Source: Halichondria panicea (Eukaryota; Porifera; Demospongiae; Suberitida; Halichondriidae). From it: 64,000 bases of DNA. The DNA lies in the NCBI RefSeq assembly GCF_963675165.1, contig NC_087385.1:2666501-2730500 (forward strand). The letters are read 5' to 3'. Positions 1 through 64,000 of the stretch are shown here, piece by piece. The notes beneath the pieces were generated by a model. It saw only the letters and a program-made list of their open reading frames with translations, ran no database searches and was not told the DNA's origin. Within the stretch, counting starts at the first letter, position 1; each line of letters opens with the position of its first letter. The translations under genes were made by a program, and so were the position numbers.

Positions 1-456
1 GACGGGACCAATAATTACGCTACTTCTAAAACACTAGTAAAAATGTTTTACCTTGTTGAGACACTAGAGGTTTGCGTTTGAGTTTGAGTTGTTGGGTTGA
101 GCTGTAGGAAACAATTATAGCATCTAAAACCTTCATACTAATAAATTATTGACCTGCAAGATGTGATCACTTAAAACATTGTACATCATTGAGGCAACTA
201 TATATTGTAGGCCGTTAGTATTGTTACTTATCAATGTCTGTTTCTTAGGCTTTTTAGCTGGTGAAGGTAAAGATTTGGTGAAGGTAAAGATGAACACTAA
301 ATAGAAACAAGGGCTTATACAAAGGAGAGGGCATGCAACTCACCCTATTCTCAGAATCATCCATTAAGCTATTTTTAGAACTACCCACAAAACGCGCGTA
401 ACCTTTGACCGCACAAGGTAAATCAAGGTTTTACTTACCAACTTTCCAATCAAGGT

Positions 457-1234
457 TTTACCATAGATTGAAAAGGAAGGGGATTGGAAACGACCAGGCC
501 TCCCTGTGTAAATGGTTGAAACACTCCGCGTTATGATTTCGCAATCGCGATTATTTTTGTTTTGACCGTACTCTGGTTGTATTTCAACTGTTTCTAGCTC
601 TCCTATCCACTAGCGATCACTCAGAGGCTGGGAGGTTACTCTAGAGAAGTAAGTTTACACCACTGACAAGCTCTAACTTGTCTAAGTCCGCTGTCTTTAC
701 TCTGTTTTTAGTTTTTGTTGAGTATAGCTTGAATTACTCCATGTCAACTTTTCTCTTTCCCTGCTGCGAAGCCTAAACAGCAAAAGACATTGCTTGACTT
801 GGTTATTATGTATCTAAGTGCTATATAGAATGGTTTCATGCCATGGATAAGCTTTACTGTTCATAAACGTTTGCAGTATAGTCCTTCAAACTGCTCATGT
901 ATACTTTTAGAGACACCACGGGCCTTGACCTCCCACGACTTCATAGTAAAAGCTATTCCTTCTTTTATAGCATTTATTTGTTTAGTGATAGTGGTTGCGT
1001 TGCTTAGTCGACCTTTTAGAGCTCTATTCTCTTTACTTTTTAGAATATTCAACATTAAAAGTGATCAATTTCACCATTTCTATGTACAACACATTGTATG
1101 GCAGCCAAGACAGGTAATGAGCATGCTGACTATAAAATAATCCCTTTGTAGTTTTAGCCATGCCCTATAACGCGGAGTGTTTCACGCAAACATTTTCGTT
1201 TCCAATCCCCTTCCTTTTCAATCTATGGTTTTAC
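457..1234. mobile_element. Element bounded by ~75-bp inverted arms
   Basis: The sequence from about 457 (TTTTACCATAGATTGAAAAG...) to 534 reappears in reverse complement at about 1167-1234, including the CACTCCGCGTTAT end and the AAGGGGATTGGAAACGA block. The arms lie some 630 bp apart. This is the layout of a non-autonomous DNA transposon or of an inverted duplication. No transposase frame is visible between the arms. A short TTTTACTTACCA motif lies outside the left arm and, in the same orientation, after the right arm, so the boundaries are uncertain. Confidence 0.55.
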
Positions 1235-2058
1235 TTACCAATTTCTGTTTCTTAGGCTCTTTACATGTACTTGTTGAAGGTAAAAATGAACACTAAATAG
1301 AAAGGAAAGTATGATCAAGAGCAGATAGGGGATGGAGCGTCACACATCTACACATCTACACACATTCACATAAAAAAAAGTACCTTTCTCTTGTGGCTCA
1401 AACTCATCTGCACAGAAGGAAAACACAGTTCGGTAAACAAAACAGCAAAGGAAAGTATGATCAAGAGCAAATAGGGGATAGAGTGTCTTAATACTAGATA
1501 CGTAACTACTGAAGCCTCTCAAAAAGAGAGGTGACAGAGGTTGTTGTTTAGACGTTACATGTCAGCATTGCAACAAAGTTTGAGTGGTCTACATAACGGA
1601 CACCTTCGGGGAACAAAGTTTTGGCTACAGAGGTGGCCTTTGATAATCACTATCATCTAGTTACTTTCATATAACTACTAACCCTTTACCACTACGTACG
1701 TGCATGTATACATGTACATGTATATACGCTCAATAGGTACTTTTTACCATTACATGTCCTGTATGCCCAATAGTAACTCAATCTCTTATTTATACCCCAA
1801 TAGGTGCTAAGTCAGGTACGTACACATGTAGTAAAGCTGACCTGAACTTTCCGAAGGAGTCAACCACTTTTTTCTGTGTAAGGACAGGAGAACATTAGAA
1901 TTACCAAAACAAAAAAACACGTGCAGCACTGACGTAGCACGCACATAAACAATACACGAACAGCTAAGGAGAGAGCCACAGTGTTTTCTTGGCTTGCTAG
2001 CTAAAGCTCTAATACAAGTGAGGTGGAACAGTATGCAGTTCACACTATCTGATCTTTT

Positions 2059-2105
2059 ACAGGAGTCTGGCATGTAGGTATGGTACCTACATGCCAGACT
2101 CCTGT
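2059..2105. repeat. Perfect 22-bp stem hairpin with 3-nt loop
   Basis: Positions 2059-2080 (ACAGGAGTCTGGCATGTAGG and two more bases) are exactly complementary to 2084-2105, with the loop TGG at 2081-2083. The near-zero loop and lack of mismatches resemble a recent palindrome rather than a typical microRNA precursor, which has a larger loop and bulges. Confidence 0.8.
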
Positions 2106-2693
2106 TCAATCCAGGAAGAGAAGCTTTATCTCCGTAGATCTAGTGCTTTGGCTAGGAGAAATCTTAGTAGAGATTTTAAATCATAAGCAGGTGCAATGAT
2201 CAATGTTGTACAGCTTGGAGTGAGGAAGAAGTCAAACTGCTCATTTCCAGTAGCTATCTGTGAAACTGCTGACTAGACACAAAAATAGCGCCGACTCTGC
2301 GATATTTTTGCACGTGATCTCATCTTCCTTCCAACCTCCTCTAGCTCTAGCTCTGCATCTGACTCTGAGTCTCGCTCTGAGTACGAGTATGGCAACTCTG
2401 ATGGCAACTGTATAATATCTATGGTTCTGCACACCACTTAGTCTCGCGAGCAGACTTGTCCTTGAGGGGTAGCTAAAAGGTTGTGCAGTGTTACAGCCAA
2501 ATCAGAAAAAGTTGTGAACTGTATATAAAGTTGGAGGGCCCCCCCCCCCCCCAACACATTAAACAACACAAGAAAGTGAACTGTCTTTTCCAATATACGG
2601 TAACACACAATGTAAGTGCTAACTAATTGTAAGCAAGGTGTAAACATTGTCTTTCATAAATACAGCTTAACTGTATCAAGACACACGAACGCA

Positions 2694-5600
2694 ATGGATC
2701 TATCCCCATTGACACAAAGGGAACAAAAGCACGAACAGCCACAACAAGTGAGCAGTCACAGTCTGTCAGCTCAACACACAAATAGTTCACCACTAATTGT
2801 GAGTATTCCACGCTTAATAAGAGAACAACATATCACTGAAACTGCTACTCGGTTTTCTGTTGATACTCCCTCACAACTAATTGTCAGTATACCGTATCCA
2901 ATAATAGCACGACGAAATACTCCGTCAAAAGAAATCAACTCTCTAACTAGGGAACGGTTATCTACGGGCAAAAAGTGCCAACCTCCTAGCTTCCCTTTGC
3001 AAAGTGCTAGTTGTTCAGATACTCCACCAGCTAAAAGGGTTTACCATTACAGCCCTCAACAGTTGGCTGGTAGCTCACGTCAGTACGAGAGTGATGATAG
3101 TGATAGTACATGTATACAGCAGTATGAAAGTGTCAGGTCACAGCAATGTGACGGTGAACGTAGCGAAACTAATGATGACCAACATTTCATAACAAGTTCA
3201 GTCAAACAAAACTAGCTGGTCAACAAAATCTAGATTTCAACAAAATATACGAAACACTTTTCGAAGCCCGTGCCAAATGGCATAACCTAGGCCTAGCCCT
3301 GGGCCTTGATACAGGTACCCTCGATAGTATAAAACACAACAATAAAAATGAATGTGAAGATTGTTTGAGGGAACTCCTAAAACAACGAGTCAATACCAAG
3401 AAATTAACTTGTACAGATATTGTAATAGCATTAAGAAACCCTATTGTTGGAAAAAACGAGCTGGCTGATAAAATTCAGGAAAAGTATGTGCCTTCTCATG
3501 TACTAGAAGGCTTATCATCGAGTAGCAGAATATGTTGTGAGGTACGCCAGCTTCCTTAAGGACAAGTACAAGCAGATGTCCTACTTTCCAGACAATTGGC
3601 CACCGCCACTGAAAGAGAAAGTTTCAAAACTAGCTCTAATTGAGAGAAAGAAACAAATTTGTTTCCCTCAAGCTAGCCACACACAGTCAATCGAGTACGC
3701 TTACGCTACTGGAAATGTGGATAACATTGTTGATAAAAAGCAAGCGATTACATTAGAAGAGATTTTTGAGCTGCCAGTACCTGGTGATTCTAAAGTAGTT
3801 GCACCAAACAGATACACTATTGTAATGGACGGAGCCCCAGGAGTAGGCAAAACTACACTCAGCAGGAAGATGTGCATTGATTGGGCACACGGGAAGCTCA
3901 TCAAAGACCACCACATCGTTATTCTCCAACCACTAAGGAAACTAAGAGGTCACACAGCTGCCTCACTTTCTCATCTATTAAACGCAAAAGACCTTGAAGA
4001 ACGTGAAAAAGAGGAACTCGTCAACCACATAAAGAAAACGTCAGGATCTGGAGTAATGTTCATTTTTGATGGCTTTGACGAGCTGAGCAGAGAGCAACGA
4101 TCTGATAAGAATACACTTTTCTGGGAAATTATTGAAGGGAATCGCCTGCACAACTGTTCTGTGCTGGTTACATCATGTTCATACGCCTCAGGCCCACTGC
4201 AAGAACTCAACCGTGTCAATCGACATGTTGAAGTATTAGGATTCAAAAGAAAGGACGTTGAGCATTGTATTAAACAGAACATATCAGACAACGAAAAATC
4301 GGACAAGCTAATACAGACATATGCTGTCTAAGAAACATTTAAAAAACATTTTATGATTTCAGTATTGTGTTTAACTAAACACTTAGATGCTACTGCAAAC
4401 ATTTGTGACCCTAAGAATTTATTGGTGACACTGCTATCAGAAGAGTCGAAAGTAGAAAGCATTGGCATCCCATGCTACAACTTCATGATACCGTGTACTT
4501 CTAAGTTAGGAGTTGCAATGATGAAAGCCAACGGTTTGAAAAAACTAGTCATTTATGACCACGTTGCTGAAATATATAATGTGCATCTTAAACAATTTCT
4601 TTTTCCAACCTACGACGAAACATTGCTAAAGAGTAATGAGATGAGAGTTGTTACAAAATCACAAATTTGCTCAGGAATTATCCTAATACTTTTGAAGTAT
4701 ATTCGACCTGAAGATGTTGAACAACTATTACTAGATGACCCCAAAGTTTTTGAAGATTGCCCCAATTGTTCTGGCTCTGGACGTGACGTTTGGAAAAGTA
4801 TTTGTAACATCATTAAAAATAGTAAGCACATACAACACCTTAAAATTCCCAAGAGCCACTTCAATGCACATGATATGTCATCACTAATGGCAAATTTGCA
4901 CCACAAGACTAACCTACATACTTTAAAAATACTAACAAGCAAATTGAGCCAGGAGGGTTTAATACACTTACGAAATAACTTGCCAAGGAATGTATGTGCT
5001 CGTGTTTCAACGCAAAAGTTGACAATGCATATATACAATGACAACCCTGTTCATGTTGACATTAATTTTTATGAGCACAATGATGTTGACTCGGAGGATC
5101 TGTGTTTTCTAAAAGAAGAATTGCCACAGCAACTACATGGAGTAACTGTTTACACTAATTCTTTCGTATCTAAGGCTGTACTCCGATCACTAATAAATAC
5201 CAAAATGGTTACTTGTTTAACAATAGCCGATCTTTCTGAAAAAAAGTGTATGCAGTTTTTTGGGGCCTTTAGAGACATACTAAAGAGCACAAAAACTTTG
5301 AAAACACTGACACTTGACTCATGTCAACTGAACGACACATCTATTAAATATTTGGAGGATGGACTTTCACTCAATGAAGCTGTGGCATTAAAGTTATACT
5401 ACAGTAAATCTTGTTTTCTCGGTAAATACCGGCACAATGCACTTAAACTGAAGTCTCAAAATCTGCATGAGTTTAATGTAAAATTTAATGTAAAAGAATG
5501 TACTCTGAGCGATAAAGATGTGAGACAACTTTCAGAGATGATCACAACATGCAAACAGCTACGAGTCTTGATAGTAACATTAAATGATAATTCAGAAACT

Positions 5601-6559
5601 TTCTTCCATGCTCTATCAGATAATCAATGCCTGAGAGAACTCAATATTGTAATTACTACTGGCAAGATGTCAGTATTGCTGTTTCAAACACTCTCATCAA
5701 CCTCCTTACAACTCTAGACTTAAAGTGTTGTGACAAAGAAGGACTTGGAAAGGAGGGATCTTCAGCGTTTAAAGAGTTCATTCATCGAAATAAAGTGCTA
5801 ACTGTTTTGCGAGCTAACAGTTGGTCCAGTGTATGGGTCGCTGACAGTTTGTGCAGTCTAACAAATGAAGCGTTTAAGGGAATCACTTTTACACACGAAT
5901 CTCCGTTGAGAAAACTTTTTCTCACAAATCAGTGTAAAGTAGACACAGGTTGGACAGAACTTTTCAACGGTCTTTGTTCATCATGCATCACTACACTAGA
6001 CCTCCGTGATAATAAATTTTATGGAGAGGAGGAATGTTGCACAGCTTTGAAATTTCTACTCATAAAAAGCAAAACAATAACCGTTCTAAGAATTGGTGGT
6101 AGTAAGTAAGAGATTGCATTGCTTGATAACGTGGTTTGTAGTATTGCTAGTGCTCTGTCACAAAATTGTTCATTGAGGGAACTAGAAATTAGCCGGTACG
6201 ATTTAAGCATTCAGGGATGGATAAAATTGTTTGAAAGCTTACATGAAAACACAGCGTTAAACACATTAAACTGTCAAGACACTCATTTACCAGAACACAA
6301 ACCAAACAATGTGGTTGCTAAATCTCTGTGTGAAATGCTAATACACAACCAAGGCCTTCAAAATCTAAGTATTTCCGATGAATTGATTGAGAGTCATTTG
6401 AAAGAAGTTGCAATAGCGTACATTCAGAGAAAGTCTGTCTTAAATTTAACTGTTGGAATAGTGGAAGAACAACTAGTAGACGAGATCAAAGAACTTGAAA
6501 CAGATACCGATAAAGAGTATAACATTAATAGCAGATGGAGCAATATACTGTCACAGTAG
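2694..6559 (+). pseudogene. Death-NACHT-LRR (NLR-like) gene, disrupted
   Basis: This is an innate-immune-receptor-type gene in decay. Order: a low-complexity Ser/Thr/Gln leader (2694 to about 3190); a Death domain (about 3236-3490, with KWHNLGLALGLDTGTLDSIK); a NACHT ATPase (about 3780-4325) with Walker A GAPGVGKTT and Walker B FIFDGFDE; and leucine-rich repeats (about 4800-6500, for example TTLDLRDNKF). The leader and Death domain are in different frames. The Death-to-NACHT frame change can be resolved by a 58-nt GTATGT...AG intron at 3484-3541, so a little splicing may be real. Other lesions cannot be spliced away: an in-frame TAA at 4329-4331, a missing winged-helix region after the NACHT core, a frame change near 5660-5700, and an in-frame TAA at 6107-6109. 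NLRs oligomerise through NACHT and signal through the Death domain. I call a pseudogene, but assembly error is possible for single lesions. Confidence 0.8.
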
Positions 6560-7322
6560 AACTTTTTATATCAAGGTCCAGATTAAAAGACTGGCTTCTA
6601 ACTACATTTAACCATAACTAAACGGTGCTGTCTGTAAATCTACTCTCTATGAGTTTTGTCATAGTTTACTCAATTCAAGAATGTATAATTATACATGTAC
6701 CATTGGATTCCTTGTTAAGTAGCCATAGATATCCACAGCTCATTGAAGTGTTTTCACACTACTGGGGGCTTATGCATGCAAAATATTAAAGTTGAAATAT
6801 CAATTCGATTTGCACTAACAATTAAGTGAGAAAAAAATTGTTTTACTCTCTAGGCTGGAGACACGACACCAGAAATAAATGCACCCCCCTCCCCCGTGAG
6901 TGTCAAAGTGCATAGATCTACATGAATGCTAGTCTGTAGCTATAATTGAGTGAGCAAATTTTGTATATATTTATGATCACATGTGACGATTCCCCATTTA
7001 ATAATGAAAAGAGTAACTACTGGCAGACACGTGTTTACACCATAATTATTGGCTGATCAGTAAGATGTTAAAATATGCTGTCCAGAATCCACTGCATGCA
7101 CACAATACTGAGTCTGAAAGAACTGGCAGTTAATTGTTCCTCTTATACATATCTAATAGTCATAGATCTAGTTTTATCCATTACTATTGAAGCAATCATT
7201 ATCTGAAAGCCTCTGTTGAAAAGAAACAAGAAAGATTGGAGAGAATTCCAGGGACATGCAACTTTGTTTTATACACTTTATGATCATTTCCACATTGTGA
7301 TTTGCCACACATGTCTTCATCC
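6560..7322. other. Intergenic, no gene seen
   Basis: AT-rich sequence between the NLR-like locus and BOLA3. It has no open frame above about 60 codons and no repeat that I could match elsewhere in the window. The right end is presumably the BOLA3 promoter and 5' untranslated region. Confidence 0.5.
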
Positions 7323-8453
7323 ATGACTTCTCTCTTCTCTCTGTGTAAACTCAAGATACATCAAAGATTCTTTCTGTTTCCAAAACAGGTGTGTGCATCA
7401 GAGCTAAGTGTCTAGCCAGAGCCCACATTGCAACTTGTGTGCTTATAATTATTGTTTGATATAGATCGAAGATCTAAACCTATTATACTATCTAAGGTTT
7501 CTTGTCATAGACCAGGGTTCATACGGGGGAAAGTAAGGCATGCACGCGGAGTGTGTCGCCGGCATGCTCCCCCCTGGAAAATTGTAGGTAGTCTTGGTGA
7601 ATTCTGGTGGGCTTTGGGGTTGCCTTTGCATATACTCAGTCCCCTCTACTTCTATGCTCAGTCATACAATTAGAAGTAATGCCTAACAGCTACAGAAAAC
7701 ATTTTTGTATTTGTAATGTGTCACTGTAGGCTATAAAAAACACTCCCATTAGACTTCCATAATTTTGAGCTACCGGTGATAATTACCATGCTCACCAGTA
7801 CCTGAATGCAAATTTTAGGGGGGGGGGGGGGGGGAGAGAGATTGGAGCCAGAGGATTCTCTCCTGTATGACACCCTGTCTAAGACGTGTGTCTTGTTGGC
7901 ATATACATGAATTTCTAAACCTAGATCAGGTTTGGTCTCCACCTACTCCAGGTATATTCCCAGACATTCAGATGGATACACATAAGTACACCAAGGCCTT
8001 CTGCAATGACTGACGGAGAGAAAAAGATCGCTGACATTCTCACAAATGAGCTAGAGCCAAAATTTCTAAAAGTTAGGGACATATCTGGTGAGAACTAGCG
8101 ATACTATTGTTTAATACAGAGTGATTGTATACGTAATTATGAAGTAAAGCCAAACGTCCAATTGGCATGAGTGATCAAATGTTCCTTGTGACATAGGAGG
8201 GTGTGGCTCAATGTACGAGATATGTATTGACTCAGACTTGTTTAAAGGAAAAAGAATTCTTCAGCAGCATCAGATGGTGAATAAGGTGAGTGCAGGGCAC
8301 TACTCTCTGTATGCGTTTAGTGTGCATCATACCTATGATAAATCTACTTGAAAGCTACTTAAATGGCAATTTTTTTTGCAGGCTCTCGGTGAAGAAGTGA
8401 AGTCATTGCATGGGCTGACAATTAAAATAGGTAATTCAAAGGACAGTAAGTAG
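7323..8453 (+). CDS. BOLA3: BolA-like protein 3, mitochondrial
   Basis: BOLA3 helps deliver 4Fe-4S clusters to mitochondrial apo-proteins together with NFU1 and GLRX5. Exons: 7323-7388, 7952-8087, 8197-8285, 8382-8453 (363 nt, 120 aa). The core is diagnostic: ...KVRDISGGCGSMYEI across the exon 2/3 junction, then KRILQQHQMVNK and ALGEEVKSLHGLTIKI. The BolA fold's conserved Cys (GGCG) and His (QQHQMV, LHGL) are present. The proposed first exon encodes MTSLFSLCKLKIHQRFFLF..., with no acidic residue and several Lys, Arg and His. It ends in phase 0 at a GTGTGT donor and suits a mitochondrial presequence. If that exon is wrong, translation could begin at the ATG at 8006, giving 80 aa. The intron of 563 nt after exon 1 contains a dispersed repeat (about 7540-7641) and a G-run. 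Confidence 0.87.
7540..7641. repeat. Dispersed repeat, copy 1
   Basis: Positions 7587-7641 (GTCTTGGTGAATTCTGGTGG... TTGCCTTTGCATATACTCAG) match the reverse complement of 16921-16976. A short palindromic CCCCTGG/CCAGGGG block lies next to each copy. It lies inside the first BOLA3 intron. Confidence 0.55.
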
Positions 8454-9139
8454 CTTTCGATATCCCTGTCACTATGTGTTATATTTATATTTGCTTTCAG
8501 CATGTAGAAGATATAATTATAGAAGGTACTATAAAGTATGCAAGCATGTACATGTAGATTGAAGTATGCAAGCATGCACATGTAGATTTTATTATCAGGA
8601 CCTGCTTTTTAGGTGACCACAATAGTTTCACTGAATCCAATGAAAGCACCGCGGGTGCTGATGCCTCGGTAGATGTGTCAAAGCTACATAAAGCTATACT
8701 AATACACACATGCAGATATGGTGAACAATGTTTACATTAATTTTGCTGCATGCAGGCTAATCTGCAGGGAAACTCTGGGAAATGATTGCCATGAATAGTG
8801 CTAAAAAGAATGCCAAAAGTTACAAAGTCTATGGCTGCTCAGTAGTCAGTGCTCTCCTCACTCTTGCAGCTACCAGTAGCTAGCGTTCCAGTGCGGAGAT
8901 AACTACTAAGTAGAGTAGCAACATTCCATAGACAAGTTTTGCTACGCACTCTTCTGAAAAGGCTGCAATGGCATTCCAAGTTAGCAAAACCAGGCATAAC
9001 TCGAGAACCAAGCATTATTTTGCAAATCCACAAATTGAAATCCAAGAAAACATGACTAGAAGCCTATAGAAACTCTTACTTGCTCTTCATTGATCCTTGA
9101 GCAGCTGTAGCAGTCTACACGCATGCACGCGCACACACA

Positions 9140-9174
<35 letters not shown>

Positions 9175-11280
9175 CCGTATACCTCGCTTGCGCATGTGCA
9201 CCGGGGCATAATGACTACTAGGGGAATGCTGGAAGCATTGTGTGGGGCGAGCCTTAGCGAAGATAAGTTGTAGTGAGTAGTAATCACTGGTTTGACTTGC
9301 TGTTCCTAAAGGTTTCTCTGGCTTCAATTCGAACCTTTTGACGACAGACGAGCTTCTGTCTCATTAGCTCTTGCTTGTTGTCAAACTTCCCTTAGCCTTG
9401 CCAGCAGATGTTGTCTCTGATATGGCGTAGGGAACACCATTGCCTCATTGCCTTAGTTGTTGAGCTGTATCAGTTTCATCCATATTAATGCCTTGCTTAT
9501 GTAATTGCTTGATATACAAATGATAGTTAGAAAATGCAGCGATTGTCACGCTAAAAAGCTTGAACTGACCGTGAGACAAGCAGATATATATACAAATATA
9601 TATACAAATATGTATACATATATGTATATCTATACAAAGACAGACGGATATCCGGTCGCTGAGCTCTCTGCAGTTCTCGCTACTATGAAACGAGCCTCAG
9701 GGCTCGCCCCAATTACCAGGAGCACATGAGATGTCTTAACTCAATATCGTCTAACCACATTTCCTTGTTTGTAATGTGACATGTGCGGCTAATAATGCGT
9801 TTGATCTAAATAGTGAATATCATTAAGTACAATGAATAATGTTAGCAGCACTTGATTTATGCGGATACTCTGTGATCTCATGGCAATGCTTTACAGTTTA
9901 GTTCACACAATCCTAGGCATAACACTTTTTGGGATAGGAAGTGAGAATACAGAAGGTTGCAATGTAGGTTTTTAAAGACCGATAATAAAATTAACTTACA
10001 ATTATGTCAAACCACTAAGCATTATAGAGTCACAGTGACTTTAGGTACTAGCTATTACTGAATATAATAAGCAGATAGAATTTTCATTACGATAAACTAT
10101 CATCTGATCTTTGTCACATCGCATGAAAGTTTTGCTGTCTGGTCACTTTTATAAATAAATTCACTGTATTTTTATTGTGATTAGACAGATCTATACTTGT
10201 GTATCGGATTCTGGTGAAAAGTGTATTTGCGTTGAGAATCGCCCTCATGATCTTGCAAATAACATGTAGTTCAATGAATAAGTACGTATGTGCAGGAGCA
10301 AATAACTCCTGGTACGTGTTACCTTAACCACAAGCATTAATTCTCAATGCAAATTAATAGACCTTAGTAATAATATCTAGCCTGAGACCTAAGAGAATGT
10401 ATGTCTCAGCTACAGCATCCATTTAATGCCCCCACCCCCTGTTTTAACGTGGGTGGGTGCGTGATAAAGAGGTGGTGCAGCAGGAAGATTGATGATCCTC
10501 ATTAGATTACAAGCTTGCCATTCATTGTCTAGACGCGCGATGAGATCAGGCATACATTATACAGTTTAGGCACGGCCAAACATAAACACATTAAACCATT
10601 TTTGATTGTCAAACAGCGTAGTTTCCTTGCTTTTTAGATATATGTAACTGGTTGGTACACACATTAGTGGTCTAAGAAAGTAGTTCACCATTTTTGTGCT
10701 TACTCATACTTGCTTAATTCAGTAGATCTATCAATTTATTATAGTGGAGCTCGTCAACAGTTAGTATGTATTGCTCAACAGTTAGTATGTACTGCACGCC
10801 CCAGCACTCCTGATTAAATAGTATTTGAATTGGATCACTACGAGGCCAACAAAGGATAGCTCTGTGCATCATCAGATCTGGTCCTTTTGTGTAAAAGCGA
10901 CCTATGAGGTTATCAAACCTTGAACCTATACACACTGAATATCAGTAAAATGCTAATTAGATCACTATGCAAGAGGGAATAAAATGGGGCACAAAGGTTA
11001 TTGTAATCAGAGTTAAAAAGACAGAAGACAACCTAGCTGTTACACAGCGTAGCACGTTTGTGGTTTAAACAAAAGCAACGTACCCACTTCATGCATCACA
11101 AGATGAGGTAGGTACAATAATTACGGGAAATTAATGGTTTGGTTTTTTGGATACAAATACGTCAATACTATCAGTGTAAATTGCAAGGAATCTGTAGATT
11201 TAGCCCGTATACCTACAGTTGCAAGCTCATAACCATAATTTATACTACTCTTGTTTCTTGCATGCAGGCTCGTGGTGTTT
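8454..11280. other. Intergenic region with dispersed repeats, no gene seen
   Basis: About 2.8 kb between BOLA3 and the beta-helix gene. A repeat-family copy occupies about 8840-9235, including a (CA)n run at 9128-9173. A (TA)-rich microsatellite lies at 9582-9640. The motif GGGCGAGCC near 9245 and its complement GGCTCGCCCC near 9700 may mark the ends of a larger inverted unit. The open frames (8333-8709 on -, 9505-9729 on +, 10714-10935 on -) are within repeats or lack any domain. A TGCAG acceptor just before 11268 suggests that a 5' untranslated exon of the next gene lies somewhere in this stretch. Confidence 0.5.
8840..9235 (-). repeat. Dispersed repeat family with (CA)n core, copy 1
   Basis: Read on the minus strand, this segment shares blocks with 57465-57600 (GTGTAGACTGCTAC... 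GATCAATGAAG, and the GCCTCG...GCGCATGCGCAAGCGAGGT motif) and with 49250-49500 (GGCTTCTAG...TCTTGGATTT and GGATTTGCAAA). All three copies carry or adjoin a GT-repeat. There is no coding capacity. It is probably a short non-autonomous element. Confidence 0.6.
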
Positions 11281-14200
11281 ATGAAAGCTACAGTACTTCC
11301 TGTTGTTTTGCTGATATTTGTCTGTCATGCACAAGAGCAACAAGTTCAAGAGTGTCTAGTAAGAGCTAGCGAGTGCTCAGGCAGTTGCTTGAATGGATCT
11401 CTAAACCTTACTCTAAATGAGTATGCCCAGAATAGTATCCCTTTTTGTCGATCAACCTCCATAATGATTGCACTTCCTGCAGGAGAGCATATTTTAGATC
11501 ATGATTTAAGTGCCGAGAATATTTCAGATTTTTCGCTAGTAGCAACTGGTATCGCAATTATCAACTGCCAGAATGTATCACTAAACTTTAGATTCATTGA
11601 AAGGCTTGTGTTAACGAACATAAAATTCGTTTCTTGTGGATCGAACGATTCGCATGGTTTAACCTTCAGCAATGTTAAAGCTGTGCACATCGTAAACATC
11701 ACTATCACACATAGTACCTTCGGTGCTCTCAGCATTGTTAAAAGTGATGTTGTTAATGCTATTGATGTTACAATTTCCCATCATATTAACTCTCGAAGCA
11801 CACTTTTGGTACTGAAAAATTTGACTCTAGTAACTTTTTCCGGCACAACCAAAATCTCAAATAATAGTCTAGAAAATGAAGCTCCGAGTATGATTGCTCA
11901 TATTGAAAACTGTACTATGACAGCGGAGAACATGGTATCTTCAGACAATGTTAGCCCTTTTGGTGTGGTGGTTATCAATAGTACTATTAGTGGTACTGGT
12001 GAATGGAACTTCAGCCAAAACAGAATATCGAAAGGAGGAGGGTCTCTATCACTGACAAACAACACAGAGGCTCAATTTCATGGAACAATAATTTTCTTTA
12101 AAAATTATGCGGAAAATTTTCAGGAAACAACAGGCGGAATGCTTCTTAGACATAGTTGTCTCAACTTGACTGGGACTCTGCAATCAATTGCTAACCAAGG
12201 ACACACAACGTCGATTCAGGCTATCCAATCACATATAACCATTAATGGAAATCTAACGATAAACAACAATTGCAATGGCTTCGTAGGTCTATCACTAGCA
12301 GGACGGACAGTGTTAACAGTTCACGGCTCTCTAAAAGTCCACAAGAACACCTTACTTATGGGGGCTCCCTTACAACCAGAAGGTGGGTTTGGCCCTGGGG
12401 GTACAGTTGGAATTGAAGATTCTCAACTTACGGTAGTTGGTGAAGTATCTTTTTTGAATAATACACTATCTCCGATAACTGCCTACAATGGAAAAATAAA
12501 CCTGATGAGCCATAATTTTACTATAGTATTTGAAAATAATGCTGGAGTATTGTTTGCTGTGAGATCATCAATTGAGATAAAAGGTTCCTCCCGTTTTACT
12601 GCCAACGATAAAGAAGATGATTTCAAAGATGGAACACTTGCTATACAAGAAAGCACACTTGAACTTGGTGGCATGTACACGTTTAACAAAAATATGCTGT
12701 ACGACGAAAATGGTGGAGCAATATATGCAACAATAAAAAGCTTGGTAAAGTTTAGTGGCCATGGAATTTTTTCACACAACAGTGCAAATTATGGTGGTGC
12801 AATCTACCTCGATCAATTGTCCAGAATTGAGATGGAAAACGAAACAAAATTGTTATTTGAGTATAATAAAGCTGTAAAAGGAGGTGCTATATTTATTGGA
12901 ACTTCAATCAGGAATGTAAACTGTTCAAGTCCTCTGAGGAATTGCTTATTTGATGAAGTCAACAATCATGATGTTGCCGTAATATTCAAACACAACAAAG
13001 CATACCCTGGGGCCAGCGTTCTTCATGTAAACTTTGACGATGCACCACCTATTCTAATGGATTATCAAGCCTTAAGAAACCTGGAAAGCACATTTAAAAT
13101 TCTATCCAATAACTCACTCCCTCAAAAATTCTCTGACAGTTACAGATTTGACTTATGCAACTGCACGAATAAATGCTGCGACTTAAATGCTACCAGAGGC
13201 AAAGAATTTTATCTCGGTGCTCGTGCTTTCAAGTTTTATGGTGATAAAAACATGTCAGAACCGATTAGGGGAAATCTATACTCCTCATTGAGATCTTTCG
13301 ACACTAACTCAGAAGTCATATCTTATGTAATGATTGGTAATGGTGAACTTCAAAGAGTTAGTTCTCAAGACTGCAGTGAAATTAAACTCACAGTTATGTC
13401 ACCAGAAGACGAAGAAACTATACTCCTAACTATTGGTGAATCATTTCTTGATAAACAGAAAACAATTCAAGTGAAAGTATCTCTCAACACACCATGTCCA
13501 CGTGGGTTTCCGCTCAACATAAACAGAACCAGTTGCGAATGTGACGAAAATATTATGAAGTATTTGAAAAGCTGTGATATCAATGAAATGGACGGTTATC
13601 TAAAGCTTAAAGAATTTCAATCGTATTGGATAGCTCCTTACGAATTGAACAATTCAATGTATGAAAGTTCGCTATCGTTTTACCGAAACTGTCCACATGG
13701 TTATTGTATTACAGATGGTCCTTTTAAATTCGAAGAAGATAGCATTTGCGACAATAATCGATCTGGCTTACTATGTGGAGAATGCACAGAGGATTATAGT
13801 CTTTTAATAGGGGGTGAGAAATGTGGCTACTGCTCAAATAATTCATCTGTAGCACTTATTGTTTTGTTTGCTGCTTTGGGAATTATTTTGATTGCTTTTA
13901 TTTTTTTCACACAAATGACAGTGGCTACAGGGACCATCAATGGACTAATTTTTTACGTTAACATTGTAAATGCAAATCGAAATGTGTTTTTTCCGGAGAG
14001 CTTTTCCCCTGGCTTGAGTGTTTTTATTTCTTGGCTGAATTTGGACTTTGGTTTTGAAATGTGTTTTTATCACCGGATGAACCAATCGATTTATACTGGC
14101 TTGCAATTCTTGTTTCCACTATATCTGTGGCTAATATCCGCAGTGATAATTATTGTGTGTCACTTTTCAGTTCGAATATCAACATTTTTTGGAAAAAGTG

Positions 14201-15060
14201 ATCCCGTAGCAGTTCTAGCTACGATAATCTTGCTGTCATACAATTCATTGGTACACACTATCATTAGGATTTTATCCGTTGTTACTCTTAATACTCCTGA
14301 CGACTCAGGATTGCATGTATGGCTCTATAATGGGAACATTGTATATGGAACAGAGAATCACGTAATCCTTATTGTAATTGCTATCGTGTTTCTTGTTTGT
14401 TTTTTCCTGCCATACACACTTGTGTTGACCTCATCCCAACTCCTGCAGCGAACTAGATGTGCCTCTAAAATGTTCCAGTATTTGAGCTTGCAACCATTTA
14501 TCCACGTTTATCAAGTGCCATTCAAGGCTTCTCATCGTTATTGGGTAGGACTTTGCTTCCTAATGCGTTGTGTGTTGCTAATTATATTTGCTACCGTGGA
14601 GAGTATACACGCAAATCTCTTTGCTCTAATCACCCTTTGTTTAATATCACTGAGTATGTTTCGAGTAACTGGCGGCATCTACAATGAAACATGGATTGAT
14701 CTCCTCGAGATTTCATTCATTTTGAACCTAGGCATTCTTGCTACCTCTACTTGGTATGCTATATCAAAAAAAGAAAAACAAGAAATTGCTACGTATATTT
14801 CTGTCTCAGTTGCACTCCTATCGTTTGTCGTGCTTGTGTTTATGCACGTGTTTTGGCGACTTAGGAAACTACCTAAATTCAGGAAGAAGATGGAGTACAT
14901 GATGAACAAAACAAAGGACTCGGGTTTGGAATCACCTGAAAAGAATCCTCAGAAAAAAGAAGCTGGCACCGAGCGTCCAACAAACACACTTGTTGAATTG
15001 AAAGAAAGTTGCCAGGTTGTTGATCTCAGGGAACCATTGCTTGAGAGTGTAATACAGTGA
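11281..15060 (+). CDS. Secreted/membrane beta-helix protein with C-terminal multi-pass domain
   Basis: A single large exon encoding 1259 aa. I chose the ATG at 11281 because it opens a clean signal peptide (MKATVLPVVLLIFVCHA, cleavage before QEQQ); an upstream TTG in frame is not needed, and a splice acceptor (TGCAG) sits just before. Residues about 60-620 are Asn- and Ser-rich with repeated short strands, and around 475-540 they carry GGAIY/GGAIF motifs like those of pectin-lyase-like or chlamydial Pmp-type beta-helices. About 740-850 is Cys-rich (CGECTEDYSL..., CGYCSNN), possibly EGF-like. From about 855 to 1195 there are eight or nine hydrophobic segments, followed by a charged cytoplasmic tail of about 65 aa. 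Many N-glycosylation sequons occur in the ectodomain. The layout suggests a cell-surface receptor or adhesion molecule. I do not recognise a named family, and function is unknown. Confidence 0.8.
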   Translation: MKATVLPVVLLIFVCHAQEQQVQECLVRASECSGSCLNGSLNLTLNEYAQNSIPFCRSTSIMIALPAGEHILDHDLSAENISDFSLVATGIAIINCQNVSLNFRFIERLVLTNIKFVSCGSNDSHGLTFSNVKAVHIVNITITHSTFGALSIVKSDVVNAIDVTISHHINSRSTLLVLKNLTLVTFSGTTKISNNSLENEAPSMIAHIENCTMTAENMVSSDNVSPFGVVVINSTISGTGEWNFSQNRISKGGGSLSLTNNTEAQFHGTIIFFKNYAENFQETTGGMLLRHSCLNLTGTLQSIANQGHTTSIQAIQSHITINGNLTINNNCNGFVGLSLAGRTVLTVHGSLKVHKNTLLMGAPLQPEGGFGPGGTVGIEDSQLTVVGEVSFLNNTLSPITAYNGKINLMSHNFTIVFENNAGVLFAVRSSIEIKGSSRFTANDKEDDFKDGTLAIQESTLELGGMYTFNKNMLYDENGGAIYATIKSLVKFSGHGIFSHNSANYGGAIYLDQLSRIEMENETKLLFEYNKAVKGGAIFIGTSIRNVNCSSPLRNCLFDEVNNHDVAVIFKHNKAYPGASVLHVNFDDAPPILMDYQALRNLESTFKILSNNSLPQKFSDSYRFDLCNCTNKCCDLNATRGKEFYLGARAFKFYGDKNMSEPIRGNLYSSLRSFDTNSEVISYVMIGNGELQRVSSQDCSEIKLTVMSPEDEETILLTIGESFLDKQKTIQVKVSLNTPCPRGFPLNINRTSCECDENIMKYLKSCDINEMDGYLKLKEFQSYWIAPYELNNSMYESSLSFYRNCPHGYCITDGPFKFEEDSICDNNRSGLLCGECTEDYSLLIGGEKCGYCSNNSSVALIVLFAALGIILIAFIFFTQMTVATGTINGLIFYVNIVNANRNVFFPESFSPGLSVFISWLNLDFGFEMCFYHRMNQSIYTGLQFLFPLYLWLISAVIIIVCHFSVRISTFFGKSDPVAVLATIILLSYNSLVHTIIRILSVVTLNTPDDSGLHVWLYNGNIVYGTENHVILIVIAIVFLVCFFLPYTLVLTSSQLLQRTRCASKMFQYLSLQPFIHVYQVPFKASHRYWVGLCFLMRCVLLIIFATVESIHANLFALITLCLISLSMFRVTGGIYNETWIDLLEISFILNLGILATSTWYAISKKEKQEIATYISVSVALLSFVVLVFMHVFWRLRKLPKFRKKMEYMMNKTKDSGLESPEKNPQKKEAGTERPTNTLVELKESCQVVDLREPLLESVIQ

Positions 15061-15298
15061 CCAGATGTATTAGTGCATGCACATGCATAGTTTGAACGAT
15101 CTACATACTGTAGGTACGTACAAGTAACATAATACGCAATACATAGCATAAACACTTAAAAGTTTCTATAGCATTCAGTGTCTTGCTTTTCTATTAATTT
15201 TTTGATATTGGGCATGCATACATGTAGATCTATCACAATGTCATAATTATTCACTTATATAATTATTATATATAATGTTATTCATCTGTTTCAGTGTT

Positions 15299-15898
15299 TA
15301 CGCCATGTCTACTTCCTACATTGGTAGGGGCTGAGATCACTTCGTTCACACAAGTGTGAATAATTATTAGTGCATAATAGATATTGAGTTTCCTACAGTG
15401 GCAGTCCATAATCCGCCTTCCTACATTGGTAGGGACCGAGATCAGTACGTTCACACAAGTATGAATATTAGTGCATAATAGATATTGAGTTTCCTACAGT
15501 GGCAGTCCATAATCCGCCTTCCTACATTGGTAGAGACTGAGATCAGTGCGTTCACACAAGTATGAATATTAGTTATTGAGTTTTTCCTACAGTGGCAGTC
15601 CATAATCCGCCTTCCTACATTGGTAGGGGCTGAGATCAGTGCGTTCACACAAGTATGAATATTAGTGCATAATAGATATTGAGTTTCCTACAGTGGCAGT
15701 CCATAATCCGCCTTCCTACATTGGTAGAGACTGAGATCAGTGCGTTCACACAAGTATGAATATTAGTTATTGAGTTTTTCCTACAGTGGCAGTCCATAAT
15801 CCGCCTTCCTACATTGGTAGGGACTGAGATCAGTGCGTTCACACAAGTATGAATATTAGTGCATAATAGTTATTGAGTTTCCTACAGTGGCAGTCCAT
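15299..15898. repeat. Tandem array of ~101/93-bp alternating units
   Basis: The block TCCTACAGTGGCAGTCCATA recurs near 15391, 15492, 15585, 15685 and 15778, with a partial copy near 15878. Spacing alternates between about 101 and 93 bp. The difference is the presence or absence of a short GCATAATAGAT-type segment, so the true repeating unit is a dimer of about 194 bp. Each unit also carries CCTACATTGGTAG and TTCACACAAGT, which are partly palindromic. Confidence 0.85.
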
Positions 15899-15974
15899 AT
15901 AGTCCTAATGCATTTCTTGCACCCATAAATATATAAAGTACTGATATCAGGCATGCATGCTCTCACAACTGGCA

Positions 15975-16232
15975 TCAGAGGGAGGAACCACTTGACCTTA
16001 GTTAACGTTACTAATTACTTTTTGTGGTGACCTGTTCACCGCAGGCGCTTGTCAAGAGTGGCCAGCTATTTAATATCTCTACTCTTGTACCGATTTGGCA
16101 TTTAAAGAAGACCTCATACAGATAGTTTATAATGCATCATTCATACACTTCTGGCCAAGTTTCACAAAAACTAATATAATTTGTTATTAGTGACCTTATA
16201 TTAACTAAGGTCAAGTGGTTCGCTCCCTCTGA
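15975..16232. mobile_element. MITE with ~30-bp terminal inverted repeats
   Basis: The left end TCAGAGGGAGGAACCACTTG plus ACCTTAGTTAA is matched, with one small indel, by the reverse complement of 16201-16232 (TTAACTAAGGTCAAGTGGTT...CCCTCTGA). The interior of about 200 bp has no coding frame. I could not identify a clear target-site duplication. Confidence 0.75.
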
Positions 16233-16904
16233 CTGAGTATAAGTATACCCTGCACTCATCGGCAATAACACGCTTATAGTCTGAACCTCTCATGAATATT
16301 TTTGACTGCACTATCATGAACCTTCACTTCTTATATACTGCATGTATTGACACATGTACATGAATAATTACAGGAAACTTGGTGAGATCATGTGAGAACA
16401 ACACAGTTGATCAAACTTCTATTCTGTCCACCCCAAGATCATGCATTACCATATCATCTCCTAGCTGGCCAGGAATTCAATTCTATACTATAGAAGACAA
16501 CTTACTGAGCCTGTAGGAGGACAGTAACTCTCTAGCTAATTATGGAATAGATAACCTCTAGATCTATGTGCCTGTTAAACAGGTGGGGTCCTTGCATGCA
16601 GTGATTAGGGCATGCAGCTAAATGTCTTTCGGCCCTAAGATGTGTTACGTACACGCATCAAGTGTCGATATAGATGCAAGAGTATTTAATACGTATCCGG
16701 AGTGCATGAATACTCCCTTCAAGTAATCTATGGTCTTTTACAACCCAGTTCAATGCAATATTCAGCAGAAAATCACAGCCCGGCTTAGATAGCTAATTAT
16801 ATAATAATAATTGCTATGCACAACATTTTTACTGTCAGTGTGTCATACAGGGGGCCTTGGATATCCCCCTCTGGCTCAAATTCCTCCTTCCCCTAAAATG
16901 TGCA

Positions 16905-17010
16905 TTCAGGTACTAAGTTGTATGACTGAGTATAATATGCAAAGGCAACCCAAAAACCCATCACAATTCACTAAGATCACCTAATTAACAATCCAGGGGC
17001 ATGTCCCCTG
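16905..17010. repeat. Dispersed repeat, copy 2 (inverted relative to 7540-7641)
   Basis: GACTGAGTATAATATGCAAA... to about 16976 matches copy 1 in reverse complement. An adjacent palindrome CCAGGGGCATGTCCCCTGG occupies about 16993-17011. Confidence 0.5.
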
Positions 17011-17205
17011 GATTCCCCTAACTGGTCGACTCCACTCCGTGTGTCAATAAAATATGCTTTGTCTGCATAACGTACACTAATTTGCATGGTGAAGTTGTAC
17101 ATGACCAGGCTGGTGGTGAGTGGTGCAACCCTGACAGTGCATTGTAGATAATTATTATTGTAGATATAGTTGCAATGAAATGAACAATAATAATTATTAT
17201 AATTG

Positions 17206-18745
17206 CTATTGCTCATCATCATCACCAAAAGATAACAAACTTTTGTTTTTAACTCCTTTGTTTTTAACTCCTTTGCTACTGTTAGTCTTCTTTTGCCCGG
17301 TTTTTCGATGATCTTCATCATTTTTGGCTTTCTTACTTGTAGACGCACCGAGAGCTCCTTCTGAGCTCTTTCTTTTGGTTGGTTTGTTGAACACTATTCT
17401 GCCAGTGCCATCAGCGTCACCAGAACTCTCATCACCTGCACAGGGGTAATAGCAACCTAAGTAACCGTATTTTAGGTAGAAGTATTACTAATAATGTACC
17501 AATGAGATCTTAATACCATAATTATAGCAGATATATTTCGAGGGTACACGTATATACTTTCGTGGAAATACCTTAAAAAAGGTTTTCGCGGATTTAATTT
17601 TGGCGGAAAAGCAACCTTTTTGCAGCATGCATGCACCCTAATCGTAGGTATAAATGTTTGCGGGGAAATTATGTTTAATCAGCGAAAACCACGAACATTT
17701 GGTAAATACTTTAGTGATTTATTTTGTGTGACTGATTGAATTTTATTAGTTAATGAGCATGCGTTATAATAGTTCAGTTACCATTCCCTTCTAGCAAAAC
17801 TTGCAGTACTTACAAGGCTAACACACCCTTCTTCTTCGTAGTCTTTCTGTACTGCATGAACTCATCCTGATTTACATCCCCGGCCTTAAGGACCACAACA
17901 GTTGGCAGCTCATCCTCTCTATCTTCTCTGTCCTCCACACTCGGGGGTGGCCCTGCCTCACGCTTTGCATCTGTCAACAGTAGGAGAATAACAGATAATG
18001 TGTTGTGTCAGTATTATACACCACACCCCACTCAAATCATCGTCATAAAATACTGGTGTTCCGGTCCCTACAATCTCACCTTCAGCATTTACATGATCAA
18101 GGCACATGCATATTTCTCTGACAATACACATTCACAACCATGTTAGTACCGTATTCACTCGAATTACCGGGACACAACAAAATAATTACGGTAGAGCAAG
18201 AAAAAGTTGAGTGTCCCTTGTATTAGGGTGATTAGAACGAATATTTCCCCATTTAAGGTACATACACGGCCTCGATTCCAGAGCTCTGCAGCTAAAATGT
18301 CTTTCGTGCAGTTTAGAAGCTGTGTACGCGGGTTCCATGTCTACAAAGTGGTGTCTTCAACCATCAGTGACATATTACAGTGCCAGAGAGTAGAATCCTA
18401 AGAGTTTTGAGTCTCTATCGAGCTAACATACTTTTTTTCGTTCTAATTAGATCGGGACGTCTAAAAATATTTACATTTCCTGTTGTTCCTTAATATAGAG
18501 TGAAAAAAATTACGTAAGTCCGAAGTGTCCCTTAGAATAGAGTGTCCCGGTAATTTGGGTGAATACGGTAAGGTTCAAAGTTAATACTTTTATAAAGCCA
18601 ATGTAACATACCTAGATCTATTTATTGGCTCACCAATACTGACAGGCTCTTTGTACCCTACTTTATCCTTGAATGCCTTGAGGAATGTAGGCTCCTGAGG
18701 CTTGGTCCAGGTGACATTCTTGCTAGGAGCTCGACCACCAGACAT
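17206..18745 (-). CDS. KIAA1143: KIAA1143 homologue
   Basis: A small conserved protein of unknown biochemical function. Exons in transcript order: 18745-18634, 17970-17827, 17435-17206 (486 nt, 161 aa; the human protein is about 154 aa from memory). N-terminus: MSGGRAPSKNVTWTKPQEPTFLKAFKDKVGYKE, the family's first conserved block (...PxEPxFLxxFKxxVGYxE). Exon 2 has ELPTVVVLKAGDV, the second block. The C-terminus ends SLLSFGDDDEQ, matching the family's SLLSF-acidic ending. The exon 2 donor was set at GTGTGT (17826-17825) because the stronger GTAAGT 13 bases downstream would put a stop codon at the junction. The first intron contains a 424-bp MITE. The start codon is 169 bp from the oppositely oriented KIF15 start codon, implying a shared promoter. 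Confidence 0.88.
18147..18570. mobile_element. MITE with ~29-bp terminal inverted repeats
   Basis: Left end TACCGTATTCACTCGAATTA... (18147-18175) and right end ...TAATTTGGGTGAATACGGTA (18542-18570) are inverted copies with few mismatches. The outermost TA could be the target duplication. It sits inside intron 1 of the KIAA1143 homologue and has no coding frame. Confidence 0.8.
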
Positions 18746-18914
18746 TGTATTCGATTCTCACATGCAGTGAAGAAGGGGTGGAGTTGTCTAGGTTCAACTC
18801 TAAATGGAGCTCGGGCTTTGATGAGCGGGTGCTTTGAAGGAAAGAAACACAAGATCTGTAAGCTTTTAAACAACTAGATCTAGATCTACCTATGGTTTCT
18901 TGATTCTTCATTCA
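18746..18914. promoter_or_regulatory. Putative bidirectional promoter KIAA1143 / KIF15
   Basis: Only 169 bp separate the start codons of two divergently transcribed genes, so both 5' untranslated regions and core promoters must lie here or overlap the first exons. I see no clear TATA box at a standard distance on either side. The segment includes AGATCTAGATCT, a palindrome near 18875-18889. Confidence 0.6.
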
Positions 18915-21900
18915 TGGAACTTCCAGCAGCCTCAGGGTATGTGGTACTGTGGTGTGGATATTAAATTAGATCTAGCTAGTTGGCATTTACAGCATAATTA
19001 TTAATTAAAATAGAATAGTAAATTAAATGTAGCGGTGTATAATTATGTCTAATTTGTATGGGCACATTGTTTGGTACCCCTTGTTTATAACACTGAACCA
19101 TGGTAGAAAGTGTTGTTAATTAATGTGGTTGATGTAATTACAGCCCCACCATAATTGCTTGTCTAAAGCGCCAGCCACTTATTTTTGGGGGCTGTAATTA
19201 CGTCAACTACGGTAGTACAGCTATAAGTTGTGTATAGATCTACCAGTCTTCACAACTGACATGGACTGCAAATGTTCATTCGTTACCCAAAGCATGCACA
19301 ATAAATACGCAGTCTTAGTGAATTGTGATATATACTGTAGCTCTAGAGCAGTGCCAATTAAGACACTAGCTATCAGCTGCCTAAAAGTATATTCATACCC
19401 ACTTATATAGCATGGTTGACTGGTTGTACGTACAAGCCATAATTAATTGTGTAGTCTGTTTTACAATTCAACGTGTAAGGCGTGTATGTACACCATGATA
19501 CTCCAATCATTGCATATCAAGTAAAATGCATGACGCAGAACATTTTTCAACTGCATAATTATTTGCAGAGGAGAGAGCATCAAGGTGTTTGTTCGTGTTC
19601 GACCTCCCGATCCACATCTTGAGTCCGAGCTCGATCACAGCGCTTGCCTGGACATTACTTCTCAGGTCTCCATCACTGTCCACTGTAAGCCCGAGGCAAA
19701 AGTTTTCACATTTGACCATGTCGCTGGCATGGAAACCACCCAGGTATGTGCATGTGTAAAGCTGAATATTGTAGCTGCCTGGATACTGTTACCACAGAAA
19801 ATGTCTGCACTACTGAAGAATTCACTTATGATGTCCTTAACGTTTGCATTCCAAGTGAATTGCACTAAGTAATTTTTCAGAGATCCCGTTTACCATTAAT
19901 TTCCTATAGATGTGTTTGTATAGTGTGTGTATTCCACTTGCAGGAGGATGTGTTCTCTTCTGTGGGTCGACCGATTATTGACAGTTGTATGAGAGGCTAC
20001 AACGGCACAGTTTTTGCCTAGTGAGTCACCGTTTGTTGTTTGACTTTGCATACATGTAAAAGGAAGTGATTCTATGCACTTTAATTTAATGTGTGCAGTC
20101 ATGTAAAATTAATGTGTTGCATAGACAACATTTTTTACTAATAATACATGTACATGTATGTATGTACGGTTTGTTTTGGCATTATATTACTCATGTCTCT
20201 TTTATGGTGAGGGATGTTTTAATTATTTGCTCACACCTACACACATGCATGTACATGCACATGCACATGCACACAGCGGCCAAACGGGTTCAGGCAAAAC
20301 TTTTACTATGATAGGTGAGTTTCGATTAAAAATGCATACGTAGTGTACATGTATTAGAATAAGAGTGTTTTTTGTGTCATACGTAATTCCTAATCTCCGC
20401 TTGACCATAATACATTTAGTATTATATGTATCTGTTAGTGGCTACAATGCTCGTTGTCCAGGTCCCTCTGATGACTCCAACAACTTCACTCACGAGCTAA
20501 GAGGCATAATCCCCCGCAGCTTTGAGTACCTCTTCAGTCTCATCAATAGAGAGAAACAGAAGGTCAGCTAAAACCTGGCACGTACATGATTGTGTACTTA
20601 TAGTCTTGCTTACACCTGTAACTACTAGAAAACTAAATGGTAACAGTTATGTAAATGTACAATGTGTGTCTGTCTTGTGTACAATGTGTACATGCATGCA
20701 GTGTGGTGATCTGGTGGAATTCCTGTGCAAATGTTCGTTCCTTGAAATCTACAATGAGCAAGTGAGCGGTCAGACGCACATGATATACGTACATGCATGT
20801 TACAGTGAATCGACAGCTACACCCCCACCCCCACATTTTCCTATCATTACATTACAATGTACATGTAAATACTTTTGAACAGTGAATTTACTTCTTTTTG
20901 ATCAGAGTGCATTTATGAATGAATATTCTGTTTGCTTTGATCGTCATGCATGTACATGTAAAAATACTGTCCCTTTCATAACTTTGCGTTCCAGGTGTTT
21001 GACCTTATTGACGCAGCCTCGTGTGGACTGCACCTGCGAGAGAACATGAAGCACGGTGTGTACGTGGACGGACTCTTAGAGACGAGTGTGTCCTCTGCAA
21101 GGGAGGCGTATGAGGTGCTATCAATGGGTTGGGCCAACAGACGGGTGGCTGCCACCTCCATGAACAGGGAGAGTAGTCGCTCTCATGCTGTATTCACACT
21201 CACTATTGAGTCCAAGAAGAAGGTTGGTTGGTTGACTGAAACTCTCCTTTTAATTAGTGATTCTTACCCAGTCTATTCTCAAATCATGTTGTCCTGACTG
21301 GTTAGTAGCTTACATGCATGTACATGCACCTTGCTTTAAAATAACAGACTTCAGTTACTGATGATCTGTATCCTCGCCCACTTCTGTCAAGGCCTGTGAA
21401 GGAGACTAACTGTGTCCTATGGGCGATGATGTAGCTCAGCAAATAGACTAACTGTTACAGTGTAACATACAGAACTGTACATGTGTTCTTCATATTCTGT
21501 TCATGTCTGTTCAGGAGTGCAGAGACAGTGTGGCTAAGCTGAAGAGCTCAGTCCTAAACTTAGTGGACTTGGCTGGGTCAGAGAGACAGAGAGACACTCA
21601 CACTGCCGGAGTCAGGCTCAAGGTAAGTCATCATGCATTGTGTATGCATGTACATGTACATACTGTAATTATGCTTATAGATGATTGCATAATTGTACAT
21701 GTAAGAACTTTTCCAGCCAGTAGCTCAGTCACATTCTTTAATCAGTATAATATCAGATTTCAAGCCTCAAAACTTGAATCTTGCTTGCAGGAGGCGGGCA
21801 GCATTAACAAGTCATTGTCGGCACTCGGGAATGTGATCATGGCTTTGGTGGATATAGCCAATGGGAAGTCAAGACATGTTCACTACAGAGACTCAAAGCT

Positions 21901-24900
21901 CACCTTCCTTCTCAGAGTAAGCGGTGCCAGAGGAGGTTAGATACCACTTGAATTATTATTAAGCAAATGGTCGAGTGGTATCCGACCTCCATACACAAAA
22001 AGTTTTGCAAGAGGTTTATGGTTACTTCTACTCTATATAATAAAGGCACGTATTTAAGTCCTATCTAATAACAGAGTTTATCTGCAAGTATCCATGTTAT
22101 CGATGATAGTTGATTGCTATCCATCTCAACAAACATGACAGACAATTGATTGTCATGCAGGACTCTCTGGGAGGTAATGCTAAGACAAACCTGGTCGCCA
22201 ACGTCCACCCGAGTGCCCGGTGCTTTGGAGAAAGTTTGTCAACTCTTAATTTTGCCCGTCGGACCAAAATGATCAAGAACAAAGCTGTAGTGAACGAGGA
22301 CACCACTGGCAATGTCTTGCAGCTGCAGGCTGAGATCAGGAGACTGAAGGAACAACTTGAGAAGTTCAGAGGTGAGCAAAGTGCCCAGTCTGAGCATAAT
22401 TGGGTGTACATGCACGACACATAATTATTTCAACTCCCTCCCCTCCATACACTTGCTGAATTTGTGTACGTGTAGAAAATAGTACCTGTAAATCTGATTA
22501 ACTGCATCTATACATTGTGAGGACTGGTACCCATGTTGCAATTTCACATTCTAGTACTCACCTTATATAGCTCTGTCATTTGATTGTTCCACGTGCTAGC
22601 TGCCACATTTTTGCGGGTTCGTGTTAATGGTATTCATGCAGTTACGATCAAACCATAAGTATTTACATCATACTGCTTCTTTAAAAGGGAGCTTTTCAGC
22701 ATGTTTAACATCACTCTGGTCTCCCTTCAAAGCGAATAAATCTTTCGCCTTTTACTAAAGATTTCCGTGGAGGGGGACACTCAATGAGTATGCACTGAAT
22801 TTGTTTGCGGCCCCTTTATTGGGGCTTACTAAAATATAAAATAAAAATTGGTCCACATTCGACAGTCTATGGTAAAGTGCTTATTGATGAACACGAAAGG
22901 TTCTCCTTGCAAGGTATCAGAGTAGGTCGGACATCACTTGAACTTTCACTAATTATGACCTTTTAATGATATTCCAGGCCAAATTGCTTTTCGTTTTTGC
23001 TGACTCAGTAGTAGCGTCCACTGCACTTTTGCTAGTCTCATATTTCAGCCGCCCTCTAAAAGTTGGGCAGCCTAATCGCGAGTCTATATTATAGAGGGCG
23101 ACTGATTCATGAGACAATGTTTCTACACAGTTTCTGTCGCTGAATCTGTTGATAACTAGTTGTGTTTGGTGTCTGTGATGGTTACTGGACCTAATCCTAT
23201 CAGCACATATTAGCCAAATCCAGTCGTGTTTTACTGCTGACACAGCAAAAACAAAAAGCAATTTAAAGTCCTCGGAAGCAGATTTTAATTAAGAACTTTT
23301 TGACCTATTATTTTATCCTCCTCTGAGGTTTAAGTACATTCCACTTTTAACTGCAATGTAAATTTGTATTTTCAGCTGGCAATGTGGAGCCCCCCCTCTC
23401 CCCTGAGCCGTACATTGGGGGGTCCGATGACGAGAAAGCCATTCAAGAGCTAAGGGGAATGCTCGCTGCCTCCATGAGCACTAGGGACAAGGCTGAGAAA
23501 GACAGAATGGTGAAGATGTTAACCATCCTATTTCTATTCTCATAACTTACCTAAAATTGTCTGACACTGTGTGTCTATTTGACTAAGCATACATAAATAT
23601 ACAAAATGTACATTGTGTGTCACTACTTTGATGAATACATGTAGTGTACTCCAATCTCAATCTAGAATCTTGAATAAAATGCAGGCCTTACTGGATCGAG
23701 TTGAGAGCTTGCAAAAGATGTGCAAGCAGAAGGACAACTTCCTGCAGTCCACGAAAATGATCCTTAAGTTCAGAGAGACCCATATTGCCAATCTAGAGAA
23801 GAACACCGACTCTGAGCCGACAGAGACTGACCAAGGGAATGCCATCGTAAGCAAATTGTTGACCTGTTAAAAGCACACCATCAATATTAATTCCAGACAC
23901 AATTATTAACAATTCTACATGATACACACATTTAATCTCTGAATCCTAACTTAGGTACAAGTTAGCTTTCACTAGAAAAGTACAATCGTAATCGTGAAAG
24001 CATCACTCACATAATTATATACATGACGTAGTGGGATTAGCACAAAACTAATGTTTTTACTCGACTGATCTTTACCCAACTTCTATCTCAGGTTAATTTG
24101 TAACTGGGTTTGGTACTTGTCTTGATCTTTACGGTCAGCTCATGCTTTGTAATACATAATACATAATCATGTCGTCCATGTTTTCACACCATAATTTCAT
24201 ACATGTAGGGCCTGCTCAAACAGGAGATAGAACAACTCAAATACATGGTGAATCACCATCCCGACGTCTCCAAGTTTGCTAGAGAGACTCTCAACCTCAA
24301 GGCGGAGGTAAAGAGACTGAAAGGAGTGTCTTCTGGAGGGCAGGACCTCTCCAAAGAAGTGGCCAGGACTCACAAGTACACACTACAGCTAGAACGTCAG
24401 CTCAGACACTTTCTAACAAAAGGTAAGTTGCTGCTGGTATTTAAACCTGAAGATACAATCATGAACATCTGTTATAGCTGCTCATCTTGCATGTACATGC
24501 ATACAGTCTGTATACTCCATGTGCAGATGGTGGTACCTCATCTCCCCTGAGCAAGCGTGGCTCCTCACGACAGTCTGAGGCAACTATATTAGAGTTGGAG
24601 AACCTCAAGGCTCGTTGCAAACAACTGGCTGCTGAGCTGGACAAGGCCAGGAAGACTATGCACACTGAGAGAGAAGAGTTCCATTTAAAGGAGACCAAAC
24701 TGGAGGCCAGTCTCACTGCCTCTAGGAAAGCAAACCTCGAGTTGGAGGTAAGGAAAGAAAAGAAAATTATGCTTCAGTGTCTGGTTGTAGACTTGTTTGT
24801 CTTTGTGAGTGTCCTCATTGTTGTTCAACCTGCTCTATTCGCACGCCACAGTGTGAATTGTTTAACCCAATCGTTGCATTCCATTAAAACCACTTGAAAG

Positions 24901-27900
24901 TCTGAGACTCTGATGCTATAAAATGTAGCTGTTTGTGTGCTGAGTATCACTCTGGTCTTCCTTCAAAGCGAATAAATCTTTCGCCTTTTACTAAAGATTT
25001 CCGTGGAGGGGGACACTCAATGAGTATGCACTGAATTTGTTTGTGGTCCTCTTTGTGAGGGCTTACTGAGTAAAAACAATTATAGACACTGTGAACTGTC
25101 TCTCAAATGAAGTGTGTGATATATGTGAAGTTGTCGTTACAATTATGTGTTGCTTCACTGTAGAGGAGCATTGAAGCACTCAAGCTGAAGAACAGTGTGG
25201 AGAAAGCCACTCTCAATGACATGCACATGAACACAATAAAGGTATGTATGAATTGTGAATAAAATTCTGGTATTCTGGATGCTAGTATAATGTTCCAGTG
25301 TTATACATTGGTATTTGATGTGTCACTACTGCAGTTTACAAGAACGCAAAACCAAATAGCAACCATATGTTGCAGTGTGTTATGTGTTCTTACTCATGCA
25401 AGAGAAATGTACTTATACAACTCGAGCCGAGCCCGAGATCAAGAGTTGTATTAGCAGTACAGCACGAGGGGTAGTCTCTGTATTAGTAGTACAGCACGAG
25501 GGGTAGTCTCGATACCAGGCCGAACTTTTTCTGGGAGTGCGCCTGGTAACAACTGCTTGCACATGCACTAATCTCACCCCGGTATCTGGGGGCTTTGGAT
25601 AACACCGGTAAAACAATGACATCACAACGAACAAAAGTGGATTGATAGAAAAATCGATTGAAGTTTTCTGCCCATCTGATAACATTCTGATAGCCTGCTA
25701 TGTTAACAAAAGGCTCACAGCCTGCAACAGTGTGGATGACAATCGCATCAATGCACTCCAGTTTCGTATTAAAGCAATGCGAGCTAATGGTGTGGTGGAT
25801 GGTGCTTTAGGTAGAATAGGACTATTAAAGCAATGCGAGCTAATAGCGTGGTGGATGGTGCTTTAGGTAGAGTAGGACTATTAAAGCAATGCGAGCTAAT
25901 GGCGTGGTGGATGGTGCTTTAGGTAGAATAGGATTGTAAAAGCAATGCGAGCTAATAGCGTGGTGGATGGTGCTTTAGGTAGAATAGGATTGTAAAAGCA
26001 ATGCGAGCTAATGGTGTGGTGGATGGTGCTTTAGGTAGAATAGGATTGTAAAAGCAATGCGAGCTAATAGCGTGGTGGATGGTGCTTTAGGTAGAATAGG
26101 ATTGTAAAAGCAATGCGAGCTAATGGTGTGGTGGATGGTGCTTTAGGTAGAATAGGATTGTAAAAGCAATGCGAGCTAATAGCGTGGTGGATGGTGCTTT
26201 AGGTAGAATAGGATTTTAAAAGCAATGCGAGCTAATGGTGTGGTGGATGGTGCTTTAGGTAGAATAGGATTATAAAAGCAATGCGAGCTAATGGCGTGGT
26301 GGATGGTGCTTTAGGTAGAATAGGACTATTAAAGCAATGCGAGCTAATGGCGTGGTGGATGGTGCTTTAGGTAGAATAGGACTATTAAAGCAATGCGAGC
26401 TAATGGCGTGGTGGATGGTGCTTTAGGTAGAATAGGACTATTAAAGCAATGCGAGCTAATGGCGTGGTGGATGGTGCTTTAGGTAGAATCGGACTATTAA
26501 AGCAATGCGAGCTAATGGCGTGGTGGATGGTGCTTTAGGTAGAATCGGACTATTAAAGCAATGCGAGCTAATGGCGTGGTGGATGATGCTTTAGGTAGAA
26601 TCGGACTATTAAAGCAATGCGAGCTAATGGCGTGGTGGATGGTGCTTTAGGTAGAATCGGACTATTAAAGCAATGCGAGCTAATGGCGTGGTGGTGCTTT
26701 AGGTAGAATCGGACTATTAAAGCAATGCGAGCTAATGGCGTGGTGGAATCTTTAGGTAGAATCAGACTATTAATAGTATAGTTAAGAGTGCAATATGAGA
26801 TTAATAGCACGAGTAACAAGCAATGGCAAGGCTTCTAATTACGCAGAGTGCTATTTAATTTATTTGCTTGTTATGAGTGCTTCCTTATTGCACGAGTAAC
26901 CATACTATTGATTTCTAATCGTTTATGATGCAGTTCTCTGCAGTTTTAATAATAATTATGTTCAGCCGTGGCCATTATTCGTAAACAATACGTCGTCATT
27001 GACAGTGTGTCGAGTAATGCACGTCGTAATTGTATGAATTCCAGTACGCTAATAGCACATCATACGATTGCATGGGTAATATATCAATATCATCCAGGTA
27101 TATTGACACATCCTGGGTGATATTGATATATCACCCAGGCATGTCTGTATTTACAACAGTAGTACAACCCTTTGATGTCTGACCACAATGAGCAATACTC
27201 CATGCAATATTTATGATTATTGCACTCAGCCGTGCAATAAGTAAACTGGTACTTGTTCCATTTTATACCTACGCATGTGTAATGTTGTATGTACTGTCAG
27301 TCCTTTGTCAGAGGCTATAACATTTAATATTGGAGTAGTAGATTCCTTTTGTATAATTATAGATTCATTTTGTGATTGTATCTCAAGACTGTGCTTCCTT
27401 TACCACAGTCCATGCTAACACCTCGACGAGATCTGATCCAACCCAGCAAGTCCATATCCAGTACACCCTACTCTAAGATTCAGCGTGCCGACTCAGATCC
27501 CATTCGACGGCTATCCCTCAGTTTCAATGGAGCTGTGACCACACCCACTAAACCACCCACTATTTTTGAGAACCCTGGAAACGTAGAGGTCAGCTCACTT
27601 GTAACAACAGCTAAAATGGGGCTACAAAGGACACCGAGGGTTAAAAGTGAAGAGGAGAATGAACATGTTAATGACATGATTAGTTTAGCCACACCTACTG
27701 AAGTGGCAGATGAAGGAAATGAGATGAATATTGAGGGTGCTCTCACAGATGAGCTCAAAATACTGCAGGACAAGAATAGACACCTGTATCGGCAAATAGA
27801 GGTAGTACATGTAACAATTTGTGTGTTCAGGTTTATCTTATGACTAATAATGAGGGTATGTATACGCAGGCTAATAAAGATTTACTTGTAGCTGCATTCT

Positions 27901-30900
27901 TCTGTGTGATGCCCTGTATTGTAATGTTCGCAGGATCTTGAAACTAAAGTGCTGCATTTGGGTCAAGACAGGGCAGCCCTTAAAACGCAGTTACAAGAGC
28001 TTACACAGGTATAATATATGCCAGTTTTTTGACAATGTTTGTAAACGTGCAGGGAGTGTATGTGTAGTCATCACCACACATAGCTATGAGATCGTAATAA
28101 TTATGTGAATTATACGTACTCTCCATACAGTTAGATCAGTCTGAGCGTCAGTTACTGCAGAACCGAGAGCAGGAATGCTTGGAGAAGATCTCTGCCTTGT
28201 CCTCTCAAATAGCCACTCTCACAAGCTGCAACACTGGTGAGCACACAATAACATTGATCAGCTCGGGAGTGGGCTTTTCTTAGGGTGTAGTTATTCTTGT
28301 ACCTAAAGTTGTATGAATTCTATGTACCTACTATACACATGCATGTACATGTACGTACAGCACTTGCAATCATAGCTGTCACATTGTTAAACTGATTGGT
28401 TGTAAGAAACGGACAAAGTGGTAGTATTTTTATAACTAATCCTTTTTTTGTGTGTGTGTGAAACATTCTCGCAGTGTATTAGGAACATGCCCTTACAGAC
28501 TCAACATAATTATTTATAGTAATAATTATTGCTCAATTATTCTGTTCACACACTTTAGTTCTAGACAGTGAAGTTGTTGACCTGAGGGTGTGTCTGCAAT
28601 CAGCTGACAAAGAGCTAGCGGAGGTCAAGGCAGATCTCAAGGGGGAGAGACACAGGCATCAAACTAAGATCATGGAGCACATGCAAACAGTTAGTTCAAA
28701 GTATTTCCCCCCTACTCATTGTGTAATTTGTTAACAAATTGTAGACAAGGCATAATATGTACGTACACACTTGGCATTGGCACTGTGCACTTTTTTTTTA
28801 CTATTCATCCATGTGGTGTGTGGTTACTAATTTCGGTCGTCCTTTTTGTTGCAGATAGGAAAACTGGAGCAACTAGTCTCCACACAGACAGCTGGCTGGG
28901 ACAGGAGCACAGAACAACTCCAAAATTTGCAGGTACTTAGACATAAACACTGGTACATGTAGCTAATTTCATGAGTGACTGAGTGCTAATGTGCAGATGT
29001 GTACGAACAACACATTGTTATTGCGTAAATTATACAATAATTAATGCATTTTTAGAGCTAGATCTCACGTCTCTGTATGTTTACAGCTGGTTTCGTCCTT
29101 GTATAACTACATGTATATATACGTCACTCTTTATGTAGGATGAGGTGGAGACACTTCGCGAGGAGCTGACGTTCAAAGATCATCACGTATCAGAACTGAG
29201 TAGTGCTGTGGGTAGGGAAAAGGAGCAAGGGACGGCTCTAGAAAAAGAGGTGCAAGGACTGTTGGAGAAACTTGCCATTGAAGTAGAAAAGAATACCAGC
29301 CTCAGCTCTGAGTTACAAGAGGGCAGTCAGGGAAAGAAGGTATGATACATAATTGATATTTGTATGTGCTACGTACAAGAATTTCATATCGATTGAACAC
29401 GCATAGCTAACACTGTGCATGTTATCTTGTAGCAGAACATGTCCACTAGCTTACCCTATCTTTGATTAACTGTATAATTTAAAAGCTCTTGTTTTGCTCA
29501 CAGCAATTAGTCGCGATGGTGAACGAAAACAGCCGGCTCAAGTCGGACGTGGAGCAGCTTGAGGGTGAACTGCGATCACAGCTGACTCTTCACAAGCAAG
29601 AGTTAGAGGAGATAGAGAGGACTATCACCTCACTTCTGACCAGGCAGGGGTCTGATGAGGTGGCCATTGCTGGCCTCATGGGAACCATTCAGGAACTGAG
29701 AGAGGAGTCCAATAAGAGCAATGCCCGGGCTACCACTCTTAGTAAAGAGGTAGAGGACTCCAACAATGAACTGAGTGCAGCTGCTGCAAAGATTGATCAG
29801 CTCGTGAGTGAGCCTCCCTGAGTGTATAATTCTTTTTGAACTTTCCATGTGAGCATGAATTCATAGACTATTCACCTACATGTTTATTTAAAGCAGTACA
29901 TACATTTCACATGTTTAAGACTTCTGAGGCGTTTACAGTCAAGTCAGAATTAACGGAACAAGTGTCTAAGTTTGAGAGGGACCTCAAGCGGACTGAGACG
30001 GAGAAGGAGGTGATCCTTGATGATCTAGACGGCCTCCATGAGCAATACCAGCAGCTCCAAGAGGGGTATGATGCTCAGACCAGGGTGATAGGTGAAGTTC
30101 GTGCAGAAGTTGAGAGACTAACTGTTGAGCTGGTAAATAAGGAGACACAGCTGGCAGCACTGCACAGCCATCAGAGGGAGAGGAGGGAGTCACTCTCTAG
30201 GGTGAGTGTTGGGTTTGAATGCACTCTGTGTCAGTCGAGGTCTTAACCTTTGCTTAATTTATTTTCAGGTAACAGCTGCCCAGTATACAGCAGAAGACAA
30301 AATTGAAGAAATTGAAGAATATCCTGTTTATAGTGTACATGAACCGGCATGTGTAACTTCATATTGTGCTAATGAATTGTGCTAGTGGTAGAGCATTTAT
30401 TGTGTAAATTGTTTCCTTGACCTAACTTAAGCTGAAGCAGTGTTTGGATCAAGCTGCGGACATGATCAGCAAGTACGAGGCCAGTCAAGATGACAAGAAT
30501 AAAGAATTACAATCAGTAAAGGTACATAGTTGGCCATTAATTAGCCATAGCAGTTTCTTTATAGCCGCTAATTTTTAGCAAACCAGTTTGAGATTATATC
30601 CAGCCATTGGTCAGGTTCCGACAAAAATTTGCGTAGGGAAGCTTAAAACTTATTACATTTGTGTAGTCACTGATAGAGATCTACTATCACATAACGTGAC
30701 AGTTGACCTCTAATATCTTCTCTAGGAGGAGCTGTCATCAAGGATGCATTTACAAGAGGAAAACAGCACCCTTGAGTCTCTTGTCACCTCTCTCCAGTAC
30801 AAGCTCTCACTCGCAGAGGAACAGCTCCACAGCACTCAGAGTGAACTTCAGAAACAACTAGAAGAAACACTCACTCGGATCAATGCGCTCGAGGCAGACT

Positions 30901-31880
30901 CAAAGCTGGCAGCTCAAGAGCGAGACAAGGCTAAGTATGAGAGTGAGGATCTGAGGGAGAAATGTCAGGGACAAACTAAGACCATTGATGCCTTAACTCA
31001 ACAGATGGCAAGGTCAGCATTCTATTAAGTGTCCTATAATTATAATCAATAGCATTTCACCTTTTACTCCTAGTTACACAATGTTCAGAATACGGTTTTA
31101 TTGGTTTCAAATATTATTTTGTGTAGCTAATAAAAGTCCATGTACAATTGGTCAACTTGGTCTTTCCCTGCTGCACTATTTTAGGCATTCCTCTTTGGTA
31201 TATCACTTTACAGATATAAATCTCACGAGGAATCTCTCTTCCTGGAAAAGGAGAACCTTCGATCACAACTAGAAACCATACAAGAAGAGCGATCTAAACT
31301 ATCTAAGGTTAGTAACTATACATACTGTTGCCTTTGGGCTCATTGTTCTTTACGAACTCTTATGTGTTTAAACCACTGTTTCTCAATAATTCACTTTCTA
31401 TGGTTATCACTCAGGAATGTGAAAAGCTTGCTAAGGAAAATGCTGTGATTTCTGGCCACCAAAATATCAGACAAAAAATCCAATATCATGCCACTGTGAA
31501 GATAGAGAACAATAAGCTCAGAGAAGTATGCTGATTTACTAATGTGTAATCCTTACCATTCCAGCCCCCCTCCCCCCTCCCCCCCCCTGTTATTCGACTA
31601 AAGCTAGTGACATTCTAAGTTACATTAATCAGGATACTGAAGGAGTCACACCTGATGTAGTGCTGTGTTATTTGTAATGTTGTGTTTTATGCAGGAGGTG
31701 GTCCAGCTGCGTGGCCGTTTGAAGCAGAAAAATGAGCAAGTTTCTCAGTTGCATCAGCTATTGACTGAGAAGGAGCTACAGCCAGCTAGCCACTCAGGAA
31801 AGTCTAGCCCACCTGTTCAGAGCACTCGTAGCTATTCTGACACTCTAGCCAAAGAAAATTTACTTCCTAAGCGTAGCTAA
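18915..31880 (+). CDS. KIF15: Kinesin-like protein KIF15 (kinesin-12)
   Basis: A plus-end-directed spindle motor that supports bipolarity alongside kinesin-5. Exons: 18915-18937, 19569-19743, 19944-20020, 20277-20314, 20462-20562, 20702-20761, 20995-21222, 21515-21622, 21791-21916, 22161-22371, 23376-23509, 23685-23846, 24209-24422, 24527-24747, 25164-25241, 27409-27801, 27934-28008, 28131-28236, 28559-28689, 28855-28932, 29139-29339, 29504-29803, 29944-30201, 30269-30318, 30431-30521, 30726-31012, 31214-31307, 31415-31525, 31695-31880. This totals 4317 nt (1438 aa; human is about 1388). The motor has [13 protein letters not shown]-loop GQTGSGKT (split by an intron), switch I NRESSRSH and switch [18 protein letters not shown] and [18 protein letters not shown] lead into the neck. 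The rest is coiled coil, with [10 protein letters not shown] and the [12 protein letters not shown] motif shared by KIF15 and HMMR near the C-terminus. The acceptor of exon 23 is placed at 29943 because the AG five bases earlier gives a stop. Intron 24 may be U12-type. Confidence 0.93.
19128..19207. repeat. Short inverted repeat in KIF15 intron 1
   Basis: GTTGATGTAATTACAGCCCC (19128-19147) pairs with GGGGCTGTAATTACGTCAAC (19188-19207) with a single mismatch around a 40-nt loop. This may be a small foldback element. Confidence 0.65.
22710..22830 (+). repeat. Direct repeat, copy A (KIF15 intron 10)
   Basis: About 121 bp starting ATCACTCTGGTCTCCCTTCA and including AATCTTTCGCCTTTTACTAA. It is nearly identical to 24946-25067 in a later intron of the same gene. 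Both copies carry the inverted motif AATCTTT...AAAGATT and the phrase CACTCAATGAGTATGCACTG. Confidence 0.8.
22981..23264. mobile_element. MITE with ~28-bp inverted ends (KIF15 intron 10)
   Basis: AAATTGCTTTTCGTTTTTGC... at 22981-23008 is matched in reverse complement by ...GCAAAAACAAAAAGCAATTT ending at 23264. The interior shows a second nested inverted block (GCCCTCTAAAAG near 23053 versus ATAGAGGGCG near 23092). No coding capacity is seen. Confidence 0.7.
24946..25067 (+). repeat. Direct repeat, copy B (KIF15 intron 14)
   Basis: Near-identical to copy A at 22710-22830 and in the same orientation. Divergence is concentrated at the 3' end (GCGGCCCCTTTATTG versus GTGGTCCTCTTTGTG). Confidence 0.8.
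25770..26770 (+). repeat. 56-bp minisatellite, ~18 copies, in KIF15 intron 15
   Basis: The unit is AGCAATGCGAGCTAATGGCG followed by TGGTGGATGGTGCTTTAGG and a TAGAATAGGACTATTAA tail. Period is 56 bp across about 1 kb. Between about 25890 and 26230 the copies alternate between two variants (AATAGCG and AATGGTG, with a GGATTGTAAA tail), giving a 112-bp higher-order period. The right end has shortened, degenerate units. Reverse-strand open frames through the array are artefacts of the repeat. Confidence 0.92.
27074..27136. repeat. Foldback in KIF15 intron 15
   Basis: GGGTAATATATCAATATCAT plus CCAGG (27074-27098) pairs with CCTGGGTGATATTGATATAT plus CACCC (27112-27136), with two mismatches in 25. 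It lies between the minisatellite and exon 16 and may be the core of a small transposon. Confidence 0.65.
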
Positions 31881-34078
31881 GTTTATTCCATGTGATTTTT
31901 ATGTGTTTGATGAGCCTTAAATAATATATTATATATATCACTTCACACCATTTTATTCCAATGATGATCGGTCCCTTCAAAACTTATTAGATTTATAACA
32001 GTTGCAGGAGTTACTGATTTTTATGCATCGGGGCATGCTTAGCCGCTGGAGGCATACAGTGAAGTTGGGCAGAGCCAACCAGTTAAGCTGACTTAGCTAG
32101 ACTCATGCATCTTAGTGCAAATAGATTCTGGTAGAGTCTAGTGTCATGTTGCACTTATGCCCTATTGAGCTACACTGTCGGGTAGCTTCGTAAATAGATG
32201 TAAACTGTGCTTGTATAATATATTTTGGGTGCATGCAAGCATAGTGTGCATATAGATCTTAGGTATCGTTTGTTAAGTAAAACTATAACGCTAAAGTGAC
32301 GGAACGTGTTAGTATGTGCACACTTAAAGATAACTAAGTCGAGATTGTGGTACAAAATATGTCTGTTTAGTTGCTGCCTGGCACAATTTAATCAAATTAT
32401 ACCGACGTCCCATGTAGGGTATAAAGATCTAGGTATATCAATGCCCAATATTGTTCTCCAAAATTATTCGAAAACATCCTTATAAGGTTCTTTTTGGGGT
32501 GCATTTGATTTTATGATAATATTTAGACCATTTAATAAAATGCAATTAGCTTGTATGTGGTGTATTTATTTGATGCAAGCTTGCTCTTACTGCCTGCAGG
32601 TAGTCAACATAAAAGAACTCTCAGATGACGACTGTTTACCTCTTGCAGCTTAGGAATGAGAAGCCATGACCATGCAGGATGAATGTGGTAATTTATTGGT
32701 ACATACTAAACTAGTACACAGTCATGAGCTACATTGTGATTTCTTTTCTGTCGAAACTTGTCATGTTGTTTAAAGGGTGTGGCTGCTTTCTACAATAAAC
32801 TGTAAGTTAGTAATATTATTAGTTTATCCTCTTATTAATTATTGTTTACAGGTATGCTCTTTCGTTGATTGCACTTAGGACTCACATAATTACGCTTAGG
32901 TCGCTATGGTTTCACATTTGGGTCCTTTTAATGAAGTCGCAAGCATACATGCGTCCTTACTCATAATATTGATTGCATACCAAAACTGCACATGACAAGC
33001 CTAGTGTTTATCTTGGGCGATTGCACCCAATTTTTGCTTAGTTCTTGAGGCATATACCGGCCATGTACGTACATATGCTGTTTTGGAAGCTACTGCTCTG
33101 CAAGCGAGGTGGCTTTCTTTTTTCTACGGTGTGTAGTTATTGCCTTGTGCTAGTAGCCTAGCACTCACAGCCTTTGTCTGCAGCATTAGTTCCTTTAAAC
33201 TCTGTTATATATATATATCTGTCTATAATTATTTTGTTTTTGGTGCCAGAAAATGTGCATTTAAACGATGCCAATCAGGTTTTTATCACGATTGCAATTG
33301 GTACTGAGGTGTATAATTCTTAGTCCATTATTGGACGTATTAATGTGTCCATAATCATTTTGACTATTGTGATACAGCACTCAATTTAGTTGTGTGGAAA
33401 GTTCTTGGGTTATAATTATAGCTAGTGTGATTGATTGGGGTCAGCATTCTGATAGTAAGAAGTGCCAAAGCTATGTACAGGTATGTCACATTTTAGAGTC
33501 TACTGTAGTACTATTATACTTAATCGGTATACATCAGGCAAAATCATACGACGTGGGTGGGGCGTGGGCGGATAATCAAAGGCTGATTACTTGAGCTGCA
33601 CCGTGCCTGTCGTACCTCCTCTGCGTAGTATTATACTTAATCGGTATACATCAGGCAAAATCATACGACGTGGGTGGGGTGTGGGCGGATAATTAAAGGC
33701 TCGTACCTCCTCTGAGTAGTATTATACTTAATCAGTATGCAGATTTCAAGCATCCTAATTATAGTAATTATAAGCGTACTGGGAGGGTTTCATCTAGTGG
33801 GGGGAGGAGGGGTGAACCTTCCCCCCCCAAATATGACATCATCACATTAATACTGTCTATGATGTGTAATACAATAATGTGATGCAATAGCATGTACTAG
33901 GGTGTGTGGTCAACAAATGTGGGAGTGGTTAAACATTTTGCGGCCTGCGTACCTTCCCCCAGACTTTTACGAGATGAAACAGTGACTGAAAATAGCAAAG
34001 CAGTTTCTAATTGAACAGCTCTATAACAGTATATACACAACTATATACGTTTCTTTTTTTGTTTCTTGTTGTCTTACA
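31881..34078. other. Intergenic region, no gene seen
   Basis: It contains the KIF15 3' untranslated sequence at the left and the downstream flank of the collagen/VWA gene at the right. A duplicated block of about 65 bp (GTATTATACTTAATCGGTAT...GGGCGGATAA) occurs at about 33508-33576 and 33627-33694, with a third partial copy at about 33718. C- and G-runs occur near 31565 and 33800. A 66-codon open frame at 33394-33594 overlaps the duplication and is not credible as a gene. Confidence 0.55.
33508..33738 (+). repeat. Short duplicated block (2.3 copies)
   Basis: A segment beginning GTATTATACTTAATCGGTAT and containing CGACGTGGGTGGGG is present at about 33508 and again at about 33627, 119 bp apart. 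A third truncated copy starts at about 33718. Confidence 0.75.
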
Positions 34079-35650
34079 TCAAGGAGCACCAGTTGGATCG
34101 ATAACTTCATCACGACGAAGACATGCATAAGGATTTCCACTCACGATCACTTCGAAGAGACGTATGATGATTTTATCAATAGCCTCCTCAAAATCATCAA
34201 AGCTATTGTACTGAAATGCACTCAAAATGTTGCTGGAATCAGAGATGCAATCTAGTTCCTCTTGGTTGACAGAAGAGCTGTGTGATGTTTGACTGTTTAT
34301 TCCAATAGCGTACGTGTTGACTCCGTACTTCTGATGTAAGCATTCTACTTCTTTGCACACCTTATGCGTTCTATCGTTTGATTTTCCATCTGTAATGTAC
34401 ACCACATCTAGACAGCTCGGATTGCTAGTTATTCCGCATTTGTGGTTAAGCAGTTCGTCGCACACACATTTTGTTGCAGCTCCAGTGTTTGTATTTCTAT
34501 TGTGATACTCTGCACTACTGATAGCACTTGAAGTAGCTTCTCTACCAAGATAGGTGTTCTCAAAGCAGTCAAAGCAAAACTCCAAACTTATATCTCTACT
34601 AAAGGTCACCATTGCAAACTTAACTTGGTTGCAAAACAAAGGAACAAGCTTGCTGAGAGCGTCCTTCATTCGTTGGTACCTATCAAGACCAATACTTCCA
34701 GAAGAGTCGAGAATAAACAAGACATGTTGAACATCAAGCGGGCTGCAAGACTGAGATTGGCGTCTTAAGCGAGGTCCATGGTCTGTCCAGCTAAAAGGTA
34801 ACGCAACTTTTCTCGATTCAAACGAAAGGATGTCTTCAGAATTGAATTCTTCAGTTTCTTGCAAGCTTATACCTTCTGCCTCCATAAACTCGTCTCGAAG
34901 TGACACTGACCGTTTTTCTAAAAAGAGAGTTATGTCTAATTTCAATTATTTACTGCATGGACCCACTTGTTAAATGAGAACATATTTGTCCAATTCCGTC
35001 GTTATGAGGACATCGGAGACCAGGTCCATGCACACCAGGAATCCTGATTGGAAGTGTTGGTGGAGGTCCACTAGGAGGTTTAGCCCCAGGCTGACCAGGT
35101 TGACCAACAGGACCTGAAGGTCCTTTCGGACCAGATGCACCAGGTTGACCTTGTGGACCAGCCGAACCAGGTTGACCTTGTGGACCAGCCGGGCCTGGAG
35201 AGCCAATGGGACTGAAGTCTTGTTTGGAACCTCCAAGTCCAAGAGCTAAAATTAGCCTGTCCTCTTGATCGGGAAGACCTGTAACAATAATTCAAGCTAT
35301 TAACCATGACATTTTTGTCTAAGAATTACACACTCACAGATTGATCGTGTCTCTGATGTCTCTGTGCAGTCAGCAATTGATTTACCCAGCACACCTCTTT
35401 TGCGTATTTCCTGGTAGGCCTCTTTGGTTGGACATTGAGAAGAAGGAACCACGTGCACACTTTTAGGAACGGCCAGCCATTCAGACCAATCTGAGTATGT
35501 GCAAACTGAGTCACAATGGCTGAAATATTGTGGAGCAGAAATTCTTAGAGGATGGTCACAAGGAAGAGCTGCAGTTTGGCCCTCCCTGATAAGAAGTAGC
35601 ATTGGGATGAGCGTACCGACATAGATGAGGATCGATTGAAATATTCTCAT
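34079..35650 (-). CDS. Secreted protein with collagen-like stretch and VWA domain
   Basis: Probably an extracellular matrix component. Exons in transcript order: 35650-35338, 35278-34967, 34917-34079 (1464 nt, 487 aa). The start at 35650 gives a signal peptide ([20 protein letters not shown]...); the codon before it in the open frame is GTG. Residues about 30-105 are Cys-containing with SDWSEW, reminiscent of the start of a thrombospondin type-1 repeat. Residues about 125-170 are Gly-X-Y repeats ([13 protein letters not shown] and on), roughly 15 triplets, too short for a fibrillar collagen. Residues about 265-455 form a von Willebrand A domain: [12 protein letters not shown] is the MIDAS DxSxS, followed by [11 protein letters not shown]. 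The two domains are joined by an acidic linker ending in RLRR, a possible furin-type site. It lies beside a proprotein convertase gene on the same strand; a functional link is only inference. Confidence 0.85.
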
Positions 35651-36501
35651 TTTCACAACTGTATCAGCTGTTTCAGATGCTTGGTAAGAACAAGGATGAA
35701 GTTTAAGTAAATTCAGGTCTTCCGTGTGCCGTCTTAAGTACTACAGAATCTGGGGCTGCTGGTGGGTAGAAGTGGTCAGGACATAACTATATACTTGAGC
35801 CCACATCTTTTCATTGGTGCCCGGTTAGTTGTTGGTCAGTATGTGTGTGTTGTGTGACTATGACTTGTGTGGGAGGGGGGCATCATTGTAGGTGGATCAA
35901 CAGTATTTTGACTGTGATCATTTTAGACCATAACATTTTCATGTTAGGTGTTTGTTAGCTATACCAATCGTCAATAATTATGTGCACGGTGTGTGGTTAT
36001 AATGATGTATGGCGCATAATTATGTGGGAGAGAGATGTTATTGAAAGTGGCGCACCCTGTAGTGCAAAACAAACATTCACCTGCGTTGGTGGCTACAAAT
36101 GGGATTTCCTCGCCGTTATTAAAGCATAAGTATGTTGTCTATATTAATAGACAAAATTGCTTTGAAAACTGCACTCGTATATTTCCCATGGGATTTCCTC
36201 ACTGCTTTTGAAAATTATGCTGTCTTTACGTTAACACTGCACTTCGACTCTCTGTGACAATTCTGTACGGATTTAAATGTCAACAAGATCCATGCTTTGT
36301 CTAATGTAGTACTGTCAATACGAATAATAAACCTGCGAACAGAAAGTAGCACTACAATAATACTTGTCCTGTAACCCAACTTAGATTTTCCGTCATCATA
36401 ATTCTGTAAAAATGCACGGCAAACAGCCAATAACATTATACATTAAAACAGTGTCTGTTACATGTGTAGTAAATGAGTTTGATTACATAGTCAATCTAAT
36501 A
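35651..36501. other. Intergenic, no gene seen
   Basis: Between two minus-strand genes. It contains a short repeated phrase GGGATTTCCTC at 36101 and 36190 and an unsupported 73-codon minus-strand frame (36215-36436). The left part is the promoter side of the collagen/VWA gene, and the right end is the downstream flank of the convertase gene. Confidence 0.5.
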
Positions 36502-39500
36502 TTACACAGGAACAGATGAAATGCCATCCCCAGACTGAAGTATATGATATCTTAGTCGATTTGTCCGTTCGTTCTTCTTCCTTCTACACATGTACGCCAC
36601 AGTGCATGTAACCACTATACACAGGGCAAACAGTCCGATCAGCCCTATTGAAGTACCAGTAGCAATAGCAACTAAAGAGTCTGATGTCGATACTGTAATC
36701 AAGTTGTCAGTGCAGTACGATCCTCTGTATACAAACGTATTGTTTGGGCAAGTAGTGACACATTCCAGCGTAGATACAATACGAAAATCTTTGCACACAT
36801 CACACGTATTGGGGCCATTTCCATAGCAACCTCTAGCACATGCTTCGTCACACACCTGAGGAATAGTTGCTACAGCTTGAGGTGTACTTGATGTACCGTA
36901 AAGTGTAAGCTCCACATCAGACACACTAACATAGCCACTGGAAGACTTGAACATTACAATCATTGTCCAGTTTCCGACCGGATGTTCACCCCAATAGTGG
37001 ACAGACATGAAGGGCCAAATGTGGTAAGCATATCCTTCATCGTCAGAATTGATAAAATCATATTTTCTGTATGGAAGAAGAGTTGAAGTTGTTCCCTGTG
37101 GTGAAATGAGTTCAATCATGATGTCCCCCCTGCGAGGATGAGGGTCTTGTAACCATCGGTTCACTGAAGCTTCATTTGGGACTTCATGAATGAATGATAT
37201 ATAGTCTTTGATTGTGTAACTTTGTGCATTTTCTACTCTTAAGGAAGCAGTCAAAACCACATGCTCCAAGAACTGAACATCAGAAGTCATGTTCGATACT
37301 GTAAATTTCATTGCAAGAGGTTGTCCAAAGCGGGTATTTCTAAACGTGAAAGTGCATAAAATAGTGATTATTACTTGCTGCACACTTATCAGCACACAAA
37401 GACTGGTGTAATAATACTATCATTGGATCCGTGTATAAAGCTATCTATACATATACATATAATTATGTTTACCCGTAGGCTTGGTGACTCGTCAAGGTCT
37501 GGGAAATTTGTCGAGGAACAGTAATCCAATTTCTGGCTCGAGTTACAAATGCCTCAGCATCAATAGCTCCAAAGCCAAACTTGTGACTGATTTTACGTCC
37601 TGCCCCGTTCACCGTCCATTCTCCATCAATGAGAGGGTCAGAGTTTGATGTGTAAACTAGCAGGTATTGCACATCTCTCCACGTCAGCTCATGGCTACAA
37701 AATCATGCATTTGAACGCACCAGTTTGTAACATAATTATATACATATCGAATTTTATATCTATAATTATATCGAAAACCATAGCCGTACTTTCTATCTGA
37801 GAGGACCATCATTCCCATGCATGCATAGAAAGGAGTAGGAAGGTAACACACTTTGCCTGAAGTGCCAGAGCGATGACTCCTGATACTAGTGGTGCAGAAG
37901 CACTAGTGCCAGTAAAGTCGTCTGTACATTCCCCATTCAGAGTCGTGGTGTACTGCATAATTAATTAATTGTTGTTATACAGTTATGGCACTATAAGCTA
38001 GTCTGATGAATACTTACAATTTGGTCGTAAGGGTCATAGGAGGCATCTTTTGAGAATGTTTTTGAGTTGAATGAATAAGTGACAACCATCTTTCCAGCAC
38101 ACTGTTCATCGTAGCTTGCTTGACCAGCGGTCTGATCTGCTGACCCCACTGCAATAGTGTAGATGCTGGATGAATAACCATCAGCAGCACAAGAATCATA
38201 GTTCCATCCACCATTCCCAGCAGCCCACACGAAAATGGAGCCCTTCCCATCACGACCCTAGAGACAGAATCATACTCTATTCACATTATTTGCAGGTGCA
38301 TGTGTGAGTGCTAAATAAAGTACCTTTGTGACTGCATTTTCAAATGCATTTTCAAGCAGTGTTCCTGGTTTTTCTACAATGAAACCTTTGTCACTTGGTC
38401 CCCAACTGTTGCTGTAAACTTGAATATAGTTGTTTTTATAGCTAAGAGAACTTGCTTCAATGGAGTCTGTCACGCCGCCAGTGAGGTCAACCTTGAGACC
38501 TGCATATATAAGAGATAATTGCGAAGCAAAAAGACTCAGTTTAGCACGAGTCAACATGTGTGCATGTATATATTGTCTTATGCATGACTTTTGTGCATGG
38601 GAGGGGGTTGCTCATTGAAAGTGGCCTGCCCATCAAACTGCTTGGGTGGATGAATGCCAAGTTTCCATTGACTGACTATAATTATAGCAATAACCTTATT
38701 TAATACACCCATGCTGCATGTCTATATAGTCTCTTTTATGGGGACATGCAGCTGTACAATTAAGCGATTGGTACGTATAGTATTACATGTACTTACAGCC
38801 AATACTGGAGTTATAGGCCACCCCTATTCCACACTGATTGTTATCTTTTGCCATGGCAATCTCTCCTCCACAGCTGGTTCCATGACTGTCTGGCTCATCA
38901 CCATCGTATTTTGTAGGAGTGGGGTCATTATCACCGTCTGCAAAATCCCAACTAGCATTGGAATCCTGAAAATGTGTGTTTTTCACAACTTACAATGATT
39001 ATATAGGTATATCTTCTATTGCAGTATGCTTTGATATGATTTCAAGGATTTCTATTATGTATTTCAATAGCAACTACTCAGACGAAGGCCATGTCTTAAC
39101 AATATGTACACAACATTCCCACGGCATTACTCTTATGAGTATAGTGTTGTCACAACAACACTATACACTCACAAGAAAACTTACATAGTTAGGAGAAATG
39201 TCAGGGTGTGTTACCTCCAATCCTGTGTGGGAAAACTTAGTATCACTGACAATGAGACTATACCACAGAACACAAACATGACAACATTCGTGGCATAGTT
39301 GTGAGAGCTCCCTATTACATTATCCACCTCATTGTCAACAGTGGAAGCTTGTTGCATGCCTAAGCTAATGAGACACCCTTCATGCAATCTATATACCCAG
39401 GGAATTCCCTGTTTGTAGTATTATAATTATGATTTAGCTAGCCAGTGTTGAAATACAGCAAAATAATATTATTGCTCGAATGTCTTGGTATATATGCACG

Positions 39501-41269
39501 CGTCTGGGTGGTACAGTAAATATTTTTTAAAGTAAATATAACATGTATACAATAATTATAAATTAATGTGTGTTTGACATTTTTCACTATTCCTATGTAT
39601 GCTATACCAACCCACCATCATCCATGATAGACACGACCACACCACTCCCAGTGATTCCTTGCAGCCAGACAGGCTCCACGTTAATGTCCAGCCCCTTTCT
39701 ACCGTCAGTTTGACCACGGTTGACCTGGGAGTTCTAAATAAATGCATGGCATTGCATCCAAAGCCCATATACACACCCATGCAACTCTCTGTATGTCTAC
39801 ATAATAGGGATGGGGTTCCCCCCCGGACGGGTCCACGCATCGAGAAAACGCAGATAGCTAGTTAGACACTGTTAAAGGTGTCTATATGGGATTTAGAAGC
39901 CCAAAGGCACTGATTTAGTATCCCGAGGGTACTACAAGTGGCTGAGGGCTTCTAAATCACATGGACACCTCCAAAACAGTGTCTAACTCATTTAGATATT
40001 ATACTGATATAATTATGATGCAATAGTGCCTGCATGACATTAGCGAAAGATCTCACCAAAGACCATTGCTTGCTGAAATGTGGATCGCTCGAATAGCTGT
40101 AGTCTTTCTTGAATCTTTTTCTTGCTATTTGCTGCTGTACAGATCCCACCTAAATCAAAGAAGACTAATTATATAGTGATACATAAAATACAATAATACA
40201 TGTACTGAGCATGACTTGAACATCATGTATAGATCATCTACATCGTTTTTTACGTTTGGTTCATTTGAAAGTGCCTGTGCAATCTGATTTTTCTGACCAG
40301 TACCAGTCAAGGGGAGATTATTTCTCCTTTGATCAGTTTCAGGCAACTTGAATGAGAAGTAGTCATCCAGGTTGCCCACCTGTCAGTGTAAAAGAGAACA
40401 GGAACACTTTAAAGGTATCTGGTCACTAGCTGGTGTACCATTGAATAAGTAGACAGGAAAGTGAGGTTAACCTTTTAATAGATGACAGACAGTGCGAATA
40501 CAAATTGAGTAACTAACATAATTATGTAGCAGCAATAGTACAGAAACTCAATAATTATTGACTGCAAAGATGCATGCAACCACCCTCATCAGCCATATAA
40601 TTATCATGCAGACACCAGCAGTTTAATATTAGATCTAAACACTTAACGTTATTAATGCCCCTACTTTACTCAATTTAAGGTGACACTCTTAGAATTACGA
40701 AGCCACCTGACACCAATAATTTCAGCTTCCTTTGGAAATTGAAGTTATTGGTGTCACATAATAATACATATACTGGAATGAATGGTAAAATTTAACAATT
40801 TCAGGTCGTTTAAAATATTTTCAAGTGGCCTAGAGCCAAGGCTGTGTAGGTGGCTATACATTTGACCTCTATAATTAGGGCATGACATCAAAAGATAATT
40901 GTCAATGCAGCTGTCATGCAGTAGATCTAGATCTATCCGTATAATGCCGCATACCTTGACGGGCGCCATAAATAAAGTACACCCTGAGTGTACTTGTGCT
41001 GTGTGTGTAATAGATCTAGCACTCAAGTTATAAAACTGCATACTCCATAGCAAAATAGTCTACTCCACCTGTCCCTGATTGATAAGACCGTGTTTTGTCG
41101 CAAGTGTGTGAGCTTCAAGTGTGAGCTGTGATTGTGGTAGCAGCAGCTGTACCACCCAGGTGTCAGTGTATTGCTCAATGGGAACAGAATGGTCAAACAG
41201 TGGTGTCCTGCTCCTGGTTGATGCTGATGTGACTGAAACTATAGCAGCCCATGTCAGCACATGTTTCAT
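36502..41269 (-). CDS. Furin/kexin-type proprotein convertase
   Basis: A subtilase that cleaves precursors at dibasic sites in the secretory pathway. Exons in transcript order: 41269-41069, 40379-40254, 40149-40057, 39733-39616, 39222-39185, 38965-38797, 38499-38324, 38257-38018, 37952-37852, 37694-37473, 37339-36502 (2322 nt, 773 aa). Signal peptide [16 protein letters not shown]; an in-frame ATG at 41320 would add 17 residues. The prodomain ends [17 protein letters not shown], the autocleavage site. The catalytic residues are about D178 ([13 protein letters not shown]), H220 (DSHGTSCGG), oxyanion N322 (WAAGNGG) and S404 (GTSASAPL). The P domain spans about 490-640 ([20 protein letters not shown]), followed by a Cys-rich segment, one membrane span and a short basic tail. 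All active-site residues are intact, so it should be active. The membrane anchor and Cys-rich region favour a furin/PC5-like enzyme; I do not assign a single orthologue. Confidence 0.93.
39139..39166. repeat. Small perfect inverted repeat
   Basis: GTATAGTGTTGT (39139-39150) and ACAACACTATAC (39155-39166) are exact inverted copies around four bases, in an intron of the convertase gene. Confidence 0.7.
39861..39987. mobile_element. Foldback MITE in convertase intron
   Basis: GTTAGACACTGTTAAAGGTG... (39861-39902) pairs with ...CACCTCCAAAACAGTGTCTA plus AC (39946-39987) with few mismatches, leaving a central spacer of about 43 bp. The whole 127-bp unit is almost one hairpin. Confidence 0.8.
40708..40756. 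repeat. Imperfect hairpin in convertase intron 1
   Basis: TGACACCAATAA and TTATTGGTGTCA form a perfect 12-bp outer stem. Inner bases pair imperfectly (ATTTCAGCTT opposite AAATTGAAG). About 49 nt in total. Confidence 0.6.
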
Positions 41270-41320
41270 TCTTTGCAGAAAATCTAACTGCATGTTTGAA
41301 TGGTTTGTAAACTGGATCAT

Positions 41321-42266
41321 GCAGTGCTAGACAAAAATGCAGCTTGACAAAAAACTAGATCTAGATCTAGTACATTATTATAGCCGTTTGTAATTAATTA
41401 TAGACTCTACATGCAGTATAGTCTGAACTTGAGATCTAAGTTAAACTTCACTGTCAGTGTGAATGAGTCCACCCCCAGTCCCCCACCCCATATATTGATT
41501 GCATGGAATACATGTAAATGCTAAACTGCTTCTGCATGCATATTCTGTTGTAGAAAATGAACCTGAGAAGCATAAAATTATTCAAAGTGCACTTAGTTTT
41601 TATGACCGCCTCCAAAGCGATGCCCGATTAAAATTAGCAGATCTGTGCATGTGCACTCTATAATATTATGGTACCACATATTGCGTTCCTCCGCTCTTCT
41701 CTGCAATACCTGGACTAATGTGTTGCATCATATTATTTCCGAATCAGAGGAAATTGAATACCATTCATATCATTTCTAATTGTGATTAGTAGATTTTGTT
41801 GACATTCCTTATCAAGTGGCTAATTTTCTGTTGTGTATCCTAAGTATGACTCACAAACTTCCTTTTTTTAGCCACTTCCATATGCATGAGAAATACCCCT
41901 CACACAAGCATATTAACTTCCAGGAAGTATTACACACCACTCACGAAATATGATACTGCATTTTATTTGCTTTGTTGATGGGCAGCCTTGTATGAGTCAA
42001 TGTAAACTGTGTAATACAGCGGGGAAGAATTGTTACAATGGAATCTGATACTAACTGTCTGGTTCCTATGGTCAGTGATGTAATGTGAAAAGAAAACGTT
42101 GTTCATGATGTATGTACAGCATAATTATTCTGTTGTAATAATGTAAATTCCTTGAGCACAAGACAATATAAAAGAGGATTAGTCAGACAGAATACCATCA
42201 AACAAGTCAAATTGGAAAAACTAAGTGCTCACAAGAAAATAAACGATCACATATCTTCTGATAACA
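41321..42266. promoter_or_regulatory. Divergent intergenic region, convertase / small secreted protein
   Basis: About 950 bp between start codons of two oppositely oriented genes. No coding frame is credible; the open frame at 42152-42352 is the secreted protein exon read in a different frame. Promoters for both genes presumably lie here. A palindromic AGATCTAGATCTAG run sits at about 41359. Confidence 0.45.
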
Positions 42267-43046
42267 ATGAGTTTCAAGCATCTTATGCTCTCCGTATTGG
42301 TGGCCGTAGCCATGGCCAAAATTGCCACATGTTGTACACCTCCGTCCACTGAGATCGAGCGAGCTTATCAGAATGTCTTTAGCGGTCTTTACGGAGTGGA
42401 GCATGTCATTGTGAGTGGTTAATCTGCACATTGATATTACCTGTAGATAGACTTTATATAGACCTAAATTGTGAGAGAAAGTGCTGACAGTACATTGACT
42501 TTATTCACTTTATGCAGAGATTGGGCACTGATTCTACAACTATTCAACAAGCAACAAAGCCTTTGCTCAAAGAGTTGCACTCCATCACAGAGATGTATGC
42601 AGCCCAGAATGCTCTGAGTGAAAGTGAAACATCTATAGATCTAGCAGAGTTCCTTGACATCATTGTGCAAAATGCCTGCACACTGGTAAGTATAATTAGA
42701 TCTATAAGGACTATATAAACAGAAAAAAGTTGCACCCTGAGGGCCCATGTGGCACTCTTGGCTGATATAATTATTAATTTGTTTTATCCTAATGATCCAG
42801 ATTAAAGTGAAAGCTGGAGATCATATTCCTTGCTCAAGTTATTCTGACATATTGGATCTTAAACTGGCCCTTGACATCTACAATATCCAAGAAGAAGCCA
42901 GAGATGAGTTAGAAAATTCTACAGATCTGAGGCTACAGCAGTGCCAAGAGGATTGGCTTAGTGCACTTCCATGTGAACATGGTAGCACTCCTTTTGAGAT
43001 AATCTCTTCTTTACCGAATTATGACTATACCTGTGTAGCTGCTTAA
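42267..43046 (+). CDS. Small secreted protein, unknown family
   Basis: Exons 42267-42410, 42518-42685, 42801-43046 (558 nt, 185 aa), all phase 0. The ATG at 42267 starts a strong signal peptide (MSFKHLMLSVLVAVAMAKIA). The mature part begins TCCTPPSTEIERAYQNVF and is predicted mostly helical, with a few cysteines (CC near the N-terminus, then NACTL, IPCSSY, LQQCQEDW, LPCEHG, DYTCVAA). I recognise no domain. The gene is divergent from the convertase and convergent with the LIM gene, with about 140 bp between stop codons. The precursor could in principle be processed by convertases, but I see no classical dibasic site in it. Confidence 0.75.
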
Positions 43047-43188
43047 TTATGTGGACGTTATAGCATCATCCCGGTTAAAATAACCTGTAATTACATACTT
43101 ATATTTATTGATTTATTGTATGGCCCACAAGTCATCGTTATCATGAATTCATTCTTCAAAAAGTAATGTCGTAGACTCTATACGTAAA

Positions 43189-46100
43189 CTACACAGTAGT
43201 GATCTGTCCTCCTGTTGTAGGCCTGTGATACTCTCTATAAGCATTTGCCTTTGGGTTGGGCAATGAGCTCTGAAGTAATAAAATAGATGAACTAACCACT
43301 CGAACACATTCAACCTACATACCTTATTGTAGCAATCCCAGCAATATAGAATGTTGTGAAAAAAGTAGGGTTTCTTGTCTCGAAACAAATCAGTGCCTAC
43401 ATGCAATTAAAGCATAATTTATACATGTATATACCATACGTAAGCACATGTATCTTCAAGAATTGTGGGAAATGTATTTTCAAGGATCACCTGCCAACTA
43501 TGAAAGTGGGAATCAAATAATTGTGATTCGTGCTCATCTACGTACAAGTGTTTTATCCTTGTATCAATTTTAAAGAGTGGTAGATCTACGAATATATCAG
43601 GCATGCACAACTCACGACACTTGCTGCAATAGAAACATTTTGAGTGATATGATTTGGTGTTAACTGTGATGCATTCTCTTGGGATCTGAATTGCTTTCAA
43701 GCAGACAACACATCCTGGTAAACCTGAAAATAATCAAAAACATGGTTTGTTATCGTACTTTGACTTACTTTGTGAACGATGCTGCACACCATCATCTTCA
43801 ATATTAAGATCAGATAACAGCTGCTGTAAAGAGGTATCCTGTTTACCCAATTGCTGCCTATTCTCTAAAGAAAATCGTGTTGATCGTTCGTCAGTCAAGC
43901 TCTTCGTTGATACAGGTGGAAGAGGAGCAGGTCTATGTGGTATATGAATCCGCTTTGCTTTGTCGTGAGGGTAAAAATGAGTTTGAGTTTGCGGAACAAA
44001 ACTAGTGTTGTTGAGAAGGTTACCTTCAGCGAAAGCTGTCTCCATACTTACTTTGTATTGTGGACTGCGTGGATTGTCTATTTTTTGCTCGTACTCTGTC
44101 ACATGTGTAGATAAAGTGCTACCTCTGCTCTGGACTTGCCAGTTTGTTTGTATCGTGCTGTGTGAGTGTGAGGGCTTTGGTTGATTGGGAACCTTGTATA
44201 CGCCATCATTGAGAGGAGGTTGTGGGTCCTCCGCTCCCACCACTATCCGGTCATTTATCTTCAAGGGAAATAAATTACTATCTTTCTGTCCTGTCCGAGG
44301 TGTTAGATACGTAGGTGTGAAAGTTTTATCACAAGATGAAGACTTCATATCTTTTGGGAATAAATCTTGTTCCGCAATCAAGGTGCTAGTCGATGCACTT
44401 TGAACATCATCAGATTTTGGGGAGGATTTTTCACTGGGAAAGTCAATTGAGGATGAAGCAAACTCAGGAGGTGGTGGAAGAATATTCTCTTCTGAATTTT
44501 CACCAAAAGGTGTGCTTTGTACTAGCTTTCCGTCGCTTGGTGAAAAACTTTGAGATCTTTTTTGTTGATTTCTTTTTTGCTTACTTTTAGGTGGTACTTT
44601 GGGAGCTTGTCGGATAGTCAGCTCTCTTTCCATATCTACTCTACCAGATAGTAATGTTTTACCAGCCCTTAATGGATCTGAACCGGACCGATATAAATTT
44701 GTTTTTTCAATCATGGGAATCTGTTCTTCTCCTGGAGAGGACATGATCCTACCACGTTTTAAAGGTATTGGGGGGGGCTTATCACCACTCTGACTGGATG
44801 TCTCATCTTCTTCGATTGTTTTTAGAGCATCTTCAATGTCATCATCCGTGTACGATATTAGATTTTTTCGTCTTGCTTTGTCTATTGTCTTTCTCAATGT
44901 CACCATATTAGCAATAACAGTTTGACCTCTTGGCGCACTGCTTAAATTGTTGTCAGACCCCACATTTCGAGGCAGGAGGTGGTCATAATCACTTTGATCA
45001 TCATCATTCAACAATGCAGCTCGTACAGAAAGAGTTCGCTGTATTTCTGTAACGGGATTTGCAGCCTCCGAATTTTGTGAACGTTGTGGGAATTGGTAGA
45101 TGTGCATTCTTTCACGGTCTTCTAGTGTGCTTGCTTCAAGTTCAGCCAATTTACTATCATTCAATTTAAGTATAAGTGGACTATCGATATCATCTGAAAG
45201 ATTCAACTGACTCTCTGCTTCCTCAGTGTGTTCATCTTTGTAGCCAGGAGATGGGCTCCTATAACCATCGTCATTGTACTGTCGTCTTGTCACAGCTGTT
45301 GAGAGTATGGTGCGAGACAGTTTTTCAAAACCACCAGCATCTTGGTTTTGCACAGTGGTAGGAGTGCTCGTTAGAGGTGAAGGATTGCGCGTAAACCTGA
45401 TATTCTGGGAAGTACTAGGCAGAACTTTATTTTGAGGTGATGGGCCACAAATATGACTTTGAGAAGAATTCAGAAGGCTGCTGTGAGAAGAAGACGATTG
45501 AACATCCTCATGAGTAGGCTCTAACTCTGGTACGTATATGGATGGTGGTCCATGAGGAGTATTGTGTGGTGTAGAATTTGGCCGCAAAAATCTCCTATGA
45601 TAGAGGGGCTTTGATGGAGTAATCCCTGTACTTCCAGGTGATGGGGCTCTTTCAAATTCTCTCCAATTTTGTCTAGTTTCGTTCACTCCATTTCTTGCTC
45701 TATTGAACAAACTGCTAGTCGTACTAGCAGAATCAAAAGACTCTAGTGACATAGTGTCGCTGTCATTACCAAATTGAAGATTCCATCGAACATTTTTCTT
45801 TGGCCTTCGACGAGGTTTATGAGGGTTCTTTAAAATGTTCCTTGATGGTTTTCTGTTTGCATCGTAAGAGTAGTCTGAGGCCAGGCTTGTTTCACTAACT
45901 GCTGAGAAGTATGAGCGTATAGATCCATCAAGTGAGAGTCGAGAAGATGTTGTATCGGGGGAAGAGTGCCTTGGGTAATCAGTAATTTGGTCAGGGTCTG
46001 GTCTATATGCATCTATTAAATGCGTGGCACCAAGCGGTTTTGGTGCAGAATCCTTAGTACGGTCAAGTGCTTCTATCAGTGATTCACTGAGTGAAGTAGT

Positions 46101-47282
46101 TTCCTAAATTTGAAATTTCAATTGTTTAGAGAATTTCAATTTGAAATACTTACCTCACTGTAGGGCCTATCATTGATTTCCCCTTGTGCATTGGTTTCAA
46201 AACGCTGCTTACACTGCATTGAATTGTACAAAATGTATCTGCTTACAGAACTCAGATACTATATGTACTTAGTAATTACCTAACTCACCACGTCATTGAT
46301 TTCCCCTTGTGCATTGGTTTCAAAACGCTGCTTACACTGCATTGAATTGTACAAAATGTATCTGCTTACAGAACTCAGATACTATATGTACTTAGTAATT
46401 ACCTAACTCACCACGTCATTGATTTCCCCTTGTGCATTGGTTTCAAAACGCTGCTTACACTGCATTGAATTGTACAAAATGTATCTGCTTTCTGATGCTT
46501 ACAGAACTCAGATACTGTATGTACTTAGTAATTACCTAACTCACCACGTCTCCGCAGAATAAGTTTTGGTCGTCAACAATGAACGGTTTTCCCACTAGAT
46601 TTCTCCCTAGAAAAACAGAGAAGGTAGTTTAAATACCATATATAGTAGTATTAAAACGATGCTTATGAATAATTTTAATGAATGGATTTTAGAGCCTTTG
46701 TAGCTCACGGGGGTTAAACAATGAATTTCAGTATGCCATGCAGAGTACCGCTATAGAGTCAGAGTGTCGTATCTTGTTGAGATATACAAACAGATAAATC
46801 ACAAAATTGGTGACAACTAATACGGAGAACCCGAATTCAGGGAACTGATTTACAGAATGTGCAAAGTGCAATTAGAAAATTCACGGTTATTCTATCATAG
46901 CAGACTGTGCATTTCGTGATATAGAGTTTTAATCATGTTTTTCATACTCACCACAAAAGTTACAGACTAAACATCTAGCGTGGAATGTTTTCCCTTCATA
47001 TTTATAGGGAATGTTGTGAGCAATGCTTTTCCCACACTTCAAACAGTAGGGGTCATGCTCATCTTCATCTGAGGGAATACAACAATGTGTATGAAATACA
47101 GTAGACATGAAAGAATTTCATGGAAGGAACATTAGATATTGAGAAGGAACATTACGATTGATTGAGAGGTAGCTAAAAGGTTGTGCAGTGTGCTAGAGGC
47201 AAACCCTCTGCATGAAACTCTGCATGTTACCTTGTTTGGGTTCTTGCAAAACATGAGTTTCTGTAACTTTGTCCTGAGCCAT
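43189..47282 (-). CDS. Protein with LIM domains at both ends
   Basis: Probably a cytoskeletal or junctional adaptor. Exons in transcript order: 47282-47231, 47068-46952, 46606-46545, 46459-46412, 46336-46289, 46213-46154, 46103-43769, 43723-43616, 43396-43323, 43269-43189 (2985 nt, 994 aa). LIM 1, residues about 24-80: CLKC, HARC, LVCNFC and FCGDV, with the final Cys contributed by the next exon (CKQRF). The middle of about 800 aa is one long exon, Ser/Pro-rich with proline-rich and basic motifs (PPPIPLKRG, RRPKKNVRW), and looks disordered. LIM 2, near the C-terminus: CVVC, HSKCFYCSKC and YCWDC. LIM domains bind two zinc ions and mediate protein contacts. The N-terminal LIM is followed by three near-identical 16-residue exons from a recent duplication. 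I do not know a vertebrate protein with exactly this layout. Confidence 0.85.
46154..46544 (-). repeat. Tandem 123-bp duplication spanning an exon (three exon copies)
   Basis: The exons at 46459-46412, 46336-46289 and 46213-46154 all encode CKQRFETNAQGEIND, with intervening introns nearly identical apart from a roughly 11-bp difference in the first one. The first two end GACGTG/GTGAGTTAGG, exactly like the end of the preceding exon at 46545. The last ends with its own sequence (DRPYSE) and a GTAAGT donor. The repeat period between the first two copies is 123 bp. Confidence 0.93.
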
Positions 47283-47666
47283 TTTGTGTTGTGGTTTTTT
47301 GCTGTAGCTTTGTGGTTTCGTTTGCTGTGAGCTCCAACCACAAAGGTCGGACTACTACTGTAGTGAAGGTATCTTTTTTTGATTTGCTGGTAGATCTACC
47401 TCAACCGACTTAAATCAGTTATAGGTCTTCACAGCCACCGCGTACCGCTGCACACCAGAACTCTGACACACACACTTAACTCTAACAACAAATCGTAGCT
47501 GCTTTGAACAAAGCATCACGTGTACACTGAAAAGGGGGCGGATCTGATCTGCTTGCAATGTTCTGCAATCCCATTGCCCCACCCTAGCCCTAGCCCTTGC
47601 GAACACCAGAGTGATTTTTTGAAGCTGCTGCATATCACATGAAGTGTTCCTGCGCTAAATCAAAAT
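47283..47666. promoter_or_regulatory. Divergent promoter region, LIM gene / PTB gene
   Basis: 384 bp separate the start codons of the LIM gene (-) and the TM-IQ-PTB gene (+). It includes GGGGGCGG at about 47534 (a GC-box-like motif) and a CACCCTAGCCCTAGCCCT stretch. No coding frame is credible. Confidence 0.5.
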
Positions 47667-50600
47667 ATGTCAGACCTCACTACAAACCCTACAGCTGGCA
47701 GCAGTACACCAGAGAATATTACTATCATTGTGCCTGTAGTTTTAGGTAGCATTATAGTGCTTCTTGTTGTAGCACTTGTGGTCTCGGCTTGTTTATTTCT
47801 AAAGAAGCGCAGGAAGCTATGTTTTGGAGAAACATTTGAAGATGAGAAACCTATCTTATCTAGTGACAATAAGGCACAAGATAAAGTGTGGCCATTTAAA
47901 AATAAGCCTGCAAAGCCGAAGCCCAAGAAAAAGAAGAAGCATGAAAAAGGAAAATACCACTCCTTGGGAAGAGCTCCACCAAGATTTAAAAGTGATCCAT
48001 TTGCCAAAAGTTCGATGGTGAATCCTTTAGCTGATGATTTCGATCAAGAAGAGGATTGGACAAACCCTTTGTTTGATACTGAAAAAGCTGCTGTTCATGA
48101 TGCTGTCATTTGCATACAGAGCTGGTATCGAATGATCAGGTATTACGGTATAAGTAACGTCACTGAATCACAAAATAATAATTATTTCAACGTTTGAAAG
48201 CTTTTTTTAATTTATATCCAGAGTGAGAATTCCATTTCTCGAGCTAAGGAAAGCTGTTATGCTATGTCAAGCTCTTTACAGAGGCATTTTGGTCCGCCAG
48301 AATCTTCCTCAGTTGAAAAGAGACAAGCAGCTCAAAGATGTAAGTACATGTATTCAATTTACTGCAATTGAAAAGCAGCCATAATTTTTCCACTCATGCA
48401 TGCAGCAACAAAAGAAAAAGCAAGCAGGATGGAAAAAGAAAGGAACCCTTTCAGGTATAGAGCTGCTTAATGTTTGGAATTCTTGTATGTATCTTCTTTC
48501 TATTCTACAGCTTTGAAATTCTTTGAAGTAAAGGTAAGATAAATGATCCAAGAGAGATACTATCAGTGTTAAATGTATTCCCAGGGATTTGGATTTGCGG
48601 AAGTAGAACAACTGTATGGTCTTGAGACAGTTAGAAATGCAGCAGAACAATTGAGGTCTCTTTACGGAGGAAAAGGCAAAATGAAACTCAAGCTCTTCAT
48701 CTCGGTTAAAGGCCTAAAGCTTTATGATCATCAAACTTTTGTAAGTTCGACAATGCATTACCTGCTTGTTAAATTTATGTGTGCTCTTTAATGGCTTCTG
48801 TAGAATCAATTCGCAGTTGTTAAAATTTCCAGTGTCTCATTCTGTACACTGGATCCAAAGAACAAGAAAATGTTTGCTTTCATAAACAGAAAAAAGAAGA
48901 GAAACTTTTGTCATGTGTTTCAAGCCAGTGAACATGACGTGAGTTAATTGCTAAGGCATACGTATTAATGCAATGTAACTAAAATGTATGTTTTGAGGAA
49001 TTTCTTTTCACCTTGTTTGTTGCTATATTATTTGTGGTGTCATCGTGAGGAATATTATGTGTTTTGTACCGTATATTGAGGTTATTTTGTATGGTGGAAA
49101 ATTTCGTAGTTTTCGTAATTGTAGAGCATCATTGAAAATTAAAACTGTGAATTGCTAACATTCTATTTGAGCTGTGCGAATATTAAAAATCCAAAATATG
49201 TTTCATACGAAATTTGCTCCAATAAAAATTACCTGCTATACAGTATATTTATGCCTCGAGGCATAGCCTATGAGGGATATAGTAAAGCTGACTGTGTGTG
49301 TATTCTAGCCGTAACTGCTCAATGGTTGCAATGCAACAAAAAGTAACAGCGGCTTCTAGCCACGTTCTCTTGGATTTTATTCATGGATTTGCAAACTAAA
49401 GCTTTGCTCTCTAGTTATGGCTATTTTTACTCACAGTGAAGGCTGTTGCAGTCGCTTCAGAATCTTTGATAGTATCATCTGTTCGCACAAACTTTCTATT
49501 CAACTTGTGAGAACCATTGACTCTCTTTTGGCAGTTGATACATCAAAACAAATGTACATCATTGAATCAAGCTACAAAAAGCTAACACTCAAGGGCGTAA
49601 CCAGGGGGGTGCTAGGGGTGCTCGAGCACCCCCATCCAGCCTAAGTCAAGTACTAGTAGGCAAGCAAAACTCAAAACTGTGAGCTATTTCGTAGCTAAAT
49701 AGGCTTCTCTATGCAAATAGAAGATTGGACCACGCCCAACTAAGCAGATAAGTTAATTATGATGTCACTAATAAGAGGTGTAGCTTCCGGTAAACCAAAT
49801 TTTGGCGCTGCGTGGCTAAAAATCGGGCGTTTTGCGCCCTCTTTTATCTATAATAGCACCCCCTTCCTCAAAATCCTTGCTACGGTACTAAAGCTACCAC
49901 AACTCCTTCTCTGAAATACTTAAACCCTCTTTTGTTTAATTATTGACAGGATGCAAAATACTACATTGTAGATCTACATGTAGTTGCTTCTATCCTTCAT
50001 CAAGCCATCACACATACACGTACTTCTGTTCATGTGTGTGGAAATCAATTCATTCATTGTCAATAATTGCAATCAACAATAATAACGTAACATTATACCT
50101 ATAATTATCTCTTCTATAACACTCTTGAGCGAAAGCAAAACATAGTGAGAGGCATTAGCAAAACGCAACTTACAGCACTCGTTAAGCTAGCATCTCTGAA
50201 TTAATTATTTTTGCTTGACATTACAGGCTCAGAAGATGGTAGAGACTATAGCAGAGGCTTTTGAGGTTACCTTCAAGAATCTAGAAGAAAAGAGGGAGAG
50301 TCGAGAGGTACCCAATGCACTAGCAACTAATTTAGCCATGGTGTAATGTCTGAAGTCTGCATGCAGTGAATTAATTAATGTGCACACGTACGGGATTCAT
50401 TGCAAATAGATGGGGTGATTATTGTGCAATTCATTGGGATTATGGAGTATATTCAGTGCTGTTACTAGGTTGTTTACTATAGTTCTAACAGACGGTATCA
50501 GGTGTCACAAGTCACATACCTGTCAGCGAATCTTAGAAAGCCCACCCACTTGTAAACTACACCCACTCACAAGATATTCATTTCCCACAATCTCTTCGTA

Positions 50601-51384
50601 GTTGGTTACTTTAATTAATAGGTCCCTTGGCTGGAAGCACACTACTTGTTAGAGGGCCATGTACATAGTTTACATATAATCCCTCAACCTCTCCTCTTCA
50701 CAGAATACTCGCCTTGCTCAACTGAAAAAGAGGGCATTTGTAAGTACTTACATCATTATATATTTCTTTAACGTATTTTCCTCTATAGCACCGTCAAAGC
50801 CAGGAGCTCGACATTGAAATTGCCAGCATGATGGAAATGGCAGAGACTGCCTCCATATCTACCTCCTCTGATATTGCAGAAAGACAATCCATGCCACAGT
50901 TAGCACTAGGGCATTGTCATAATAGCCAATCAGAGTCAATGGACGGCTCAGTCACTGGTTCCAGGGAGAGACTGATACCACTGGGACAAAACGTAAGCTA
51001 GTTAATTGAATCAACGAATGCTATACATTTTTTCATATAGCGTCACTCAAGAGGATCAAATTTAGTTCAATCACAAAAAGCACCACATGCACGTTCAAAC
51101 TCATTGGTACGTTATTTATACTACCTTCTTAATTATCATATTTGTATATGCATGCTTGTTTGTTCTGCAGATGTTTCAACAACCATATGTACGTAGTAAT
51201 AATGAACCTATGACAATTTCACTATCAAAGGTAAGTGAACTTTAATACAGATAACTGTGCAGCATGAATGAGCTAATATTGCAATATCTGTCCTCTCTGT
51301 TAGCAAAGAAGGCAAATTCAAATCGACATTGAAAGTCATCATCTGAGCACAAACATTGATGAAATGGTCACCAGATTTAGTTGA
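47667..51384 (+). CDS. Single-pass membrane protein with IQ motifs and a PTB domain
   Basis: Exons: 47667-48139, 48222-48339, 48406-48454, 48511-48533, 48585-48740, 48804-48938, 50227-50307, 50704-50739, 50789-50992, 51041-51106, 51171-51230, 51304-51384 (1482 nt, 493 aa). Residues 1-18 are a short Thr/Asn-rich segment without a signal peptide. One membrane span follows (ITIIVPVVLGSIIVLLVVAL), then a Lys-rich juxtamembrane stretch. About 145-185 carries two IQ-like motifs (IQSWYRMIRVR, split by an intron, and CQALYRGILVRQ), which bind calmodulin or light chains. Residues about 220-355 resemble a phosphotyrosine-binding domain of the GULP/LDLRAP type: ALKFFEVKGFGF, LFISVKGLKLYD, ISSVSFCTLD, FAFINRK, CHVFQA, and the helix AQKMVETIAEAFEVTFKNL. 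The C-terminus is Ser/Gln-rich. It may be a membrane-tethered adaptor for NPxY-containing receptors. I know no named orthologue. Confidence 0.82.
49250..49500 (+). repeat. Dispersed repeat family, copy 2
   Basis: This segment in the 1.3-kb intron 6 of the PTB gene shares blocks with the reverse complement of 8840-9235 (GGCTTCTAG...TCTTGGATTT, GGATTTGCAAA, GCTGTTGCAGTCGCTTCAGA). It begins with ATGCCTCGAGGCAT, an internal palindrome. Confidence 0.5.
49590..49890. mobile_element. Probable short non-autonomous element
   Basis: The segment starts with GGGCGTAACCAGGGGGGTGC and ends near ATAGCACCCCCTTCCTCAAA, roughly inverted at the GGGGGTGCT block. G-rich starts of this kind recur in many invertebrate interspersed repeats. 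No coding frame is visible. Confidence 0.4.
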
Positions 51385-52675
51385 AAGCTAGATCTTACCT
51401 AATAAGCGTGTTAATTTACTTGACTATTTCTATCTACATGTATATGCTATAAATTATGCACAAATATTGCATATATAGTCTGTATTATTATTTATATAAT
51501 AGCAGCGCTATAAATTAAACTCTTGGCTTGAAGTGTAGATTTATAGCATATAACTGTGTTATGCATAATTAATTATAGAGGAGTGTTGTTATTATGGAAT
51601 GTTATCAGTGACAATCTAATACCCAGAAATTCTATACACCCTAAAATTAATAAGCTGACACTGAATTTGCAGAATCTAATTAGGCCATACCACTTATGTT
51701 TCACGGACTTTTAATCCAAACCAGGGTGGCAGGCAAAAAGATAAATATCATTATAAAACCACTTTAGCTAGATCACGTGGTTATTCTGACCTCTAACCTG
51801 GACCACTAATCAGTTAACTTTTTGGGCATTTTGCAAAAATAATGCATTCTGCATAAAATAATAATGACCCAGTGAAACATAATTGGTGTGGCCTTACGAC
51901 AAAATGTATGATCTGTAATCAATGACAAAATTAGCCAGATACGTACCAAAACTGGACCCAAAAATACTGACAGTGCAGACAGTGAGTGACCCACAGCTCG
52001 ATTCCCTAAAAAGATACACAAGGAATTATATACCCTCACCCAGAGAACTTCAACCAGCAGGAAACTGGCCCTCATACCCACACCAAACTATGATATTTAC
52101 TGTCCCAACATTATTCCCTGAGGCAATTAATTACCATTATTTTTTTCTCGACTGAGGCTGACATGCAATGAACATACATAGTCTACTGAATCATGTGGAT
52201 GATCCTCCATGCAATTTGTTATGTTGAATATATACTCTCTGGCAACTGAACTTCATTTTTATTCCTCTAGCTATAACTTTAAAACTATGACTCTTAGACT
52301 ACCATAACAGCCAACAATGATTTTAGCCTCATACTACACCCACTTCAAAATGTAAACTTAAAGCCACGTCTATCTACTTAATTACAGCGCCCATAATTTT
52401 GCTTTTCCATTGGCGCATAAATATTAGAAGCACAACCACATGCATGTGCTCCTGACACAACCTAGATCAATAATCAATTGGCGCTAATAGCATTAAAACG
52501 TAGTAGTAGTAGTAAAAGATAGGTTCCACAGGTAATGATCATAAACAGCAGCAGAAAAAATGTACATGTAATCAATAATTATAATTATACACTATAGCCA
52601 TGACAATTATAACAGGGTTTAGGAACTATACAACTAATGAGAGATTACAACCGATACATGATACAACGTTCAATT
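51385..52675. other. Intergenic between convergent genes, no confident gene
   Basis: Downstream of both the PTB gene (+) and VWA5A (-). AT-rich. A 77-codon frame with ATG at 51922 (MTKLARYVPKLDPKILTVQT...) is overlapped by an opposite-strand frame and shows no domain, so I do not call it. The rest appears to be untranslated flank. Confidence 0.5.
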
Positions 52676-55600
52676 TTAGGCTAAAAATTTATTTGCAGCG
52701 ACCTTCATGTTGTCCAGACTGGTATCCCCGGGGGAGATGCTCTGTTTCTTGGTCCAGGCCTCAGCCTTAGCTCCGACCAACTCCCACTCCTCCAGGTCAT
52801 CCACGTACTGTGTGTGCAGTAGCTCCAGTATCAGCAGGGTAGCCCATAGCAACGCTGTCACGCCTTGACACTCAGTCGGACATCCACTCTCAACTTCTTG
52901 AAGAGTTTTCCCAACAAATCGAGCCAGAGCAGAGTTAATCTTCCATGAGCCATCGGCTTGCTGGGCTCCAATTATCGAGGAAAGAGTTGATTGCAAACTG
53001 GTACTTTCATTTAAACTCTCACTGTCATCATCACTGTCCTCATCATAGTCCAAAAGTGCATTATCACATTGGCTTTGACGTTGATACTCACATCGCTCAG
53101 CCCCACTCTTCGATCGACTGCCTTTAGCAACAACAAACGACAGCATTGGAGGACCACCTTGAACATCTCCCATATCACCACATACTTGCATCTTCTTGGT
53201 AGGTGCTTTTTTGTTAGATTTTTTTCGATCTCTCGATGTTGATCTCTTTCGTTTCTTTGTTGGATATCCTCCATGAACTTGTCGTTGAAATGTATATGGT
53301 GCCTTAGCCTGGACAACAAACGTCTTTAGAGCACCTTCGATGGGTTTCAAGTTCTCCTCGTCCACTGCAATGAAGGCGGTGCGGGAAGACACCACACTCG
53401 ATTCAACACTCAGCTTCACAATCTCTCTAGAATCTTTTCCCTCATGTTCCCAGTCTTTTATGAGGGCCTTAGCCGCAAGGTGGTGCACTGTTGAAACTGG
53501 CGGCAACTCCCCAGCTCCAGACTTGAACTCCACTGTGTCAGAGATCGATTTCTGTAGCAATTTTCCTTTCAGTACTGCCTTTCCTGTCAATTTATCACTC
53601 TTTGCCTTGACAAGTGCATAGACCACCAGCTTCTCTCCAGCAAAGATTGGAGGCAAGGTTTGTGGACACTGGAGAATTTCAGGCTTTCCGTCAATTTTGA
53701 ATTCCAGACTCACATCTGTCAGGGCAGGTTGCAAGGCTCTCTTGAGACTGCGAATCACCTGAAGTGGCATAACAATGAATGAAATGTAGTTTAATTAGTT
53801 AAACGTAGTTAACGAGAGAATACACTAACCGTGGCCTTACCTCGAATCACACAGTCATAGGCGTGCCTACCGCACATGCGCATCCAGGTTCCACGTGCTA
53901 AAGTACAGCTGCTGTCAGCGACCACAGACAATGGCTACTCAAATCTTAAGCCTAGCTCCCACCCTCCCATTCACACACCCTCCCATTCACACGGAGGTTA
54001 AGACCTACCTTAAGGTGACATACAGTATTTTAATTTGTGAGTTACTAATTTCTGCGAATGAGAGTAAAATCACAAAAATGTGTACTCGCAGATAATTGGA
54101 AAATGCAATGAACTCATTAAAACCACTTGCGAATAATTAGAAACACAAATTAATTTCACATGATTTAGCAGAATTTAATACCAGCAGAATGAGCTAACGG
54201 TGAAAACGCAAACAAATCTTCTACCTGTGAAAATAAGCCACCTTAAGGTATATATTTTCCATCCGACAATATTGATATACCGTTTGGGGGGCTGAAAGGG
54301 CTCCTAACACTTACGTACTTAATGCTAATCGCAGGGGCTCTCCCCCAAACCTAACCGCAGTCACGTGACCCCCAACCTCTAGCATGACAGAAATAAATGG
54401 GCACGTAACATCCGCTTAGACCGGTACTGCCAAAAGATAGTAATATCCTTGCCTAGGATATGACGCATTACCTATAGACCGCAATCATCTGTACAACCAT
54501 AGTGAACAATCCAGTTACACTAAAAAGTATGTTATCAAACCTTTGGCTGTAGACGTTCCCCTTCTTTAACAAACTCTGCACTTCCATTGCCCGCATGAGC
54601 CAGCCCTTCTACCAGAGCAGTAGATACACCAGACCCTATACCAAACGTGAAGCACCTAAGGGATTGTGAAGACACAAAATTGTATAAATCCACCTATATT
54701 TACAATACTGTGTACACGAGCATTAATACCCCACCTTGCACTCTTATTGTTCTGTTTCACCATCTGCACACAGGCATCAGTGTTGCTGACAGCACCATCA
54801 GTGAGCACAAACACTTGGCGAGACAGACCACCCTGGGGCTTAGACTTGAAAATGAAATCCAACGGACTAAGAAGTTCGGTTCCTCCTAAATTGGCCTGCA
54901 ATCCAGTAAGGTGTGCCACTGCTTTGTCCAGAGTCGACTGCGAGTAAGGAACACTGACTTCAGGAAATAGCTGTTCGTAACGTGATCCAAAACCGACAAT
55001 ATTGAAGTAGCAATTCTCAGGCAAGCTTTTCATGAAGAGAATGAGAGTTTCACTGGCACTTTGGATGAACTGTCCGCTCATGCTACCACTCCTGTCCACA
55101 AGGAAGATGAATTCACAGTCATTTTCCAATTGATCGAACTTGGGGAAAAAATTGACCATTACAGCTTTCTGGCTCATGAAGCCAGTATCTGTTCCTTCCT
55201 CCACTACTGCACACGGCTGATAGGGTTCCTTGTGCTGTATTAGAACCACCAAGTCTTTATCAGCTGGCTTCTGGTCACTAAGTGTCACTTCGATCTTATC
55301 TTCTCCGTTAGTGCAATTGAGAGTGTGGGTGGGGGAGACGATCGTTGCAATGCGTTGGGGTTCTAGAATGTTTAGTTGGAATCTACTGTAGCTGGAACTG
55401 TGGGCAGAAGAAACTTGAGAGCCAGAATCTGACACATTGGCAAGTGGGTCGCTGGATCCAGTCGGAGTGTAGCGTGACTTGAAGACAGAGGGGAGGGAGA
55501 ATCGAACATTTTCTTCCGCATCGATAGGTAGCTCTGCAACCACTTGGAGGTGAATCTCGGCATCTTTCTGAGGAGACAAGTTTCCCAAAGTGATACTAAA

Positions 55601-55957
55601 TACGTCTCCCGTCTTCTCCTCACCAAGAGCAGCCGATTGTCCACTAGCAATAGCGTCGTCGTAAGCAGCTCTGGCCTCCTCCTTCTCTTTAATGTCGGCC
55701 TTGATTCTGCGACCATCAATAATTGCAGTGAGTCCCACCACTGCACTGGACTCTTCTACTGGGAATCTGAACAGCACCTCTGCTGGATCTGACGAGTCGT
55801 TTGTGTATTTCAGTACAGATTTTAGTCCCAGAAGGCATGCTTTGATTTCTGCCTCCACAGACACTTCTTTGAGAGGAATTGGCTGCTCCGTTTGCTTGAT
55901 GATCAGACCAAACAACGATGTAGATCTATGCCTAGAGAATATAGTATTAGTAGCCAT
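52676..55957 (-). CDS. VWA5A: VIT/VWA domain protein, VWA5A-like
   Basis: Cytoplasmic VIT-VWA protein related to VWA5A (BCSC-1), an inferred tumour suppressor in mammals whose biochemical role is unclear. Exons in transcript order: 55957-54735, 54655-54541, 53758-52676 (2421 nt, 806 aa; the human protein is about 786 aa from memory). Residues about 10-140 are the VIT domain (ACLLGLKSVLKYTN, FRFPVEESSAVVGL, IKADIKEKEEARAAYDDAI), as in inter-alpha-trypsin inhibitor heavy chains. The VWA domain spans about 280-460, with MIDAS FLVDRSGSMSG, GGTELLSPL and VLTDGAVSN. The C-terminal region has a Lys/Arg-rich stretch (TKKRKRSTSRDRKKSNKK), a possible nuclear localisation signal. It ends with the helical segment typical of the family (GCPTECQGVTALLWATLLIL, ...WELVGAKAEAW). 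No signal peptide, unlike secreted ITI chains. It is head-to-head with TMEM231. Confidence 0.88.
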
Positions 55958-56099
55958 GTCTAATTATGGGCGCTTTAATTAGAAAACAAGATGCTAGGTT
56001 AGCCTCGATCCCAGCCCCTCTCACTAGTCTTTCTCAATTGAGAGCGGCCTGGAATCGAGGCTACTGCTAGGTATACTGTAGAAAGATCGTTTTTCCATA
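55958..56099. promoter_or_regulatory. Bidirectional promoter VWA5A / TMEM231 with embedded foldback
   Basis: Only 142 bp lie between the two start codons. Within it TAGCCTCGATCCCAG (56000-56014) pairs with CTGGAATCGAGGCTA (56049-56063), and an inner CTCTCAATTGAGAG is itself palindromic. Half of the shared promoter is therefore one inverted repeat. Confidence 0.65.
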
Positions 56100-59000
56100 A
56101 TGGTGCTCTATAGAGTATTCCAGGAAGCAGCCACAAAAAAGTACTTCTCCACTGTATTCTCTAAGGCCACCATATTTCAAGTTGTGGTCTATTGTCTGAT
56201 GATCATCCTACCATTCTTCATAGCATATGCTACCAACGGTGAGTTGCACAGTTACAGTAGACAAACCATAGATCAGCAAGTGTGATCCCAAAGAGCTAGA
56301 GACAGTGTCTGTAACTGATGGGAGCTTGGGTGTGGATACCGTATAGTGTATAGCGCTGGAGGCCCACCTCCAAGGTCATGCAGCCACTCCCACCTGCACT
56401 GTACTGTTATCAAGCGGGAAATTTTCGTGAGGTGAAATATTGCGTTTTTTGAAGGCAGAGCAGTTAACGGGGGAAAATTAAAACTGTGATAAACTCTCAG
56501 GCACTGGTATATGTCACTGAACTTTTTGCTTACGCTGTGTGTGCTTTCTTTACATGCAAAGCTCTTAGTGGGTGTGGTTTCCTGGCATTGACTATTATTG
56601 CAACCCACAAACGACCATTTTACAATTTTCCAGTGTCAGTACTTCAGTAGACGCAAATTAAAACTTCTAATGTGAATGGTAATGATAATTACGGGGGGGG
56701 GGGTGACTAAAATATACTATCCACTCAGACCAAAATATTATTAGTTTTGGTCCAGGTGGACAGAGTATTTTATGGGAGGTACAGAACAGCTATGTAATAC
56801 AGTAGACTCTCGTTAATCCGGTCACCCTTGGGACAGTACGTACAGCTTGGCCGGAATAGCGAGGTGGCTGTATTTCAGAAAATACCCGTAGCTAAAAACT
56901 GACCTCACCTCAAATCTAATGACTAATTTTGCGGTTCTATCTCGAGGATAATGAAGGATAATGCTCTCTGTTAAAGTGTAATCTGCCAAACCACACCTAA
57001 AACGTCATATCCGGCCGTAATAAATGTATTGAAAAACCTAGTTTGGGGCAGCCAGTACTGGCCAGTATACGGAACAGCAAGTGGCCGCATTTCAGGGTGA
57101 GTTTTGTGCAGTAAACATCTAGCTAGCAATCCGTGCCAAACCAAGATTAATGGCCGGTATATCGAGGTGGCCGTATTTCAGAGAGCCGGAATAGCGAGAG
57201 TTAGTCTACTGTAATTTGCAAACCAAAAAGCCAAATGCCTTGAGATCATAAACACGCCTTTTTACATCGATATAAAAAATTTAGTGCAACAACCGTTGGG
57301 GCTTCTTAAATATGACTCTCAACACCAACTACGATAATACCTTAGAAACTGGAATTTGCGCATACTCGACTTATTTTAAGCGCATATACACTCAACTACT
57401 AGATTTAGAGAATTGATTGAGCTTGCTACTGATTTATGGCAAGACTAATAAATGGTGGTATAGTTATGCCTCGGTGCGCATACGCAAGCGAAGTACTTGT
57501 ATACGATTAGTGTGTGTGTGTGTGTGTGTGCGTGTAGACTGCTACATCTGCTCACAAGGATCAATGAAGTGCAAGTTAGATCCTACTTGTGTGTGTTTAG
57601 CAGGGAATTATGAGCCATAATCTCATAGTTTCCCGGAAATTATAAGCTTGAGGGTATAAACCACACACTACAGAAATGATAAATGAAGTTGTATGGTAAT
57701 TAGCTAGCTATGGCTGTTCAGGTTCTATAGCGCTTGCTGGGTCGATGGTAGGGTTCACTAGTAACTTTTCTTGTCTCTACAAGAAACACTGAGAGCCAAT
57801 GATTTTAGGTCCATTGTCACAAGCAGGTCTTCTAGGCATTTGTCAACTTCGTCCTCCTGACTTATGTTCCTATCCTGGAAATTTCAAAATTGTTTACTGC
57901 CCATTCAGTAGACTCTTGTGTCTTTTTGGGAACGATAGTGTAGCAAGCCGTACAGAACTGAGAAGCTTGGGCTGTAGAGAAAAGGAGACTGGGCTCGTTT
58001 GTTGCAGAGTGCTTCTTGCAGAAGGTGGAGTCATAGTTAATACACTCTAAGACTTGTCCTGAAACAGCGCAATTCAGGGCTATATGCGAGTTTTTTTTAG
58101 CAGAGAAGCAGAAATCACCCTGTCAGAACAGAAAATTTTCAAAAAAAGGCTTTGCATGCTTTCCATGCAATTCGCAAGTTAAAAACGCAAGTACAATCAG
58201 GCTTGTACAGTATCGTTCACAATAATTATTGATAACCTCGCATTTGAAACCTGATATATATAGTGGATGTATGTAGTCTACGTATATGATAATCCTTGAT
58301 TAAACGACTGCATGACAGTTGCTACTTGAGTTCGCTAGGCTGGCTAAATTGAAAATCATTGATGCTATATGCAACAATTAACTCTACATCCTACTCTAAT
58401 TTAGCTCTTAACTGCACTTCAAGCCTATTGTTTTTCACGTACTCCCTGAAACAAAGTCCGGGGGGACAAAATCTGGGTAAACCAGGATGTGCCCATCCGC
58501 AACACTAAAAACTCTCCACACGTACTTGTACATAAGTTGAAGAGGTGTCTTGCATAAGTATACTACCATGAAACTTTTTTTTGCAGATTTTTGGCACTAC
58601 ACTAGTTCCTACCAAGAGCAGCCGAGAGTACAGTACCTTAGTCAGCTGGTGATTCGAGTGGGGAGCGCTCAGAACACAACAGTGTGGAGCTCCTTCAGTC
58701 CCGATGTCACTTTGGCAGGAAGAGAGTTAGAACCCAACATTACGGTATGTTCTTTGGTACTAATTTAGGTAGGAGTATAAAAAGGACATCATTCTAGCTG
58801 TTCTCGTTCAACATGCTACGAGTACGATGCACAGGGGGGTTACATACATTCTTGCATATACCGTATAGCGCGAAATTTTCGAGGGGCTTAATTTTCGTGG
58901 ATTTCGTGGGTTAGCAATCCTACACGAAAATTAAGTCCACGAAAATCGTTCTTTACCTGCTATAACGTGCAAGATTTAAAGGAGTGGCTTCCGGTAGCAG

Positions 59001-60184
59001 TCATTCCGCGAACATTGTGCAACGAAATGGCTTTTAGAGGCCAATCCACGAAATATAAGTGCCTCGAAAATTTCGCGCTATACGGTAATATATAGAATGA
59101 AGTGGCATGGAAATAATTGTTTGGGTGTGTTGTAGCTGTGACTGTCACTGGCTATGTAATATTGTTTTGCGTCCATTTAACCTCCAGTTCAACGAAACCG
59201 ACAGAGATGGTGATGATTTGACCGACTTTTTCAGAATGACCGTCAGCTTTAACAATCTTGGTCATGATGTCCAGACAATACAAATGCTGCTGTTCTTCCA
59301 AGTAGACTTAAATGTGAGGTTGTAACACAGGTTTTTTGTAGTCCTAGTTTGTGTCTTTTATTCAGGGACAGCTAAAAAAGAGTCACTGTCTGTGTAGTGT
59401 GTACAATGTATGTGTGTTTGTAACATTGATAGAGCCATTCTCTCAAATCTAAATTCCTTACACTGTACTGCATCTGTGAATGCACAATTATATTTATATG
59501 CTCTCCCTTCAGAGGTTTGGTTTCCTCGAGCAATTCTCGAGAGTGACACTGCAGAGTGTGACATACACCAGTGAATCGTGGGCTGTTCCTGCCTCTGGTG
59601 TGTGGCTAGGTGGAGAGCTGGAGCTGACTCAGAATGCACCTCTCCCAGCTAGTGGTACTGTGAACCAGTACAACGAGTCACCAGTGAACAGTAGTGGGAC
59701 TGAGAGTGTGGATATTGCTGATATACTGAGCAGATACAATGAGAGGAATGGTGAGTACTTAATTGGTGTAGCATACGTTGTAGCTGCCTCTTACAATGTA
59801 GGCCTTGATAATCAAACAACTGTTTAGTATAGCATAGTCTACCTGTTAAGGCTGTTGACACTTTCTTCAAAGTTATCCGGCTTTGTATTTTGGGTGTTTT
59901 CACATTTTCCCATGCATGCAGTACGTGTGACCTGGAACAACCAATACCCGATATGGAGTGATGAAGCAAGTAACAATTTCTCTATCCAAGTTGAACTCAG
60001 GTACCCTCCCTTCACAGTGATATACCAACCCAACTTTTGGCAGTATTTGAAGTTTGCTTGGGTGCAATACTTGGCCGTTTTCGTCGTGTTTTGGTGGGTG
60101 CTGAGTTACACACAGTCGTTTGTGTTCGAGAACCAAGTCATCATGACAATCAGGAAACAAACTGAGAAATGGCATTCCGATTGA
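56100..60184 (+). CDS. TMEM231: Transmembrane protein 231
   Basis: Component of the MKS/B9 complex at the ciliary transition zone, where it gates membrane protein entry. Exons: 56100-56238, 58587-58744, 59188-59313, 59513-59750, 59922-60184 (924 nt, 307 aa; human is about 316). The N-terminus MVLYRVFQEAATKKYFS leads into a first membrane span (ATIFQVVVYCLMIILPFFIA). The luminal region carries SSYQEQPRVQYL, NETDRDGDDLTDFFRM and several N-glycosylation sequons. The C-terminal block ELRYPPFTVIYQPNFWQYLK and FAWVQYLAVFVVFWWVL (second span) is highly characteristic of the family, ending FVFENQVIMTI. The 2.3-kb first intron holds a Tigger-like MITE and a GT-rich repeat. Flagellated choanocytes would explain retention of this gene in a sponge. 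Convergent with TIMM21, whose stop codon is 120 bp away. Confidence 0.95.
56800..57211. mobile_element. Tigger/pogo-like MITE with TA target duplication
   Basis: The element starts CAGTAGACTCTCGTTAATCC and ends with the near-inverse ...CGAGAGTTAGTCTACTG. It is bounded by TA at 56798-56799 and TA at 57212-57213. CAG...CTG ends, a TA duplication and the ACTCTCG-type terminus are those of the Tc1/mariner Tigger-pogo group. It has internal GGCCGTATTTCAG / CTGTATTTCAG subrepeats, is about 412 bp long, and has no transposase. Confidence 0.85.
57465..57600 (+). repeat. Dispersed repeat family with (GT)n core, copy 3
   Basis: GCCTCGGTGCGCATACGCAA followed by a (GT)n run and GTAGACTGCTACATCTGCTC matches the reverse complement of 9060-9210 block by block. 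Confidence 0.65.
58859..59087. mobile_element. MITE with perfect 26-bp terminal inverted repeats
   Basis: TACCGTATAGCGCGAAATTT plus TCGAGG (58859-58884) is an exact inverted copy of 59062-59087. Inside, TTAATTTTCGTGGA / TCCACGAAAATTAAG gives a second inverted block. The outer TA on each side may be the target duplication. Related degenerate phrases (TTTTCGTGG) occur near 17560, 56425 and 61040, so the family is probably abundant in the genome. It lies in intron 2 of TMEM231. Confidence 0.88.
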
Positions 60185-60304
60185 CTTCAAAATTGGTTTA
60201 GTATAATTTTAGTCAACCAGTTGTCACTTACAATTAACATGTCTGGATTTATCAACTTAAATTAAACAATCCATGAATGAAAGTCAAAAAATTAATGATA
60301 ATTA

Positions 60305-61789
60305 TTATCTATTGTCTTCCAATACTATAGTTCCTCCTGGGTAGCCTTTGAGCTCCACAAACAGGAAACGACACTCAAATTTTCCCCTGTCATTCTAAGA
60401 GAAATGAAACAGAACATAGAATCCATCCCTACAGAATCTCGAACTTAGTCATAGTTCGGAGAGGCCTCTTAACTCTGTAAATACAGAGGAAACTCCTCAT
60501 ACACAGATTACATAGTATGGTATAGCCCTTTAGTCCCAAACAACCCTAAAGTCTCATCATTAGACATCCATATACATTGTATAGACACTGTAATTATTAT
60601 TATTGGTACAAGCACCTTTTTCAGATCAAGATGAGCCTCTCCTTTTCTCTTGCTTCCATCAACATAGAACTTAACTCTCATGTACGACTCACCCTCAACA
60701 ATGTACTCCTGATGCCTGAATAAGGAGGCAATAATATATAGCCATCATAAACTATTAATGTTGCCATCATGAACTATTAATGTTGATGTTAAAGCCATCT
60801 CACAAAAATAATAATGTCTCGTTTTTCTTCAAATAGGTGCAGCATAAGATCAGCAATAAAAACTGATGCTTACGCAATATGACGCCGTCTTCCTCTACCC
60901 GACATTTCCCCATGGCCCGTGATTGGCTCACCCAGGGCTTCTATTACCTACATGTAGAACATAATCAAAATGAATGTCTGCTCTTGTTCCATCTACGCCC
61001 AGATTATTTTATTTAGCATCAGTCTAAACCGTATAGCAGGTAATTTTCGTGGGGTAAAAAATGTGCTTAACTCGAACACAGATTTTCGTGAATAAAAATT
61101 TCATTGCCTGCACTGCATTGCATGTGTACTGGTAAACCACGTTTTCGTGGAGGTCAGTTTTCCCATGAAAATTATCTGCTTACTCTCGGGTCTGCCTTTA
61201 CTCTCTTGAGAGCCTTTGTGAAGATGGCCGAGGGACTGTCTGACATAAAGAACTCACTCCCCACAGACCACAGGAGAAATCCGGCGACTGCGAACCCACC
61301 CAAGATGACAGCAACGTAACTCACATCCTTACCAGCTTGGACAACTGCAAGAGATAATAATATTGGCCACTATTTGAGAGACTACGTGCAAAGTCAAAAT
61401 AATTATTATGAGCTGTTTGAGTGGTTATATTCGAGAATCGCTTTAATTCAAGCGAGGGTTAAATATATATAACCTTTTGCTCCAACTGTCACTGCCTTTG
61501 GCTCTTCCTTGCTTTCTACGAACTGCATCAGTACAGACCTATGCTCTTGTTTAGACTTTGACCCCTTGGTCACTCTCGCACCACTACCATCTCTTGCACA
61601 CAACGCAGCACAAGTTTGGTAGTTACAAGCAGACACAATATGTCCTTTCCTAGAGACGTTACCCCCCACAGTCCATGCTGAGCAGGGTTTCAGCAAGGGA
61701 TAAGCATTTGTTTGAGTGACAAGAGTGTACCCACGACTGAAGTTGAACAGGCTTCTTAGATTACATCTCACTTGCACATAGTAAGCCAT
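60305..61789 (-). CDS. TIMM21: TIM21-like inner-membrane import subunit
   Basis: TIMM21 is an inner mitochondrial membrane protein of the TIM23 complex that contacts TOM and shuttles precursors to respiratory-chain assembly. Exons in transcript order: 61789-61474, 61344-61184, 60947-60874, 60715-60616, 60394-60305 (741 nt, 246 aa; human is about 248). The presequence MAYYVQVRCNLRSLFNFSRG lacks acidic residues. One membrane span (SYVAVILGGFAVAGFLLWSV) follows the VVQAGKDV motif. The intermembrane domain carries SPSAIFTKALKRVKADPRV, IEALGEPITGHGEMSGRGRRRHIA, VKFYVDGSKRKGEAHLDLKK and FVELKGYPGGTIVLEDNR. I set the start at 61789 because frames upstream of the preceding acceptor-like site close without a Met. 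The ADAT1 start codon lies 370 bp away on the other strand. Confidence 0.92.
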
Positions 61790-62159
61790 AGCAATACCGA
61801 CAACCCTGTGGGAATGTATATTAATAAAGATAGAACACTTGTAGCCTTGCTATAATAATATGTGTGTGTACATACACACCTCACCATGAAACCTGATGAA
61901 ATGTTCCAAAAGCAGTGCACTGGATTTTCGACTGGGCGAAGGTTTGTGAGGGTCAAAGGTCACATTGATCTCTGCACTCGAACAAGATTGCATATGACAG
62001 TAGACCTATACATGTACGTCTAGGTGAGGTCTAGATTAGCTATACATTGTGCATTGCTCAAATTTTTTTGTCACTTAGATGTCTTCCCAACAATTAAAGA
62101 GATCTACATAATAAATGTTTTATGCTCATAATTTATAATGTCAAAATCACAGAGTCGAG
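61790..62159. promoter_or_regulatory. Divergent promoter region TIMM21 / ADAT1
   Basis: 370 bp between the start codons of two genes on opposite strands. A CCCACAG splice acceptor just inside this interval (about 61806, minus strand) suggests that TIMM21 has a 5' untranslated exon within it. No coding frame with a domain is seen. Confidence 0.5.
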
Positions 62160-64000
62160 ATGCTGCGTTCTCTCTGTGCCAGCTGTCCAACGTATTTATG
62201 GGAACCTGATTTTCCCGTTGATGTCTTGGAGACTAGCCTGAAGCAGTATTGTGACCTACCAAGGAGGGGAAAACCCGAGAGTAAACAAGAGTGGACCCCT
62301 CTTGCTGCCATTCTCTGTCACCACAGTACGTGGTCTATAATAGTCTAGTAATTATCACTGGCTCATGCTGCTGAAAACGGAACATACAGTCTATATAATC
62401 TTTTTTTTTGCAGAGGGTGACAGTACAGGTGGTAAAAATGCTCTTAAAGTGGTGGCACTAGGAACAGGGTCAAAATGCATTGGACAAAGCAAAATGAGTG
62501 AAGAAGGTGCTTGTCATGCATTCATAACAAAACTGTCCGCATCATTTACATCCACACACATGGATTTCAGAAATTCATACATGTACAAATGTATTTTTTG
62601 CACCATAGATAGATAAGCGTTATCTATGTATAGTACCATGCACTCTATCCTGATAGCACCAGTTCTTCCTTATACAGAGGCAGCCTTTGTATTTTTTTGT
62701 ACATCAATCTAGACACAATGCAGGCATACACCTTTCTATATAGTTCATGTGTCATTTTGAGTGCTCAGAGTATGCCGTTCATGCTCCTTAGGATGGGTTC
62801 TTAATGACAGTCATGCTGAAATCGTTGCCCGAAGAGCTTTTGTCAGGTAAATTTTCAGTACATATATAGTGTGCAAATTAAGCATGCAAGTGTGCAACCT
62901 TAAACAATTGTAACATTGTTGTAACATATACTATTGTATTATGTATTGTCTTTTGTCTGGGAATCGCATCTAATTGTGGTCAATACCAAGACTACTCTTG
63001 TCAATACTTATACTTCAATTCACTCTACGTACGCTCGTTATATATGCTCGTTATCTCTTTTTCCTATTGAAGCCACTGAGACAGATGGTTTCTCTGTCAC
63101 ATTCCCATTACAATTCTTTGTGTCAATGCGCACAGATACCTGCTGTATCAGTTGAGGGAAGCGATTATAGGAAAAGACTCCATCTTTGAGCCATTTAAAA
63201 ATAACACGTACAGGCTGAAAGAAGGTCTGACGTATCATTTTTTCACAAGCCAGATTCCATGTGAGTGTTCTTGTAGTACTTAACTGGTTACAGCCATATA
63301 TACGATTCTATCTTATAGGTGGCGATGCTTGTATTTTCCCTCAAGAAATACAACATAGCCTGAAAAAAAGAAAACGAAAATCTTCAATTGAACACGGATC
63401 ACATCCTATTGACAATCATCCCGAGATAATTGATAGTTCAGAATCTGAACCCAGTACTAAAAAATTGGACTTGGAACCATCTACAATCATGGACCAACAA
63501 TCTGACCTTAAACCTGATCACGCCTCACATGCTACCCTTCAGTCTACTACTGTTGACCTTTCGTGTTACAAACCTCCCTATCTTGATAGTAACCTCAGCA
63601 CCCAGGAGAATATCGAGTACAAAGAGAAAGCAGATTCAGCGTGCCAGAACTTTCCCGAGAGGATGTGTATTGTTAAAACACATTGTATTGAAAGGCATTG
63701 TATTGACAGGTGTACAACTGAAACTACAATGACAATTGACCTCCCACATAAGGCACTTGACACATCACTGAATGTCACACCTGTGGGCATTGTGTATGAT
63801 GATATTCATAGAACTGGAGCAAAATGTGTAAAGAGTGGGCCACAAGACAAGAAACTACCTGGATTAGGTTACCACCAAAGTGGACTGCTACGTACGAAAC
63901 CTGGACGGGGTGATCCAACCCTTTCCATGTCATGCAGTGACAAGATGATGCGATGGAACGTGTTGGGGGTGCAGGGAGCAGCCCTCTCTCATTTCCTTGC
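62160..64000 (+). CDS. ADAT1: tRNA-specific adenosine deaminase 1 (partial, 3' end beyond window)
   Basis: ADAT1 deaminates adenosine 37 to inosine in tRNA-Ala of eukaryotes. Exons: 62160-62325, 62414-62506, 62792-62846, 63136-63260, and 63319 onward, still open at the window end. Key motifs: [14 protein letters not shown]; the zinc-binding, proton-shuttling [13 protein letters not shown] (His and catalytic Glu); then, across the exon 4/5 junction, SQIPCGDACIF (first zinc Cys); and [21 protein letters not shown] (second zinc Cys). Between the last two lies a poorly conserved, Ser- and Lys-rich insert of about 180 residues, also variable in other animals. The KPGRGD phrase before SMSCSDK is typical. 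The catalytic set is complete. The C-terminal third of the protein is outside the window. Confidence 0.94.

Follow-up and report, generated by a model that had tools for sequence, protein, structure and literature searches.

An intron-spanning internal tandem duplication with two predicted chimeric exons in a LIM-domain gene of the sponge Halichondria panicea

How does a compact gene come to carry three short, consecutive and nearly identical coding segments, and what would they do to its protein? The question is raised by a LIM-domain gene of the sponge Halichondria panicea, located on the reverse strand of the window, i.e. the whole stretch of 64,000 nucleotides analysed here (assembly GCF_963675165.1, contig NC_087385.1, positions 2,666,501 to 2,730,500). 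An initial annotation of this DNA had proposed that a segment reaching from the end of one exon through an intron into the next exon was duplicated twice, very recently, and that two new in-frame exons resulted. The present analysis re-examines the array, the splice sites, the predicted protein and the precedents for such an event.

The gene model was built from the reading frame, from splice motifs and from homology to LIM domains, and its parts are collected in Table 1. The limits 46154 and 46606 given by the initial annotation mark where exon B ends and exon A starts. The 3′ end of exon A reads ...TTCTGCGGAGACGTG/GTGAGTTAGG. In the spliced protein, the Pfam LIM domain (PF00412) is found with 43.1 bits when a valine encoded at the exon A border is left out and with 42.4 bits when it is included (cut-off 22.9). 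The 789-aa frame that holds the next, long exon has no Pfam match at E 0.001, and downstream of it lies a partial LIM match of 24.8 bits against the cut-off of 22.9 (Pfam, translated by eye). When the sponge's own genome was searched with the spliced protein for related sequences (E up to 10), eight matches came back: six are pieces of the same gene, and two, on contig 16, are weak matches to LIM (E 1.5 and 2.2). Elsewhere in the window, a frame at 3507-4331 encodes a NACHT domain (E 9.1e-25), is followed by further open frames and resembles an innate-immune NLR-like gene, and a frame at 54656-55963 combines VIT and VWA domains (Pfam VIT E 2.2e-29).

Table 1. Parts of the LIM gene model and of its array, in window positions; a slash marks a possible exon–intron border
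Feature	Position	Strand	Basis
Exon 1 of the LIM gene, ATG, 52 nt	47231..47282	-	gene model, open frame
Exon 2, encodes the first part of the LIM domain; 3′ border TGTG/GTGAGT	46952..47068	-	
Exon A, 62 nt, end of LIM ...LFCGD(V), tandem donor GAC/GTG/GTGAGT	46545..46606	-	
Intron copy I, 85 nt; set apart from copies II and III by 10 extra nt and one substitution	46460..46544	-	
Chimeric exon X1, 48 nt (45 with the upstream donor), CKQRFETNAQGEIND(V)	46412..46459	-	
Intron copy II, 75 nt	46337..46411	-	
Chimeric exon X2, 48 nt, identical to X1	46289..46336	-	
Intron copy III, 75 nt, same sequence as copy II	46214..46288	-	
Exon B, 60 nt, source of the 5′ portions of X1 and X2, CKQRFETNAQGEINDRPYSE, donor GAG/GTAAGT	46154..46213	-	
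Stop-to-stop frame of 789 aa that contains the next, long exon	43734..46103	-	

The array itself is a plain observation. Tandem Repeats Finder reports three copies of a 123-nt unit at 46170-46550 (score 665, 95% matches), arranged head-to-tail over 381 bp, and a chance origin of such an array is ruled out; a DNA search of the sponge's own genome with this stretch finds it in one place only. Unit copies II and III show no difference over 123 nt, while copies I and II are told apart by a single C/T substitution and an indel of 10 nt. The triplication put forward by the initial annotation is thus borne out by both the program and the copy comparison. The comparison also agrees with the exon borders in giving X1 and X2 the acceptor of exon B and the donor of exon A, as had been claimed: each joins the first 42-44 nt of exon B (60 nt long) to the last 4-6 nt of exon A. 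The range arises where exon B sequence meets exon A sequence within the chimeric exon; a GA, already described as a microhomology, is present there and can be assigned to either side. Taking exon status from the gene model, the event is an internal tandem duplication across an intron, with both breakpoints in exons and the whole intron inside. Neither X1 nor X2 contains a full copy of any one exon, which sets the case apart from whole-exon tandem duplication.

As regards the reading frame, the A/B junction is in phase 0 (given exons 1 and 2), and spliced models with 0, 1 or 2 extra exons all stay open, in line with the earlier statement that the exons are in frame; stops appear when all three A-B introns are retained, the sole retention case tested. 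How much this says was gauged by counting through the possible duplications that start in exon A and end in exon B: 1240/3720 were in frame and 1207/3720 (32%) both in frame and open. An overlap of at least 2 nt is expected at 17% of the breakpoints counted, in a trimmed set that leaves out breakpoints near exon ends. Since chance alone would give about 0.32 and 0.17, the kept frame and the GA overlap are uninformative, and an argument from them for selection or for a special mechanism was rejected. A purely non-coding minisatellite is likewise disfavoured, because the array sits between LIM exons and its copies keep phase.

The reading preferred here, to which we give a probability of roughly 0.7, is an internal tandem duplication within the LIM gene, repeated once, with both chimeric exons likely included in the transcript and the linker lengthened. 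The copied segment comprised the last 4-6 nt of exon A, the whole short intron and exon B up to base 42-44. The simplest history, and the one by which the copy comparison upholds the claim of two rounds, would be one duplication, slight divergence and then a second duplication of the copy. Each extra unit thereby brings a donor, an intron, an acceptor and 45-48 coding nt, with sites identical to those of the parent. Because the introns are short (75-85 nt), pairing of the nearest donor and acceptor is expected; such preferential pairing in short introns is described in the available part of PMC9225289. By default, then, transcripts would carry both chimeric exons and the protein would gain 30-32 residues, as repeats of CKQRFETNAQGEIND(V) after the LIM fold. 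The predicted product is a LIM protein in which a 15/16-residue element occurs three times ahead of the long exon. Exon A is followed by identical residues regardless of the copy spliced to it, and the extra exons should therefore leave the LIM fold intact; the only new join in the product is ...IND(V)/CKQ.... The likely fate would be that the linker separating the LIM domain from the long middle part of the protein, a part taken here as disordered, becomes longer with nearly neutral effect.

Exons of 45-48 nt can be skipped, and a different outcome would be the alternative inclusion of 0, 1 or 2 extra exons, yielding LIM proteins of varied linker length. The frame is indeed kept in all three combinations, but the splice-site pairs are identical in all copies, so that nothing obvious favours skipping, and the nearest sites tend to pair in short introns (PMC9225289, in the part available); alternative inclusion is accordingly judged clearly improbable.

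A finer question concerns where exactly exon A ends. The tandem donor GTGGTGAGT, a GYNGYN motif, ends exon A, X1 and X2, and the same 9-mer also ends exon 2. With the downstream donor (GTG/GTGAGT, common to A, X1 and X2) an extra valine is encoded, the last zinc knuckle becomes C-x3-C and each extra exon adds a step of 16 aa; with the upstream donor (GAC/GTGGTG) the knuckle is C-x2-C, the step 15 aa and the extra exon 45 nt. The initial annotation had written the extra exon as CKQRFETNAQGEIND, which corresponds to 15 aa or 45 nt, and at the same time spoken of 16-residue steps; each figure is correct for one of the two GTGGTGAGT donors. Its statement that the first cysteine of these exons probably completes the zinc site stands in part. 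Among solved structures FHL2 matches best (E 4.5e-8); its LLCTDC lies opposite LFCGDC of the sponge protein, and therefore the cysteine at the start of exon B, X1 and X2 occupies the last ligand position; yet the donor that had been marked, CGTG/GTGAGT, inserts a valine after the aspartate and gives C-x3-C.

Splicing of exon A at the upstream donor, with a C-x2-C knuckle and 45-nt (15-aa) extra exons, is a variant of the preferred reading rather than a denial of it. In its favour, FHL LIM domains align with C-x2-C at the last ligand pair, and LIM domains elsewhere in the genome do much the same. A six-frame genome search gave 33 LIM matches, 30 of which were taken as loci, the present gene, whose LIM is split by introns, being absent from them; the last pair was legible in 21 of these loci, the other nine being presumably interrupted by an intron, and 20 of the 21, read by eye, have C-x2-[CHD]. 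The remaining locus (L024) has a LIM with C-x3-H as its last pair, a knuckle one residue longer elsewhere in the same genome. The Pfam scores for the two forms also point to the upstream donor, with a gap that is negligible for choosing between them. Against it, U1 pairing is weak, with -3.4 kcal/mol as compared with -8.7 kcal/mol for the downstream donor (the exon B donor reaches -10.2 kcal/mol). Moreover, at the copy of GTGGTGAGT that ends exon 2, where both donors keep the frame, only the downstream one preserves a Cys ligand (read by hand), and among human GTNGTN donors both forms were confirmed in 81/4,152 cases, according to the accessible portion of PMC1779574. The evidence from sequence thus leans towards the downstream donor GTG/GTGAGT and use of the upstream one appears doubtful, although a C-x3-C knuckle under the strong donor makes the splice, or the gene model, slightly uneasy.

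Whether the array is peculiar to this gene was addressed by a Tandem Repeats Finder survey of 24 sequences (the window, 19 loci of LIM genes and four 10-kb stretches chosen arbitrarily), amounting to 163,778 bases with about 0.7 kb counted twice where L006 and L015 overlap; 19/24 being LIM-gene loci, the sample is not random. Sixteen arrays of period at least 30 were found, with rows merged by eye. Three of the 15 arrays other than the present one (L008, L042 and L002) were inspected, having been picked for high identity, and two of the three (L008 and L042) cross an apparent acceptor into an exon. In another LIM gene (L008, 1060-1536, G000:C6, LIM exon near 1501), an apparent acceptor with about 45 nt of exon occurs six times; the repeat includes the CA-rich intron end and five of the six copies lie upstream of the real exon. 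At L042 (8070-8232), a 70-nt repeat in 2.3 copies comprises an apparent acceptor and the first 15 nt of an exon that matches PRPF8 (E 1.7e-23). No exon was assigned in L002. Tandem arrays across splice sites therefore recur in this genome. Two further repeats were noted in the window: about 18 copies of a 56-nt unit with 95% matches at 25767-26773, between frames that, by a motor motif, resemble pieces of a putative kinesin-like, coiled-coil gene, and a compound tandem repeat with units of 93, 101 and 194 nt at 15312-15899, just downstream of a 1273-aa open frame that has no Pfam match at E 0.001.

The age and the stability of the array bear on two more explanations. The initial annotation had called the event very young. 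'Young' is a fair description, but 'very' is not established: by the rule of three, 0/123 differences between copies II and III allow a divergence of up to about 2.4%, and exchange between copies could also keep the units alike. Dating the array from its copies was given up, there being too few differences (one substitution and one indel between I and II, none between II and III). The array might also be a minisatellite that is coding, bears introns, differs in copy number from one individual or haplotype to another and has no regulated role. That copies II and III do not differ is what a recently changed array would show, and tandem arrays are common, with the 16 of the survey (this one included) in 163,778 bases; however, a single assembled genome copy is at hand, three units fit a fixed state equally well and the survey sample was not random. 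This explanation, which is compatible with the preferred reading, is given a little less than an even chance. The identity of copies II and III might also suggest an assembly artefact, with the extra copies absent from the animal. Yet the chimeric junction could not exist unless the segment had truly been duplicated at least once, and copy I can be told from II and III, which makes an artefact highly improbable; besides, the array spans just 381 bp, and the assembly, with 131 Mb in 39 contigs and no N in 99,778 bases of loci, looks contiguous. A search for stray DNA of the host or a close relative in contigs of prokaryote genomes gave 13 pattern matches, none of them confirmed.

Events of this class have been seen in other organisms. 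The duplications in the Arabidopsis gene TOUCH3 were reportedly described by Knowles and McLysaght in 2006. In that gene, two internal duplications copied a whole intron with both of its exon flanks, as stated in the part of PMC4974935 available, a source that also separates the multiplication of existing introns from intron creation. The sponge gene resembles it in having two tandem internal duplications of an existing intron with exon sequence on either side, and differs in gene, kingdom and protein. Human FLT3-ITDs that contain intron 14 likewise consist of a duplicated intron plus exon sequence (PMC8727286, in part); unlike the sponge duplication, which sits in an assembled genome with two extra copies, they belong to leukaemia cells, and all but 2 of the 908 reported there involve exon 14. 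Tandem exon duplications (PMC9013439; the 'partial' and 'inter-boundary' types of Exonize, PMC12343006, both from partial texts) share with the present case a duplicated coding exon, here three in a row, whereas the breakpoints in the LIM gene lie inside exons and would give chimeric exons, not whole-exon copies. In 15 Drosophila lines, 1901 duplications were counted, 624 of which take in exonic sequence without covering an entire gene (Emerson et al., as excerpted in PMC2891723). The tandem duplications altering intron–exon structure in that excerpt resemble the LIM gene in that signals are inherited from the parent; in contrast to them, the LIM gene multiplies an existing intron and appears to recruit no new splice site. 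Finally, a one-valine difference at a tandem donor distinguishes RBM10 isoforms (PMC4336493, in the part available). As with such GYNGYN donors (PMC1779574, PMC4336493), GTGGTGAGT in phase 0 would add or omit one Val; the difference is that the copies place the donor choice at three junctions here, where dual use is hypothetical.

On this comparison, the LIM-gene array is best classed as a new case of a known event, the intron-spanning internal tandem duplication, and the chimeric exons follow from that class of mutation. The phrase 'exon birth caught in progress', used in the initial annotation, is fair for an event of a known class, since arrays across splice sites recur in the genome and precedents are in print.

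A bolder combination may be considered, in which germline unequal exchange changes the copy number of intron-bearing coding units while the tandem donor toggles Val, a choice that has one of its junctions inside the LIM zinc knuckle. We regard this as a long shot, less probable than alternative inclusion; if it were true, individuals as well as transcripts would differ from one another in linker length and in knuckle spacing. Taken alone, the array is one more case and brings no new principle. It is a small, clean example of how a compact gene can gain whole exons in one mutational step, with all splice signals inherited, and, if copy number varies among individuals, it would offer a natural system for measuring how often such units are gained, lost and spliced in.
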